A DNA stretch of 64,000 bases from Daphnia pulex (Eukaryota > Arthropoda > Branchiopoda > Diplostraca > Daphniidae): contig NC_060018.1 of NCBI RefSeq assembly GCF_021134715.1, positions 4,605,501 through 4,669,500 of the forward strand, in the 5' to 3' direction. Below the pieces are notes generated by a model. That model had not been told where the DNA came from, did not search any database, and was given only the letters and a program-made list of their open reading frames with translations. Shown here in pieces: positions 1-64,000 of the stretch. Within the stretch, counting starts at the first letter, position 1, and each line of letters begins with the position of its first letter. The position numbers were made by a program, and so were the translations under genes.

Positions 1-3000
1 GAATCTCATTTGAACTCGATACACGCCGGACAATCAACAGCTCAACAAAGAACACCGTCTCCATCTCTCCGCTGCGTCGACCTGAATGCCTTCAGTTCTT
101 CAATCAAGTCGGATCCGTTTTTAAATACCAATTCCGCCAAACATTCGTTGCCGCACATCTCACTGGGGACGTTCAACATGTCTTCATCGTCGCCGGCTTC
201 TTCGCCTCCGCAGGTCCGGCAGGCCTCTTCCGCCGCTCCGTCGTCCCGCAACGGACTCGTCGGACTCTCCAAAGTCGGCCGTCACCGACCGGTTGTGCGT
301 AGTCAAAGCTCGCGGATCTCACTCTTACGCCAACCGCCGCCCAGCGCGTCCAGTCTCAACAGCGGGACCGACGAAGAACATTTCTCCATGCCCGAAAGGT
401 AAAAACAAAAAAATGGCTCATCTTTTGGCTAATTCATTGAATTCAAATTCATGTGTCATTAATGATCTACCGCACTGCCGCACAGGTACGTGGAGTACCG
501 CGGTAGGAGCTGCAGTCGCTGTTGGTGGTGGATCCCGTTCACCGTCATCACCTCAATCATCGTTGCATCTGCCGTCTTCTGGTTCTGGCAACCTTATGGT
601 CACTATCTAAACACTATTTTTCCTTTTTTCTAATTGAATGTTGCCCAATATTCGCAATTGGCGTGAACGACGTGCCAAAGTGATAACTGGAGCACGCGTA
701 ACCTAATTGTCAGTTTGCCTATAGCCGATCTTTCTTCTGCAACCTATTGCATAAAGAAACGAAGCACTCCAAAATAAGCTAGTTGACTGTCCGCCCAGCA
801 GACTAATGGGATCAGGGGTGTCGTGTCGGCCCCATTCGCTCTGTCGGCTTCTCTCTCTCTCTTGCAAAACTCCAGACTCCGACATTGTCCATACAGTATA
901 TTACAACGGGGCCATTATTTGGCAGTTTGCGATGAAGACGAGAGGCCTTCCGCTCTCGTCACTTGTGATTTTCGTTTGAACCAAAGTCGATAATTCATTA
1001 ACCTATTACTCCCCGTCAAAGTTGCACCCGTTCGACTAGTCGTTGATTTCAATTTATTTGTCGTTAATTTTCATTCCGTTAGAAGCGATATGTATATCCT
1101 ACCCCTCCCCGTTTGTATGTTTTCTCGTCGAGCGTGTTGTTGACAAACTTCGGAACAACGTCTCAATCTAATGGGCAAAACCCGACAAATGTCGCATGTG
1201 TTTTTTCCCCCCTCTCTCTTCAGTTGGCAACCTAGCCCAGTCAAACAATAGAGCACGCACGACCAGCTCTAATTCTGACTATCTATATATACATGTATGA
1301 ATATACTGGACTGCTTAGCCGTTGAATAGGGGGAGGGCAAGAGGATCTTCTTTTTCTTTTTGAAGTCGTTATACTTCTTGTTTAGCGGGGCATCGCTGTT
1401 GATTTATGGCCCACGTCTCGCAGTTTGCGAGGAAGCCTTGCCAAAGCGAGTATAGGTTGGGCCATTAGAACCGTGTCGGTTCCATTGGCATTAGCAAAAG
1501 AAATCGCGACTCGGAAACAAGTCAAATAAAAATCTAGAGCTGAAATATTTATCTCTGATCGTAAAACTTTGTGACTTTTGATATTTTGTTTTGAAAAATA
1601 AAACTGATGCCTTCATGTGACTGAGTGAAACCTTTCTTATTTGTGAAAAATTCAAAACTGCAGGATTGTTTGGCAATTATGAAGATGCGAGCGCCGCATT
1701 GCCGGAAGACCAGCATCAGGGCGAGCTGTGCACGACTCCGGCCTGTGTGAGAGCGGCAGCGCGTCTTCTGGCCCGTCTCGATCCGTCGGTTGATCCCTGT
1801 ACCGATTTCTACCGATTCTCTTGCGGCCGCTTCCTGGAAACGTACAGCGTTCCCGATGACTCTAATCAGCTTTCAACTCTACAAGAAATGCAGGACGAAA
1901 TGCTACTTAATACTCGAAGTCGGTTGATAACCATCCAAACCTTGGATTATTGTCCTTTTTAAAAAATTCACGATCCGCTTTATGATTTGATGATTGCATG
2001 TCTGAATCTTTGTGTGTGTGTGCAGAAGTGTTGGAACAGCCGCACGATGGCGATGCTAACGTCAACGGATCGGTTCGGAAAATCAAAGATTTCTACGCTT
2101 CGTGTATGAGTCCGCGTAAGTCCAACCTCAGCTCGCCTTTCTTCTCTTATCTTTCTTTCAAACAATCAGTTGTCGTTTGACATTCCCGAAAAAGAATTCC
2201 ATTTTCAATCCTTCCTTCTTTTTTGTTCCTCGTCGCTGGTTTGAGGCGAGCGACAAGTCAGTGAAACTGACTTCTTTGAAACTAAGTCGAGTGAAGGAAG
2301 CTGCATGGGTCCCTCCTGGCATTTGCATTTGGTTAAATGATGAATTGTGTGATGTGCATGTTATGTATTATGATGTTGTACTGTTTTGTATTTGTCGTGC
2401 CGGCTGCATGATGGACTCTTTCTTGTTTTCCGACTTTCCGCTGGATGGTCAACATTGCCGGCTGGCTGATGATGACTGATGGCAGATTTGGACGATGCGG
2501 ATTTTGGCGACGTCAGGGACTTGCCACTGTTTGCTTTTCTACAGCCGGGTGAATTAGGCGCTTGGCCTTTGCTGATGCTCGAGCCCGGCGACCGTCCGCA
2601 CGATCATGCGTCACTCGAGCACCTGATCGGGACCCTGGCCGCCCTCCAAGTTCACAGTTTCGTCGACATTTACGTCACGCAAGACGAACGAAACTCGTCC
2701 CAGTACATCCTCCAGGTATAGTATTAGGTATATATTAAAAGTCCCTGTGCGTAAAGAAATTTATGTGCAGGGTCGTCCCACTTTCGTTTTCACTATTTAT
2801 TTTAGTCCTTGTCAAATATAGTGCGACGTACATTCGCACGAATTTTCCGCAAGAGTTTATGAAAAAGTTGTACCCCCACCCTTATGACTCGGTCGGGGGA
2901 TTGCGCAAAAGTTTTTTTTTTTTTTTAATTAAATTTATTCTTCTAAATCTCTTTGTGTTTGAACAGTTTTACAAAGGTGAACCGCTGATGGAGAAAGACT

Positions 3001-6000
3001 GGTATGACGTGAGCAAGAATTCATATCAATATACTTGAGGCCGTTAGGCCGTTCTTGAGGCCGTCAGGCCGTTCTTGAGGCCGTTAGGCCGTTCTTGAGG
3101 CCGTCAGGCCGTTCTTGAGGCCGTTAGGCCGTTCTTGAGGCCTTCAGGCCCGCTATGCCGTCAGGCTAGGTTGGGACCACTCTGCTGTCATATATAGCAA
3201 AGCTGTTGAGAGTTGGGACCGCTTTACTATATATAAGCAAAGCGGTCCTGACAGCACTTTGCTATATATGACAACAGAGTGGTCCTAACCTAGCCTGACG
3301 GCATAGTGGGCCTGACGGCCACAAGAACAGCCTGACGGCCTCAACAACGGCCTGACGGCCAATAAAAAATTTTAGGTAATATACCTACAATTTTAGGTAT
3401 GACGTGAGCAAGAACGAAACGGTGGCCAGACATTCACGCTGCCTCCGCTCCTATCGCAATCTCATGGAGGAGACTATTCTTCTGCTGAGCGGCGGTCGGC
3501 GTGAGCCACTTGACGAACTCGACGATATGCTGGCCTTTGAGGCGCGCTTTGCCAAAGTAACTCTCTATCCTTTCCTTGTTTGTCTAATTCAATTGTTGTC
3601 ATCTATTTTAGTCGCATTCCGACTAGATTTCCAATGTTTGAACTTGATGCCGCGATAATCCCACTTTTGAATAGTTTGTAACTTCAAAGTTTGGAAATAA
3701 AGAGGGATTTGGGTTTTCATTGAAAGGACGAGGCTGCAGTCCGTGTCTCTCTGGCATGACGGATTTGAATATGTACATTCATATCGTGGAATCGATCTTC
3801 TTTTTATCTCGGAGAGTTCGTTGTTTGCGCAACTTCAATTCCCCCTCTTTATTTCCCCTTTTTTCTTACCCTCTCATTTTCCATTCTCATTTTACACCGG
3901 GGTTTATGCAGTCAAAAAGAATAGAATAACAGAGCGAAAACTTTGCAGATAACTAGATGCAGGAGTGTTGTTTTTTCGGTCCTTGCCTTTTTCTGTTCCA
4001 GCCAAATTCTCACCATGATCGTAGTAGTAAACCAAGAGTCCGGAAAATGCGACTCTACGATGTCGTCAGCTGTCTTCTTATTTCATTTCTTTTTTATATC
4101 GCTGTCTTTTGTTTCCCTCTCTCGTTTCCCCTCTTTTATTTGAGAAAGAGAGAGTCAATTTTGGTTTTGGTTTGATTATAGATTTCCAGCAATTTCTGCG
4201 CCGATGGTGACTTCATGTTAGATCCGACGAGCGATTCGAACCGCACCGGCACCAGCAGCGAAGATCTAGAGAACTCCGCCTTTCATCAGGACGTCGTCGT
4301 CGATCACCGCTTGAGCCTCCATGACATGGATGCCCAATTTCCTGCGGTAAATAAGCAAAACAATGTTCAGACGGGGTTTGCCTTTTTTCCCTTATCAGAA
4401 ATCTTTGTTGTTGTATGATCAACTTTTAGAGCGTGTGGTTTCGTTTCGGGTGACAGTTTTGGCCAGACAGTCGAGACTGCTGTCTACCCTGGCTTATTTT
4501 TCACATTTGATTCTTGGTGTCTCTCTCTTTATCTATAGATATGTAAACATAGAGGGAAATTGAATGCTTGATTTCAATTTTCTTTTATCGATCTGCTTTC
4601 GACGTCACCTTGTGAATGTATCCAATCTTTTTTTTTTTTCTGGGCTGGAAATGTCTCAACACGAAATTCTCGATTGAATCACCTTCAATTTTGATGAAAC
4701 TGAATTGAATACTGGAGTTAACTCGGGTAAAAGAAGCGGTTGCGTCCTTGCCAAGTAGGGCGACCTTTTTCGTTGGGCTCGGCTGATTCTTATCTTCATT
4801 CCTGCCTTCTTTATCTCTATTGATTGATTTATTTTCTCGCATATTTTTCTTCCATCCGGTAACTTTGTCATTAATTAGTGCCCGTATAGGCGAACCCAGC
4901 GGCGTCAGCCGTACACGGAACCGACCGTCCTCCTTCGTCGTTAACGACACTATGCAGCATGCACAGTTACAAAGATCCGGCGCCGACGCGTCGCTTCGTG
5001 GCTATCTTTAGAAAACTTGGACAAAACCTGCTTGATGAACTCTTTTGACTTTTTTATTTATTTTTATTTTTTAACAAACACACACACTGCAACGAGCTGG
5101 CTCCATCTCCACCTAATTCTTAAGACCAGTTTTGAGGCTTACGCGATCAGAGAAAATGTCATGCTGCAACAAAATATTCAATGGGCTGTGTATCAGAGAG
5201 GAGTTTATGGGACGAATTTATATGTCTCGTCGCAATCCGCTTCCCGTCTGGCAGACTAGGCGAAAGAAGAGCTGTGCGTGTTATGTCCAGGCGAAACTTA
5301 CTGATTGGATTCGTGAAAAACAGATTAACTGGACAGCAGCCGTGGAGACACTTCTCCGAGCCACCGGATTAAACGAGCAGGATCGGTCGGCTCTCCTGTT
5401 GTCCGACATGCCAGTCAGTCTGCAGTGTCGTGATTTTCTACCCGAGCTAAGCACGCTTCTCAGCACTACACCGACCAGGTAGCAGCGTAGTTGTTAATAG
5501 TTTCTCAATACCCAACCGTGTAACTTTCACAATTCTTTTCTTTTTATTTGGTTTCTATCTTTTTTTGTAATTTCACAATTTAAAAGGACCGTAACCAATT
5601 ATTTGATATGGCGATTCGTCTTCAAATCGATGCCTCTTATTACCACCCGTTTCCAGAAAATGTGGACCAACTTTAAACAAAGCGTGCCCAATTTGGGTGA
5701 AGAGCGCATTTATCTCACGAGGTTCGTATCTTTTTTCTTTCTTTTTTTAAAAATTCCCAAATGAGCTCTCAGCCAAATGCGGAAGTCGATGATGATCGTC
5801 CCTAATGTGTCTGGCTGGCTTGACTTATAGGTGGAAGCAGTGCGTCGCGCTGGTGAACGAAGGTTTCGGATTAGTAGCCGCACATCTTTACGTAACCAAA
5901 ATGGCCTCAAATTGGACGAATACCTGGGTATTTATTCATTTGGAAAAGACAAAAAAAATGTGTGTTGTTTGGTATTCGATCTTCAAAGTGCTTGCTAAAC

Positions 6001-8002
6001 AAACTGTAGATATTGCAGCTGATCGACGAACTGAAAGAAGCTTTCGGCGCAAGCATCGCCCGCCAAAAGTGGATCGAAGAGGAGATGACGCTGCGTCTGC
6101 TGGAGAAAGTAAACTAGTTTCAAATTTATTATTGACTGCTTTTTTGCCATTTTGTAATATCCCACGAGATAGCGCTGGTAATGAGAAGGCAGTGAGCGTG
6201 ATGATGAATCTTTTCCGGTCCCCGTGTTTTTTCTAGTTGGAGGCAATGGGCTCCAAGATTGGCTATCCTAACAAAATTCTCAACTTGACTCAATTGGATC
6301 TCGATTATCACGAGGTATGGGCATATTCCTGGAAAATTATTATGGCAGCTAGGAAACAGATTGATTGACTTTTGTTTCATATTTTTACTTTAAACTGGAA
6401 AATCGCCCTTTTTTCTTTAGCTGCACATTGACAATGGACACATTTTCTTCAACGTTATGCGCATAAGGCGTCACGAAGTCTGGCGCGAAATTCAAAAAGT
6501 CTTCCAGCCACCGCCCGAAGAGAAGTACGTATTGTATAACAATAGCCAAGCCTTCATTTTGTGTCTGACTGCTTATGCTGCTAAAATGTGCTTGATTAAA
6601 TTTCCAGGGAATGGCTAGTTCAACCACTGGTCGTCAACGCCTTTCACAATCCGTCGACCAACGAGATCAGTTAATAATGATTCCCCCCTCCTTTTTTGAA
6701 ATAATATTCGCACGCACACATTTCTCGTCTCATTTCTCAAATCCTTTTTCTCTTGTCTCGTTTTCGTCGAATTAGTTTTCCCGTTAGGAATCCTTCGCGA
6801 GCCTTTCTTCAACCTAGACCTACCAAGGTAAATTTCATCACGATTCGCAGCAGCAACTAATATCCTGTTAATGAAGTAATAATGAGCTTTATTCACTTGT
6901 CAATTCCAAGATATATGACATACGGCAATCTGGGCGTCGTGATCGGCCATGAAATTGTTCACGGATTCGACGTCAACGGTATGTCCATCAAATCTCTCTC
7001 TCTCTCTGTCGCAGTTTCTGACTGATTGAAATCTGATTGAATTTCTGTCTTGTTCGTTGCTTTTAATGAAAAGGACGGAGATACGATCGACATGGCAACA
7101 TGACTCAATGGTGGAGCGAGTCCTTGATGCGCGAGTTCAGTCAGCGGGCTGACTGTTTCATCCAGCAGTATGCCGCCTTCACGATTGACCACATCGATAA
7201 ACCGGTTAGTGTCCTCCCTATACAGTATACGCATTCTGATCAATCGCTCCTACTCTTCTTTGTTGTCTGAAATTGCGCCTGCGATCTTGATATACGTCGA
7301 TGAGTTTGCGCAAGTCGGGAAGCGGCGGGTGGAAGTGACGGAATAGTTTCGTTTATTTAGGAGGGAAGGGCTTCCGGCCCGAGTTATTTGATTATCTTGA
7401 AAGCATCCCAACTAATTTAACTTTTGATTCCAAGCGAGATTTTGAGTGTCGTGAAATGCATGCTTGGCGTTTGACTGGATTTCGTGAGCGTCATTAAGGA
7501 AACGAGGCTTTTTATGACGAAAAGTAGCACATCACATTATATATGAATAAAATTCCGGTAATTTCTGTCGTCAAAGATTGACGGAAACAGAACATTAGGC
7601 GAAAACGTTTGCGACAGCGGCGGACTTGCCCACGCCTGGACCGCTTATAAATCAAATTCAAAGTCTGGAGGTGAAGAGATCCGCAGCCCAGAATATCGAC
7701 TGCCGGGTGTCAACTACACCGACGATCAGCTTTTTTTCATCACTTACGGACAGGTTTCTACGGCGACTTTCTTTTTCTCACTACTTTGTATTTGATACCG
7801 TCTTTTGTGTCTGGATTTACAATAGATCTGGTGCGAGGTGCTGAATGGTGACGGCTACGAGAAGTACACAAAAGAGGCTCACAGTCCGGGGAAATATCGT
7901 GCAAACGGCGTCCTTCAGAACAGTCCTACTTTCTCTCAAGTTTTCAATTGTCCACTCGACAGCCCGATGAATCCAGCCAACAAGTGCCAACTCTGGAGCT
8001 AA
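1..8002 (+). CDS. M13 zinc metallopeptidase, neprilysin/endothelin-converting-enzyme type (5' partial, ~20 exons)
   Basis: Type II membrane endopeptidase that cleaves small extracellular peptides. Modelled exons: 1-398, 486-598, 1664-1918, 2026-2115, 2486-2715, 2967-3001, 3397-3556, 4182-4346, 5291-5478, 5587-5721, 5831-5927, 6019-6108, 6237-6314, 6421-6524, 6608-6669, 6776-6827, 6911-6978, 7074-7204, 7577-7753, 7826-8002; all phases agree and give about 934 codons. The frame is open to base 1, so the start is probably upstream. Order: Ser-rich cytosolic tail, one hydrophobic signal anchor (about 520-590), Cys-rich start of the ectodomain (DPCTDFYRFSCG), NAF near 6640, zinc site HEIVH at 6948-6962, third zinc ligand in GENVCD at 7601-7615, HSPG with the catalytic His in the last exon, and a C-terminal CQLWS close to the family's CxxW ending. 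Catalytic residues are intact. It is longer than typical neprilysin (about 750 aa) because of the N-terminal tail. The weakest splice is the donor after 1918. Confidence 0.9.
599..1663 (+). other. Intron 2 of the M13 peptidase gene
   Basis: Non-coding; bounded by GT at 599 and CAG at 1661-1663. Nothing recognisable inside. Confidence 0.7.
3034..3148. repeat. 20-bp tandem repeat, about 5.5 units
   Basis: Five full 20-bp units beginning CTTGAGGCCGT start at 3034, 3054, 3074, 3094 and 3114, with a partial unit from 3134. They alternate TTAGG and TCAGG, implying a 40-bp higher-order unit. Related units occur in inverted orientation at about 3305-3360. Confidence 0.9.
3148..3357. repeat. Long imperfect inverted repeat inside the insertion
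   Basis: The stretch with GCCGTCAGGCTAGGTT and GGACCACTCTG near 3155-3185 returns as its reverse complement near 3278-3302. A smaller hairpin sits at the centre, with arms GGACCGCTTT near 3218 and AAAGCGGTCC near 3238. The folded RNA would bring the two ends of the insertion together. Confidence 0.8.
3557..4181 (+). other. Intron of the M13 peptidase gene
   Basis: Pyrimidine-rich non-coding sequence between the exons ending at 3556 and starting at 4182. No other feature seen. Confidence 0.7.
4347..5290 (+). other. Intron of the M13 peptidase gene
   Basis: Non-coding, between exons 4182-4346 and 5291-5478, ending in a good CAG acceptor. No other feature seen. Confidence 0.7.
7205..7576 (+). 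other. Intron of the M13 peptidase gene
   Basis: Non-coding, between the exon following the HExxH exon and the exon with the GENxxD zinc ligand. Nothing recognisable. Confidence 0.65.
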
Positions 8003-9050
8003 TGACGCAAGTCACAAACCTTCCAGGTCGTTGACATCAGAACAAAGGCTTTTTTTTTTTAATTTTTAAATACTCTTGCTCGTCTGTCGGGTCTAGAAAT
8101 GGTTGTCGAAAATCATAGATTATTATCATTCTTTCCTGTATAGTCGATCCTAATCAACTAAAATCAAGTTCAAATTTTTTGTATCATGCGACATATTTTC
8201 AATCATATGTATACGACGTCGGTCACCCAAATGTCACTTTCTTGTCTCGGAAGACAAACCAGTCAGAAAGTTTTCAATGCGCACAAAGTGTCATGCTACT
8301 CTCAAGTATTTTCTTCTTGCTCTCTTTATAATCTTCAATTCTAATACTTCGCAATCCTCATGTTAGTTTGATTTTTATCATATAAAAAAATATATAGTGT
8401 GTAATTATATTTCTAAAACCGTGAAATGCCGCAATTTCTCCTTCGTCACTCCATGGCTGACATTATCGGTCTATTTTTTGGTTTGGTTTGGTTTCTTGGT
8501 GAAATTCTAAAAGCGAAAACCCTAAATGTGTTTAAGTATTGCATTAGTCGCAAGTTGTCTCTGTCATGGTATTTTATCCTCTTAGTTTTTGAATTTCGTG
8601 AAATATAATAACCGTCTCACATATCTCGGACTTTAAACCAAAACGAAACGTAAACTCTCAATTATAAACGGTATATTGTAGATTTCAGATGTGCGTGTCA
8701 AGGGTGCAAATAACGAATTCGATGAGCAAAAAGAAAAAGACAATCGTCGGAACTTTTCGGAGGTCTACGAAGAAGAAATACGAAAAACAACAATCAATGT
8801 CGCAGTTGTAATAATATGCGGGGTAAAGAAAATAGTGGGAAAAGAGTTGAAACGTCCAAGTAGTTGTCGACAGGAAGAGTAACGGGTGATGAAAGATTGC
8901 GCCCTTTGTTTTTTTTCCGCGGTGATGGCACTAATTTTAACTACAATGAAGTTTCCAAAATGTTTGACACTGGGCTTGAATTGAAATGGATGTTCAGTTG
9001 TCAACGACGTATTAAGAAAAAGGAGGGGAGGGGATACAATCTCGCAAGGG
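8003..9050. other. Intergenic region between two convergent genes
   Basis: AT-rich sequence holding the 3' ends of the M13 peptidase gene (+) and the TPS gene (-). No convincing coding sequence or RNA gene seen. Confidence 0.6.
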
Positions 9051-12000
9051 CTAATGTCCGATTACAGTGATGGAGTCCTGAGAATGGTGACACAAGGCAG
9101 CTTTGAAATTGTTACTGCTGCGAAGTAGTCCAGCAGCGGCGGCTTTGCTCAAAACAAAATTCGAATTTCTGGAATTGCGCCGCCGCCGCTTGCTCACGAG
9201 GGTCGTATCGACGAGATCCGTCTGCTCCTCGTCAGAGGAGGCGTTTTCCGATTCGTGAATGCAGGTGATGAGAAAGCTGGCAGTGAATCCCACCAAAGGA
9301 GATGGAACCACCGCTCGTTGGTCGAGCTTATCTTCGATCCAGTGTAGCAACGACTGGACGGCTTCAGGATCGGTCAGTCGGTAATTGGCTGCCGACTTGT
9401 AAACGGGCACCCTGGACACGCGGAAGGTACAGGCGAGGCCACTCAAGGCCTCCATGACTTCTTCGTCGGTGTCGTCGTCACCGGCGTAGAGAATTCGAAC
9501 TCGTTCCGGCCCACCGACCCGTTGTGGCCAGTCGACGCCGTACGTGGTTCGCATAATGTAGAGAGAAGCCCGGCCTTTGTCCCACGGAACGGGAGGACGA
9601 GCTTCAATGGCCATCTGCGTGTGATGCGGATAGAATCCGTGCTCGCGGAATAACTGGACGGCCCTCTGCACCAGCGAGTCGCGGCGCTCGGGAGACGACA
9701 CCGCTCGATAATGGTATGTTAACAGGGCGCCCTTGTTTTCCACCCAGGCTCCATTAGTGCAGACTTCCATCTAACCAAATGAATTTTTAATCGGCAACCA
9801 ACCAAAACTAATGGAAAGAAGCAGAAAAAATCAATTGCAAAGGACACCACCAACCTCTAGGGCCGGAAGAAGATTTTGCAATCGGATTTGATGGTCCGTG
9901 GGAACTGGATGGATGAAGCGCGATCCTGTAGAGACAAAGACAAATATGTTTCCAACACTCTGCCATCACAAAATGACTTTTTTCTTTTATTTAGCCAATA
10001 CCATCAGGATGAAGGATTTCCAATCCTTGGGAGCCTGCATAGGTGATTCCATCGATGGCCACCATTTTGCGGAGATTGTCGAGCGATCGCCCTGACATGA
10101 CGCAGACGGAAACGGACGGCATTTGTGAAAGGTGAGTCAAAACGCGTCGGGTCTCGGTCGACATTATCGCCAGATCCGGATGACTAACAATGGGTGCTAA
10201 TGTTCCGTCATAGTCCAAAAGGAGATTGAGTTTAGTGGAATCTTCAATGTATTCTGTCAGATAAGATTGGTAGCCGTAGTCGACGGGGATCGACGAAGGA
10301 GGTCCCGTAATGGCACACTCGACTAGCTGCATTTCTTTCAAGAAGCTCGCCATCCAGTAGTCGACATCCATGGAGGATTCGCGTGAACGTAAAAGTTTCA
10401 TTCGACGCTGCCGTTCATCTACGTCCATAATCAAGGCCTTGTGGATCATTTCCGACACCATATCCACCTCGTAGGGATTGACCAGCAGAGCTTCACGCAT
10501 GGTGCCACCGGCTCCAGCGAAAGGCGAGAGGATCAACACACCCGTTTCGTTAATTTGGCAGGCGACAAACTCTTTAGCCACCAAATTCATTCCGTCGCGT
10601 AACGGCGTGACCAACGCAACGGCCGAATCGCGATAAAAAGCGGCCAAGTTGTCCTGTTAATATTTTCCGAAACGATCCCGTTAGCTCAAATTTGTTAACG
10701 ACATCACAAAAGAGACCCAAGTAGGTACCTGCGAGATGCAGCCGTAAATGTATCGAATGGGTGACCAGTCAGCGGTGGAGAAACGGCCATTAATGCGGCC
10801 AACCAATTGATCAATCTCCTCTTTCAGTGCTTTGTACTCCCTGACGTCCGTGCGCGACGGGACGGCGATTTGCATCAGAACGACACGTTCCAAATGCTCC
10901 GGATGACGCTCCAGCAGCCTTTCGAACGCTTTGATGCGTTGGACCAATCCTTTTGTGTAGTCGAGTCGATCCACTCCCAACACGACTCGTTCGTCTTTCA
11001 TCACCTTTTTTTTTATCATTTATATCAAGTGACACATTGGTTATCGTTTGAAGCAGGAAATGCACATCTGCTGCTGTCCAATGCGACAATACTTACTCGA
11101 GGTGCTTTAAAGGCCAGCTGCTGGAAATGATTGAAAGGAATTCCAATAGGAAGAGGCCGAACGTGAACGGTGCGATTGTCGTATTCCACGTTGCCATTGG
11201 CGTGATCGACCCGACATCCCAAACGGCGTTGGCAACATTCGATGAAATTGGTGCAGTAGTCATCGATGTGGAAGCCAACCATGTCACAAGCTATTTGCAA
11301 TAAAAAAAGAAAAATGTTTCAATTTTGAAATGGCCCATTCAGTTTGCACACAGCATGAGAGAGTAGAATTGCCCAAATGTTTTTACAACTATAATCATTT
11401 TTTTTAACGGTATTATTTGTTTACGTTCTTGAAAAATAACTATCAGCACCTATAAAACACTGATAAGGTGCAATTTAAAAATTATGTTATGTGTATACTG
11501 TATTTTGAAAAAGTTATGGAAAATTGCAACGCCGGCTAATTGCCAAAGTGAGGCAGCAGAACACCACATTATTTGGTGTCTTCCTGCTGGTATTGTTAGT
11601 AATGTTTTTTGGCCAGTTGTCCACGAGGCACGAGCATTGGCGTTGAAAAACCAATTTTGCAAAGCTGCAATCCACCGTTACTTTTTTTTTAGTGCATTGA
11701 AATAAAAACACGCGATGGCAACATGTGGTACTATTTTCCTCAACCAGTGATATGCATAAAATAACGATTTCTTTTTCAAGTGAACGTTCACCAACAAAAG
11801 TGACCTCGAGGAAAAACTGGAAATCTTTAAGGCTTGCAAGGAAAACCATCCATGAGAAGTAAGTTACTAATTTAACGTGTTATTTGCTTTTTTGCCAAGG
11901 GTCGAGCATAGATTTCATTTTTGCACAAAGTAGCAGTCGACATTTTTACCCAACGTTTTCAAAAGAATTCAGGGCTTGTTTTGTTTATCGAATATTATTT

Positions 12001-13119
12001 TGAATTGCGGTTTTCCCCAATTGACATTTTGTTGAAAAGTCATTTTGCTATTGTGTTTTGCCACTTGTAACCCAGCAGCTGTCTTTTCCCTAAACAATAA
12101 CGAAAGTTTCGTCGTGACACTAGCCAAAATAATTGTCACTAAGCAACCGTGGTCTGTTTTCGCCATAACAAAGACACCACGATTTTGTAAAAGTTACTGT
12201 ACCTAGAATGCCTTCCAAAATCTGGTCGTCCCAGGGGAAGAGTCTCATTATGTCCCACGATGGAAATGGAATGTGGAGGAAGAAGCCAAGTTTGCAAGTG
12301 AGGTTCTCTTCAATGGCCACCTTTGCGTTTGAATAATTTTTAGATGAAATCTCTCGATTAGCTAATAAAGTTTGATCCTTACCTGGCGAATCATGGCAGC
12401 GGCCAGCATAAGTTGATAATCGTGAATCCAGACAACTGGGATAGGCATGGCATCCTCGTTGTTTTGGTATTCTTTTAACAAACGGCTGTGAACTTGTCGC
12501 AAGGCGTCGATAGTCTTGAGTGCAAATTCTTCGTTGACTTCTTGATAAGCCTGTGCATACATAATTGGTATACTGGGCTTTTGGTGAAACACTTTGATTT
12601 TATATTTACTTTCCAAGTGTCGGAGCTAAAGATGGCCCGATCAGGCATCGAATGGAATAGCGGCCAAAAGGTTCCGTTGCAGCAGCCGTTATAGAATGAG
12701 TCGAACAATTCTTGACGGACTAAGACTGCCTTCACCTGCTGTGATTTTAGCCCACTATTCGGAGTGTCCGGCTCAGGTATTTCATCCAGCGGTCGCATGT
12801 CATGCGATCCTGGCCAGCCTATCCACAACCCTCCACACTTCATCACTACCGGACCCAATGCTGTCACTAACCCGCCCGCACTAAGGGAATAAGCAGTAGT
12901 CAAATTTTTACACTATACCGTTTGTTTTTTTCTTTTTTCCATTTTATTCTTACGAAACAAAAGAAAAGCCACGTACCTGTGTGATCGCCGTAATTTTCCA
13001 ATTTTGTCACGTGTAAGGACAAATGGGAGCCGATTGGAAACGACAATCAACGGAGCTGATCCGGCTGATTCTCCCGTTCCAACGTCGAGTCCGTTCGTGC
13101 CATTCTGGTGCGATGACAT
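9051..13119 (-). CDS. Tps1: Bifunctional alpha,alpha-trehalose-phosphate synthase / trehalose-phosphatase
   Basis: Makes trehalose-6-phosphate from UDP-glucose and glucose-6-phosphate and dephosphorylates it to trehalose, the arthropod blood and stress sugar; cytosolic. Nine exons on the minus strand: 13119-12977, 12880-12610, 12550-12383, 12320-12203, 11290-11097, 11004-10729, 10653-10002, 9925-9855, 9770-9051; phases agree and give 870 aa, near the usual insect length. The N-terminal GT20 domain starts with LIVVSNRLPF and shows the SAGGLVTAL loop, WIHDYQLML, FLHIPFPSWDI, DMVGFH, VDRLDYTKG and DGMNLVAKEFVACQ, all typical active-site blocks. The C-terminal HAD phosphatase domain has DYDGTLAP (near 10192-10215), an SGR block and GDDDTDEE (near 9460-9485). 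Both activities look intact. The last about 90 residues are a basic, Ser-rich tail beyond the phosphatase fold. Confidence 0.95.
11291..12202 (-). other. Long intron of the TPS gene
   Basis: Separates the exon ending FPWDDQILEGIL from the exon starting ACDMVGFH. AT-rich, with no recognisable insert. Confidence 0.75.
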
Positions 13120-13251
13120 CTGATGATGTTGGTTGGTTGTCGGTGGACGTTCACTATAATGTTATTTAGATCGACTGTAGGATCGACTGTGGTGGAAATC
13201 GAATGTTGGGAGTGATGATGGAGAATGTCGACGGTACAACAGATCCACCGA

Positions 13252-13260
13252 CTATTTAAA
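13252..13260 (-). promoter_or_regulatory. Possible TATA-like box of the TPS gene
   Basis: On the minus strand the sequence reads TTTAAATAG, about 133 bp upstream of the start codon at 13119. Position is reasonable for a short 5' UTR, but no clear initiator was found, so this is tentative. Confidence 0.3.
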
Positions 13261-16200
13261 GAGTTTTCTGGAAGGAGTGGGGGGGGGGGGTTAAAGAGGG
13301 AGGGCACTGGTCAGAGATGTTGAGGGTTAAAGGGAATAAGGGCAAGAACGATTGGTGGGGTGGTCAATCAGCGCCAACTTCCTTCTCTTTTTATGAGTAG
13401 TGCTTCCTTTTTCTAAAGATAGCCAACATTCGATCAACGTTTTAAAATTTTTGGGTAAACTAAAAATTTTTGATTTTTGGGGGGCAAATGGCAATCTTTG
13501 TAGATTGCTGAGAAATTTCATTCAATCGTGATAACAACGTTCGAGACGCTAGAAATTGCCAGAATTTCTACTCAAACGTCTAAAACCGTCATCTGGAGAC
13601 GCCCGGTTGCCATGTAGAATTTGGTCCAAGGGTCACAGAGGATTTTCTTTAATTTTACTTCGGAGAAAGCGCTAAGAAGAAAAAAAGGAAGATAAAGATG
13701 GAATAAAAAAAATCTTGGTTTGTTTGGTGAGTAGGCCTATGCGTACCATGGCACAGTCTGGTATTATCAGGTCGATGCTCACCTTTGTTGACTTGTCCTT
13801 ATATTGTCGCTCTCAGTAGTAATCGAGGGTTTTTCCAATACCCCCAGGGAAGGAAAAACCCAAGATGACCTACCTGACCTGTACTTTTCCTCCATATGCG
13901 ATTGGAGGATCAGTATCAAAACATCGCACCATCTCAATCAGTGTGTAGGCCTTTCGTACCTGGCACTGTCGGTTTTTCCAGCCTTTGTTGTTGGTTCCCA
14001 AGATCTGAACCCCACTTAAATGCATTGTTTTTTATGCGTGTTGAATTAAATAACTATTTTTACATTCCCCAATTGTAACATTCCCAGTTACTCAATTGGA
14101 TCGGGGTGCATTTGAAATCGCTTATTTAAATTCACGCGGGTTCGTGTCAATAAACCTTAATATTGGTAACTAGCCAGTTGGTAGCCAGGAGGATTGAGGT
14201 CAACTTTAAGAGGTCAAAGGACACGCGATTGTAAAAAAGAGAAAGTACTTTGCTGCCTTTAATACTACCGTACGTCAAGAAAGAAAAAGAAAAGAGGTGA
14301 CAGTTCAATTTTTGATACATAAACTTTTAATGATTAGCAGACATCAACATTAAATATCAAATAGAGGTAACTAAATTTTTTCGTCTTTTTAGTCAGTTAT
14401 TCTTCTTCAGTCCATTTTGTTTGCCAATTGCCATTTTCTCCTTTGCACATTTTCCTTAAAGTTTCTTTTATCTCCCATAAGCAGTCACGTACAGGAAAAA
14501 GCATGAGCTGACGAAGCTGACCTTCTTTTGAGTTCTTTGGTTACTGTACTTGATAGATAATCCCAGTCTGAATGACGGCCAAACAATCGTTCCTTCCGGT
14601 GGTTGAAATCACTGGAGCAAGTTGTATACCACACCTAACGTGTGCTAGGTGACCTGAATTCACTTTGTTGTCGTCCTTCAATCTATTGAGATTTCACTTT
14701 TGTTTTCCCCTCATAACAAGAGTTGCAGGTATTTTTTTTACTAAGATTCAGTCGGAAAATTGACTTGCGCACGGAGTCAAAGGAGAGACGGAGAAAGAAG
14801 AACCGACTAGCTGTCAATTGGGGATCAAAACAAGCGGTGGACTTCGGAAGAGCAGAATCGGGACCAAGGTCGCTGCTCTTATTTCTTTCATTGTAAGGGG
14901 GGTCAAGAAACGGTAGACGAAGAAGAACGGCGATAAACATGAACCCTTGTCATTTGTGGGAGAGAACTATAGAGCACGCAGACACCTCGTTCTCTCCATG
15001 GCCCTCTCGCACGAGATCTTTTCTGACCACTTATCTTGCCAGCAGCCTCCTCCTTTTGTTTTCTCTATCATTTCGCTCACACGGAAACAGAAATTTCTAG
15101 AGTCTATGTGACGCCAGTCTTCGATTCCGGTTTGAAGCGGAATTTTGTGCATTGCGGCAGGTTTGAGATGACGCGCAGCCATGAGCCATGATAAATAAGC
15201 TGGATATGATTTCTAATTTTGTCAAGACGTTCAACCGGGTTGTTGTAACAATTTGGACTTTGGTTGGATGATACAAATCATTACATGTACTACCGCGGCA
15301 CATGTTATTTTTTTAATTAATGAAAATTATGTTTGTAGTGATAAATGCTCCTGGATGGGTTGCCAAGAATTGCGCAAGAAGTGCAGTTTTCGTTTTTCAG
15401 ACAGGCTTTCAACATCTTTTTCACTTTCATATTCATAACCCGAGGCATAACCTGCCGTTTTCAACCTTTATTCCGAATGAAAGTAATTGATTATTTTCTC
15501 CTGAGGTCATTTCAATTTCTCTCTCCATTCCCAACAGCCTTAACTTACTGTTAGTTAATGATTAGTCTTCGTGAAATGCTAAAATTCAGGAAAGTTCAGA
15601 AGTGAAATGATCACGTAGCCAAGTATTCCCATCTTGGGGTAGGTGGTTACTAAGTAGTCATTTACATAACAAAGTCCGTTTAGTGTGAAAATTTAAAAGT
15701 TTTAAGGGACATTATTCAGCGTTATCTAAGACGTCAAATCGATCATTGATGAATGAAACATGCAAACTAAAATAAATGGAAATGTTATCATTTCGTCTCC
15801 GTCGTCGCGTTTCTCAATGCATAACTCACAGTAATATATTCTTAACTTTTCCACACAGAAACGAAAAAATGGAAAGAAATGAGCTCTCGTCGTTCTTCCA
15901 GCTTATCGGCGGCAGAGAATCAGCGCAGAGAGGAACGGTTTGCGGCCGTGTCCATGGCATGTTATTATTAAATTCCGCTGCATGAATACGGAATCGATGC
16001 ACTCCAAAATACCACAACTATTCTACAAATCAAAGTAAGTTTATTTTGGTTATTCAATGTCCTTTTCGTGAAAGTTAGTTTATCTTTATAATCTTCGTCC
16101 GTTTTTTTTTGAACCGACGAAAGATTGCGTTCTACATAAAGATTGGAACTATTCCAGCTCTGTTTTATTTTATTTTTTTAAATCATCACTACAAATGGTT

Positions 16201-19200
16201 GCACCAAACGACTGAAAATAGAAAAGGGTGTTTTTGTTTTTTTCAAAGGCTGGATGTTCTCCGAATTGTTCTATTAATTGAGCACTCAAAGAGACCTGCC
16301 GACTGATTACAGTTGTTGGGGGAAAACTAGTTCAAGTGGCTCATACGGCAGTATTCTCAGAATTAGACGTAGCGACGTAGCGAGCTAATCGTAGGATCAC
16401 CTTTTTTGGGATAGCGTATGTGGGGATCGATATATAAATAGAACTCTATATTTTCCTCGCTTGTTGTAAAAAGGGAGATGAATATCAGGATTTTTTTTTT
16501 TGCTTTCACCTTATAGATATGATTGATTACTGAACGAAACATTTTCTTATCCATGTTAGGACGGCATCCTGACAGGATGGTGGTTGGCAATAAATATTTT
16601 TTTCGGTGATCCCAAGCTTTCTCACTCTAGGCTAGAAGGCAATACAAGAAAAAAAAAATTGGGAAGTGGGTTTTTAACAATCGATCAGTCAGAAAGTATT
16701 GATGTAGCTCGCTGGAACACCGAATAAATGAAAATGCCACATTCGTTTAATTATTAGCATATTGAGGAGGCTGGCTGCGTCATCGGAATTGCATTACGCA
16801 AGTAAAAGTTGAATGTATTCGATTTCAATCGTTTGAATCGTCGTCTACAAATGTTATCGCGTGAAAAAATCTTTTTTAATTGCATTCGCTTCGGCAATTT
16901 TTACTTCTTTCGTGATAACAGATTTCCCATGAACCCACAAAGCCTTGTACTTCCCGTGTTCTCAATGACCAGCACGTAGGCTCCAGCGTAATCGTTAGTG
17001 AACCAAAAACAAAGCAATATTGTGGCTTCTGCTTAGTCGGTGAAGATACATTTTTTTTAATTCGTACAAATGGCTAAATATCCCACGTACCATTGATACA
17101 GGATTGGCCTCTATTTGTTTATCTCCCTACATTTTCCTTCTACGTAATAGCGTGAAGTCCATTAGTGGTGTACCTTAATTACCTTCCGTTCTGTCCGATC
17201 AGTCGTTCCGCCGCATTCGAGAAAGCTAATTACACTTTGAAACGAAGTACGACGCCGGTTTATGTTGTTGCTAACGTGTTTACCAGTATTCTGATATCGT
17301 AATAAGCGGTTGGTTCAACGCTCGTCGTTATTTGTCAGTGGTTCGCGTTCTTTTGGTCAACGAATGCCGTGATTTTGGGTACCGATGATGGCTGTTTTTG
17401 GAACACGAATCCGTTCCAGCATATCAGAAGCGATGACTATGTGGGAACGCTATTGTGTTCAATATAGGTGAGAACACGCGGTACTTTGGCGGGGGAAAGC
17501 TGCCACCGAAATCATCTTGTGAAATCTGACACACTGCATAAACGTTTTTCGCCGAACGGGGCCCTCGAGACTTCATCGTGTCTTTTGTCAGACTAACACG
17601 GACTGCTGAGTGAGTTGGCAACATCCGTGCGAGGGTTAGTAAGACGAACGCCTTTGTGTGTGAGATGCGATTTGAGATGGAAACCAATGGGCGATGAACA
17701 CATTTGATAAATCAAAATTCATGCCAAAAAAATGAGTCGTCATCTGAACTGATTTAACAAATATGGAAGGGGACTTCCTCGTTTTGCGTCACTCCATCGC
17801 CATTTTTTGACATGTAGGTCAACTGATGAATTTACAAATCACTTACGGCCATCTGACGCGGATGCTCGGCAAGTTATTGTAGATAAATCGCAACATATCC
17901 GCGTTGTCCTTTTATAGCGCGGTTCAAGTAAATGGCAAACGGCAACGGCTATTCGCGGGAAGAAGCCTACCGCCTACCCAGAAGGGTTCTGTCGTGATCG
18001 TCAGCGTTATTTGCTTATGATTAAGGTTACTAGGACGGGTCGAATGTCGTTCCACAGCGCAATAATGCAACGGACCGTTAACGTACGAAATAAACACGAA
18101 GATGGCAACGATTGACGATTTACTGGAGGGGACGACCAAAAAGCCCCCAGATGCAGGCCCATTATTTCTCCTTGGCAAAACGTATTAATCGAGCTTCATC
18201 TTTTTTTATTCTGTTGGATTGAAATAGTACGGAGCCTTGCGCTGGGGCTCGTGACAAATCGCACAATGACTCTTTTGTGGAACTCTCTTAAAAAATTTTA
18301 CTCTTCTTTGAATCTCTCCTACAAAAACAAATCAAAGTTGCTACAATGTTCTCTTTTTTTTGTTGTTACAAAATCCAGGCCTCTTTGTGCTCTTCTGCGA
18401 AGTGCTTTCAATTCCCCTTTTTTTACGCCAGAAATTAGTGTAATCAGCGGAGGATATATAACGAGCGCTCATCCGCCACTTACGAGGAGGCAAAAAAAAC
18501 GACCGCTGTCGGCTTTTCGGTCCAGAAACGATTCATCACGAAGATGATTGCGGTTTGTTTCAAACGATTTAAACCTTGTGGAAAGAAAAAAAAAAGACAC
18601 ATATATCGTTGGAATTTCAGAAGAGAAAGAGAGAAAGAAAAAGAAGAACTAGACCTTTTTTTCTTTTTTAATGGCCAAATTGTTGTGATATATTTCTGAG
18701 CTTCCAGCTTGAGGAATAGAGCTGACATGTAAGGGTTTAAGTTGGTGTTTCACGACGTCGTTTGTCGTAACATTTGATGTCCTTTTTTTTTAAAAGCGAA
18801 TGCCAAAAACAACTTTCTTGCGGTATACGAGCGCGCCAGAGTTATTCCGTTGCTTTGCCAAATCACAAACAACATTTTCTAGTATCTCTTTCGGCTGGTG
18901 TAAACAACGTGGTATCCGCAGACTAGTTCAGCGACCGGGGAATTTATTACATTGTCTTCTTTTGATCTCCGTGCTATTCTGTGACATCTTTTATTCAATA
19001 CTTTTCCTTGATATCTCCGCTCTTGGTTATATCCATGCAAATCATGTGTGTCTACCGTTTCCAGCTAGACAAAGTGAAAACGAATAGATCGTCCCCCCAC
19101 AATTTATAGCCGTGCGAAACGAATGCCTGACAATTTGGGATACGCCAGAGGAGGATCACTACTTATTATCATTCTCTGTGCAGCATTTTCACCTGGGAAA

Positions 19201-22200
19201 ACAAAAGAGTCCATTGTTGTTGTTGGGAAAGAAAGCGCTGTCCGATCACTGGGAGATCGTCTTATTAGTTATTTATGAGAGAGTCTCTACGATGAAGCTC
19301 GAAGCTATTTGACGGCTGTCGCCCTATGCACCACACACCAATGCCAGGTTCAAAAGGGAAAAGAAAGGAGCCAGCCAGCTGTTTGAACACTCTTTTCGTT
19401 TCTTTCTCCTCGGCTGCGTTTTCAATTCCGGCCCTGCGCATTATTGCCCGTCTCTACTTTCTCCCTCGACGCGGGGCCCAGCCGAGCATGATCCTGTCAT
19501 GTCGGTTATTATAGACTCTTGCGCGCAAGGAATAACCCTCTCGCACTCTAATAATGGAATTCAGAAGAACCTGGCCAGCGGCTCCTTCATATCGGCTTAT
19601 TCTTTTTTCCTTCCTCGATGTCGATGTGTTCGAATTCGGGCAATTTCTTGGCCAGCAGCATATGGGGAAATCGCTGATCTATGACATTCGACGTAAAGAG
19701 AAAGTTGTTTCTTCAAATCTTCTGCCACTCGAGGGGGAAAGGAATGTGTTGAAAGAGAGAGGCATCTTAGGGGAGCGAGGGGGAGAAAAAGAAGAAACAA
19801 ATTCATTTCACCGTCGTCGTGCGAGTCTTTAACGCTGCGGCGAACACGTCGTAGCCCCACGTCGGTCGGTTTCTCCTCGCTATACGTTCGATGATGTTGC
19901 GTAAACGACGTTGGTTTCAGAGGCCAATCCCACAGGGAAAGAACACAGCTGGAGATTTGGGTTCTTCGTCGCTATCAATTCTCAAATAAATAAATAAATG
20001 AAGTAATAGAAAAAGAGCGTGTTTTGAGGTGGAAATCACGCCGATGAAGATCTCATAAAAACCACTGCTTTGGGTGCGTTAAAAGCAGCGGGGGCAGAAC
20101 TCTTCCGTCATGTTAATGGCGAAGGTGGCAATACAAATCGAACAATGCGGGAGCCTCTTAATCCCGATGATTAGCAAAAATATCATGCTGGCCGTAATCG
20201 TCATTGTCCAACAAGCATCAAAATAGGCTATCCGAAACACGGACGGATCGTGATATTAATAAATCTTTGGAATGTTTTATGGATAGAACGGCTCCACTAA
20301 ATTTCATCTTCTATCCATCAATTATCCACATCTGTCGGTCGATGGTAATCTTGTGCTTCGCCTTTCTCTTTTGATACTTAGTCCGGTTCTCGGGTATACA
20401 CATATGCTGGCATATCTTGGATGCTCAGTGTTCCTCTCTGAATCTTATACGGGAAATTGTCTCAAATTAATAGGCGATTCACCTCGTTTATTTAAAGAAA
20501 AAAAGAACTAACATTGTCTTCCTACTATATCCTCCTCCCACCAAAAACAAAGTTGGATTGTTCTTTTTTTTCCGGAAAAATAATAGAAATGGCCGCCGGT
20601 GGATCGTGGGTGTACTCATCATCTTAAGAAATTATTACCTGCATAGACAAAAAAAACGCGGAGTAAATTCAGATGATGATGAGTGAACCGGAGAAAAAAG
20701 GACGGCTTCTAGTTGATTGTATCTTGTCAACATTTTTATACTGTACGTATCTATTTTTTGTTTTTTACTTGCGTTACTTCTCTCATCCCGCGGGATTCGT
20801 GCATCGGCGAGCTAAACCTTTTTTCGTGTTGTCTTTGCTCTTAAAAAATAGTAGATGCTCGCCATCATCCAACGTATCTATATTTTGATCATCATCTCAC
20901 ATTTTTGAATAGGGTGGTGAGACTAATCCACCGTTTCTTTTCGAGTCGAATGTGTAAAAACCAATGCCACCGGACACGCAGATGATTCCCCTATTTTGCT
21001 TATTTAGGGCGGCCCATCAACAGTTGCTGGAAAGGCAAAGGCCTTAAGTTTATTGATATAAAACACGCAACCCTGAAGATGTAGCTCGGATAACTTTAGA
21101 ACCAACCAACAAAAAAATCGAAGCTGCGGTACGGAATGGCATGCCAATTTCGTATTGGGCAGAGCCAAAGGGCGACAAATACTTTGAGGCAAAGGCCTCA
21201 ATCTATTCTAAATCAAGCCGCTGATGTGGCGCCAATGGCGAAAACAATTTTGGCCTTTTCATTGGCGGGTTCCCCGCACCTACTGCGACGAATTTTTTTC
21301 CAATAAAATAAATTCGCAAATGATTTCTCTAAGTAGTTATTCCGGTATTTTTCTGCTTCGCGACACAAAACTTTGGCTTACTATTTGTTAGTTTATTTTT
21401 TAAATCTTTTCTTTTCTAATCACGAACACGAAGGACGTTTTTTTTTTCCCGCTGTTTGAAATTATACCTGCTGACCTTATTTTGCTGTTGCAGAGTCCGG
21501 TTTTATTATTCGAAAGAAAAACAAACAAATCATATTTCTTTTTATTTCTCTTTATTTTTCTAGTTTGTCAAGTATTTCTCTGTCAGAATCTTCTGGCATT
21601 CCGTATCTCTGAAGACCTCAAATTCGACTACGACCGATTGTTATGTGTCAGTTACCAGTGGGAAGCAGATCCGCGCACTTGGAAATCTCTTCGAGTTATA
21701 ACTTTGGCAGCAGCGATTGCATCTGATAATACTGACCTGGACTGCTGGACCTGGTTCACGCACCGCTTTCGGTGAGTTGTAACAAAACGAAATATTCTCC
21801 GAGTGTTTTTTGTTTTGTTTTTTTTCCCGGTTCGCTGTCGTTTTGAATGTTGTCGGGCGTCAACCAGTGATGTAATTTCTCGAGATTGATAATCGGATCT
21901 TGGACATGTCTCATCCGCGTGGATGGCTAATGTCTTGTGCTTTTGAGGTTACCAATCCAGTGCTGTTTTTCCAATCGATGCATAGAATCAAGTGGGGTGG
22001 TGGTGGTGGTGGGCGTATCGACGATACGCCCGGCGATCGGAGTCCCGGCGTTTATCGGGAAACGAAATGACAGTGTCACGACAGGGGCGACGGCCGTCCT
22101 ATTTCCGTGACAATGAAAACGACGAAATTTCGATGGCGAGTTGATGAGAGAAATGACATGACGACTATTGTCGCCCGTGTTGACGAGGAGGAAGACGTTG

Positions 22201-22426
22201 ACGATGGTAGCGGGTCGGTGTTAATGACATTGCCGGATATCCAGCTGAGTGACTTCCGAGAATCCGACAGCAGGCGAAAAAAAGCAGCACCGTAATACGC
22301 GGCCAAGTCGAATGTGATTCCGAACATCGCAATGAAAAATCTAAAAAAAAGACGAAGGCGGAGTTTTTGAAAAAAAGCGAGAAACGTAGCCCAAAAAAAA
22401 AAACTGAAAAACCCAAAACCAAAGGG
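13261..22426. other. Long non-coding region between the TPS gene and a DIRS element
   Basis: About 9 kb with only short open frames lacking codon structure, family motifs or coherent splice sites. Contains homopolymer runs and scattered AT-rich stretches. It probably includes the TPS promoter and distal 5' sequence of the forked/espin gene. No tRNA, rRNA or protein gene was recognised. Confidence 0.55.
22011..22031. repeat. Perfect 21-bp palindrome
   Basis: GGGCGTATCG, one A, then CGATACGCCC: 10-bp arms with a single-base centre, in a locally GC-rich patch just after a GGT run. Could be a dimeric-factor binding site; function unknown. Confidence 0.6.
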
Positions 22427-22447
22427 AAATTGTCGGTAAATTCGTTC

Positions 22448-22570
22448 GACATTGACTGTGTGCGACCTCTATATTTCAGCTGCTTCTCAGCAAACAAAAG
22501 AACAACAAAAACGGGGGATAGGTGAGAGATGGCGCTCAGGTGGGCGGACCTTTCCCTTAGACACATCAGA
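22448..22570 (+). repeat. Left inverted terminal repeat of the DIRS element
   Basis: Reverse complement of 24996-25118, nearly perfect by eye. Ends 29 bases before the gag start codon, so it probably carries the element's promoter. Confidence 0.85.
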
Positions 22571-22599
22571 TCTCTTTTCGCTCTCGTTGTGCAAACATC

Positions 22600-24924
22600 A
22601 TGTCGGATCCCGAACAGTCAAGCGATTCTAGCTCAAATTCTAGTAGTTCAGGCTCCGACTCATCAAGAAGAGGAGGCGTAAAGAAATTTCGTCTCTCAAG
22701 TGAAAAGTCAGCTAGTTTGGCCGACTGGGTCGTATCGGGTTTAGATGACACTCGAGCGAAAAGTGCTAGAGAGGCCTTTAGACCCAAACTAAAGAAGAAC
22801 GCCGACCTGCTGATCAACCCCAATCTAGATGATGCATTCTACATCCGGCTGAAGGCAGTTAAGTCATCTTCGGCAGCCAAGGTCAACATCGACCCAATCG
22901 AGAAAATCTACAGGAACCAAACCTTCAAGATCCTTGACTTAGTCAAGCCCATCATGTTTCTAGCAAGTCGGCTCAAGAAAAAGAAGAAATCCCGAGCCGA
23001 CGCCAAGGCGGTCAAAACAGCTCTGAAGCTCTGGGCGGTGGTGTACCACGACATCACGAACGCGCGACGCCGCAACATTCTGGCCCAAATCTACCCGCAG
23101 AATATTGGACTGCTAGACGACAAAGCTGTCCTGCCAACGGGTGGAGAACACCTCTTCGGTCCGAAGTTCACCCAGGCCCTGGTCGAGCAAGTGAAAACTC
23201 TGAACGCTCTCGAAAACGCGGGAGCCCCTCGCGCGCCCGGATCTAAAGGTGGTCATGATCAACGCCAATCGAATCGCGATTTCAGCCACCCCCCTTCATC
23301 TTCAGGCGGTCGCTATTCCAATTTTAAAGGATCTCGGTATGTCCAATCTAGTCTCCTTTCCTTTTATGGGTTTTTTCTCTTGGACGCATAGCGCGTTTTT
23401 ATGTTAAATTGTCAAGACCGGCTTTCGATCGGTGGAATTTGTCAACGGTGGCCCCATATCTACAACTAAATTCTATTTGTGATCCCGTCCAATTATTTGG
23501 GAGCGGGTTGGCTCACCAAGTTGAACTTGATTGACTCATACTTGTCGGTCTCAAATTTTTTCCTATTTTTGAAGGCCTTTTGAAATTCCTTCAGTTTAAA
23601 TGGGGGCGTTTTCTTCGAATTCGTGCCCCCCCTCCTTCGTTTTAAACTCAATGTGATGGGCGTTCACCAGACTAGTAAGGGGAGTGGTAACCTTCCTGCG
23701 GAAGAACGACCTTCGCCTCGAACTTTATTGGGATGAGATTTTAATCTTGGCGCACGGGTATAGCAGTGCCCCAGCACACTTCCGTGCTCTTCGGATCCCC
23801 TTAGATTCCAAACCGGATGATCATCTGATCAGGTCAAGAGAGCAATTTACGCTTTCGGCACGTTTACAAGAGGCTCGTAGAAGTCCTTCTTGGGTGGTTT
23901 CAAAGGCAGATTTTACATCTGGCCGTCCGCTCATTTTTCCCGACGACGGATTTGTCCAGGGCGTCGGATGCATCCTTTTTAAAGAAGGGAGGGGGGCAGT
24001 ATGAAACGAATAAGGACTAGGAAACTAGCCGAGATTGCCCTAGCAACACCACTGACCTCTCGTCCCTGATAGAGCTAGCAACGGAAATTCCGCTCCTTCT
24101 CTTCCCATCCAAGTAGGCTGATCTCCCCGTTGGGGGAGGGTCATCCATTGACAGGAACGAATCCATCTGTTTTATCGCTCGGTGGTTCTCCGGAGTTGTC
24201 TGGAAGAACGAACCTTTCCGAAGGAAATTATCGAGCTCATACTGGGAGCAATTCGATCGAATACGCACCCTGCATACCAGTCCGCTGAGGTCGCTTGGAG
24301 CAGTTGGTGTAAGCAACGGAACCACAACTCTCTGTTGTCTGGCGTCAAGGAGGTATTAGCTTTTCCTTGTTAATTTTCGTTCCAGCAAGAGCTGCAGCAC
24401 GGTGGGAAGGAACCCTCCGACAACTATTCGTATGAAAGAGTATTGACGCCTTTTTTAGACGAAATGCCGATTTGGTGGCGCATCCATGTTACACAGTCCA
24501 GCAGGGCTCCCACGAGCTCCAATTTTCAGGCGTTGGTAACTGTCGACCATCAGGGGGTCTTATCTTATATCTTATTATATCTGATTATATCTTGCTTTAA
24601 AGACACAGTCAATGTCGAACGAATTTACCGACAATTTGTAAATTGTTCGAGCGAGCTTTAGCTCGCGATGAGCAATTTGGATTGTTGGGGGAATGGAGTG
24701 AAGACATTGACTGTCTTCTAACCACCCATCCCGCCCACTTCATTCCCGTTATCATTATGTTATTTAACTTGAATTAGGTGCAGCATCCGATTATTGACGG
24801 CCCACTAATTCCTCTTTCCTTCTATCTTTTTGCTAGATACAACAATGATAGCCGCAGATCCAATTTCGACCGTGGCTCACCCAATCCCGCCAATAAAGGC
24901 GATCAGAACAACAACAACAAATAG
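22600..24924 (+). CDS. DIRS gag-like protein, probably spliced (22600-23336 + 24837-24924)
   Basis: The ORF starting at ATG 22600 opens with an acidic Ser-rich tract, followed by a basic, helix-prone core and a PTGGEHLFGPKF block resembling the conserved region of metazoan DIRS ORF1 proteins. The unspliced ORF ends at 23391. A donor at 23337 (GTATGT) and a strong acceptor after a pyrimidine tract at 24836 join in phase to a short Asn/Arg/Gly-rich tail (YNNDSRRSNFDRG...) ending at 24924, for about 274 aa. Product is presumed to bind nucleic acid and coat the element's RNA. The splice is inferred from sequence only; the unspliced form is the alternative. Confidence 0.65.
23570..24004 (+). pseudogene. 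DIRS reverse transcriptase fragment, decayed
   Basis: The frame reading AFTRLVRGVVTFLRKNDLRL followed by YWDEILILAH matches the palm region around the catalytic YxDD box of DIRS reverse transcriptases. The box is altered to YWDE, the upstream part (FLQFKWGRFL near 23590) needs frameshifts, and the rest of the enzyme and the RNase H domain are absent or scrambled. Not functional. Confidence 0.65.
24140..24373 (+). pseudogene. DIRS tyrosine recombinase N-terminal fragment, decayed
   Basis: Encodes SNTHPAYQSAEVAWSSWCKQ followed by a VKEVLAF block, like the SAM-like core-binding domain at the start of DIRS tyrosine recombinases. The catalytic half with R-H-R-Y is missing, so it cannot act in cis. 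Confidence 0.5.
24604..24714. repeat. Internal complementary region (ICR) of the DIRS element
   Basis: 24604-24640 is complementary to the left extremity (22427-22456) and about 24632-24714 is complementary to the right extremity (25110-25190). The junction reads through AAATTGT in complement, as expected of a copied circle junction. Confidence 0.88.
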
Positions 24925-24995
24925 GCCATTTGAACCATGGATCACCTTACACATTTTCCGTTAAGCCAGATCCACAGTTTGTTTTTGCTTCCAAT

Positions 24996-25118
24996 TCTGA
25001 TGTGTCTAAGGGAAAGGTCCGCCCACCTGAGCGCCATCTCTCACCTATCCCCCGTTTTTGTTGTTCTTTTGTTTGCTGAGAAGCAGCTGAAATATAGAGG
25101 TCGCACACAGTCAATGTC
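24996..25118 (-). repeat. Right inverted terminal repeat of the DIRS element
   Basis: Inverted copy of 22448-22570. The element continues about 70 bp further to 25190 with right-end-specific sequence. Confidence 0.85.
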
Positions 25119-25190
25119 TTCACTCCATTCCCCCAACAATCCAAATTGCTCATCGCGAGCTAAAGCTCGCTCGAACAATTTACAAATTGT

Positions 25191-27226
25191 GGCAAGTGAA
25201 AGCCACACCAATTTCGTGAGATAATGCGACCGAATTCTCTTTTGTTATTCCCTTTTTTTTTCTATTTCTTCTTCTTTTTATTCTAATTCTCCTTTCCTGT
25301 TTATCTGGTTATCGAAACTCTAATTGTCTCCACGGTTCGAGTTTTGTTTTTCGTCGTTCAGTTTTCCTCGTCCTTATTTTAATTATTTCTTTTTATTATT
25401 TTTCGTTTGCGACAACGACAATTTCGTATTCTGAATTTTCGGCCGCAACGGTAAGAGAAGGAAATTCGAACGTGAACCGCCATGTGGTCGGCCTATTCGT
25501 GAGAGTGCGTGAAGAGTTGTCGAGTGCTGGACGATGGGGGGAGAGACGGAAACTCACGTCGTCACCCCCCGCGCACCAATTTAAGGCGTCGGCTGGCATC
25601 GAACGCAACTAATTAAAATCTAAATTGAAACATGCTCCTCCAGTCAAGGTTATCTTATAGCGGAACGCACAATTGTATTTCGCCCCGTAATGACATTCTT
25701 ATTTAAAAAAAAAAGGAATATTATTTTCCTCTGGGTATTTGTCGTGAGTTTTTTTTTCCTTCTGCACTTGTTAATCGTCGTGAACGTGAAGAAATCGCAC
25801 GCGAATTGCTGACCACGAATGGCCAATTGTTGTGCGCCACGCCCACCCGTCCATTAGGAAGTTGTTGCTCTAGTGAGAGCCAAGACTTGGTCATTCCCAC
25901 CTTTGTTAACAGTGTGCCTGAATTGCGAAATAAAAAAGGTGCCATTAGTGGGTCAAAAAGGAACTCGTCGACGAAAGAAATGCTCGTCACCTGTTTTTTT
26001 TTCATTTCGCCACGCTTATCGCTGTTCAATGAGACGTGACAGAATGAGGTAGAATGAAGGACTAATCATGGCCGGACGACTCGGTCAACCTGAAATAAGT
26101 GAAAGCGACGCTGGAGTTGAACAACAGGAAGGCAAAGAGATGGTCCCGAAAAGAAAAGAAGACTGGAAGCTTGTTAATGAGCAGAACATTTTCATGACGA
26201 AATGTGTCATCTCTTTTTTGGGTTTTTTTTTTTCTTTCTTTTGAAGACCCGAATCAAAATGAGAAACGAAGGTGCCTATTAGTATTCACTTGGTGATTAG
26301 ATCGCCGTCCGTCTGTAGCACTTGCCCAGTCTAGTCTAGCAATCTACTTGATTCGCCATGACTTATTCTTTATTCCACTTGCATTCCGATGCAATCTCTT
26401 GGTCATTGAAGTGAGCCAAAGAGCTGCAAGGGATTTTTGAGGATGCGTACTGGAATTTCCCCTGGCACTCTGAGCGCTGCTCTGCATGGCTTAAAACACG
26501 CAATGTTTAGAGGGTTTATTTTTTGTTGTTTTAAAAGAAAAAAAAGTAATGAAGAAGCATGCCATTGACGCTTATGTGCGGGCTGTTACGGGCTAGCGAT
26601 TAATGGACAGCTGTTGCATAGAACTGTTTGGGGGGAGCTTGCATGCGAGTCCGGCGTTGTATGATTCCGTACGGGGAAAAAACGAAATAAATCCAGAATA
26701 AATTGTTAAACTCTCGACCTAGCGGTACTTCAATCCACATCTTCGGCCAGCCCTTGTGTGTGAGTTCCTCGAGCCTCGTTGGTTTACTGTATATTTTGTT
26801 GTTTTGTTTTTTCTCCGCCGCGTTCGGCTACCTCCTGTCCATTTCGGCGTGTGGATTGCGCGTGTGGGTTGCCTTTGCCATGGATACCAACCTGAGCTGC
26901 GGTTGATGCTGGCCTGCCGTGTGTCACTTCCGTACAACGGGTCCGATGTACCGTGAGTCCCCCATCTTTTTTGAGCAACGATAGCCAATGGTTTCAGTGT
27001 CGTCCGAGCTGTCAAGACCGCTCCACCTCAGGAGGCCCCATTCATTTGTTATTCGTTTTTGGGTTTGGTTTGTTTCACTCGTTGATGTGCAAGTGAGTTG
27101 AATGGAAGTGAATCGAGTTCACTGATTAGTGATTCACCTACCGACTGAGATTCTGTTCTATCTTCCATCACCACTCTCTCTCCTTTTCGAAAAAAACAAA
27201 ACAAAGTTCGTTTCTAAGTTTCGGCA
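25191..27226. other. Non-coding region between the DIRS element and the forked/espin-type gene
   Basis: AT-rich with T-runs and no recognised gene. Likely holds the upstream promoter and 5' UTR of first exon 1a at 27227; no clear core promoter could be picked out. Confidence 0.55.
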
Positions 27227-30200
27227 ATGAAGGGCAGGCGACGTAGTGAGAGCATTTCGTCGTCGACGTCGTCGTCATTCAGCAGCTCCAGCAATGGCCG
27301 CTCATTATCGCTTCATCAGGCCAAGTCGCTGGACTCGCTGGATCGAGACGAAATGTCATCGGACACGTCTCGCTCTGCTCTCCCCGCTGTGCCATCGTGG
27401 AAACAGCGGCGGGAGTATCAAAGGCTGGGCGGCAGCCAGCACCAAACGACTTCGACATTGTCGTCATGTGAAAGCGGAGAGAGTAGTAGCTGCTGGAGCC
27501 GGAGTGATGGCACCACCACTAACCAATCGAGCCGGAGCAGCAGTAGCGTTTACACGGGCGATAGTAGTGATACTACTAGCAGTAGTCAAAGCACGACGGC
27601 CAGCGTTCGCCAGCGTCCGTTCCAATACCATCAGCTGAACGGCCATCCCAAACAGCGGCCAGCGGCGGGCAGCGATTGCAACATGTTGGCCATCTTCAGC
27701 TGCTGTCTGGACAACCGTCGGCAGCGTGAGGTTTCACGGAGCACGAGTCGGTGGACGGAAACGCCCGAATATGGCCACTCGCACACTCTGACGCCGTCCT
27801 GCTCTTCGGATTGCAAATCATGGAACGGCTCGTCTGATGACCATCACAGTAGTGTACACGAAATGGGTCACCGTTTCAGCTCCCACGGTCCCGCTTCGGA
27901 CGGACCGTTGATTATCACTAAAGTACCTAATCAAAGGTATATCCATTACATTCCATTCAACCTGCCGCTGTGTTGTGTGCGTGCGTGTGTGTTTTAGGCA
28001 TTTGGTTTCTGTGTTTGGCAATTTTTTGGAGAAAGCACAACCATCCGTGAATTGATGTGCCTCACATATCATTTCAAAATAGACTCTCTCTCTCGCTCTC
28101 CAGACCGCTCCCCCCTCCCCACCCACCCTATTTGATAACCGAAACGATGCGTTTATCCAACCAACGTAAATATCAAAATATGGTGAAAGCGGGACCACCT
28201 GTCTTCCGTACCTTTTGTTTTCATTGACACGACACGTAATCCTTTTTTCTTTCCTTCTGTTTCCCCCCCCCCTCCCATCTTTCCTTCTCTTTGCTTATTG
28301 CTTGTATTTTAATAGCCATAATCATTTTGCGCGAAAAGTAACGTGGAATGGCGAAAAACGACGCTCGATGACCGAAAGTTCTCTCTGGCACTCTTAAAGA
28401 AAATCAAATCGCGGAACAACAACAAATCGTTGTTGAAACACAAGTGGAGCACGGCGAATCTGAGATGGATCGGAACCGTTCTTTTTGTTTTCCTTTTTTT
28501 ACCTTTGCAGAAAATACCTGAAAACTATAAAAGATGATCTTTTTTTTAATAAAAAAGGACGGGAAAGTGGTCTAGGCTCTGGCTGGTTGTTATATCTTAG
28601 CCAAGGCACTCTGGTCGTTTCACCTGGGGACCTGTTTGTTGTTATGCTGGGCTGGCTGCCATGGTGGCGTAACGTCTTCTCAACCGATAAGCCGTGCCTG
28701 CCGTGCGGGCCGATGAATTGGAGAGCGACAACGCCAGCCCCAGAACTTTCCATCACGCCGAATAACGCGGAACTTTGTCATAGGAAGCGGTGCTATTCTT
28801 TTTTTGATGATTTATCGTGATCATGCCGGGCAAAGAGAGAGAGAGAGAGGAGAGAAATCCACCATCTCTTGTTTCGTTTACTTTCTTCACGACGATTGGC
28901 CATATCAATACAGTATTATTGACTTGTGACACATGAGCAGCGTTTCCCAGCTCGAGCTCTGTGTGAAATGCTGACTCTTGGTCCATCTCGCATCATCTTG
29001 AATATCGTAACGAATCCATTATTGCAGGGGAAAGTTGGCGCTAGACGAAGGTGGTGGAACAGATGCTTTAGATCCGTCAGCTGAGAGTGCGATTCCACAA
29101 TTGAATGCAATTGGATAACAATAGGAAAGATACAACAACCTCTGCGTTTTTTTGTTATTAGCGTAGTGTCACGCTCCTCTTGCCATTTGGGGGGAGACTA
29201 AACTAGTATATCCATGGCAATAATCAATAGGTGCCAAAAGGAGGAAAAAAATGTAAGGTGAGACGAATTAGTAAGAGGGAAAAAATTAAGGTTGAGCGTA
29301 AACAACAATGAAGAGCAGAGACGCATCGCTGTTGGAAGAAAAATCCCAATTAGTAATTTCTCCTTTTTCCTTCTGTTTCGGACGTTACCCGCTGCCTATT
29401 TATTCCTTCCCCCGGCAGTGCTGGACGTTCTGCTGGACGTTTACCTATTTTACTCTAATTTATTTCCTCATATTTTGTTTTTTCTTTATTTTGTTATTTT
29501 TTACCTCCTTTTGTTTCTGTATGCCGGCTCGTCGATATCCCGCTGCTTCTTTAGGTATAGTTTTTCAGTTGGAGGTTGAGTACTTGAGGCCACCCGTCGT
29601 TCCGGCGCTGTGGCCATCCTTGTATCCAGCCCAGCCCGCGGTGGGCGAGCTCGGCTGCTGCCGCTGCTGCTGAACGGAGTTGAATAAGGGAAAGTAGGAC
29701 GACAGAAAAAGCAGTTGTAGCAACTAAACAAACTCAACAGCTTTCCAATATCTGATGGGAAGGAGGAAGGAGGGAACAAAACGCGAAAAAATGCCTAAGA
29801 CCCACCTACTAAGCTGCCAGATTACGACTGGTAATACAACAAGAGCGCAACAACAAAACTACCTATAGAGTGTAGTAGGGTAGTAAGGCGGGAGCGGAGG
29901 AAACAAACGAAGAAGTATTGGAGCGGGAGGGACGAGGAAAAAAAAAAGAAGAAGAAGAAGAGAGAGTCTTCATCTTCAAAAGCGGTCGTGAAAGCCGATA
30001 CGAGCTTCATTAGTCAACAACAAGTGGCTCAATGCAGTCGATATTATTAGCAGTGCGATCTTCCAGCTTTTTGTGTTTCTCCATCGTTGGCTGACTGCGT
30101 CCTTGTTTTTTCTTCTTCTTCTTCCGGCGCATTGAATTCTCGGCGAATACAAAGTGAACCGGACTGAATTTTTAATCGTTGCTCAAACAAGAGATTTAAC

Positions 30201-33200
30201 TTCCTCGACAAACACCGAAAATGGTGTGGCTACAGAAATTGAGACGAGCGTCCACCAGATCCTCTAGGAGTGTCGGAGCCAACCAAAGTAGTAATCGAAG
30301 CAGCACCAAGAGACCCAACAGCGCCCAGGGTATTTCGAAGCCGAGGTCGTTCGACAACGGCACGATTTCGATTCCCAATCAATCGGCGTACAGTTCGTAC
30401 ACGGGCTTTGACGACCACCTTTGCACCCAAGTGTACTTCTACGAAAATAGGTCCCCGATCCACATAATTTTTTCATGGCTATTTCCATTGCATTTTAGTT
30501 CAATTTTGTTTTGTTTTTTCGTTTCAATAACTGATGGGATTTATTTTTATTCATTGGGTTACAGATACGGCCGGACGAACGTTTTACGTTGGCTGTTGAC
30601 GGAAGCCGACCAAGCCGCCGTCGCCGCAGCAGCAGCAACGGGTGAGATGCCATCCGGCGTCGTGGAGACTGGAACGTTAGCGCTTCACTATGCCGCTGCT
30701 CGGGGTTGTCTAGATTGCGTCAAAATGCTAATCGAGTCACCTACTCTGGATTTCAGGTAAGAGAGTAGTTTTGTTTGTTTTTTAGCTCTGGTCCCAAAAA
30801 AGTTGACGTCAACAACAACAACGGCGACAACAAAAAAATTTAGAAAACTTGTAACGCGAGTTGCGAGTCCGCTTCCGCATCTCAGTGGGAATGAGGAGAA
30901 AACGCTGAGCGCGTTTGCTCTTCTCCTGGTGTGCCGTGCGAGTCCACTGGAGCGTGAGTCGTTCCAGGAAAACCAGGGGAAAATAGGGTAGGCGAGTAGA
31001 GGGGAAAGCCCAGCTAGTCTATTTTTCTCTCTAGAGGGGGGTTTGTTGGTGTTGGTGGTGGTGGAAGAACCGGACATCTGGAAGCGTCCAGATTTCCCCT
31101 TCTCGATTTTTTTTTTAAAAGCCCGGGAATCAGATTTACGGTTTCTTTTACAGTCTGGATAAATACATTGTCTTGGCGAGGCTTTCGCTTCCGTCAACGT
31201 CAGTCACTTGACCAGCCTGCCGAGTCAAAACACAAATAAAAGAGGCGTTACGGGTTTTATTCAAAAGAAGAAGAGAGACAAGGAAAAGTGGTGAGACGAT
31301 GAATGGCGCGTTTTAAGATCTCCCGCATCTGTCGGTTATTATTACATTCTCTTCGTGACAGCACCGTCGCTTTTTTATAACGATGCTAGATTGTTACGTT
31401 TCGTCATTGTCATTTGATGATTCAAGTCTGAAGCTGTGCTCCGGTATATTCCGGACAAATTCCAGCGTTCGGCTTCAGGGTCCAGTAGACACTCCCGGCC
31501 GTTCGTGCGAACTATTGTTCGATATATACGGGGGGCTGTGCAGACCTTTAACAATGTAGTCTCGACCGTCGTTTATAGTGTTCGCACAAAAATAACAGGA
31601 CGCCCTTGCCTGAAAGTCGAAGAAAGAATTGTTTTTATGTCTTTGCCCAGTCGCTCTACATATTTTAAGTGAAGGATCTAAACAAGCGCTGAACGGTGAT
31701 ACGGTTGTTGATCTTCGGCTAGTTTCCGGCGTCAAATCTCAATTGTCTTGCAACCTGATCAATACTTGATGCCATTCACGACACAATCAATCTCACTCGT
31801 ATCCGTATTTTAGAAAATTCGGCCACGAATGGTTCCTGAATGGCATCCTAATTAATGTGAAGAAGCGTTGATGCAAACCTGAACTGGTGTATATGTTTAA
31901 TGTAATTATAAAATCACGTTATTTTTTTGTTTGTTTGTTTGGCTGTCCGATTTTGGCGAGATATCCCGGTATCACACCAAAAGCGGTCTTCCGTTTATAT
32001 GCAATTCAAATTTTCGGCGAGAGCGTGACGACCGTTTATGGCGGACACGACATTATCCCAAAGCCATCAGTTCATTAACCCAATCTAAATAATGTAACGC
32101 TTAAAAAACAGGGGGGTTTGACGTCGAAATCAGTGGCGTATCCCACGGGTTACAACAAAGACCAATCAGAAGAGTTTTGAGACTTTCGCGTTGAGTCATA
32201 TGGAAAAAGGAAAAAAAAAAAATACTTGCCGTGACGTCACGTCGACAACTGCGTTATATTGTTTCGCTGTCCATTCTTCTTTCTCTTTGTCCGTGTCTTG
32301 AGAGTGAGAAATCTCTCTGCCAGTGGCCAAATTGGAGTAACCATCAACAGTGAGGTATATAGCCAACGCCACGGGCCACCGGTCGGTCGGTTGGCTGGCC
32401 GGGACCGTGTTGCTGCCGCTCCAGCACGTAATGCTGCGCACCTATCAGTTGTTCTACATACATAACGGCATCGACTCGGGTCAGTTCACGGAAGACGAAA
32501 GCTCCCTCCCCCCCCCCCCCTCTATTTTTTTATATACCCCACTCTCTCATGCGGTGCGTTCGTGCGGTTCCATCAAGGCAAAAGCGAGCAGACACGGCCT
32601 GACACCTGTTGTTTGCTAGCAGCTCCCGCACGCCACCAGCTAACGCCGAGAGACAGAGGGCTATTGAACTTTGGACCATCATCCAGAAACGGTTTCTTCT
32701 TCTTTCCATTCGCTCCTTTATTTTCTTCTGTCCCTCCTTTTGCTTAACGTTTCGTTTCCCCTTTTTTTTATTTCACACGAGTTGATATTCGTTGTCACTG
32801 TGTGTGTGTGTTAGCCTTCTTGGGAGTTTCTGCTCATCGTTTATCTTTGGCTAAGTAATGCAAGTGGTTTTTTTGCGAAACGGAGCCGCCGGCAAGGCTC
32901 GACTCGACTTTTTTACGACTGGATTTACCTGTTCGTTTTTCCATACATGAAAAGTTAAGACCCCAAAGGCTCAGCTGGTTGAATTCTTATTTTTTTTTTC
33001 ACGTGGATAGAAGCGAGCGTGTGCGCCAGTCAGTGAATATTATTATTTCCCCTTTGTTGTTGTTGTCTCTCGCTTTTATGCCTTGCGTTTGTTGATGTTT
33101 TGGAACGCACCGCAAAAAAGAGGCGGAAGGTTCCCAAACATAATCATCCGCTTCTACCTTTTCTGGAATTGTTGTGATCTCTTTTTTCTTTGGCCCGTCA

Positions 33201-36200
33201 TCTTCGTTTCGTGCCATTTTTCTTTCTTTCTTTTCCAATGTGAATCATCATCATGTTTTTCATCGCATATTTATTCTTTGGAGATGGCGTAAAAGAGAAT
33301 GAGAAGATTGTGGTGAGCGCCGGAGCAGCTTAAGTGAGATGAAATCTCAGTCGGACGAAAATCGTGTTCAGAACGGTAACAACTGATACGAGAGGGCATT
33401 TGTGTCTAGTCGAGAGAGAGACCTATTCAGTCTGTTCACGACTTCACGGTCGGTCGCAGATGTTTTTCACTCCATTTCTTCGATTCTTTACTTCTGCCAT
33501 GCTCCGCAACTCTTGTTTCGGCCGTGTTCAAACTGTACAGTTAACACATTAGTTGTCTCTCTCCCTTGCTGCGCTTTTGGCGACAGTTTAATAAAGCAGA
33601 GCAACGCGAACGGGGGTCAATACGACACGCCAATCAATCAAGAAAGTGCGGACGAAACAAACTTGGGAGCCAAAAGTGTGAACTGTTTTCTCGCCATTTT
33701 CGGTCGCAAATGGCGAAAGAAAAAACGAATCGATTCAGACGCATTCGAATGTGTCTAGCTTGGGATATGCTCGAGGAAGCAGATGACAAAATCTGATGGC
33801 TTCTTTACCGAAAGATCGCGGGAATTTGCATTTTTTTGGGTGGGACTTTGTTTGTTTATTTTGTCGTTTCAATTTTCAAAGAAAAATCCACACGGCCCAG
33901 AGACATGGAAAAGGCGGGTGAATGTCGACAAAAAATGGCGTGAAAGGAAATTATGGTGAACTAACAATGAGAGTCCAAGTAGTTCCGCGTGCGCAATTTC
34001 CCTGGCGGATGTTGCAGCCAAACCAAAGTATATATATCGAAGTGACGGAGGAATGAATATCTTTTTCCCTTTTTTGCTTTACTTTTCTCCGCTGAAAAAG
34101 TTTCACGGGCGGCTATATACCACAAAAGTTGAGAAAAACGAACGTTCCGCTTTGTCGCTCATTTAAAAATGTTTCTCCGCAACCCTCTTTTTAATACCCG
34201 CAAGGTGCAATAGAAGGAGGAAGAAGAAGAAGAAGAAGAAGAGGGAGCCACAATTCCCGTTGCTCCGGTTTGGAGGCAGGGCCAGCAGCCAGAAGCTTGC
34301 CTTTGCCTTCCACCGGTTCATGCGTTCAGTGTTCGTGCCGACAGTCGGCGGACTAGTCGCATTTCGGTTTACACACGTTTGTTTGGTTGTTTTGACCAGT
34401 CACAAGTGTCGTCGTTTCCTTCGGACTTGAATGATTTTGTCCTTGTTACCGTGAACAGAGACTCTTGTGTCGAGTTGATTGATCATTTAACCTAACCTTC
34501 ACGTGTGGGAAGTCGGTCGGCGGATTGAGATGTGGTGGTTATAAAATTTTTTAAAAAAGGAAGGAGGGCAAGAATTGGACGACGACGACGCCAAAGGCCT
34601 AATATTACCGTAGCCGGTATTTTGATCTGTTGATGGGCTCAGTGTGCAGTGGATCCTCGTCGTCTACCCTGCGCAACTCACCGCGAAACTGGTAAATAAA
34701 GATCCACATTCCCACCGTCTTTATCCATTGTTCTCCGGAACTCGTCAATTGTCGTTTTCTGTGAGAATAAACATGACTGTGTCATTTTTCTGGGTCGACA
34801 CTCGTCGTAGGATATCAAGGCAGAAAACGTCTTAATTCCAGGGCGCATCATGTTGTTGGATGCTATGCACTTCCAGTCCTCCAGCCCACCCAACAGGTTG
34901 CATCATCTCATTCGTGATATTTTGCTGGCCTCCTGGTTGTTCCATTTTGTCAACGTCCAAAGCACAGAAGGCACATTATGTTTCTGTAGTTTTTATTCGA
35001 TTTTTCCTCTTTTTTTATGCTTGTTATGTAATGAAACTTAACGTCCATTGAGCTGGGTTCACCTTGCCTCGGTCACGGTGAATGATACCAGAGCTTTTGT
35101 TCAGTTTTGTTCGCCGGCACACAAAGTTTGTGAGCGTCGACACGGCATATTAGTCGAATAAGAGGAGAGCCACTCGGCGGATTCCATGCGATGAGAAGCG
35201 CACGGCCGCGAAACTATTTGCCCATTGTGTCGGGTTTTTTTTTTGAACAGGGTATAACACTTTGACCACCTCTTATTACTCGTCTCTGACCGTCCGTGTC
35301 GCCAACGGATAGTAGAGCGAAACGAAATTTTAAAAAGCCCGAGGACAGCATTCAATTGGGCAAATCAATCGTGTAGCTAGCTAGCTATTAGTTGTTTTAA
35401 ACTGTCACGTTGCTGGAGCACAACCAACATCACTGAACTAAGAAATTGTCTGAACGTCCAATCTGTTCTTCCAATTTTTTTTTTTTTTTTAATCGACTTC
35501 ACCATGGAATTCCCGGTAATTCGTCGACATTAAAGTGCACCTTGGAAGCACATCCGCAACTTAGCATCATCCTTTGGGCCATCATCAACCGTCGTTTGGA
35601 CAACCCGGTCAATGACCACCAACAATGCAGAAGCATCAGCATATACAAAGGGGGAAACAACTCTTTTATTGACAAAAGTTGAGCGACAAACCATTACCAA
35701 ATCGTTTTAAAAGTTCCCGCCATGCTGATGTAAACATTTGGAAAAACAAAAAAATATTGCAACTGCTGATGGTTTTTTTTTCTCCAGCACAGCCTATCTT
35801 TCAAGTTTCAACAGCCAGGTGTTCCAATGTAATATTTCAAAACTTTGGAAAGAAGCTTTTGTAATGCTGGACAAAGTTGATGATGATGAAATCTCTGACT
35901 CTGTTTCGACGCCCTCCACGTTCTTTCATTCAATTACATCTGGTAGTGACTGACGTCCACACCAATTCAGTTAAGAATTAAATGATAATAGCGATGGACC
36001 TAATTGGGGCTGCTCTCCATCTTCAACCCTTCGTCCTCCTCCGTGCAATGATCAGCGTCGACCATTATGTGGCTTCGTTATTATTTGATATTATTTTTTT
36101 ATATTATTAGCATTTTTATTTTTCGATTATAACAAACGCCTCTAGAGGGCCGTCATCATAATTTCGCGTCTATCATTTGCTTGGAAATAATTTGAGTTCC

Positions 36201-39200
36201 TGGATTTAAGATTGGTGGTTCTTTTACTTGACCCCGATTACGACTTCTTTTCTTCTAGGAAGCCCAGCCAAACAATCAAATCGGTGTGATTACATCACTG
36301 ATTCTGAAGATCTAACCAGTTCATTCCATTTATATATCGTCGACGATTTTATTATCCTAAATTTGACCAAAGGAGGAGATGAACTGGAATCCTATTTTGA
36401 CGTGTTCCCACTTTTCAAATATGTCATCTGTCAATTGACTTTTGCCCTCATTCCGGATTCCAAGTTGTTGATGTCACAGAGTAAAGGTGCAGGTTTTTTT
36501 TGTTATACCTGTGTCCTGTCGGAGAGACAGTTTAGGTCACAGACTACCAGCGACTTCCTGTTTCATACGTTTTCGTGTCGTTTTCTCCTGGTAGAACTTG
36601 TTTGAATGCAACACATTCGAAAATTTTTTTGTCCAATCAATTTTCTGGAGAAACTACGGATGCGACCTCCTGAAATGAATTCTTTTTGGAGGGGGGGCTA
36701 AGCAAACAAGAAATTAACTGGCAAACAGAAACGCTGCAAAAAGATAAACAAGGAGGATGTATTCTTCACGTTAGACGTTTTGATTCGAGGCCAGAAGCCA
36801 AAAATGACGCGTTTACTGCGATGATATCATAAATAATTCCCGAGATGACCGACGAGGCCACAGACCTCGACTGGGAACTCACAACAAGATTGCCTGTAAG
36901 GCTGTAACCACTATGATGTTTATTTTGTCAATCGACTCTCAGTCTCGTGCCATTGTGCATTTTCATGGTCTCGGGTTATGCAACGTCAGCTGGTGGTAAA
37001 AGAAAAGTTTCAAGAGAAAGGCCATCTTTTTCATGAACAAGATCAACACCACCTAGAAATATTTCTTTCCTTTAGTAGCTGCCGTCCTGCATTTCATATT
37101 CCAAGTTACATAAGTGAGCGCTTCCTGGGTTCCTTCTAGCAACCAGTCACGGTTCAAAACCCCTTAAATTTAATTTTGCTTTTGGGCTAATTACTCGTCA
37201 CCCCGAGTAAAGGTGCATCGACTTGAGTGATGCGCCCCCATTTTTTATTTTTATTTCCTGTATTTCTTCATTTGGAAACCAGTTTTTTTTCCTACTTATC
37301 ATTTCAAATATAAAAAGTGGCTATCTATTTGATCATTCAACACATCTAATCGAACTACGTTTCGGTTGTTATTATTGCTAATGCTAAGAGCGAGTTAGCC
37401 TAACTGGGCCTTTTCGTGACCTTATTTTGATCGTTTCCGTGTATTTTTTTCACTCGATTTATTCTTGTTCTTTTTGTTTTTTTTCATGTCTTACACGAAT
37501 TACTTTTAATTTTGTCTAATATTGTTTTGTGTTTTTATTTTTGGCAGTGCTGACATGCAAATGGAAAACGACGTGACGCCAGTGTACCTGGCGGCCCAAG
37601 AAGGTCATCTGGATGTGCTCAAGTATTTGGTTACCGATGCCGGCGGTTCGTTGAACATGCGCGCTCAAGACGGAATGGCTCCTATTCACGCCGCTGCCCA
37701 AATGGGTTGTCTGTCCTGCCTTCAATGGATGGTGAGTACTGTGATTAAAACGTGCCAAGTTTCAGTCCATCGCCAAATCCAACGATCATGGGCATTATTC
37801 CTATCAGCCGTCCGTTAGATCGGAATACAAAATGAAGCGGAAAGAATAGGTCTGTCTGATGGGAGTGACGGGAGATTTAGTCCAGAAATGCCACCGTTTG
37901 AGTGTGTGCGGTAATTGCCTAATATGTCTAGTCCTGCAGCCACAGCAGTCCCAACAGTTATGTTTGGAGATGACGTTCAGTTTGAGTGGATTTTCTCCCC
38001 TAAAGGGCAGATGGGTTGAGCCAGTTCTCACGGCGGCAATTTCCTCCTCAGGGAGCCATTAAAAGACAATCCGACATGACATTTCGAGAAGAAAGAACTA
38101 CCGGCGTTGTGATGCGTGACGATGACTATATAGTTACCTGTTTATTTCTTCTTCTTTTCGTCCAATGTCGTTGATAACATGTCGATGTTATCGAACGTGT
38201 GTATGCCTTCTCATCTCGATCAATATAAAAATATAGCCACTAGCTCCATCAGTCTAGAAATAGACTAACGGATCTACTAGTCGCTTTGATGGCTTCGATC
38301 ATATCGCAAATCACCGCAAGGGCAATAGACCAACAGTCAAACCGGTGTCAAATTGTCTGTCCAATGTCATTCAGGATTTTGTGGAGAATTTGTGCGTTTA
38401 CGTTTCCCAATCAAGTGAATCCTAGTCGCCGCGTGCAACATTGTCCCGACATGGTGTTAATGGGTGTTTTTTAAAAAGCCACCGAAAAAGGCGCGCTCAT
38501 TCGTCCATGGCAGCTATTTTAACCCATCCAGCATCCGATATTCTTCGTCAAAAATCCGTTAAGTGGCGATGGCCTGTGCTTCGTCATCCGTGAGCCTTTT
38601 TCGGGAGACTCGCCATTATGCACGTCGGCCACCAGATCTTTGAGTATTTTTTGAATTTCTATTTTCCCTAAGCGGAGATGATACTTAAGGTTTATTTCCA
38701 TTGTGTTACCCCAGCACCGGCCGTTGTGTTCGTATACAAGAAGGGGTAAGGCCGTGCAAAGGAAGGAATCACTGGTGCTAGCAGATGGAACGCCAACGTA
38801 GCCAGCTGTTACGGCGCCCGCCTAATATTACCCCAGTTAGCGAGTTTTCATGTTATTCTTCCCGTGCTTTTCTCCCGCCCTCGATCGGCCAAGCAGCTGA
38901 TGATGTCCCGTTACGATCGCTAAGATTGTGTGGTCTGTCGTGCAATCGAACGATTCCGTTTGCCAGTTTGGGCCCGATTACCTGCCGGTCAATACGTTGG
39001 CAACTTGTTTCGTTCTGTTCGTCCGTTTGTTAATTTGTTAATTACATTTGCGATGACCAATTGAATCATTCGACACTTTTTCCTGTGACCATGCAGGTCT
39101 CTTCCAAAGCCGTGGACATCAACTCCAAGGACGGTGACGGAGCTACGCCGTTGCATTTCGCCGCCAGCCGTGGACACGTCGACGTCGTGCGCTGGCTGTT

Positions 39201-42200
39201 GGCCAAAGGGGCCAAAGTCACCCTGGATAAATTCGGCCGTTCGCCGCTCAACGATGCCGCCGAAAATGAACAACTCGAAGTGGGTCGACGTTACGTTTCC
39301 TCTGTTGTTTGTGTTGTTCCTCGAATGAAATTTGAAATTTTTCACATGTTAAAACATTGATTTCACGTTGCAGTGCTTGACTCTGCTGGTCCAAAATGGA
39401 ACCGACCCAGACTACGAATCGGATCTGATGATGCTGCAGTCGGACGACGGGAGCAGCAGCCAATCGCAAAGCTGCATCTGTTCCAAACAGCGTTCCGCTC
39501 AAAGCAATTGCAGCACGTTGGACGAAGTGTCTGAGGAAGTCGAGGACGAAGATGACGCGGATTTCTCTTGTTCGCCCAGCTGCGATTGCCTGCATTCGAG
39601 CAGCTCGACTTGTCACTCGCCCGTCACCGAATCCGAACCGACTCTCGACAGGAAGCGTACCGAATCCAAGAAAGATGAACCCGGACAAAACCGAAAGCCC
39701 TTCTATCTGCACCCCCGCAAAGAGGTTGACTTGGCAGCACTGTCGAGAACCATTCCCAACCAGACAAGTTTCTTTCTCAATCCGTCTGACCAGCTGGAGA
39801 ACCGCAAAAACCAAAATTTGAGCTCCGGCCATCGTCACCACCACCACCACCGTCATACTCATCATCATCACCATCATGAGAACCAACATACGGACCCCCA
39901 GCAAAAACCATTTTATCTGCACGATCCAGATTCCATCGTCTACACGCGTGTCAAGGAACTGTTTGTCGCTGGCAAAGAAATAATCGACAAAAAACGTCCA
40001 ACAAACTTTGCTGGAGCCGGCTTCTGCGGTTTGAAGGATTCCGAGTCGTGCCGGTCTCACTCTGGCAGCTCGAAAATGGCAACGACGGAGTCAGCTTCCT
40101 CGGAATGCGACGGTTCGGATTCTGCCAGTTTAACAAACGACGAAGACAATAACAACAATCTGATTCAATCTGCGCAATCGGAAGAGTTCCACGTATGTAT
40201 TGTCCCATCATTTTAGTGATTAACTAGGGGATTATTCGATTTCATTTACGATTTATTTTTATAGGCATCCAGCAGTCACTCGTCTTCGGTTTCATCGTCA
40301 GAATTGTCTTCGCCGTCAACACCGACCTCTTCCTCCTCCTCCTCATCTTCTTCTTCCTCTTCCTCTTCCTCTTCTTCTTCTTCTTCTCCCTCATCTTCCT
40401 CCTCGTCGAGATCTTCCGCTCGAGGACCGGAAAATGAGTACGAGGAGATTTACTCCGTGCCGAATTCCAGTGCTCGAAGCGTTTACGAAAATCCGAACGC
40501 TCTACGGAATGATACGTCTTCTGATGAGGATGAAGATGACATCATTTCCATCCCTCCGCCTCCGGGTAAGTGTCGCTCCTGAAAATTACATTAACCGCAG
40601 TCCATTAGTTTGTATTAACTTTGGTTTTATCTTTTTCAGAATTTTGCGGATCGCCGTCTGATGTTTCCAATGACTTGCCGCATTTTCATAGTCGACAAGC
40701 CGACGATTCGTTCACCCGTACAGCCATTTCTCCGTCGATGGGAATGGAACACCGGTACCGTGTTGCCTCCCGTTTTTTTTTTTTTTTTTTTTTTTTATTT
40801 TCATTTTTTTTTATGTTAAATAATTCCAACGGGATTTCATGTTTCGGACAGGCAACCGAGTTCGTGCAACACACTGCCGCCACCACCTCCTCCTCCTCCG
40901 CCGTTCCGAGCCGAGGACTCGAGGGAAGAAGGAAATCTGGCCGACGTGGAAAGTTCTTCCGTCTCCTCGTCACTGACTTCGGATTCGGGAGCTGAAGATT
41001 CCGATAGGAGTAACGACGACGACAGCAGCAGTGTAGGAGGTCCAATCAACCTTACTCTAGCCGAAGCCACTAGGCAATTCTACGCTACAAGAAACACCGA
41101 TGACCCGACGATGAAACCCTCGTTCCTTCGCAACACCAGGAAGGGCATCCGCAATGAATCAGGTCAGTATGCAACGAGTTGACGAAGAAATTGTTTGATA
41201 AATGCCAGTTTAGTGAAATCTAGGTCTGATATATCTTGTTCTCTACTTGTCACACAAACAGGTCATACCTGCTTGAATCGGCCGATGTCGCTACCAGCGG
41301 ACATGGGTGACGCACTAATGGAGTCCTTGCGTTTGCATGCCGACCAGCAACAGGCTGCCAATCCGGTAAACGGCGGTCCAAGTAGCAACAAACACATCTT
41401 GCTGAGCAAGCAAATGGCCCTACCCTTCATCCCTCCGAAATTTCCGTCACCATCCGAGACTGACACGTTGATCAAGCCGTCGGAATACCTGAAGTCTATC
41501 AATATGGCTCAACCGTCAAACAGGTCCATCCGACCTCCTCCCATGCACAATCAGCGACACGCACCTGCTCCAATCGTCTATTCTTCAGTGCCTCTGCCTG
41601 CGTTTGAGAGCGTCAAGGAACAGGAAGAAAAACGAGTGGAACTAGACCAAGGAGAGTTGAATGACGTCGACACAGAGAATGTATATGAAGAAGTCCAATC
41701 ACTGCCGGATAATGAGGAAGAAGAAGCGGAAACCAATGAAACCGTGCCAATTGCTCCCGCAGTCAATAATGAGACGACTAAAAGTCCTGTAGTGGCACTG
41801 CTCAGCAATGCGTCTATGTCAGCACCTCCTCCACCCCCGCTACCGGTCATTCCGGAAGATGACTCTTATGTTTCGTACCACAAGCCTTTGACAACTACTC
41901 AAAGTGTCAACAATCATCAGCAACAACAGTCGCAACCACATCACGCACCATTGGCACCGACGAATTCGCTATCGCAGCCTCTGTCGTCCATCAGCATTCT
42001 TGACCTTCAGAGTGTCCAGTTGCGCAAAACTGAAAATAAACTAGCGAAAACCGTATCGGCACCATCGAGAGCTGCTGCTCCTCTCCCAATTGGTATTTGC
42101 TGTGTACATACATTGCATCCTGATTTTAGATTTATTATAAAAGTTGACAATTTTTTGTTTCCAGCCGAAGTAATTCCCGTTCAGCTTGATCTGATCGCTG

Positions 42201-42924
42201 AACTTAAAACCTGCAAAGATATCTCTGTAGTTGGTATTAAGAAACTAAGAGTTGAACGCGCCAAAGAGGAAGTTCAGCAAGAACAAACTCAGGCCAAGGA
42301 GTTTGAGAAACAGTTTACATATGACAACTTTTTGGAGAAGGTATTCTATCCTTAATATGTTTTTGAATACTTATGTTTGTTTTGTTTTGTTTTTTCTTTT
42401 GAAAAGAAACGTCGTAGCATCTATAAATGTTTTTGATTGTTGAATAAGGTACCGGACAAGGACGTAACGGGAGCTGTGATTCCCGAATGGAAGCGGCAGA
42501 TGCTTGCTCGCAAAGCAGCTGAAAAGGCCAAAAAGGAAGCCGAGGAACAGCGTCAGCGTGAGCTCGAGGAGAAGAGGCAACAATCCATGCCGGCATGGAA
42601 GCGCCAACTCCTACAGCGCACTACAACTACAGCAACTTCGTCCGATCGGAAGGAAGTTGAGGATGTCAAACAGTTAGTTTTCTTATAAATGTTAATTAAT
42701 AATTTGGCATCACGGTAATAAACTCTCAATCTTTTGTGGTTTTATTGTCAAGATCGCAAAATAGAAGCCATCCTTCTGAAGAGGTGAAAGCGGAAGCCGC
42801 ATCAGTTTCGTCGTCGGTAGGTAATCACCCAGTGTCTACGTCGCCTCGCCCCGCTGAATCAGCTGGAGTGGGCGTTATCATTTCACCTTGGCGAATGAAT
42901 CTTAAGAAACCAGCAGCACGCTAA
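27227..42924 (+). CDS. Forked/espin-type actin-bundling ankyrin-repeat protein
   Basis: Cross-links actin filaments in bristle-like or microvillar bundles. Exon 1a 27227-27936 or exon 1b 30221-30450, then 30565-30756, 37548-37731, 39097-39279, 39374-40192, 40265-40565, 40640-40754, 40852-41162, 41262-42092, 42165-42340, 42449-42672, 42753-42924; phases match throughout, giving about 1405 aa (1a) or 1245 aa (1b). About six ankyrin repeats (such as [22 protein letters not shown]) are followed by a long low-complexity region with Ser and His runs, proline tracts ([19 protein letters not shown]) and [17 protein letters not shown] tyrosine motifs. The C-terminal actin-bundling module has the paired IPEWKRQML and MPAWKRQLL motifs joined by a charged coiled coil. 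Domain order matches Drosophila forked and vertebrate espin; which orthologue name applies is an inference. Confidence 0.88.
27937..30220 (+). other. Intron 1a, also upstream region of first exon 1b
   Basis: Non-coding sequence between the alternative first exons. Presumably carries the promoter and 5' UTR of exon 1b near 30000-30220. Contains CT-rich and purine-rich runs, for example GAA repeats near 29940-29965. Confidence 0.6.
30757..37547 (+). other. Large intron 2 of the forked/espin-type gene
   Basis: 6.8 kb between two ankyrin exons. No transposon ORF recognised. Holds GAAGAA repeats at about 34212-34245 and one candidate internal first exon near 34842. Confidence 0.7.
34842..34896 (+). 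CDS. Candidate alternative start exon of the forked/espin-type gene
   Basis: A CAG acceptor at 34839-34841 precedes an ATG at 34850 ([15 protein letters not shown]), and the frame stops at a GT donor after 34896 in phase 2, exactly the phase needed to join the ankyrin exon at 37548. A possible upstream leader exon ends at a GTAAAT donor near 34691. The resulting isoform would lack the first ankyrin repeats. Short, and supported by phase and splice signals only. Confidence 0.3.
37732..39096 (+). other. Intron between ankyrin exons of the forked/espin-type gene
   Basis: 1.4 kb non-coding; no other feature recognised. Confidence 0.7.
39836..39884 (+). repeat. Histidine-codon run in the forked/espin-type gene
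   Basis: CAC/CAT repeats encode two clusters of five to six histidines separated by RHTH. In frame within exon 39374-40192. Confidence 0.85.
40326..40412 (+). repeat. Serine-codon (TCN) run in the forked/espin-type gene
   Basis: Mixed TCC/TCT/TCA codons encode more than 25 serines broken by one proline. Mixed codon use suggests retention at protein level rather than only recent slippage. Confidence 0.85.
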
Positions 42925-43843
42925 AAAGAGAAACATCATGAGTTTTTTTTTTTTTTATGAAACGTGATATTATAGATTTTTTTCTCGTTATTTTACCGTC
43001 GAAATTTGCTTGTTTCAATTTTATCTAATTTTTTTTTCCCACTGGGTTGTTGGTTTTACATTTTCAAATGCTTTTTTTGATTTTTGTGTGGCCTTATGTA
43101 AATAATTAAGGAAAAAAAATCTGCTTTTGAGAACCCATATCTTGGGATGATTCTTTTGTTGTTGTTAACGGAGAAATATATTATCTAAATTGGTTCCAAT
43201 ATTTATTCTTTGAAATTTTCTGAAATTCGGAAACATCACATTCAGTGTTACCCAGAGAAAAGGTGTTAACACTAACATCGAATGAATTTGAATTCTTAAC
43301 AACCAACTGACGTTTCGTTTGGTTTAATAAAAATAGTGAAATAAAATAGTATAAAATACTGTTTGATTTTTATCAAATATAAAGAACTGTAAATGGGAAA
43401 TTATCAAAATACTATCTGCAGTTCAATCAGCTGCTAGCCTGCTGCATTCGGCATTCCACGAAGGCGCATTGGCGCATTCCTGAGTACCGTATGCGAGAGA
43501 CGCCTAATGATTCAATCTGGCAACAGCAAAAGCTGTATACATTTAAGAAAGTAAATGGCTCTTCAATGGAACATGTCCGTCGTCGAAATCTGAGTCGGTG
43601 ATCAGGGATAAAGGAATAATTTCTACCATCTACAGTTTTCCCTTTGTTTTGTTCGTTTCGAACCGACTATCTAAAGAACTATGATTCATTAACTTCATCA
43701 ACTGCAAAAACTTTTATTCAGTTTCTATAGGTAGGTTAACCATTTAAAATCTGCACACATGCTGTACGTGAGACGAAAAAATGTTGGCGTGTATCAATTG
43801 TGATTAATTGCTACTACTCATTTCAGTTTAAACGAAACAGTGA
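42925..43843 (+). other. 3' UTR of the forked/espin-type gene and promoter region of SZRD1
   Basis: T-rich 3' UTR with polyadenylation signals AATAAA at 43326-43331 and 43340-43345. The remaining 500 bp should hold the promoter of the downstream SZRD1 gene in the same orientation. Confidence 0.6.
43326..43345 (+). terminator. Polyadenylation signals (two AATAAA)
   Basis: AATAAA at 43326-43331 and 43340-43345, about 400 bp after the forked/espin stop codon. Confidence 0.6.
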
Positions 43844-44734
43844 ATGGCCTACATGTCTTCTTTCCAAATGAAAAGCCCTCCGTCTGATGGTGAGATTCTT
43901 GATGATTGGGAACAGATGGCTGATTCTGGTGTAAGTCGAATATTTCTTGAAGTCTTTTGCTACCGTCATATTCATAATAGTAAGTCATCTTTACATATTT
44001 TAGCTTCTTGATAAAAAACTTCAAAGTTTGAAGACCAGAATACCAGAAGAAGTGAGGTATGCTAAATTTTACTTATTATCCCATTCATTTTCGTAATGAC
44101 AGATTTTAGTTCGGGAAATTGCATTAGTGTTGAGTTCCCTTAATTCCTTCTTGAGTGTAGTCAGCCTTTTAATTTTCAATTTGTGTCTTGATTAGGAATC
44201 CTGATGAAATTCAACAGCAAACTCACTTTTTGTTCAATGGAGATGGTAGTGTGAAACCTAATGTTCTTGGACCGCCTCCTCAGATTAAAATTCTTAAGCG
44301 ACCTCAGCATAATGGATCAGCTCATGCTCACCAACAGGGTGCTTTTGCTTCATCGAATGGCCAAGCTAAACCCAAGCCCCTGGTTAAAACACTCCAACAG
44401 GTATTTCCATTATTATTAAAATTGAATTTGTAAGTGATTGGGTTTAACTAAAGATATGATTTCTTAATGTAGAAAGAAGCAGAGTATGCTGAAGCACGAC
44501 TACGAATTCTAGGCGAAGCTGCTCCAGCCAACATACCTTTGCCAGACCTTGGGTAAGTATCTGGAATTCTAACTTAGAACAACCAGAATATAATTAGTAA
44601 GTTTATTATGTTATTTTTTTTTTAGTATAAGTAAATTACAAAATCGAATGGAAAATCTACGAACAGAGGAATCTTGTCTCGTCCGCCTGCCAAAGGGTCC
44701 TGACGGAACAAGAGGTTTCAACCAACAAAATTAA
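43844..44734 (+). CDS. Szrd1: SUZ RNA-binding domain-containing protein (SZRD1)
   Basis: Five exons: 43844-43930, 44004-44056, 44196-44400, 44473-44552, 44626-44734; phases agree and give 177 aa. The N-terminus has DDWEQMADSG, close to the vertebrate EEAADSG opening. GPPPQIKILKRP followed by KEAEYAEARLRILGEA is the SUZ domain, and GPDGTRGFNQQ at the C-terminus is the SUZ-C motif. SUZ domains bind RNA; the cellular role of SZRD1 is poorly known. A second in-frame ATG lies nine bases after the chosen start. Introns are short (73-139 bp). It converges with the minus-strand gene ending at 44967, leaving about 230 bp for both 3' UTRs. Confidence 0.9.
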
Positions 44735-44902
44735 GACTTCCTTTTGCTTTACTTAAACTGCGACACCTTTTCTTTAATTTTAAATCTATAATTTCTCCCA
44801 CTCTGTTTTCTTTCCACAAATTGTTTTTCCTTTTTTTTTCTTGAGGGGGGCGTGTGCGTGTACAGTACAACTACTGAGCTATTAATCAGTCAATACGATG
44901 TG

Positions 44903-44923
44903 TTTATTGAACAGCATTTTATT
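44903..44923 (-). terminator. Polyadenylation signals of the RAMA-domain gene
   Basis: TTTATT at 44903-44908 and 44918-44923 reads AATAAA on the minus strand, 44-64 bp past the stop codon. Confidence 0.55.
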
Positions 44924-44966
44924 TTCGAACGAAAATTCACAAGAAAATAGATTAAGACCGACTAAA

Positions 44967-47521
44967 CTACCAAGAATCGACTTCGTCTAAAAGGTGTTTT
45001 GGAAAGGGTTGTGCACCGCACCAGTACTGTTCAACGCACTGACAAATGGGAAAATACTCATCTGGAGCGTGAAGAAAAATGGTTTTGATGTGACGTGTCA
45101 TCTCGTCGGGAACTAGTTGCAGATCTTCTTTAGTATTCAAATCATTATTCGATTTTGCGTTTTTCTGGCCAACTTCGTCTGTGGTTTGTGGATGTGAAGG
45201 CGGGTTTTGAACAGGGATAACTGGAGCTGTTTTCGGTGGAAGATTGCTATCTGCTTTTGGAGGTTGTAATGTGGGATATTGAGTGAAATTGCTCGGAGAA
45301 ATTTCGACGTTGTCCTTCAAAAGTGATTTGTTTAATTTCCCTCCTTCGTCAAGCACTTCTACTAGAGGTTTGCCATTGTACTGCAGTTCCAAAGTTTTCT
45401 GAACTGTACGACTTAAACATCCAAACCTTTTCCCTTCAACGGACTTTATCCAATTTCCTATTGTCGGGAAACTGAAACCGTTCATTTCAATTGTCCCATC
45501 AGGTGTTAGAGATCCTATGTATATGCGATTGTTAATGTTCATTTTCATGTTATTTTTGCCAGGGGATAAAACTCCTTTAAGGACAAATGGATGCAGGTTG
45601 AAACTCATCATCACTATTTTGGGTAAACATTTCCGGTTTCCACTGAACAAAGAGAGCGTCGAATTCTGTGAGGCTTCAACAATAAAGGATTCATCTTGGT
45701 AGTTGGTAGCATTTACGTTCTCTGCGATAACAATTTCTTCCATTTGCTGTGATGAATTGAAACCGTTGCTGATGGTGACGCGAACAGGATTCAATTGTGA
45801 GTCATTAACCTGCAATTTTTTTTGAGATAACAGCGATTCATTTGCATTGAGGGTGGAACTGAAGGAATTTCGACAGATTTCCAAGTAGTTTCCGCTGATC
45901 GGTATGGTGGTGTCAGTCGATGGCATTGCAAGTGTCTGTAAAGGGTTTCTTTCGTGGATGGAATCTTCAGCTAACGGAAGGTTCAAATCAACTTCATCAG
46001 GACGCCGGAAACCGTCTGTCGAGGTATCCATTCGGAGAACATTTTTTCGAGGTAAAGTTGATTTATGGCTTTCCTCACATGTTCCGCTTGTATTGGGTGC
46101 ATAAGATTTCTTGGAGGATTTTTTCTTTAAGCTTCTCAATGATCGTTGCTTTCTTAAAGTTGTTTGGGTTGGCGTCTTCTTGGGGATTTCATTAGCGGAT
46201 TCTTGCGTAATTGTGTCGTTTAACTGCTGCGATACTCCAGACAATTGGATACCATTCTCTTCTTGCTCAATTTCAACTGTCATGTCATTTCTCAATACTT
46301 GGGATTCGAAATGTGATGCTGTTGCGTCTGGAGTTCTAACAAGGATTTTTTCAGTGTTTTCATCTCTTCTAGAAGGAATAATAAAACAAAATTAATTGCA
46401 ATCATGGCATACATTCTATGAGACTGTTTAAAGCCTTATTTTTGTAAAGATACTTGTTAAAGGTGAGTGGCTGCTGACTTGATTTCTCTTTGGTCTGCTC
46501 AGAACCAGATATGTTGAAGCTATGTGAAAAGGAAGTGGTCAACTCATCAGTGAAGGTTTCAAGTTCAAATCTTTTTTTTTTGCATAGATTAACTTCATGT
46601 AGAGTTTCATTAAACATAGCTTTGGTAAGTGCCATCATTTCCTTCCATACCTTCAGTAGAAGATTATAACTTTGAAATTTGAAAAATTGACCTACAAGCA
46701 TAGTATGTAATTGAGATAGAACACATACCTCAAGAGGCATCCCTAGTTCAAGCTGTTCATTATCAAGAATACCCATCATCGTTTCAATTTGATTTAGTTG
46801 TAGACAAAGAGGCCTCACATTACACATTCCCTGTTGACGAATCTTCTCTTGTATTACTTTAAGTCCTCTTTCAATGGCTTCAAGTACATCCAAATCCCTA
46901 CTAAAAACCTGTAATAAAAGAGCAGTTATATAAGATGGCATAAAATTATAGAATAAAGTATTAATTATATACTTGATACATTGTTCCATTCAGCTTGCAA
47001 CTGTAACCTTCTACTTTTGGTTTCTTTATCTTAGCTGATTTCTTGCTTTTTTCTTGAAGGAACATTCTTTTTGAAGGCGCTCTAATAGTTTGGATTGAAA
47101 TATTATTTGAAGACTCAACGGTTATTAAATTACTGCTATTAAACAGATAATCTGTAACATTTCTGTTTTCCCAATTTAGGGATTCCCCTTGTGGAGGGGG
47201 AGTTTCAGAAACATTGGTCTGGTCACAGAGAGGTGAAAGAGCTAGTAAGTAAGCAGGATCTGTGAATAGCATAATCTCATCCGATGAAATTGTCCCATCT
47301 GCTGAATGCTTCTCATTGCCTAAGAGCAGTTCATCTTGTGAAAAATCTCCATCAGAACTTATCAAATCAAATGACACTATTTGAGTTGATGTAATTGGTG
47401 GTGAAAACCAACTCTCTCCTAATTGCTGACTTTCATTATCTTTATCACAATTGCTGACATTTTGAAAACCTTCATTATTCACAAGATTGCCATGAATTAT
47501 ACTATCTGTTTCATCAGTCAT
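44967..47521 (-). CDS. Uncharacterised 775-aa protein with RAMA-like domain
   Basis: Five exons on the minus strand: 47521-46973, 46908-46729, 46650-46454 and 46368-44967 give an open frame of 775 aa with matching phases (four coding exons if read this way). The N-terminal third is acidic and Ser/Asn-rich with a basic KKSAKIKKPKVEGY patch that could be a nuclear signal. A helical segment follows (VLEAIERGLKVIQEKI, VWKEMMALTKAMFNETLHEV). Near residues 555-645, GVLSPGKNNMKM, SLTPDGTIEMNG, NWIKSVEG and LELQYNGKPL resemble the spaced motifs of the RAMA domain (restriction-enzyme adenine methylase associated), known from chromatin-linked eukaryotic proteins such as ANKRD31. The C-terminus is conserved-looking (HAPDEYFPICQCVEQYW). 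The domain assignment is from motif memory and needs a profile search; the function is unknown. Confidence 0.6.
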
Positions 47522-47796
47522 GGTAGCAAGCAGGTAAGCAGTGCTTCTGGCAAAGGATACTAACTTGCTTTGGGAATTTCCGCATTTGAACTCCTTGGTC
47601 AGCCTTGGTGTATGATAAAGAATCTGTCGCTTGTCACTAGGTGGCTAAAAATTGTAACTGTCAGGTGGCGGATTGTCTGTTCGATCTTCGATCTTCGATT
47701 CGTCATTCGTGTTAGACGTGTAATGTCAATGTCATGTATGCTGCGACTGTGATTGTGCAACTAACATAAGATTTCTTTGTGTTCCTACGTTCCCCA
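47522..47796. other. Upstream region of the RAMA-domain gene
   Basis: 275 bp between the start codon at 47521 and the first copy of a dispersed repeat. No core promoter recognised. Confidence 0.4.
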
Positions 47797-49105
47797 TGTC
47801 ATGAATCGAGGCGAAATGGGCGAAACAAATTGTTGCTAATTATCATGGCCATGCTAATTATACTTATATTCCTGTGATTTCAAATACCAAATTGAACTTC
47901 GTATCTTATGTAGGTTTATCTTGACCTACTTTCTTAATTTTCATATTATACCAACTTATTTCTTCAAATTTCAGATGCAGCATAGCTTCTGTCAGCCATC
48001 CCAACAAGTTGACTTAGCGCTCAGTCACTTTCCATCCATTAGATCCTCATGCTGTCAAAAGCCTAAAACTCATGTTTGATGCACACATATAGTGGAATGC
48101 AAATGTGCGCAGATAAGGTATTTTCCCATTACTGCTACCACATCAACCACACTACGTCAGATGTCTTACTAAATCATCACCCATAAGATAAAGGTAAGCA
48201 TCAATATCACCTTTCACCACACTATTGCAATACTTCATAACACTTTCTTTAGCGTCAGGAAATTTATCCCACCTGAAGAGTAATGCAGTTTGTTGCTGTA
48301 ATTCCATTATTACGGTTTTTCATCATGAACATTTCAGTGTGCTTCTTAGAAAAGGTAAAGATTGATGTGCTTTTTAATATTTTCATTTATGTAATACATT
48401 TGTTTTACAGAGCATGCAAGATCCCCACGGACATCCTTGAGCCAATGGTTGATTTTGTCCATGACAGAATAGGGACTTCCACCAACGTTCTGCTCCATCC
48501 TTATCTTCAAGACTTACGCTCATCCAGCTTCACTACTTCAGTGCTTCTTATGCTGCTTAACAACTTTTCTTGCTTCACTGGCGAGTTGGATCACTTCAGT
48601 CTGTGACACACCTGCAGTCACTCACCACGGGATTATGGCCAGGTACCGGACAATTGACTTATTTCGTAGATTATCTACTAGTAATCTATTTGCGTTAAAC
48701 TCTCTGTCTGTGTAATAATTCCAAAATCAGGCCCTTCTTGCGCGCAAAAGAAGTGTTACTTAGACGTTTCTTTTTTCTAACGCTAGATGGCTTTTCGATA
48801 ATTATCAGCTGTCAAAATAGTCAGTTTAAGTTACTTTCAAATCTCTTTAAACATTTATCGGCAGCTGTTGTGTGGAAATTTTTTAGTGAAAACTGATGAT
48901 AACTATTCCACCAACACAGCTCAATTGTTAGATTTTTTAATAATGTGTTTTTTTTCTACTTCCGGTTTTCTCATTTCTGTTAGTAGTTTAGTAAATATTG
49001 ATCTGACGCACAAAAGAACCACATATTCGTGATCCTCGTAAAATTTGTGGTAAAGTTCATGTTCTGTTTTTTACGTACGCGCACTTCCGGTTTCAAAAAT
49101 TTTCC
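47797..49105 (+). repeat. Dispersed repeat, copy A (1.3 kb, unknown class)
   Basis: Collinear with 56085-57392 (copy C) and inverted to 54512-55819 (copy B). Shared blocks include GAGGCGAAATGGGCGAAACAA at the left, ACTTAGCGCTCAGTCACTT, and TTTGTGGTAAAGTTCATGTT near the right end. Copy A is the most diverged and stops at the centre of the palindrome present whole in B and C. It contains a frame with DFVHDRIGTST..NVLLHPYL after a CAG acceptor, repeated in the others, but no recognisable protein domain. Confidence 0.75.
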
Positions 49106-49702
49106 ATGTATATCCATATATGTAACAGGGTGAAATTTGTTTTCCCTTTTGTTCATGCAGCATCAAACGACACGCGATAGATTCTGGCGGTAATCAACTA
49201 TTCAAGATGGTAGACCTGTCAATGTAAAAGACAGGGTAAGGGTAGCTCCTGTAAATGTTATTCATTTATGTTAAATAGCTGCTAGCAGGATCTCATTGTT
49301 GATTTGCGGTTACAAAATCCATAGCTCTAGAGTTCAGGTATTGTCAATCAATCATTTGATTTGCATTTTAGATACCCCTAAATCAGTTATGGAAATACGA
49401 TTCACCCCGCTTCTCCTGGATGGATACTTAGGATCATTTAAGTTCATTTTTGAGTTGTGCGTTGTAAACGTAGCGGACGAACTCTGACAGTCTATCGAGC
49501 TTTTGCAATTGCGTCTAATTTCTTATTTTATTGATTTTATTCAACCGTTTTATGAGAAGCTTTGATTTGTACTTTTTTATATAAATAATTTACCTTTTTT
49601 TATCGTTTTTCTTTTTTTAGATTTTCTTCTCCGACCGCAGGTGCAAGGATTATTATGTGTTTGAAACTTAGAAAAGTTTGCAGTAGAATATTTAAAAAAA
49701 CC
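49106..49702. other. Unassigned sequence between copy A and the giant inverted repeat
   Basis: AT-rich, no recognised gene. Confidence 0.5.
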
Positions 49703-49824
49703 GACTGTCCTTCAAACGGTTCGAAATGGAAGATTTATTCATTCACCGAAGAAACGAGTCAAATGACTCAAATGTCAAATGTGGTATTTTTAAAGTGACT
49801 AAAATTTAAGACATTATCATTTAT

Positions 49825-50225
49825 GATTTGATATTTATTTTGATATTGGTTTTTGTAGACCCATCCCCAGCAACGTAACCTGCAGAAAGAAAAAGGCCGG
49901 TTTCTATGACCTTGACGCTCGAAGGTCACGGAGATCATTACGTAAAACGTGTCATGCAGTGGTAGAGGTTGGGTGAGAAACGAGAATGACACGTGTTGCT
50001 TCATTATCAAAAAGGTACAATAGCCGCAAGTGTAAGCTATTTGGTATTCATTTTGATATTGGTTATTGTAGACCCATCCCCGGCAAAGTCACCTGCAGAA
50101 AGAAAGGCCAGTTTGCATTTCAATCGAAGGTCATGGATATCATTACGTAAAAGGTGTCAGGCATTGGTGTAGAGGTTGGGTGAGAACGGGACGTTTTGCT
50201 TCATTATCAAAAAGGTAAAATAGCC
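49825..50225 (+). repeat. Tandem duplication upstream of the first Tyr-rich gene
   Basis: Two diverged units of about 190 bp (about 49825-50030 and 50045-50225) each read TTTTGATATTGG, GTAGACCCATCCCC, CACCTGCAG-like, ATCATTACGTAAAA, AGAGGTTGGGTGAGAA and CTTCATTATCAAAAAGGTA in the same order. Likely promoter-proximal; mirrored in the right arm. Confidence 0.75.
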
Positions 50226-50258
50226 ATTAGGCTTAAGAGGAGGGGTGAGAAAAAATTG

Positions 50259-50294
50259 TATAAAAGGCGAGAGAAAAGTTGACAGGGATCAGTC
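50259..50294 (+). promoter_or_regulatory. TATA box and initiator of a Tyr-rich gene
   Basis: TATAAAAG at 50259-50266 and an arthropod-type initiator TCAGTC at 50289-50294, 32 bp apart from TATA start to the predicted +1 A. The start codon (ATG at 50355) follows. Mirrored copy at 61610-61645 on the minus strand. Confidence 0.7.
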
Positions 50295-50354
50295 GGGTGA
50301 GCATCTCCGACACGGTAACAACTCCATATTTCGTCGTAATATCAGTTCGCAATC

Positions 50355-51178
50355 ATGGGTAAATGTTCATTTTTATTTCGAGTCGTAAATCTATTCTATC
50401 TTGTTATTAGTTGTTGATACGACTAGTTACCTTCGAAAAATAATTTCCTATTGTTTATTGCATAGTTAATTATGGCATTGTGTTGCTGTTGGGTGTTGTA
50501 TCGTTGATGTCGACCACGAGAGAAAATCTTTCAAAAGGAAAGAGAAAAGGCAACAGAAGTCCATCGAGTGAGCATCTCCGACCCGGCAACAACTGCATTC
50601 TTCGTCGTATTACCAGGTCGCAATCACGGGTAAAAAATCTGTATTTCTACATGGAATTTTGTATCAATTTCCATTTTTTCTATTTGATAATATGTCCGTT
50701 AATGTTGAATATTTAATATTGTCTAGTTAACTATGCCGTCATGCTGCTATTGGTTGTTGTATCGTCGATGTCTGGGTCGACCACTGGTGTACCGACGTCT
50801 CCTGGATAAGGCGGATACCAAACCGAAACGCCACCACCTTATTACTCAACAACATACGCAACGACCAGATACTACACCGAGGTTGCACTGTTGGGTTTAC
50901 AGTTAAATCAAAACGGATCGAGATTATTACACCACAACTTGTGCTGCTCCTCGAGCTACACTACCAAAGCGCTAGAGTACTACACCGAGGCACCTACTGA
51001 GACTACGCAACTACGTATGCTGCCCCAACCTACGACACCGAGGCTCCAGCTTATTACATTACCAAAGCTGTCGAATTCTACACTGGATCGCCCAAGTACG
51101 ACAGAAATCACCAACACGGCAGCCCCGAAGTTTCGAATAAACTTCGTTTCAAACAGTATAACGGCAAAGAGTGAAGGT
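50355..51178 (+). pseudogene. Decayed tandem Tyr-rich secreted-protein genes (copies 1 and 2)
   Basis: Copy 1: exon ATG G at 50355-50358, then an exon from 50466 encoding a signal peptide (NYGIVLLLGVVSLMS). This runs straight into a second copy of the leader region (50560-50635), where the corresponding ATG is ACG. Copy 2: signal-peptide exon from 50728 (NYAVMLLLVVVSSMSG), then GVPTSPG and a TAA where the third copy has TAT, followed by frameshifted YYT repeats (TPPPYYSTTYATTRYYTE...). The mature protein would be rich in YYTT/YYTEAP repeats, as in secreted structural arthropod proteins. No domain or precise function can be assigned. Broken as assembled. Confidence 0.7.
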
Positions 51179-52335
51179 GAGTTCTCTATTATTGTAATTT
51201 TGTGCAACATGTACTAATGACTTGTTTTCCTTCCTTGTCTGTCTATCGAACAAGACAAATTCGACTGCAATCGCGTCGAATTCAATAGCAAAGATAACAC
51301 ATTCGTACGTGTACACCGCGCCGTTAAACTTGACATTGTCGGTCGGCAAGCCGCACTTGACGATGGCCGTACCATCACCTACGACAAGTGCTTTATTGTC
51401 ACAGGTAAACAGTTTATGCCAAACGAAATTTGTCTTTAAAAGTCTCAATGATTACACCTTTTGAATGTTGAATAACTTTGATAATCTTCCTGCTCGATAG
51501 TGTCTTAAGAGCCTATTTAAACTGCTAACAATTTATTTCTGTGAATTAGTTCTACGAATAGAATTAGTTCTACGAATTCCTCTAAAAATGGCCTTTATTT
51601 TCTTGTTAGGTGTTAAACGAAAATCTTTTCCAATCCCTGAGCGGTGCCCTTAAAGATGCCCACGAGCACGTAGCGCTGTTCCGCAACATCGATGGCGGTA
51701 ACATAGGTCGAGTTCTCCGTTCTCCTAAATATTTGAGCCAATGGACAACCGAGAAGGGGAAAGTGGAAAGTGTTAATGTGTTGCCCAAAGCCAATGTTGA
51801 GGGTGCAATTTTGGAAGATTACAAGGTCGCATTGACCTTGAACAATTGTCAAAAGGTAAACAGTTATTTCTGTACATGTTTTGGCGATGTTAATTAAAAT
51901 CTAAAAATTATTTCACCAGATTTAAACTGACCATGTCGTCGCTGCATGTCGGTTGGGACGCAAACACGGATTTGTCTGTTGCTTTTGGTTTGGAAATAGA
52001 GGAGAGGAGATTTTGGTGGTTATCGAGTCAATACCGAGCTTGAAGCACGATCGAACGTTTGGTTGGTAAGAATCCTTGAACATTTTATTTCATATTAATT
52101 GTACTATTGTGACTACAACTTGACCAACATTGACTGCTCTGATGTTGTTGTTAGATAGTATATGAAGTTCTTGTTAAATTAGATTCTAATTATTGGGTTC
52201 GGACTTTTAGGCTGGAGATGTTACGTTCTTTTGTGATATCAAATTGGGTCGCTGTTGTGTGGAACATTATCACCATGCTGTTGTATCAGGGCGATTAGCT
52301 GGAGAGAACAATACTGGCAAAGAAACATGGATGAA
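51130..52335 (+). pseudogene. AIFM1-like flavoprotein gene fragment, intron-containing
   Basis: Blocks matching apoptosis-inducing factor in order: KLRFKQYNGKE (about 51135-51175, then TGA where the family has Arg), LDDGRTITYDKCFIVTG (about 51355-51405), an exon 51610-51855 with LRSPKYLSQWTTEKG and VNVLPKANVEG, a TDHVVAA remnant near 51930, and [14 protein letters not shown] with [17 protein letters not shown] near 52212-52315. GT/AG-bounded gaps between the blocks show a DNA-level, not retro-, copy. The FAD-binding N-terminus and C-terminus are missing, and stops and frameshifts are present. It lies directly inside the Tyr-rich tandem array. Confidence 0.72.
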
Positions 52336-53260
52336 AAACTGCAGTGCACTGTTACCAAGTGCATTCTTCGTCGTATTATCAGTACGCAATCGGGTAAATA
52401 TTCTGTTTCACGGAGCTTGTATAAATTATTTGTTTTTTATCTGTTTGTGTAACATATTGAATATTAATGTTCAAATTATTTACCGCATAGTTGATTGTGA
52501 TGTCGTGATGTTACCGTTTGCCGTATCGTGGAAGGCTGGGTCGATCACTGGTGTACCGATGTCTCCTGGGTATGGCGGATACCTAAGCACCACGCCGCCA
52601 CCTTACTACACAACGACAACATTCGCAAGAACCGGTTACTACACCGAGGCACACAATTACTACACCACCAAGGCTCCAGAGTATTACACCGCAGCTGATG
52701 CTGCCCCGAGTTACATCATCAAACGTACTACACCGAGGCTCCAACTTATTACACCACCAAAGCGGCTGAATACTACACCGAGCCGCCCAAGTACTACACC
52801 AACAAGGCTCCAGAGTATTACACCACAACTTGTGCTTCCCCGAGCCGCTACACCGAAGCCCCGAAGTATTACTCTGCCCTAAGCTACACAACTACAACTG
52901 AGGCGACCAAGTACTACGCAGCCCCAAATTACTACACAGCGGCTGCTCCTTCGTACTACGTTGAATTGGAATACTACACCTAGGCTTCAGTTTACTACAC
53001 CACAACCTACGCTACACCTAGATACTACACCGAGGCCCTTATGTACTACACTACCAAGGCACCTGAGTATTATAACACTACTTACGCTGCTCCGACCAAC
53101 TACACCGAAGCTCCGAAGTATTACTCTATCCCGAGTTACAACACCACTAAGGCACCTGAATATTACACCACACCTTCCGCTTCTCCAACTTACTACAGGG
53201 ACGTTCCTAAATATTATAACTATGTTCAGATTTGTCGGTCATATCTTAATAGTTACTAGT
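52336..53260 (+). pseudogene. Decayed Tyr-rich secreted-protein gene (copy 3)
   Basis: A leader like those of copies 1 and 2 (CATTCTTCGTCGTATTA...) but with the ATG lost at 52389-52392, a degraded signal-peptide exon at 52492, then [22 protein letters not shown] and about 15 YYT-type repeats. A frameshift near 52725 and a TAG at 52981 break the frame; downstream sequence still encodes [10 protein letters not shown]-type units to about 53258. Repeat units ([16 protein letters not shown]) suggest a secreted or extracellular-matrix protein. Confidence 0.7.
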
Positions 53261-53812
53261 CACTGGGAATTGTTGAACTTTAATAGGGAAATCAATTTTT
53301 TTTTAACCTGGGTGATCATTGTGTACGACTTCTCTTGCCACCTAAAAGCCCTAAGACATTGCGACGTTTTCTTGTATTTTTTGGATCTTTCCTATTTCGC
53401 ATGTTGGAGGTGACCTATTGCTCTAATCGCTCTGTATTCCGACATATTCTAGTGTTTGAAAAAACTTCATTTACAGGGCAAGTAACGAAAGAGACATACT
53501 GTGGTGTTTACTAAAAATTGTTGATGTTACCAGCTCTGTTTTTAACATTAATTGGTGTAACAAATGAGTTGCAGATAGTGTATGGTTTATCACATAAGTT
53601 TATTTGAAGGGTCTGGAGTTGATCAGTCTATTGCCTATAACTTATGTAAAACTTTAAAGTTGTAAAAAATATACAAATCTGAACTAAACATTTTTTTATT
53701 ATATAACTTATAAGACACAGCAAACAAAAACATTAAAAGGAATTGCTTTATTGTCCCACCTCCACCCACAATTCCACCACATTTTACAATCACATACATA
53801 CATACACCTAAG

Positions 53813-54058
53813 TTAACCCGTTGGCTGCCACGCCATACAACCCGTAGGTTGCTCTCTACTTACTCTACGCGCCACGTCTGAAGGATCCGTGACCAAAGTG
53901 GGACTTGCCATTGCTGACAAGTCCGGGCTGACACGGTGACAGGAGAATCCATCACCGCATCGACAAGGGGGAACTTGGTGCATTGCCAAACAGGCGCCTT
54001 TCGGCGCGGCCCATGCTAAGGAGCGGGGAGAACAAAGGCGTGGCAGACAACGGGTTAA
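53813..54058. mobile_element. piggyBac-type MITE (left arm copy)
   Basis: Flanked by TTAA at 53813-53816 and 54055-54058. The 238-bp body begins CCCGTTGGCTGCCACGCC and ends GGCGTGGCAGACAACGGG, an imperfect terminal inverted repeat starting CCC. TTAA target duplication with CCC...GGG ends is the piggyBac hallmark. No transposase. Confidence 0.8.
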
Positions 54059-54490
54059 CTAACACAAACACAAACATATTACCAACAACAAATGATGATC
54101 CGCGCTGACACTTTGGAGATACCGGCGACGTTATGGTGTCCATCTTCTCGAAATTTCCTCTGCATTACCTGAATAAAGAGAAATTCAATTCTTAATTACT
54201 GACAGGCCAATAAAAGTTACATAAGAAACAATAATCAGGTTTTTTAGCTCAAAGATTTAAATATGCAATTTTTTAAAGTTTAAATCAAGCTTGCAATGTT
54301 GAGAACTGTTAACAGAACAAAGCTCACTTGCTAGTCTTTAAAAAAAAATTCCGGAAGTATACCGGAAGTAACCACAGCGCCTCAACCATTGAGCTGTCGT
54401 CAAAATAAACCACATATTCGTAATCCCCATGAAATTTGGGGTCGATTAGGTGTGATTTAAACGAAATCCAAAATTTGGCCAAAATCGAGA

Positions 54491-54518
54491 ATTTTCCTGA
54501 ACTATAGTTCAGGAAAAT
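54491..54518. repeat. Perfect 28-bp palindrome within a foldback region (left arm)
   Basis: Centre CTATAG flanked by TTCCTGAA and TTCAGGAA. It sits at the middle of a broader imperfect palindrome in which CCGGAAGTA and CACATATTCGT/ACGAATATGTG recur on both sides (about 54345-54660). Mirror copy at 57386-57413. Confidence 0.7.
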
Positions 54519-55819
54519 TTTCGAAACCGGAAGTACGAATACGTAAAAAACATAACATGAACTTTACCACAAATTTGACGAGGATCACGAATATGTGGTT
54601 CTTTCGTACGTCAGATGAATATTTACTAAACTACAGACTGAAATGAGTAAACCGGAAGTAGAAATAAAAAATCAAATATCGAAAACCTAACAAGTGAGCT
54701 TTGTTGGGGGAATAGTTATCGTTAGTTATCACTAAATATTTTAACAAAATAACTGCCAATAAATGTTTAAAAAGATGTGCAAAGTAATGAAACTGACTGT
54801 TTTGACAGCTGCACATTTTCAAAAAGCCATCTAGCGTTAGAAAAAAGAAACTTCCAAGTAAAACTTTGTTTGCGCGCAAGAAGGGCCTGATTTTGGAATT
54901 ATTACACAGACACAGAGTTTTACGCAACTATATTATTAGTAGATAATCTACGAAAGTAAGTCAATTGTCGGGTACCTGGGCATAATCCCGTGGTGAGTAA
55001 CTGTAGGTGTGTATCAGCAAAGGGTAGCGACCACTGAAGTGTTCCAACTCGTCGGTGAAGTAAGACACTCGTCGGTGAAGTTGTAGCAGCAAAAGCAGTG
55101 AAGCTAGATGAGTGTACGACGGGAAGATAAGGATGGAGCAGAACGTTGCTGGATGTCCCTCTTCCTTCATGGACTAAGGTCAGCATTGGCTTAAGGATCT
55201 ATTACATGCTCTGTAAAAAAATGTATTGCATTAATGAATTGAAAATATAACAGTTAATAAAGCATTTCAATCTTTACCTATACTAAGAAGCACACTGAGA
55301 TTTTCATGTTAAAAACCGCAAAAATGGAATCACAGCAACCAACAGCCTTACTCCTTAGGTTGAGGTAAATTTCCTGATGCTAATGAAAGTGTCATGAAGT
55401 ATTGCAGTAGCGTGGTGATAGGTTATATTGATGCTTACCTTTATCATATGGGTGAATGGTGCTGAATTGATTATGGCATTTGATGTGGTGTGGTTGGTGT
55501 TGTAGCAGTAATGGGGAAATACCTTGTCTCCACACATTTGTATTCCACGATATGTGAGCTTCACACATGAGTTTTAGGCTTTTACAACATGATGGGTCTA
55601 TTGGAGGGAAAGTGACTGAGCGCTAAGTCAGCTTTTTGGAATGACTGACAGTATGCATCTAAAATTTGAAGAAATAAGTTAGTACAGCATAAAAATAAGG
55701 AAATTAGGTCAAGATAAACCTACATATGATACGAAGTTCAATTTGGTATATGAAATCACAGGAATATAAGTATTAATTAGCATCTAATTGTTTCACCCAT
55801 TTTGCCTTGTTTCACGATG
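54512..55819 (-). repeat. Dispersed repeat, copy B
   Basis: Inverted relative to copies A (47797-49105) and C (56085-57392). Forms the inner part of the left arm. Carries a local duplication of ACTCGTCGGTGAAGT near 55045-55080 absent from copy C. Confidence 0.75.
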
Positions 55820-55877
55820 TAACAACAACAAAGGCGACACTAGCGACATCTAGTAACGAGTTTTGAATCCTAAGTTG

Positions 55878-56026
55878 GTTGCAATATTATTAAAAATACC
55901 CGTCAATAGAAGTATAGAACCCCAATATTTTATTTAAAATACCCGACAATAGAACTCCAGTGCTCGACAGTAGAACTCCAAACACGACAATAGAACTCCA
56001 ATAAATAATGAGCTTTGACTGTGCAA
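55878..56026. repeat. Spacer of the giant inverted repeat with short tandem motifs
   Basis: About 150 bp unique to the centre. CGACAATAGAACTCCA and close variants recur at about 55944-55999, and ACCCGTCAATAGAA/ACCCGACAATAGAA just before. Confidence 0.7.
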
Positions 56027-56084
56027 CCAACTTAGAATTAAAAACTGGTTACTAGATGTCGCAAGTGTCGCCCTTGTTGTTGTT

Positions 56085-57392
56085 ACATCGTGAAACGAGG
56101 CAAAATGGGCGAAACAATTGGATGCTAGACCCTAATTAATACTTATATTCGTGTGATTTCATATACCAAATTGAACTTCGTATCATATGTAGGTTTATCT
56201 TGACCTAATTTCCTTATTTTTATACTGTACCAACTTATTTCTTCAAATTTTAGATGCATAAACTGTCAGTCATTCCAAAAAGTTGACTTAGCGCTCAGTC
56301 ACTTAATTCCCTCCAACAGACCCATCATGTTGTCAAAAGCCTGAATCTCATGTGTGAAGCACACATATCGTGGAATACAAATGTGTGGAGACAAGGTATT
56401 TCCCCATTACTGCTACCACACCAACCACACCACATCAAATGCCTTACTAAATTCAGCACCATTCATGATAAAGGTAAGCATCAATATAACCTATCACTAC
56501 GCTACTGCAATACTTCATGACACTTTCTTTAGCATCAGGAAACTTACCTCAACCTAAGGAGTAAGGCTGTTGGTTGCTGTGATTTCCATTTTTGCGGTTT
56601 TTTATCATGAAAATCTTCAGTGTGCTTCTAAGTATAGGTAAAGATTGAAATGCTTTATTAACTGTTATATTTTCATTTCATTAATGCAATACATTTTTTT
56701 ACAGAGCACATACTAGATCCTTAAGCCAATGCTGACCTTTGTCCATGAAGGAAGAGGGACATCCAGCAACGTTCTGCTCCATCCTCATCTTCCAAACGTA
56801 CGCTCATCTAGCTTCACTGCTTTTGCTGCTACAACTTGTCTTACTTCACCGACGAGTTGGAACACTTCCGTGGTCGCTACCCTTTGCTGTTACACACCTG
56901 CAGTTACTTACCTCGGGATTATGGGCAGGTACCGGACAATTGACTTATTTTCTTAGGTTATCTACCAATAGTCTAGTTGCGTTAAACTCTGTGTCTGTGT
57001 AATAATTCCAAAATCAGGCCCTTTTTGCGCGCAAACAAAGTTTTACTTGGACGTTTCTTATTTCTAACGCTAGATGGCTTTTTGAAAATGTGCAGCTGTC
57101 AAAACAGTCAGTTTCATTACTTTGCACATCTTTTTAAACATTTATTGGCAGTTATTTTGTTGAAGAATTTAGTGATAACTAACGATAACTATTCCCCCAA
57201 CAAAGCTCACTTGTTAGGTTTTCGATATTTGATTTTTTATTTCTACTTCCGGTTTACTCATTTCAGTCTGTAGTTTAGTAAATATTCATCTGACGTACGA
57301 AAGAACCACATATTCGTGATCCTCGTCAAATTTGTGGTAAAGTTCATGTTATGTTTTTTACGTATTCGTACTTCCGGTTTCGAAAATTTTCC
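56085..57392 (+). repeat. Dispersed repeat, copy C
   Basis: Direct-orientation relative of copy A and inverted relative of copy B. Forms the inner part of the right arm. Confidence 0.75.
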
Positions 57393-57845
57393 TGAACTAT
57401 AGTTCAGGAAAATTCTCGATTTTGGCCAAATTTTGGATTTCGTTTAAATCACACCTAATCGACCCCAAATTTCATGGGGATCACGAATATGTGGTTTATT
57501 TTGACGACAGCTCAATGGTTGAGGCGCTGTGGTTACTTCCGGTATACTTCCGGAATTTTTTTTTAAAGACTAGCAAGTGAGCTTTGTTCTGTTAACAGTT
57601 CTCAACATTGCAAGCTTGATTTAAACTTTAAAAAATTGCATATTTAAATCTTTGAGCTAAAAAACCTGATTATTGTTTCTTATGTAACTTTTATTGGCCT
57701 GTCAGTAATTAAGAATTGAATTTCTCTTTATTCAGGTAATGCAGAGGAAATTTCGAGAAGATGGACACCATAACGTCGCCGGTATCTCCAAAGTGTCAGC
57801 GCGGATCATCATTTGTTGTTGGTAATATGTTTGTGTTTGTGTTAG

Positions 57846-58091
57846 TTAACCCGTTGTCTGCCACGCCTTTGTTCTCCCCGCTCCTTAGCATGGGCCGCGC
57901 CGAAAGGCGCCTGTTTGGCAATGCACCAAGTTCCCCCTTGTCGATGCGGTGATGGATTCTCCTGTCACCGTGTCAGCCCGGACTTGTCAGCAATGGCAAG
58001 TCCCACTTTGGTCACGGATCCTTCAGACGTGGCGCGTAGAGTAAGTAGAGAGCAACCTACGGGTTGTATGGCGTGGCAGCCAACGGGTTAA
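57846..58091. mobile_element. piggyBac-type MITE (right arm copy)
   Basis: Mirror copy of 53813-54058 with the same TTAA flanks. It was carried by duplication of the arm, not by independent insertion, since position and flanks match. Confidence 0.8.
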
Positions 58092-58643
58092 CTTAGGTGT
58101 ATATATGTATGTGATTGTAAAATGTGGTGGAATTGTGGGTGGAGGTGGGACAATAAAGCAATTCCTTTTAATGTTTTTGTTTGCTGTGTCTTATAAGTTA
58201 TATAATAAAAAAATGTTTAGTTCAGATTTGTATATTTTTTACAACTTTAAAGTTTTACATAAGTTATAGGCAATAGACTGATCAACTCCAGACCCTTCAA
58301 ATAAACTTATGTGATAAACCATACACTATCTGCAACTCATTTGTTACACCAATTAATGTTAAAAACAGAGCTGGTAACATCAACAATTTTTAGTAAACAC
58401 CACAGTATGTCTCTTTCGTTACTTGCCCTGTAAATGAAGTTTTTTCAAACACTAGAATATGTCGGAATACAGAGCGATTAGAGCAATAGGTCACCTCCAA
58501 CATGCGAAATAGGAAAGATCCAAAAAATACAAGAAAACGTCGCAATGTCTTAGGGCTTTTAGGTGGCAAGAGAAGTCGTACACAATGATCACCCAGGTTA
58601 AAAAAAAATTGATTTCCCTATTAAAGTTCAACAATTCCCAGTG

Positions 58644-59568
58644 ACTAGTAACTATTAAGATATGACCGACAAATCTGAACATAGTTATAATATTTAGGAA
58701 CGTCCCTGTAGTAAGTTGGAGAAGCGGAAGGTGTGGTGTAATATTCAGGTGCCTTAGTGGTGTTGTAACTCGGGATAGAGTAATACTTCGGAGCTTCGGT
58801 GTAGTTGGTCGGAGCAGCGTAAGTAGTGTTATAATACTCAGGTGCCTTGGTAGTGTAGTACATAAGGGCCTCGGTGTAGTATCTAGGTGTAGCGTAGGTT
58901 GTGGTGTAGTAAACTGAAGCCTAGGTGTAGTATTCCAATTCAACGTAGTACGAAGGAGCAGCCGCTGTGTAGTAATTTGGGGCTGCGTAGTACTTGGTCG
59001 CCTCAGTTGTAGTTGTGTAGCTTAGGGCAGAGTAATACTTCGGGGCTTCGGTGTAGCGGCTCGGGGAAGCACAAGTTGTGGTGTAATACTCTGGAGCCTT
59101 GTTGGTGTAGTACTTGGGCGGCTCGGTGTAGTATTCAGCCGCTTTGGTGGTGTAATAAGTTGGAGCCTCGGTGTAGTACGTTTGATGATGTAACTCGGGG
59201 CAGCATCAGCTGCGGTGTAATACTCTGGAGCCTTGGTGGTGTAGTAATTGTGTGCCTCGGTGTAGTAACCGGTTCTTGCGAATGTTGTCGTTGTGTAGTA
59301 AGGTGGCGGCGTGGTGCTTAGGTATCCGCCATACCCAGGAGACATCGGTACACCAGTGATCGACCCAGCCTTCCACGATACGGCAAACGGTAACATCACG
59401 ACATCACAATCAACTATGCGGTAAATAATTTGAACATTAATATTCAATATGTTACACAAACAGATAAAAAACAAATAATTTATACAAGCTCCGTGAAACA
59501 GAATATTTACCCGATTGCGTACTGATAATACGACGAAGAATGCACTTGGTAACAGTGCACTGCAGTTT
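58644..59568 (-). pseudogene. Tyr-rich gene copy 3 (right arm mirror)
   Basis: Mirror of 52336-53260 with the same lost start, frameshift and stop, so the lesions predate the duplication or have been homogenised. Confidence 0.7.
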
Positions 59569-60774
59569 TTCATCCATGTTTCTTTGCCAGTATTGTTCTC
59601 TCCAGCTAATCGCCCTGATACAACAGCATGGTGATAATGTTCCACACAACAGCGACCCAATTTGATATCACAAAAGAACGTAACATCTCCAGCCTAAAAG
59701 TCCGAACCCAATAATTAGAATCTAATTTAACAAGAACTTCATATACTATCTAACAACAACATCAGAGCAGTCAATGTTGGTCAAGTTGTAGTCACAATAG
59801 TACAATTAATATGAAATAAAATGTTCAAGGATTCTTACCAACCAAACGTTCGATCGTGCTTCAAGCTCGGTATTGACTCGATAACCACCAAAATCTCCTC
59901 TCCTCTATTTCCAAACCAAAAGCAACAGACAAATCCGTGTTTGCGTCCCAACCGACATGCAGCGACGACATGGTCAGTTTAAATCTGGTGAAATAATTTT
60001 TAGATTTTAATTAACATCGCCAAAACATGTACAGAAATAACTGTTTACCTTTTGACAATTGTTCAAGGTCAATGCGACCTTGTAATCTTCCAAAATTGCA
60101 CCCTCAACATTGGCTTTGGGCAACACATTAACACTTTCCACTTTCCCCTTCTCGGTTGTCCATTGGCTCAAATATTTAGGAGAACGGAGAACTCGACCTA
60201 TGTTACCGCCATCGATGTTGCGGAACAGCGCTACGTGCTCGTGGGCATCTTTAAGGGCACCGCTCAGGGATTGGAAAAGATTTTCGTTTAACACCTAACA
60301 AGAAAATAAAGGCCATTTTTAGAGGAATTCGTAGAACTAATTCTATTCGTAGAACTAATTCACAGAAATAAATTGTTAGCAGTTTAAATAGGCTCTTAAG
60401 ACACTATCGAGCAGGAAGATTATCAAAGTTATTCAACATTCAAAAGGTGTAATCATTGAGACTTTTAAAGACAAATTTCGTTTGGCATAAACTGTTTACC
60501 TGTGACAATAAAGCACTTGTCGTAGGTGATGGTACGGCCATCGTCAAGTGCGGCTTGCCGACCGACAATGTCAAGTTTAACGGCGCGGTGTACACGTACG
60601 AATGTGTTATCTTTGCTATTGAATTCGACGCGATTGCAGTCGAATTTGTCTTGTTCGATAGACAGACAAGGAAGGAAAACAAGTCATTAGTACAAGTTGC
60701 ACAAAATTACAATAATAGAGAACTCACCTTCACTCTTTGCCGTTATACTGTTTGAAACGAAGTTTATTCGAAAC
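59569..60774 (-). pseudogene. AIFM1-like fragment (right arm mirror)
   Basis: Mirror of 51130-52335, including the frame encoding LRSPKYLSQWTTEKG at 60007-60294 and [17 protein letters not shown] near 59600. Confidence 0.72.
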
Positions 60775-61549
60775 TTCGGGGCTGCCGTGTTGGTGATTTC
60801 TGTCGTACTTGGGCGATCCAGTGTAGAATTCGACAGCTTTGGTAATGTAATAAGCTGGAGCCTCGGTGTCGTAGGTTGGGGCAGCATACGTAGTTGCGTA
60901 GTCTCAGTAGGTGCCTCGGTGTAGTACTCTAGCGCTTTGGTAGTGTAGCTCGAGGAGCAGCACAAGTTGTGGTGTAATAATCTCGATCCGTTTTGATTTA
61001 ACTGTAAACCCAACAGTGCAACCTCGGTGTAGTATCTGGTCGTTGCGTATGTTGTTGAGTAATAAGGTGGTGGCGTTTCGGTTTGGTATCCGCCTTATCC
61101 AGGAGACGTCGGTACACCAGTGGTCGACCCAGACATCGACGATACAACAACCAATAGCAGCATGACGGCATAGTTAACTAGACAATATTAAATATTCAAC
61201 ATTAACGGACATATTATCAAATAGAAAAAATGGAAATTGATACAAAATTCCATGTAGAAATACAGATTTTTTACCCGTGATTGCGACCTGGTAATACGAC
61301 GAAGAATGCAGTTGTTGCCGGGTCGGAGATGCTCACTCGATGGACTTCTGTTGCCTTTTCTCTTTCCTTTTGAAAGATTTTCTCTCGTGGTCGACATCAA
61401 CGATACAACACCCAACAGCAACACAATGCCATAATTAACTATGCAATAAACAATAGGAAATTATTTTTCGAAGGTAACTAGTCGTATCAACAACTAATAA
61501 CAAGATAGAATAGATTTACGACTCGAAATAAAAATGAACATTTACCCAT
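60726..61549 (-). pseudogene. Tyr-rich gene copies 1 and 2 (right arm mirror)
   Basis: Mirror of 50355-51178, with the same ATG-to-ACG change and TAA stop. Confidence 0.7.
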
Positions 61550-61609
61550 GATTGCGAACTGATATTACGACGAAATATGGAGTTGTTACCGTGTCGGAGA
61601 TGCTCACTC

Positions 61610-61645
61610 GACTGATCCCTGTCAACTTTTCTCTCGCCTTTTATA
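61610..61645 (-). promoter_or_regulatory. TATA box and initiator (right arm mirror)
   Basis: CTTTTATA at 61638-61645 and GACTGA at 61610-61615 read as TATAAAAG and TCAGTC on the minus strand. Confidence 0.65.
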
Positions 61646-62214
61646 CAATTTTTTCTCACCCCTCCTCTTAAGCCTAATGGCTATTTTACCTTTTTGATAA
61701 TGAAGCAAAACGTCCCGTTCTCACCCAACCTCTACACCAATGCCTGACACCTTTTACGTAATGATATCCATGACCTTCGATTGAAATGCAAACTGGCCTT
61801 TCTTTCTGCAGGTGACTTTGCCGGGGATGGGTCTACAATAACCAATATCAAAATGAATACCAAATAGCTTACACTTGCGGCTATTGTACCTTTTTGATAA
61901 TGAAGCAACACGTGTCATTCTCGTTTCTCAGTCTCACCCAACCTCTACCACTGCATGACACGTTTTACGTAATGATCTCCGTGACCTTCGAGCGTCAAGG
62001 TCATAGAAACCGGCCTTTTTCTTTCTGCAGGTTGACGTTGCTGGGGATGGGTCTACAAAAACCAATATCAAAATAAATATCAAATCATAAATGATAATGG
62101 CTTAAATTTTAGTCACTTTAAAAATACCACATTTGACATTTGAGTCATTTGACTCGTTTCTTCGGTGAATGAATAAATCTTTCATTTCGAACCGTTTGAA
62201 GGACAGTTATATTC

Positions 62215-62655
62215 CAGCACTTACCAATGCTATGTTTAACGAAACTCAACATGAAGTTAATCTATGAAAAAAAAAGAAAAGATTTGAACTTGAACCTTCA
62301 CTGATGATCAGTTGACCATGACCACTTCCTTTTCACATAGATTCAACATATCTGGTTCTGATCAGACCAAAGAGAAATCAAGTCAGCAGCTACTCTGCCT
62401 ACTCACCTTTAACAAATATCTTTAAAAAACAGAAGCTTTTAATTGGTCTCGTAGAATGCATGCCATGATTGGAATTAATTGTGCTGTATTATTCCTTCTA
62501 GAAGAGACGAAAACACTGAAAAAATCCTTGTAAGAACTCCAGACGCAACATCACATTTCGAAGCCTCATCCTTTTCGAATCCCTAGTATTGAGAACTGAC
62601 ATGACAGTTGAAATTGAGCAATGTCTGGAGGATCGCAACAGTTAAATGACATAGG
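62215..62655 (+). pseudogene. Broken partial copy of the RAMA-domain gene
   Basis: Matches about 46635-46235 (minus strand of the parent) through ATGTTTAACGAAACT, ATCTGGTTCTGATCAGACC, an intron region ending TTCTAGAAGAGACGAAAAC, and ATGACAGTTGAAATTGAGCA. Small insertions (GATGATCAGTTGACCATGACCAC) and a deletion after GAGCA break the frame. The intron is retained, so it is a DNA-level duplicate. It abuts the outer end of the right arm. Confidence 0.85.
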
Positions 62656-63076
62656 TTGCTTTGAGTAAACCCTTCCCTATAAAACGGAACCAACAGGATA
62701 CCGTAAATGTTTAAAGAAGGTCGGGTCCTGAAGAAAAACTCGCTCGCGCAGCAAGGGATTAAAAGAGTAGTCAATTAGTCAATTACTCAAGTCTGAAATT
62801 GAACTAAACATATACTACAGATTATTTTTAGTGATTAATTGGGCGATAAAAGATTTCGGCGAGTTGATACGAAAAAGCAGACAAATAATTATTAACGAAA
62901 ATGTAACGGATTATTTTTCTACTAACAGATGGCGTGAATCACCAAAATAAGCGTTAAGCAAAAAAACTTTATCAGCTGTGCTACGTATTGTTGTGCTTAT
63001 TGAACGAAAACAATTTTGTACAAAAAAATTTGTTTGTTTCGAAAGTAAAATTACACATACCAAATTAATTACCAAC
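62656..63076. other. Upstream region of MMADHC
   Basis: About 420 bp without a gene; expected to hold the MMADHC promoter and 5' UTR. No TATA-initiator pair recognised. Confidence 0.5.
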
Positions 63077-64000
63077 ATGGCTTCGAGAGTAAGTATAAAA
63101 CTTTGATTTTGACGATTAAAACCAATTGGTTTTTCTTCAGTTTATCGCTATATGCTAGAATTTGTTGGATGGCTACTTATACTTATACACTGCCCTTTCC
63201 ACATATTAATAAAAACATTTTTTAAAATTCTTAAGCTACTGTCCCGACGTTATTTCATCATCTCTGGAAAAGATTTGAAATCTTATGCCAAAGCTCTGCA
63301 TCAGCCTCATGGGAAACATTTTTCATCCCAAGGAAGTGGTGATAAACGCCATCCACATGCAATTGTACTTCTAGATGAAAATGCTGATGGTAAGTTTAAA
63401 GCTGATCTTTTCTTCCAGATATTGCAGCTATTTTTTTTTCTAATGATAGGTACAACAGTGTGGCCAGATCCAAGTTTAGGATTACTAGGTCCAAAAGATT
63501 TGAGAATGCCCTTGCCTGGTAATGTTGGATTTTCTCATCGTATTTCTCCTTCTGTATCACCAGCTACTGTCCAAAGCACAAAAAAGACATGGCAGGATAC
63601 AGAACTGTTTTCCACATTAACTAATTACGAGAGGCAGTATCAAGTTGTAAAACAGTCAGCTCAAGAAGATCTTGATGAACTTAATTCAACAGAAATAGAA
63701 GAACTTTTATTGGACCTACCTCAGCCATCAGATGTCCTTGAATGTGTTGCTCAAGACTGTCCTAAACTCGTTCGAAAAGGTAAAAACAAACAGTTGTCAC
63801 ATTGAAAACCGCAAAATTTGCCTAAACTGCAGCTTGATTACTTTAGATTTTGCTGATCTTTTCCCCAGTCGTGATGTCACATTCGGCCCCTTGACTGTAG
63901 TAACATTGGCTCAGAAAACCAAAAGCGATATGAGCTCATGGAGTGAAGTTGTAGAATACGAAAGGGAAGAGCTCGTCGCCTGTGTACGTTGTTCTAGCAA
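63077..64000 (+). CDS. MMADHC: Cobalamin trafficking protein CblD (MMADHC), 3' partial
   Basis: Directs intracellular vitamin B12 to the mitochondrial methylmalonyl-CoA mutase and cytosolic methionine synthase branches, working with MMACHC. Exons: 63077-63088 (MASR), 63236-63389, 63450-63779, 63847-63983, with the rest beyond the window. Phases agree. Recognised by GTTVWPDPSLGLLGPKDLRMP with LPGNVGF, then ECVAQDCPKLVRKDFADLFPS and VTLAQKTKSDMSSWSEVVE, which follow the vertebrate protein block for block. The basic, Arg/Ser-containing N-terminus (MASRLLSRRYF) fits the mitochondrial targeting seen in the family. An alternative acceptor near 63140 hits a stop and was discarded. The last exon is taken to end at the GTACGT donor at 63984. 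Confidence 0.92.

Follow-up and report, generated by a model that had tools for sequence, protein, structure and literature searches.

An exon of an M13 peptidase gene of Daphnia pulex carries a 376-base, hairpin-bearing insertion that is a strong, though unproven, candidate for recent intron gain, because the placement of its flanking 19-bp duplication would let ordinary splicing excise the insert exactly. We give roughly even odds (a probability of about 0.5) to the reading that a spliceosomal intron arose here when a staggered break was repaired and foldback DNA was taken up as filler. Where the DNA of most new introns comes from is not known; the 2014 account of Daphnia (PMC4202315) gives a database match for 4 of 90 neointrons. 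Here, both the integration mark and the kind of inserted DNA can be read and the insert's relatives can be followed, which provides a concrete locus where resequencing can separate break repair from element-driven intron gain.

Duplication and host gene

In the window, i.e., the whole 64-kb stretch of DNA that was analysed, the direct repeat GGTATGACGTGAGCAAGAA is exact at 19 of 19 positions and cannot be extended by even one base on either side (Table 1). Counting neighbouring occurrences only, exact direct repeats of at least 16 bp at a spacing of 60–600 bp form ten runs in the window; nine lie inside a repeat cluster at 49.8–61.9 kb, and the GGTATGACGTGAGCAAGAA pair is the sole run elsewhere. 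Local alignment of the insert flanks scores 19.0, a value reached in none of 500 mononucleotide shuffles (maximum 13.5).

The host gene model has 19 introns, all of them GT-AG, no internal stops and one exon end at 6524, and its protein carries the Pfam domains M13_N and M13 once 3002–3396 is removed. With the candidate intron taken out, the protein aligns with P0001 of Daphnia carinata at 90% identity over 856 aa without gaps, running through KDW/YDVS at the splice junction of the interrupted exon. No paralogous peptidase exons were found as empty-site controls, the three matches at E values up to 10 being the gene's own pieces.

Table 1 Features of the interrupted peptidase exon and its insert (window coordinates)
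Feature	Position	Strand	Basis
Host gene, M13 (neprilysin/ECE-type) membrane peptidase, 867 aa	178..8002	+	20 exons, hand-read gene model
Interrupted exon, part 1, 3' end GACTG	2967..3001	+	sequence and gene model
Duplication GGTATGACGTGAGCAAGAA, 19 bp, copy 1, contains donor GT 3002-3003	3001..3019	+	exact repeat
Putative neointron, 395 nt, GTATGA...TTTTAG, phase 2	3002..3396	+	frame and splice-pair scan
Insert, 376 bp	3020..3395	+	between the two GGTATGACGTGAGCAAGAA copies
AT-rich left end of insert, 14% GC	3020..3033	+	base composition
GC-rich core of insert	3034..3360	+	base composition, 56% GC
Tandem 20-bp unit CTTGAGGCCGTYAGGCCGTT, 5.8 copies	3034..3150	+	tandem-repeat analysis
Left arm, longest inverted repeat of foldback core, 104 nt	3099..3202	+	92% complementary to 3257-3360
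Right arm of foldback core	3257..3360	+	inverted repeat and predicted fold
AT-rich right end of insert, 14% GC	3361..3395	+	base composition
Duplication GGTATGACGTGAGCAAGAA, 19 bp, copy 2, first G finishes acceptor AG 3395-3396	3396..3414	+	exact repeat
Interrupted exon, part 2	3397..3556	+	gene model and D. carinata protein alignment

Splicing of the candidate intron

Excision of 3002–3396 restores the reading frame exactly, within codon TG/G, and leaves the gene intact with its 867-aa frame open. Read without splicing, the frame continues as ...DWYDVSKNSYQYT and meets a stop once five complete codons of the insert have been read. The preliminary description of this DNA had claimed a 19-bp duplication around 376 bp of hairpin DNA in a peptidase exon, a donor supplied by the first copy, an acceptor AG made at the insert–target junction, and base-exact restoration of the frame with a prompt stop otherwise; the repeat, the gene model and the frame agree with it on each point, as does the fold energy given below.

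The scan of GT-AG pairs took donors at 2977–3395, acceptors no further than 3449 and a minimum intron length of 50 nt. Three pairs leave the downstream frame open, and only 3002/3396 loses no residue, the other two having net losses of 4 and 3. Scored with a leave-one-out matrix, the putative donor (4.4 bits) ranks 13th and the putative acceptor (0.5 bits) 15th among the gene's 19 introns. Higher scores in this matrix go to a donor-like sequence at 3397 (5.9) and to two acceptor-like sequences within the hairpin arms, which end at 3169 (4.4) and 3277 (6.0). The GC content of the candidate intron (0.51) is the highest among the gene's 19 introns.

A composite insert

The insert is a composite: its ends are AT-rich, and the GC-rich core between them is a foldback made of 20-bp units. 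The predicted hairpin has a minimum free energy of −268.7 kcal/mol (z −28), a value as low as which none of 100 shuffles gave, and leaves 133 nt of the intron outside the widest pair (3099–3360). Terminal inverted repeats are not found at the insert ends: the longest arms start 79 bp and 35 bp inside, and the shorter inverted pairs with the insert's right side start at 3035, the outermost beginning 15 bp inside the left end and finishing 51 bp inside the right end. A 30-mer spanning the right end has no other genome occurrence at up to three mismatches, and TTTTAGGTA at 3370–3378 is repeated at 3391–3399 across the right junction. The motif CAATA stands on either side of the core (3027–3031 and 3360–3364), a 5-bp match well within chance.

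An Rfam search with window positions 2500–3900 and five of the seven related loci described below (all except L013 and L015) gave 15 matches, none at the gathering score; 13 were to microRNA models and none to a self-cleaving ribozyme. Viral and prokaryotic collections, searched for orthologous DNA, gave 16 and 193 pattern stretches, none of them a relative, and no exact copy of a 24-mer taken from the 20-bp unit occurs in IMG/VR and GTDB contigs. A Sodalis praecaptivus plasmid matches 118 bases of the query at 78%, which was ascribed to similar tandem repeats.

Related DNA elsewhere in the genome

Pieces related to the insert occur at seven other genome loci, and one of these (L011) is flanked by an exact repeat (16/16) that spans the border of an exon and a donor; this suggests mobility. 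Flanking repeats at the remaining relatives are imperfect in one (L012, across an intron–exon acceptor border), borderline in one and absent in four, as judged by shuffles that preserve base composition only and flatter the AT-rich L012 and L014. The relatives have internal repeats in common and hardly any ends. Two weak alignments extend into the insert's AT-rich ends, by about 6 and 13 bp, and the ends are therefore not wholly private; the window insert and L011 have no common 3' end, and a 24-mer close to the end of L011 has exact occurrences in L011 and L010 only. Because their ends are hardly common and their flanking repeats range from exact through imperfect and borderline to absent, the related loci do not look like one transposon.

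The closest relative, L009, lies in the middle of an exon of a TULP4-like gene and has no long flanking repeat; it interrupts that exon without an exact splice solution, which indicates that such insertions can stand in coding exons. Reading frames allowed three of the seven relatives (L009, L011 and L012) to be positioned relative to exons, and none of these three is a second seamless intron. With hardly any common ends, one other long exact flanking repeat and no second seamless intron among those three, the relatives do not demonstrate the undescribed introner family that had been suggested for this locus.

At L010 no flanking repeat was found, also in a wider look, a result that applies to an uncertain boundary because similarity to L087 continues past the end first assumed; L010 was not retained as a defined element for the same reason. 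L088 (C10:3908981), a match with three mismatches, was set aside, as it has no alignment longer than 30 bp to the other loci. An apparent bias towards splice junctions (L011, L012 and L015) is a post hoc observation.

Origin of the candidate intron

We favour break repair over a single transposase because the insert's right end is unique and the flanking repeats vary or are absent among the eight loci. The exon would have broken at GGTATGACGTGAGCAAGAA with overhangs of about 19 nt, extra DNA would have been joined in during repair, and fill-in of the overhangs would have produced the 19-bp duplication. The filler would itself be composite: AT-rich ends of the kind seen in the usual neointrons of D. 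pulex, and a GC-rich foldback built from 20-bp units, pieces of which are also present at a few other loci. The donor G/GTATGA would then come from the first copy of the target, and the acceptor TTTTA+G from the insert's last A plus the second copy's first G, the predicted hairpin leaving about 130 nt of the intron outside the fold.

The neointrons of D. pulex are described as having a mean length of 77.7 bp, 78% AT, direct repeats of 4–12 bp at their ends, from which staggered breaks were read, and significant internal repeats in 55 of 90 cases; parallel gains are also reported there (PMC4202315). The present locus resembles that description in its insertion into a coding exon, GT-AG borders, exon-restoring removal, direct repeat of the exon end at the opposite end, internal repeat and AT-rich ends. 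It differs in its 49% AT and in a GC-rich hairpin core that has relatives at other genomic loci, and the published neointrons were shown by cDNA to be spliced, whereas splicing here is predicted from sequence. Against break repair stand the 19-bp repeat, compared with the published 4–12 bp, and the 395-nt length compared with the published mean of 78; the intron's GC content, the highest in the gene, the nearby splice-like sites that outscore the putative ones, the hint of mobility given by the related loci and the two weak alignments that enter the AT-rich ends are further points against it. Copy 1 and the AT-rich ends without the core would make a hypothetical intron of 68 nt and 76% AT, close to the published means. 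We read the locus as a candidate Daphnia neointron beyond the printed repeat range and mean length.

The main rival is a low-copy, non-autonomous Daphnia foldback family with its own insertion machinery and target duplications of about 15–20 bp, one copy of which became an intron here. We consider this possible, if doubtful. It would account for related DNA at eight loci and for the flanking repeats of L011 and L012 at splice borders, and introners are described that recruit their donor from the target duplication and bring most of the acceptor with them (Gozashti et al. 2022, PMC9860276), the arrangement predicted here. However, the right end is unique, the long arms stop short of the insert ends, four of the eight loci (L009 included) have no flanking repeat, one seamless intron stands among the resolved loci, and some earlier introner families in that report have duplications of 3–9 bp; many similar copies at new intron positions, as expected of introners, are not seen among the seven related loci, three of which were placed against exons, nor are common ends. 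No transposase-bearing partner was identified beside L010 or L013. Their neighbour genes are related to each other, with two exons (tblastx 53% over 86 aa and 45% over 53 aa), and have no Pfam match above cut-off and four relatives, all unnamed or hypothetical; they were not taken as a transposase because no matching far-end repeats occur within 8.2 and 7.3 kb. Another proposal, which we think rather unlikely, is undescribed low-copy Daphnia foldback DNA integrating with 15–20-bp duplications at GGTA-like and splice-junction sequences. If true, introns would tend to be created or left intact by the integration itself, and an animal in which the neointrons described so far are ascribed to break repair would harbour an agent resembling introners.

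Less probable again is a two-step origin, in which a 68-nt AT-rich neointron with the 19-bp duplication came first and the foldback core entered later. The composition contrast between ends and core, the short AT-rich intron left by core removal and the L011 and L012 copies at edges of existing introns are consistent with it, as is the flanking CAATA, within the limits of chance noted above; yet no significant repeat marks the core borders, and a short-intron allele was not seen. That the insertion is unspliced and disruptive, such as a null allele that segregates and happened to enter the assembly, is very improbable: splicing is read here from sequence, the L009 relative breaks its exon without an exact splice solution and the putative acceptor is weak and outscored by sites nearby, but GT and AG stand exactly where frame and sequence are restored, and all 20 exons are intact in a gene whose protein is 90% identical to one of D. 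carinata.

Comparison with known elements

The foldback transposons Tetris and Tm1 have long inverted repeats with internal repetition. The core resembles them in this respect, as it does Galileo as characterized in its abstract, but here the long arms lie short of the insert ends, few copies were found and no transposase was found. The terminal inverted repeats of foldback elements and MITEs are absent from the window insert, and constant duplications with conserved termini are absent from the eight loci (19 bp in the window, 16 bp at L011, an imperfect and a borderline repeat at one locus each, and none at four). Likewise, the window insert and L011 have no constant 3' end or A-rich tail of the kind that stands beside the variable-length duplications of non-LTR elements and SINEs. 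In the AGGT transposon-insertion and tandem-duplication intron gains outlined by Yenerall and Zhou (2012, PMC3443670), a GT-containing duplicated target likewise gives the splice sites; here, in contrast, the target is TGGT, the insert is not an exon copy, and the A of the acceptor comes from the insert.

The candidate neointron and its host gene

From its sequence, the insertion at 3020-3395 is a real, well-formed candidate neointron. As the preliminary description stated, its 376 bp lie between exact copies of a 19-bp repeat (3001-3019 and 3396-3414), whose flank alignment score was reached by none of 500 mononucleotide shuffles. A scan of the 64-kb window for exact direct repeats (≥16 bp, spacing 60-600 bp) yielded 10 runs, this repeat being the only one beyond the repeat cluster at 49.8-61.9 kb. 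In the insert core a 20-bp unit recurs in 5.8 copies, and the core's arms (3099-3202 and 3257-3360) are 92% complementary; the predicted fold (MFE -268.7, z -28) agrees with the hairpin proposed earlier and leaves 133 of the 395 nt of the intron beyond its widest pair. Minus the core, the intron would comprise 68 nt with 76% AT. Two copies of TTTTAGGTA (3370-3378 and 3391-3399) lie at the right junction.

Coordinates and base composition of the insert parts and related loci
Feature	Position	GC	Relation to insert
Left end of insert	3020-3033	14%	
Core of insert	3034-3360	56%	
Right end of insert	3361-3395	14%	
L009	C12:4204183		related, DNA search
L010	C3:2017041		related, DNA search
L011	C8:10539695		related, DNA search
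L012	C3:5072379		related, DNA search
L013	C12:4071116		related, diverged, DNA search
L014	C7:7740367		related, DNA search
L015	C6:5506892		related, DNA search

In our hand-read model, the M13 peptidase gene has 20 exons (178-8002) and 19 introns, all GT-AG. Removal of 3002-3396 gives a product of 867 aa without internal stop, which matches both M13 domains in Pfam, and neprilysin and endothelin-converting enzyme among solved structures. It aligns with a D. carinata protein at 90% identity over 856 aa, gap-free across the junction (EKDWYDVS), upholding the claim that splicing would restore the frame; unspliced, the frame ends after five whole insert codons, the immediate stop that had been expected. 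When GT-AG pairs were tried with donors at 2977-3395, acceptors up to 3449 and introns of at least 50 nt, three left the frame open and 3002/3396 alone restored it exactly.

A matrix of the other 18 introns in the gene places the candidate 13th by donor and 15th by acceptor among the 19, and both sites would seem usable, not strong. By the same matrix, the inferred donor (4.4) scores below a donor-like site at 3397 (5.9), and the inferred acceptor (0.5) below two acceptor-like sites within the hairpin arms, which end at 3169 (4.4) and 3277 (6.0). These competitors count against the 3002/3396 splicing reading. There are also weak alignments that touch the insert ends, of L015 (~6 bp into the left end) and, inverted, of L011 (13 bp into the right end); such short similarities and the competing sites affect the neointron reading slightly.

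Related loci

DNA search of the genome (133,188,837 bases, 13 contigs; match counts are lower bounds) found at least seven further loci related to the insert, at least six of which were recovered by a 28-mer pattern search. A looser 19-mer search added at least three single matches (C3:4281951, C5:2014463 and C5:2598856), as many as the reversed control pattern (likewise at least three). The right-end 30-mer of the insert is unique in the genome. L009 is the only locus found with the core of the insert (77% over 302 bp), and a second, different core is common to L010, L011 and L014. The further locus L087 (C7:7537437) has, in place of the 20-bp unit, one of 17 bp, followed by a stretch resembling L010 (71%, 149 bp).

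The 20-bp unit lies upstream of an unknown-family gene with a Cys-rich motif at two loci (L010 1726-1995 with L092 1952-2314, C3:2017725-2020514, and L013 with L093, C12:4071580-4072556). The two genes share 53% over 86 aa by tblastx; four relatives were found, unnamed or hypothetical.

Flanking repeats were tested at eight loci, the window included, with 500 shuffles as controls. Exact repeats occur in the window (19/19) and at L011 (16/16). The L012 repeat is imperfect (score 15.5 vs a shuffle maximum of 13.5), and that of L014, 14 bp of AT-rich sequence with one mismatch, was equalled by 3 of 500 shuffles; flank alignment found none at L009, L010, L013 and L015. The exact repeat of L011 spans an exon-donor border (in frame, RVNE before it and VQLH after). 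The L012 repeat spans an intron-acceptor border (in frame, LQGLPG before and PYVKWF after) in a gene that, by motif, is presumably inosine-triphosphatase-like, and L015 has a likely donor with the 20-bp unit ~25 bp further. This closeness of three inserts to splice sites was noticed post hoc; selection would also purge mid-exon insertions. In L011 (insert 963-1317, C8:10539662-10540016) the duplication copies the exon end plus the donor site, and if the first donor copy were used, the entire insert would fall within the intron.

The closest relative of the insert, L009 (insert 1117-1484, C12:4204116-4204483), likewise entered a coding exon, with different ends and without a long duplication. 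The gene is TULP4-like by the names of its protein matches. The related protein P0010, encoded on a contig of 1,804 bases and 89% identical across 64% of the query, reads YYQEGWLAAGNNRSVVGVTFT uninterrupted, and at L009 ~365 bp break the reading between YYQEGWLAA and KNRSVVG. None of four in-frame GT-AG pairs gives an exact splice solution; the nearest loses one residue net and alters four adjacent ones. Lacking an exact solution, the L009 insertion may represent an allele that is broken or that segregates.

Origin of the insert and published neointrons

Our preferred reading is break repair that used foldback DNA as filler, rather than a transposase acting on fixed ends, mainly because of the exonic position, other ends and missing long duplication of L009. 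A break would be followed by capture of filler DNA and fill-in, and the insert would be spliced out from the start. The same features of L009 also weigh most heavily against a clean introner family; the undescribed one proposed earlier is putative.

For D. pulex, 33 exon-end repeats, each 4-12 bp long, are taken as signs of staggered breaks, and significant internal repeats occur in 55 of 90 neointrons (PMC4202315). Their mean length and composition (77.7 bp, 78% AT) are close to those that the intron here would have without its core. A review (Yenerall and Zhou 2012, PMC3443670) cites a figure of 43% for gained Daphnia introns with repeats and sets out how a duplicated target can provide splice sites. 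Introners that take their donor from the duplication and carry their own acceptor are described by Gozashti et al. 2022 (PMC9860276), with duplications of 3-9 bp in some earlier families; among animals and land plants introners occur there in two groups, both animals, copepods being named, and Daphnia appears once, in the reference list. The candidate combines the splice logics of duplicated target and introner, with a 19-bp duplication longer than either published figure. Its repeat length and foldback core are unusual. A hairpin-bearing Daphnia neointron was absent from titles and abstract openings among the matches listed for introners, foldback DNA and new introns, and the terms hairpin, inverted repeat and secondary structure are absent from the text of PMC4202315.

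Other inverted repeats in the window

An inverted repeat at 49974-55067/56837-61930, whose 5,094-nt arms are reported to match with 100% complementarity and lie 1.77 kb apart, contains short repeats such as TACTACACC; it may reflect a recent duplication in palindromic form or stem from the assembly. At 22448-25118, reading frames that we take to resemble a DIRS-type retroelement are enclosed by perfectly inverted repeats of 123 nt, and a second inverted pair, of 84 nt, lies at 24631-24714/25107-25190.
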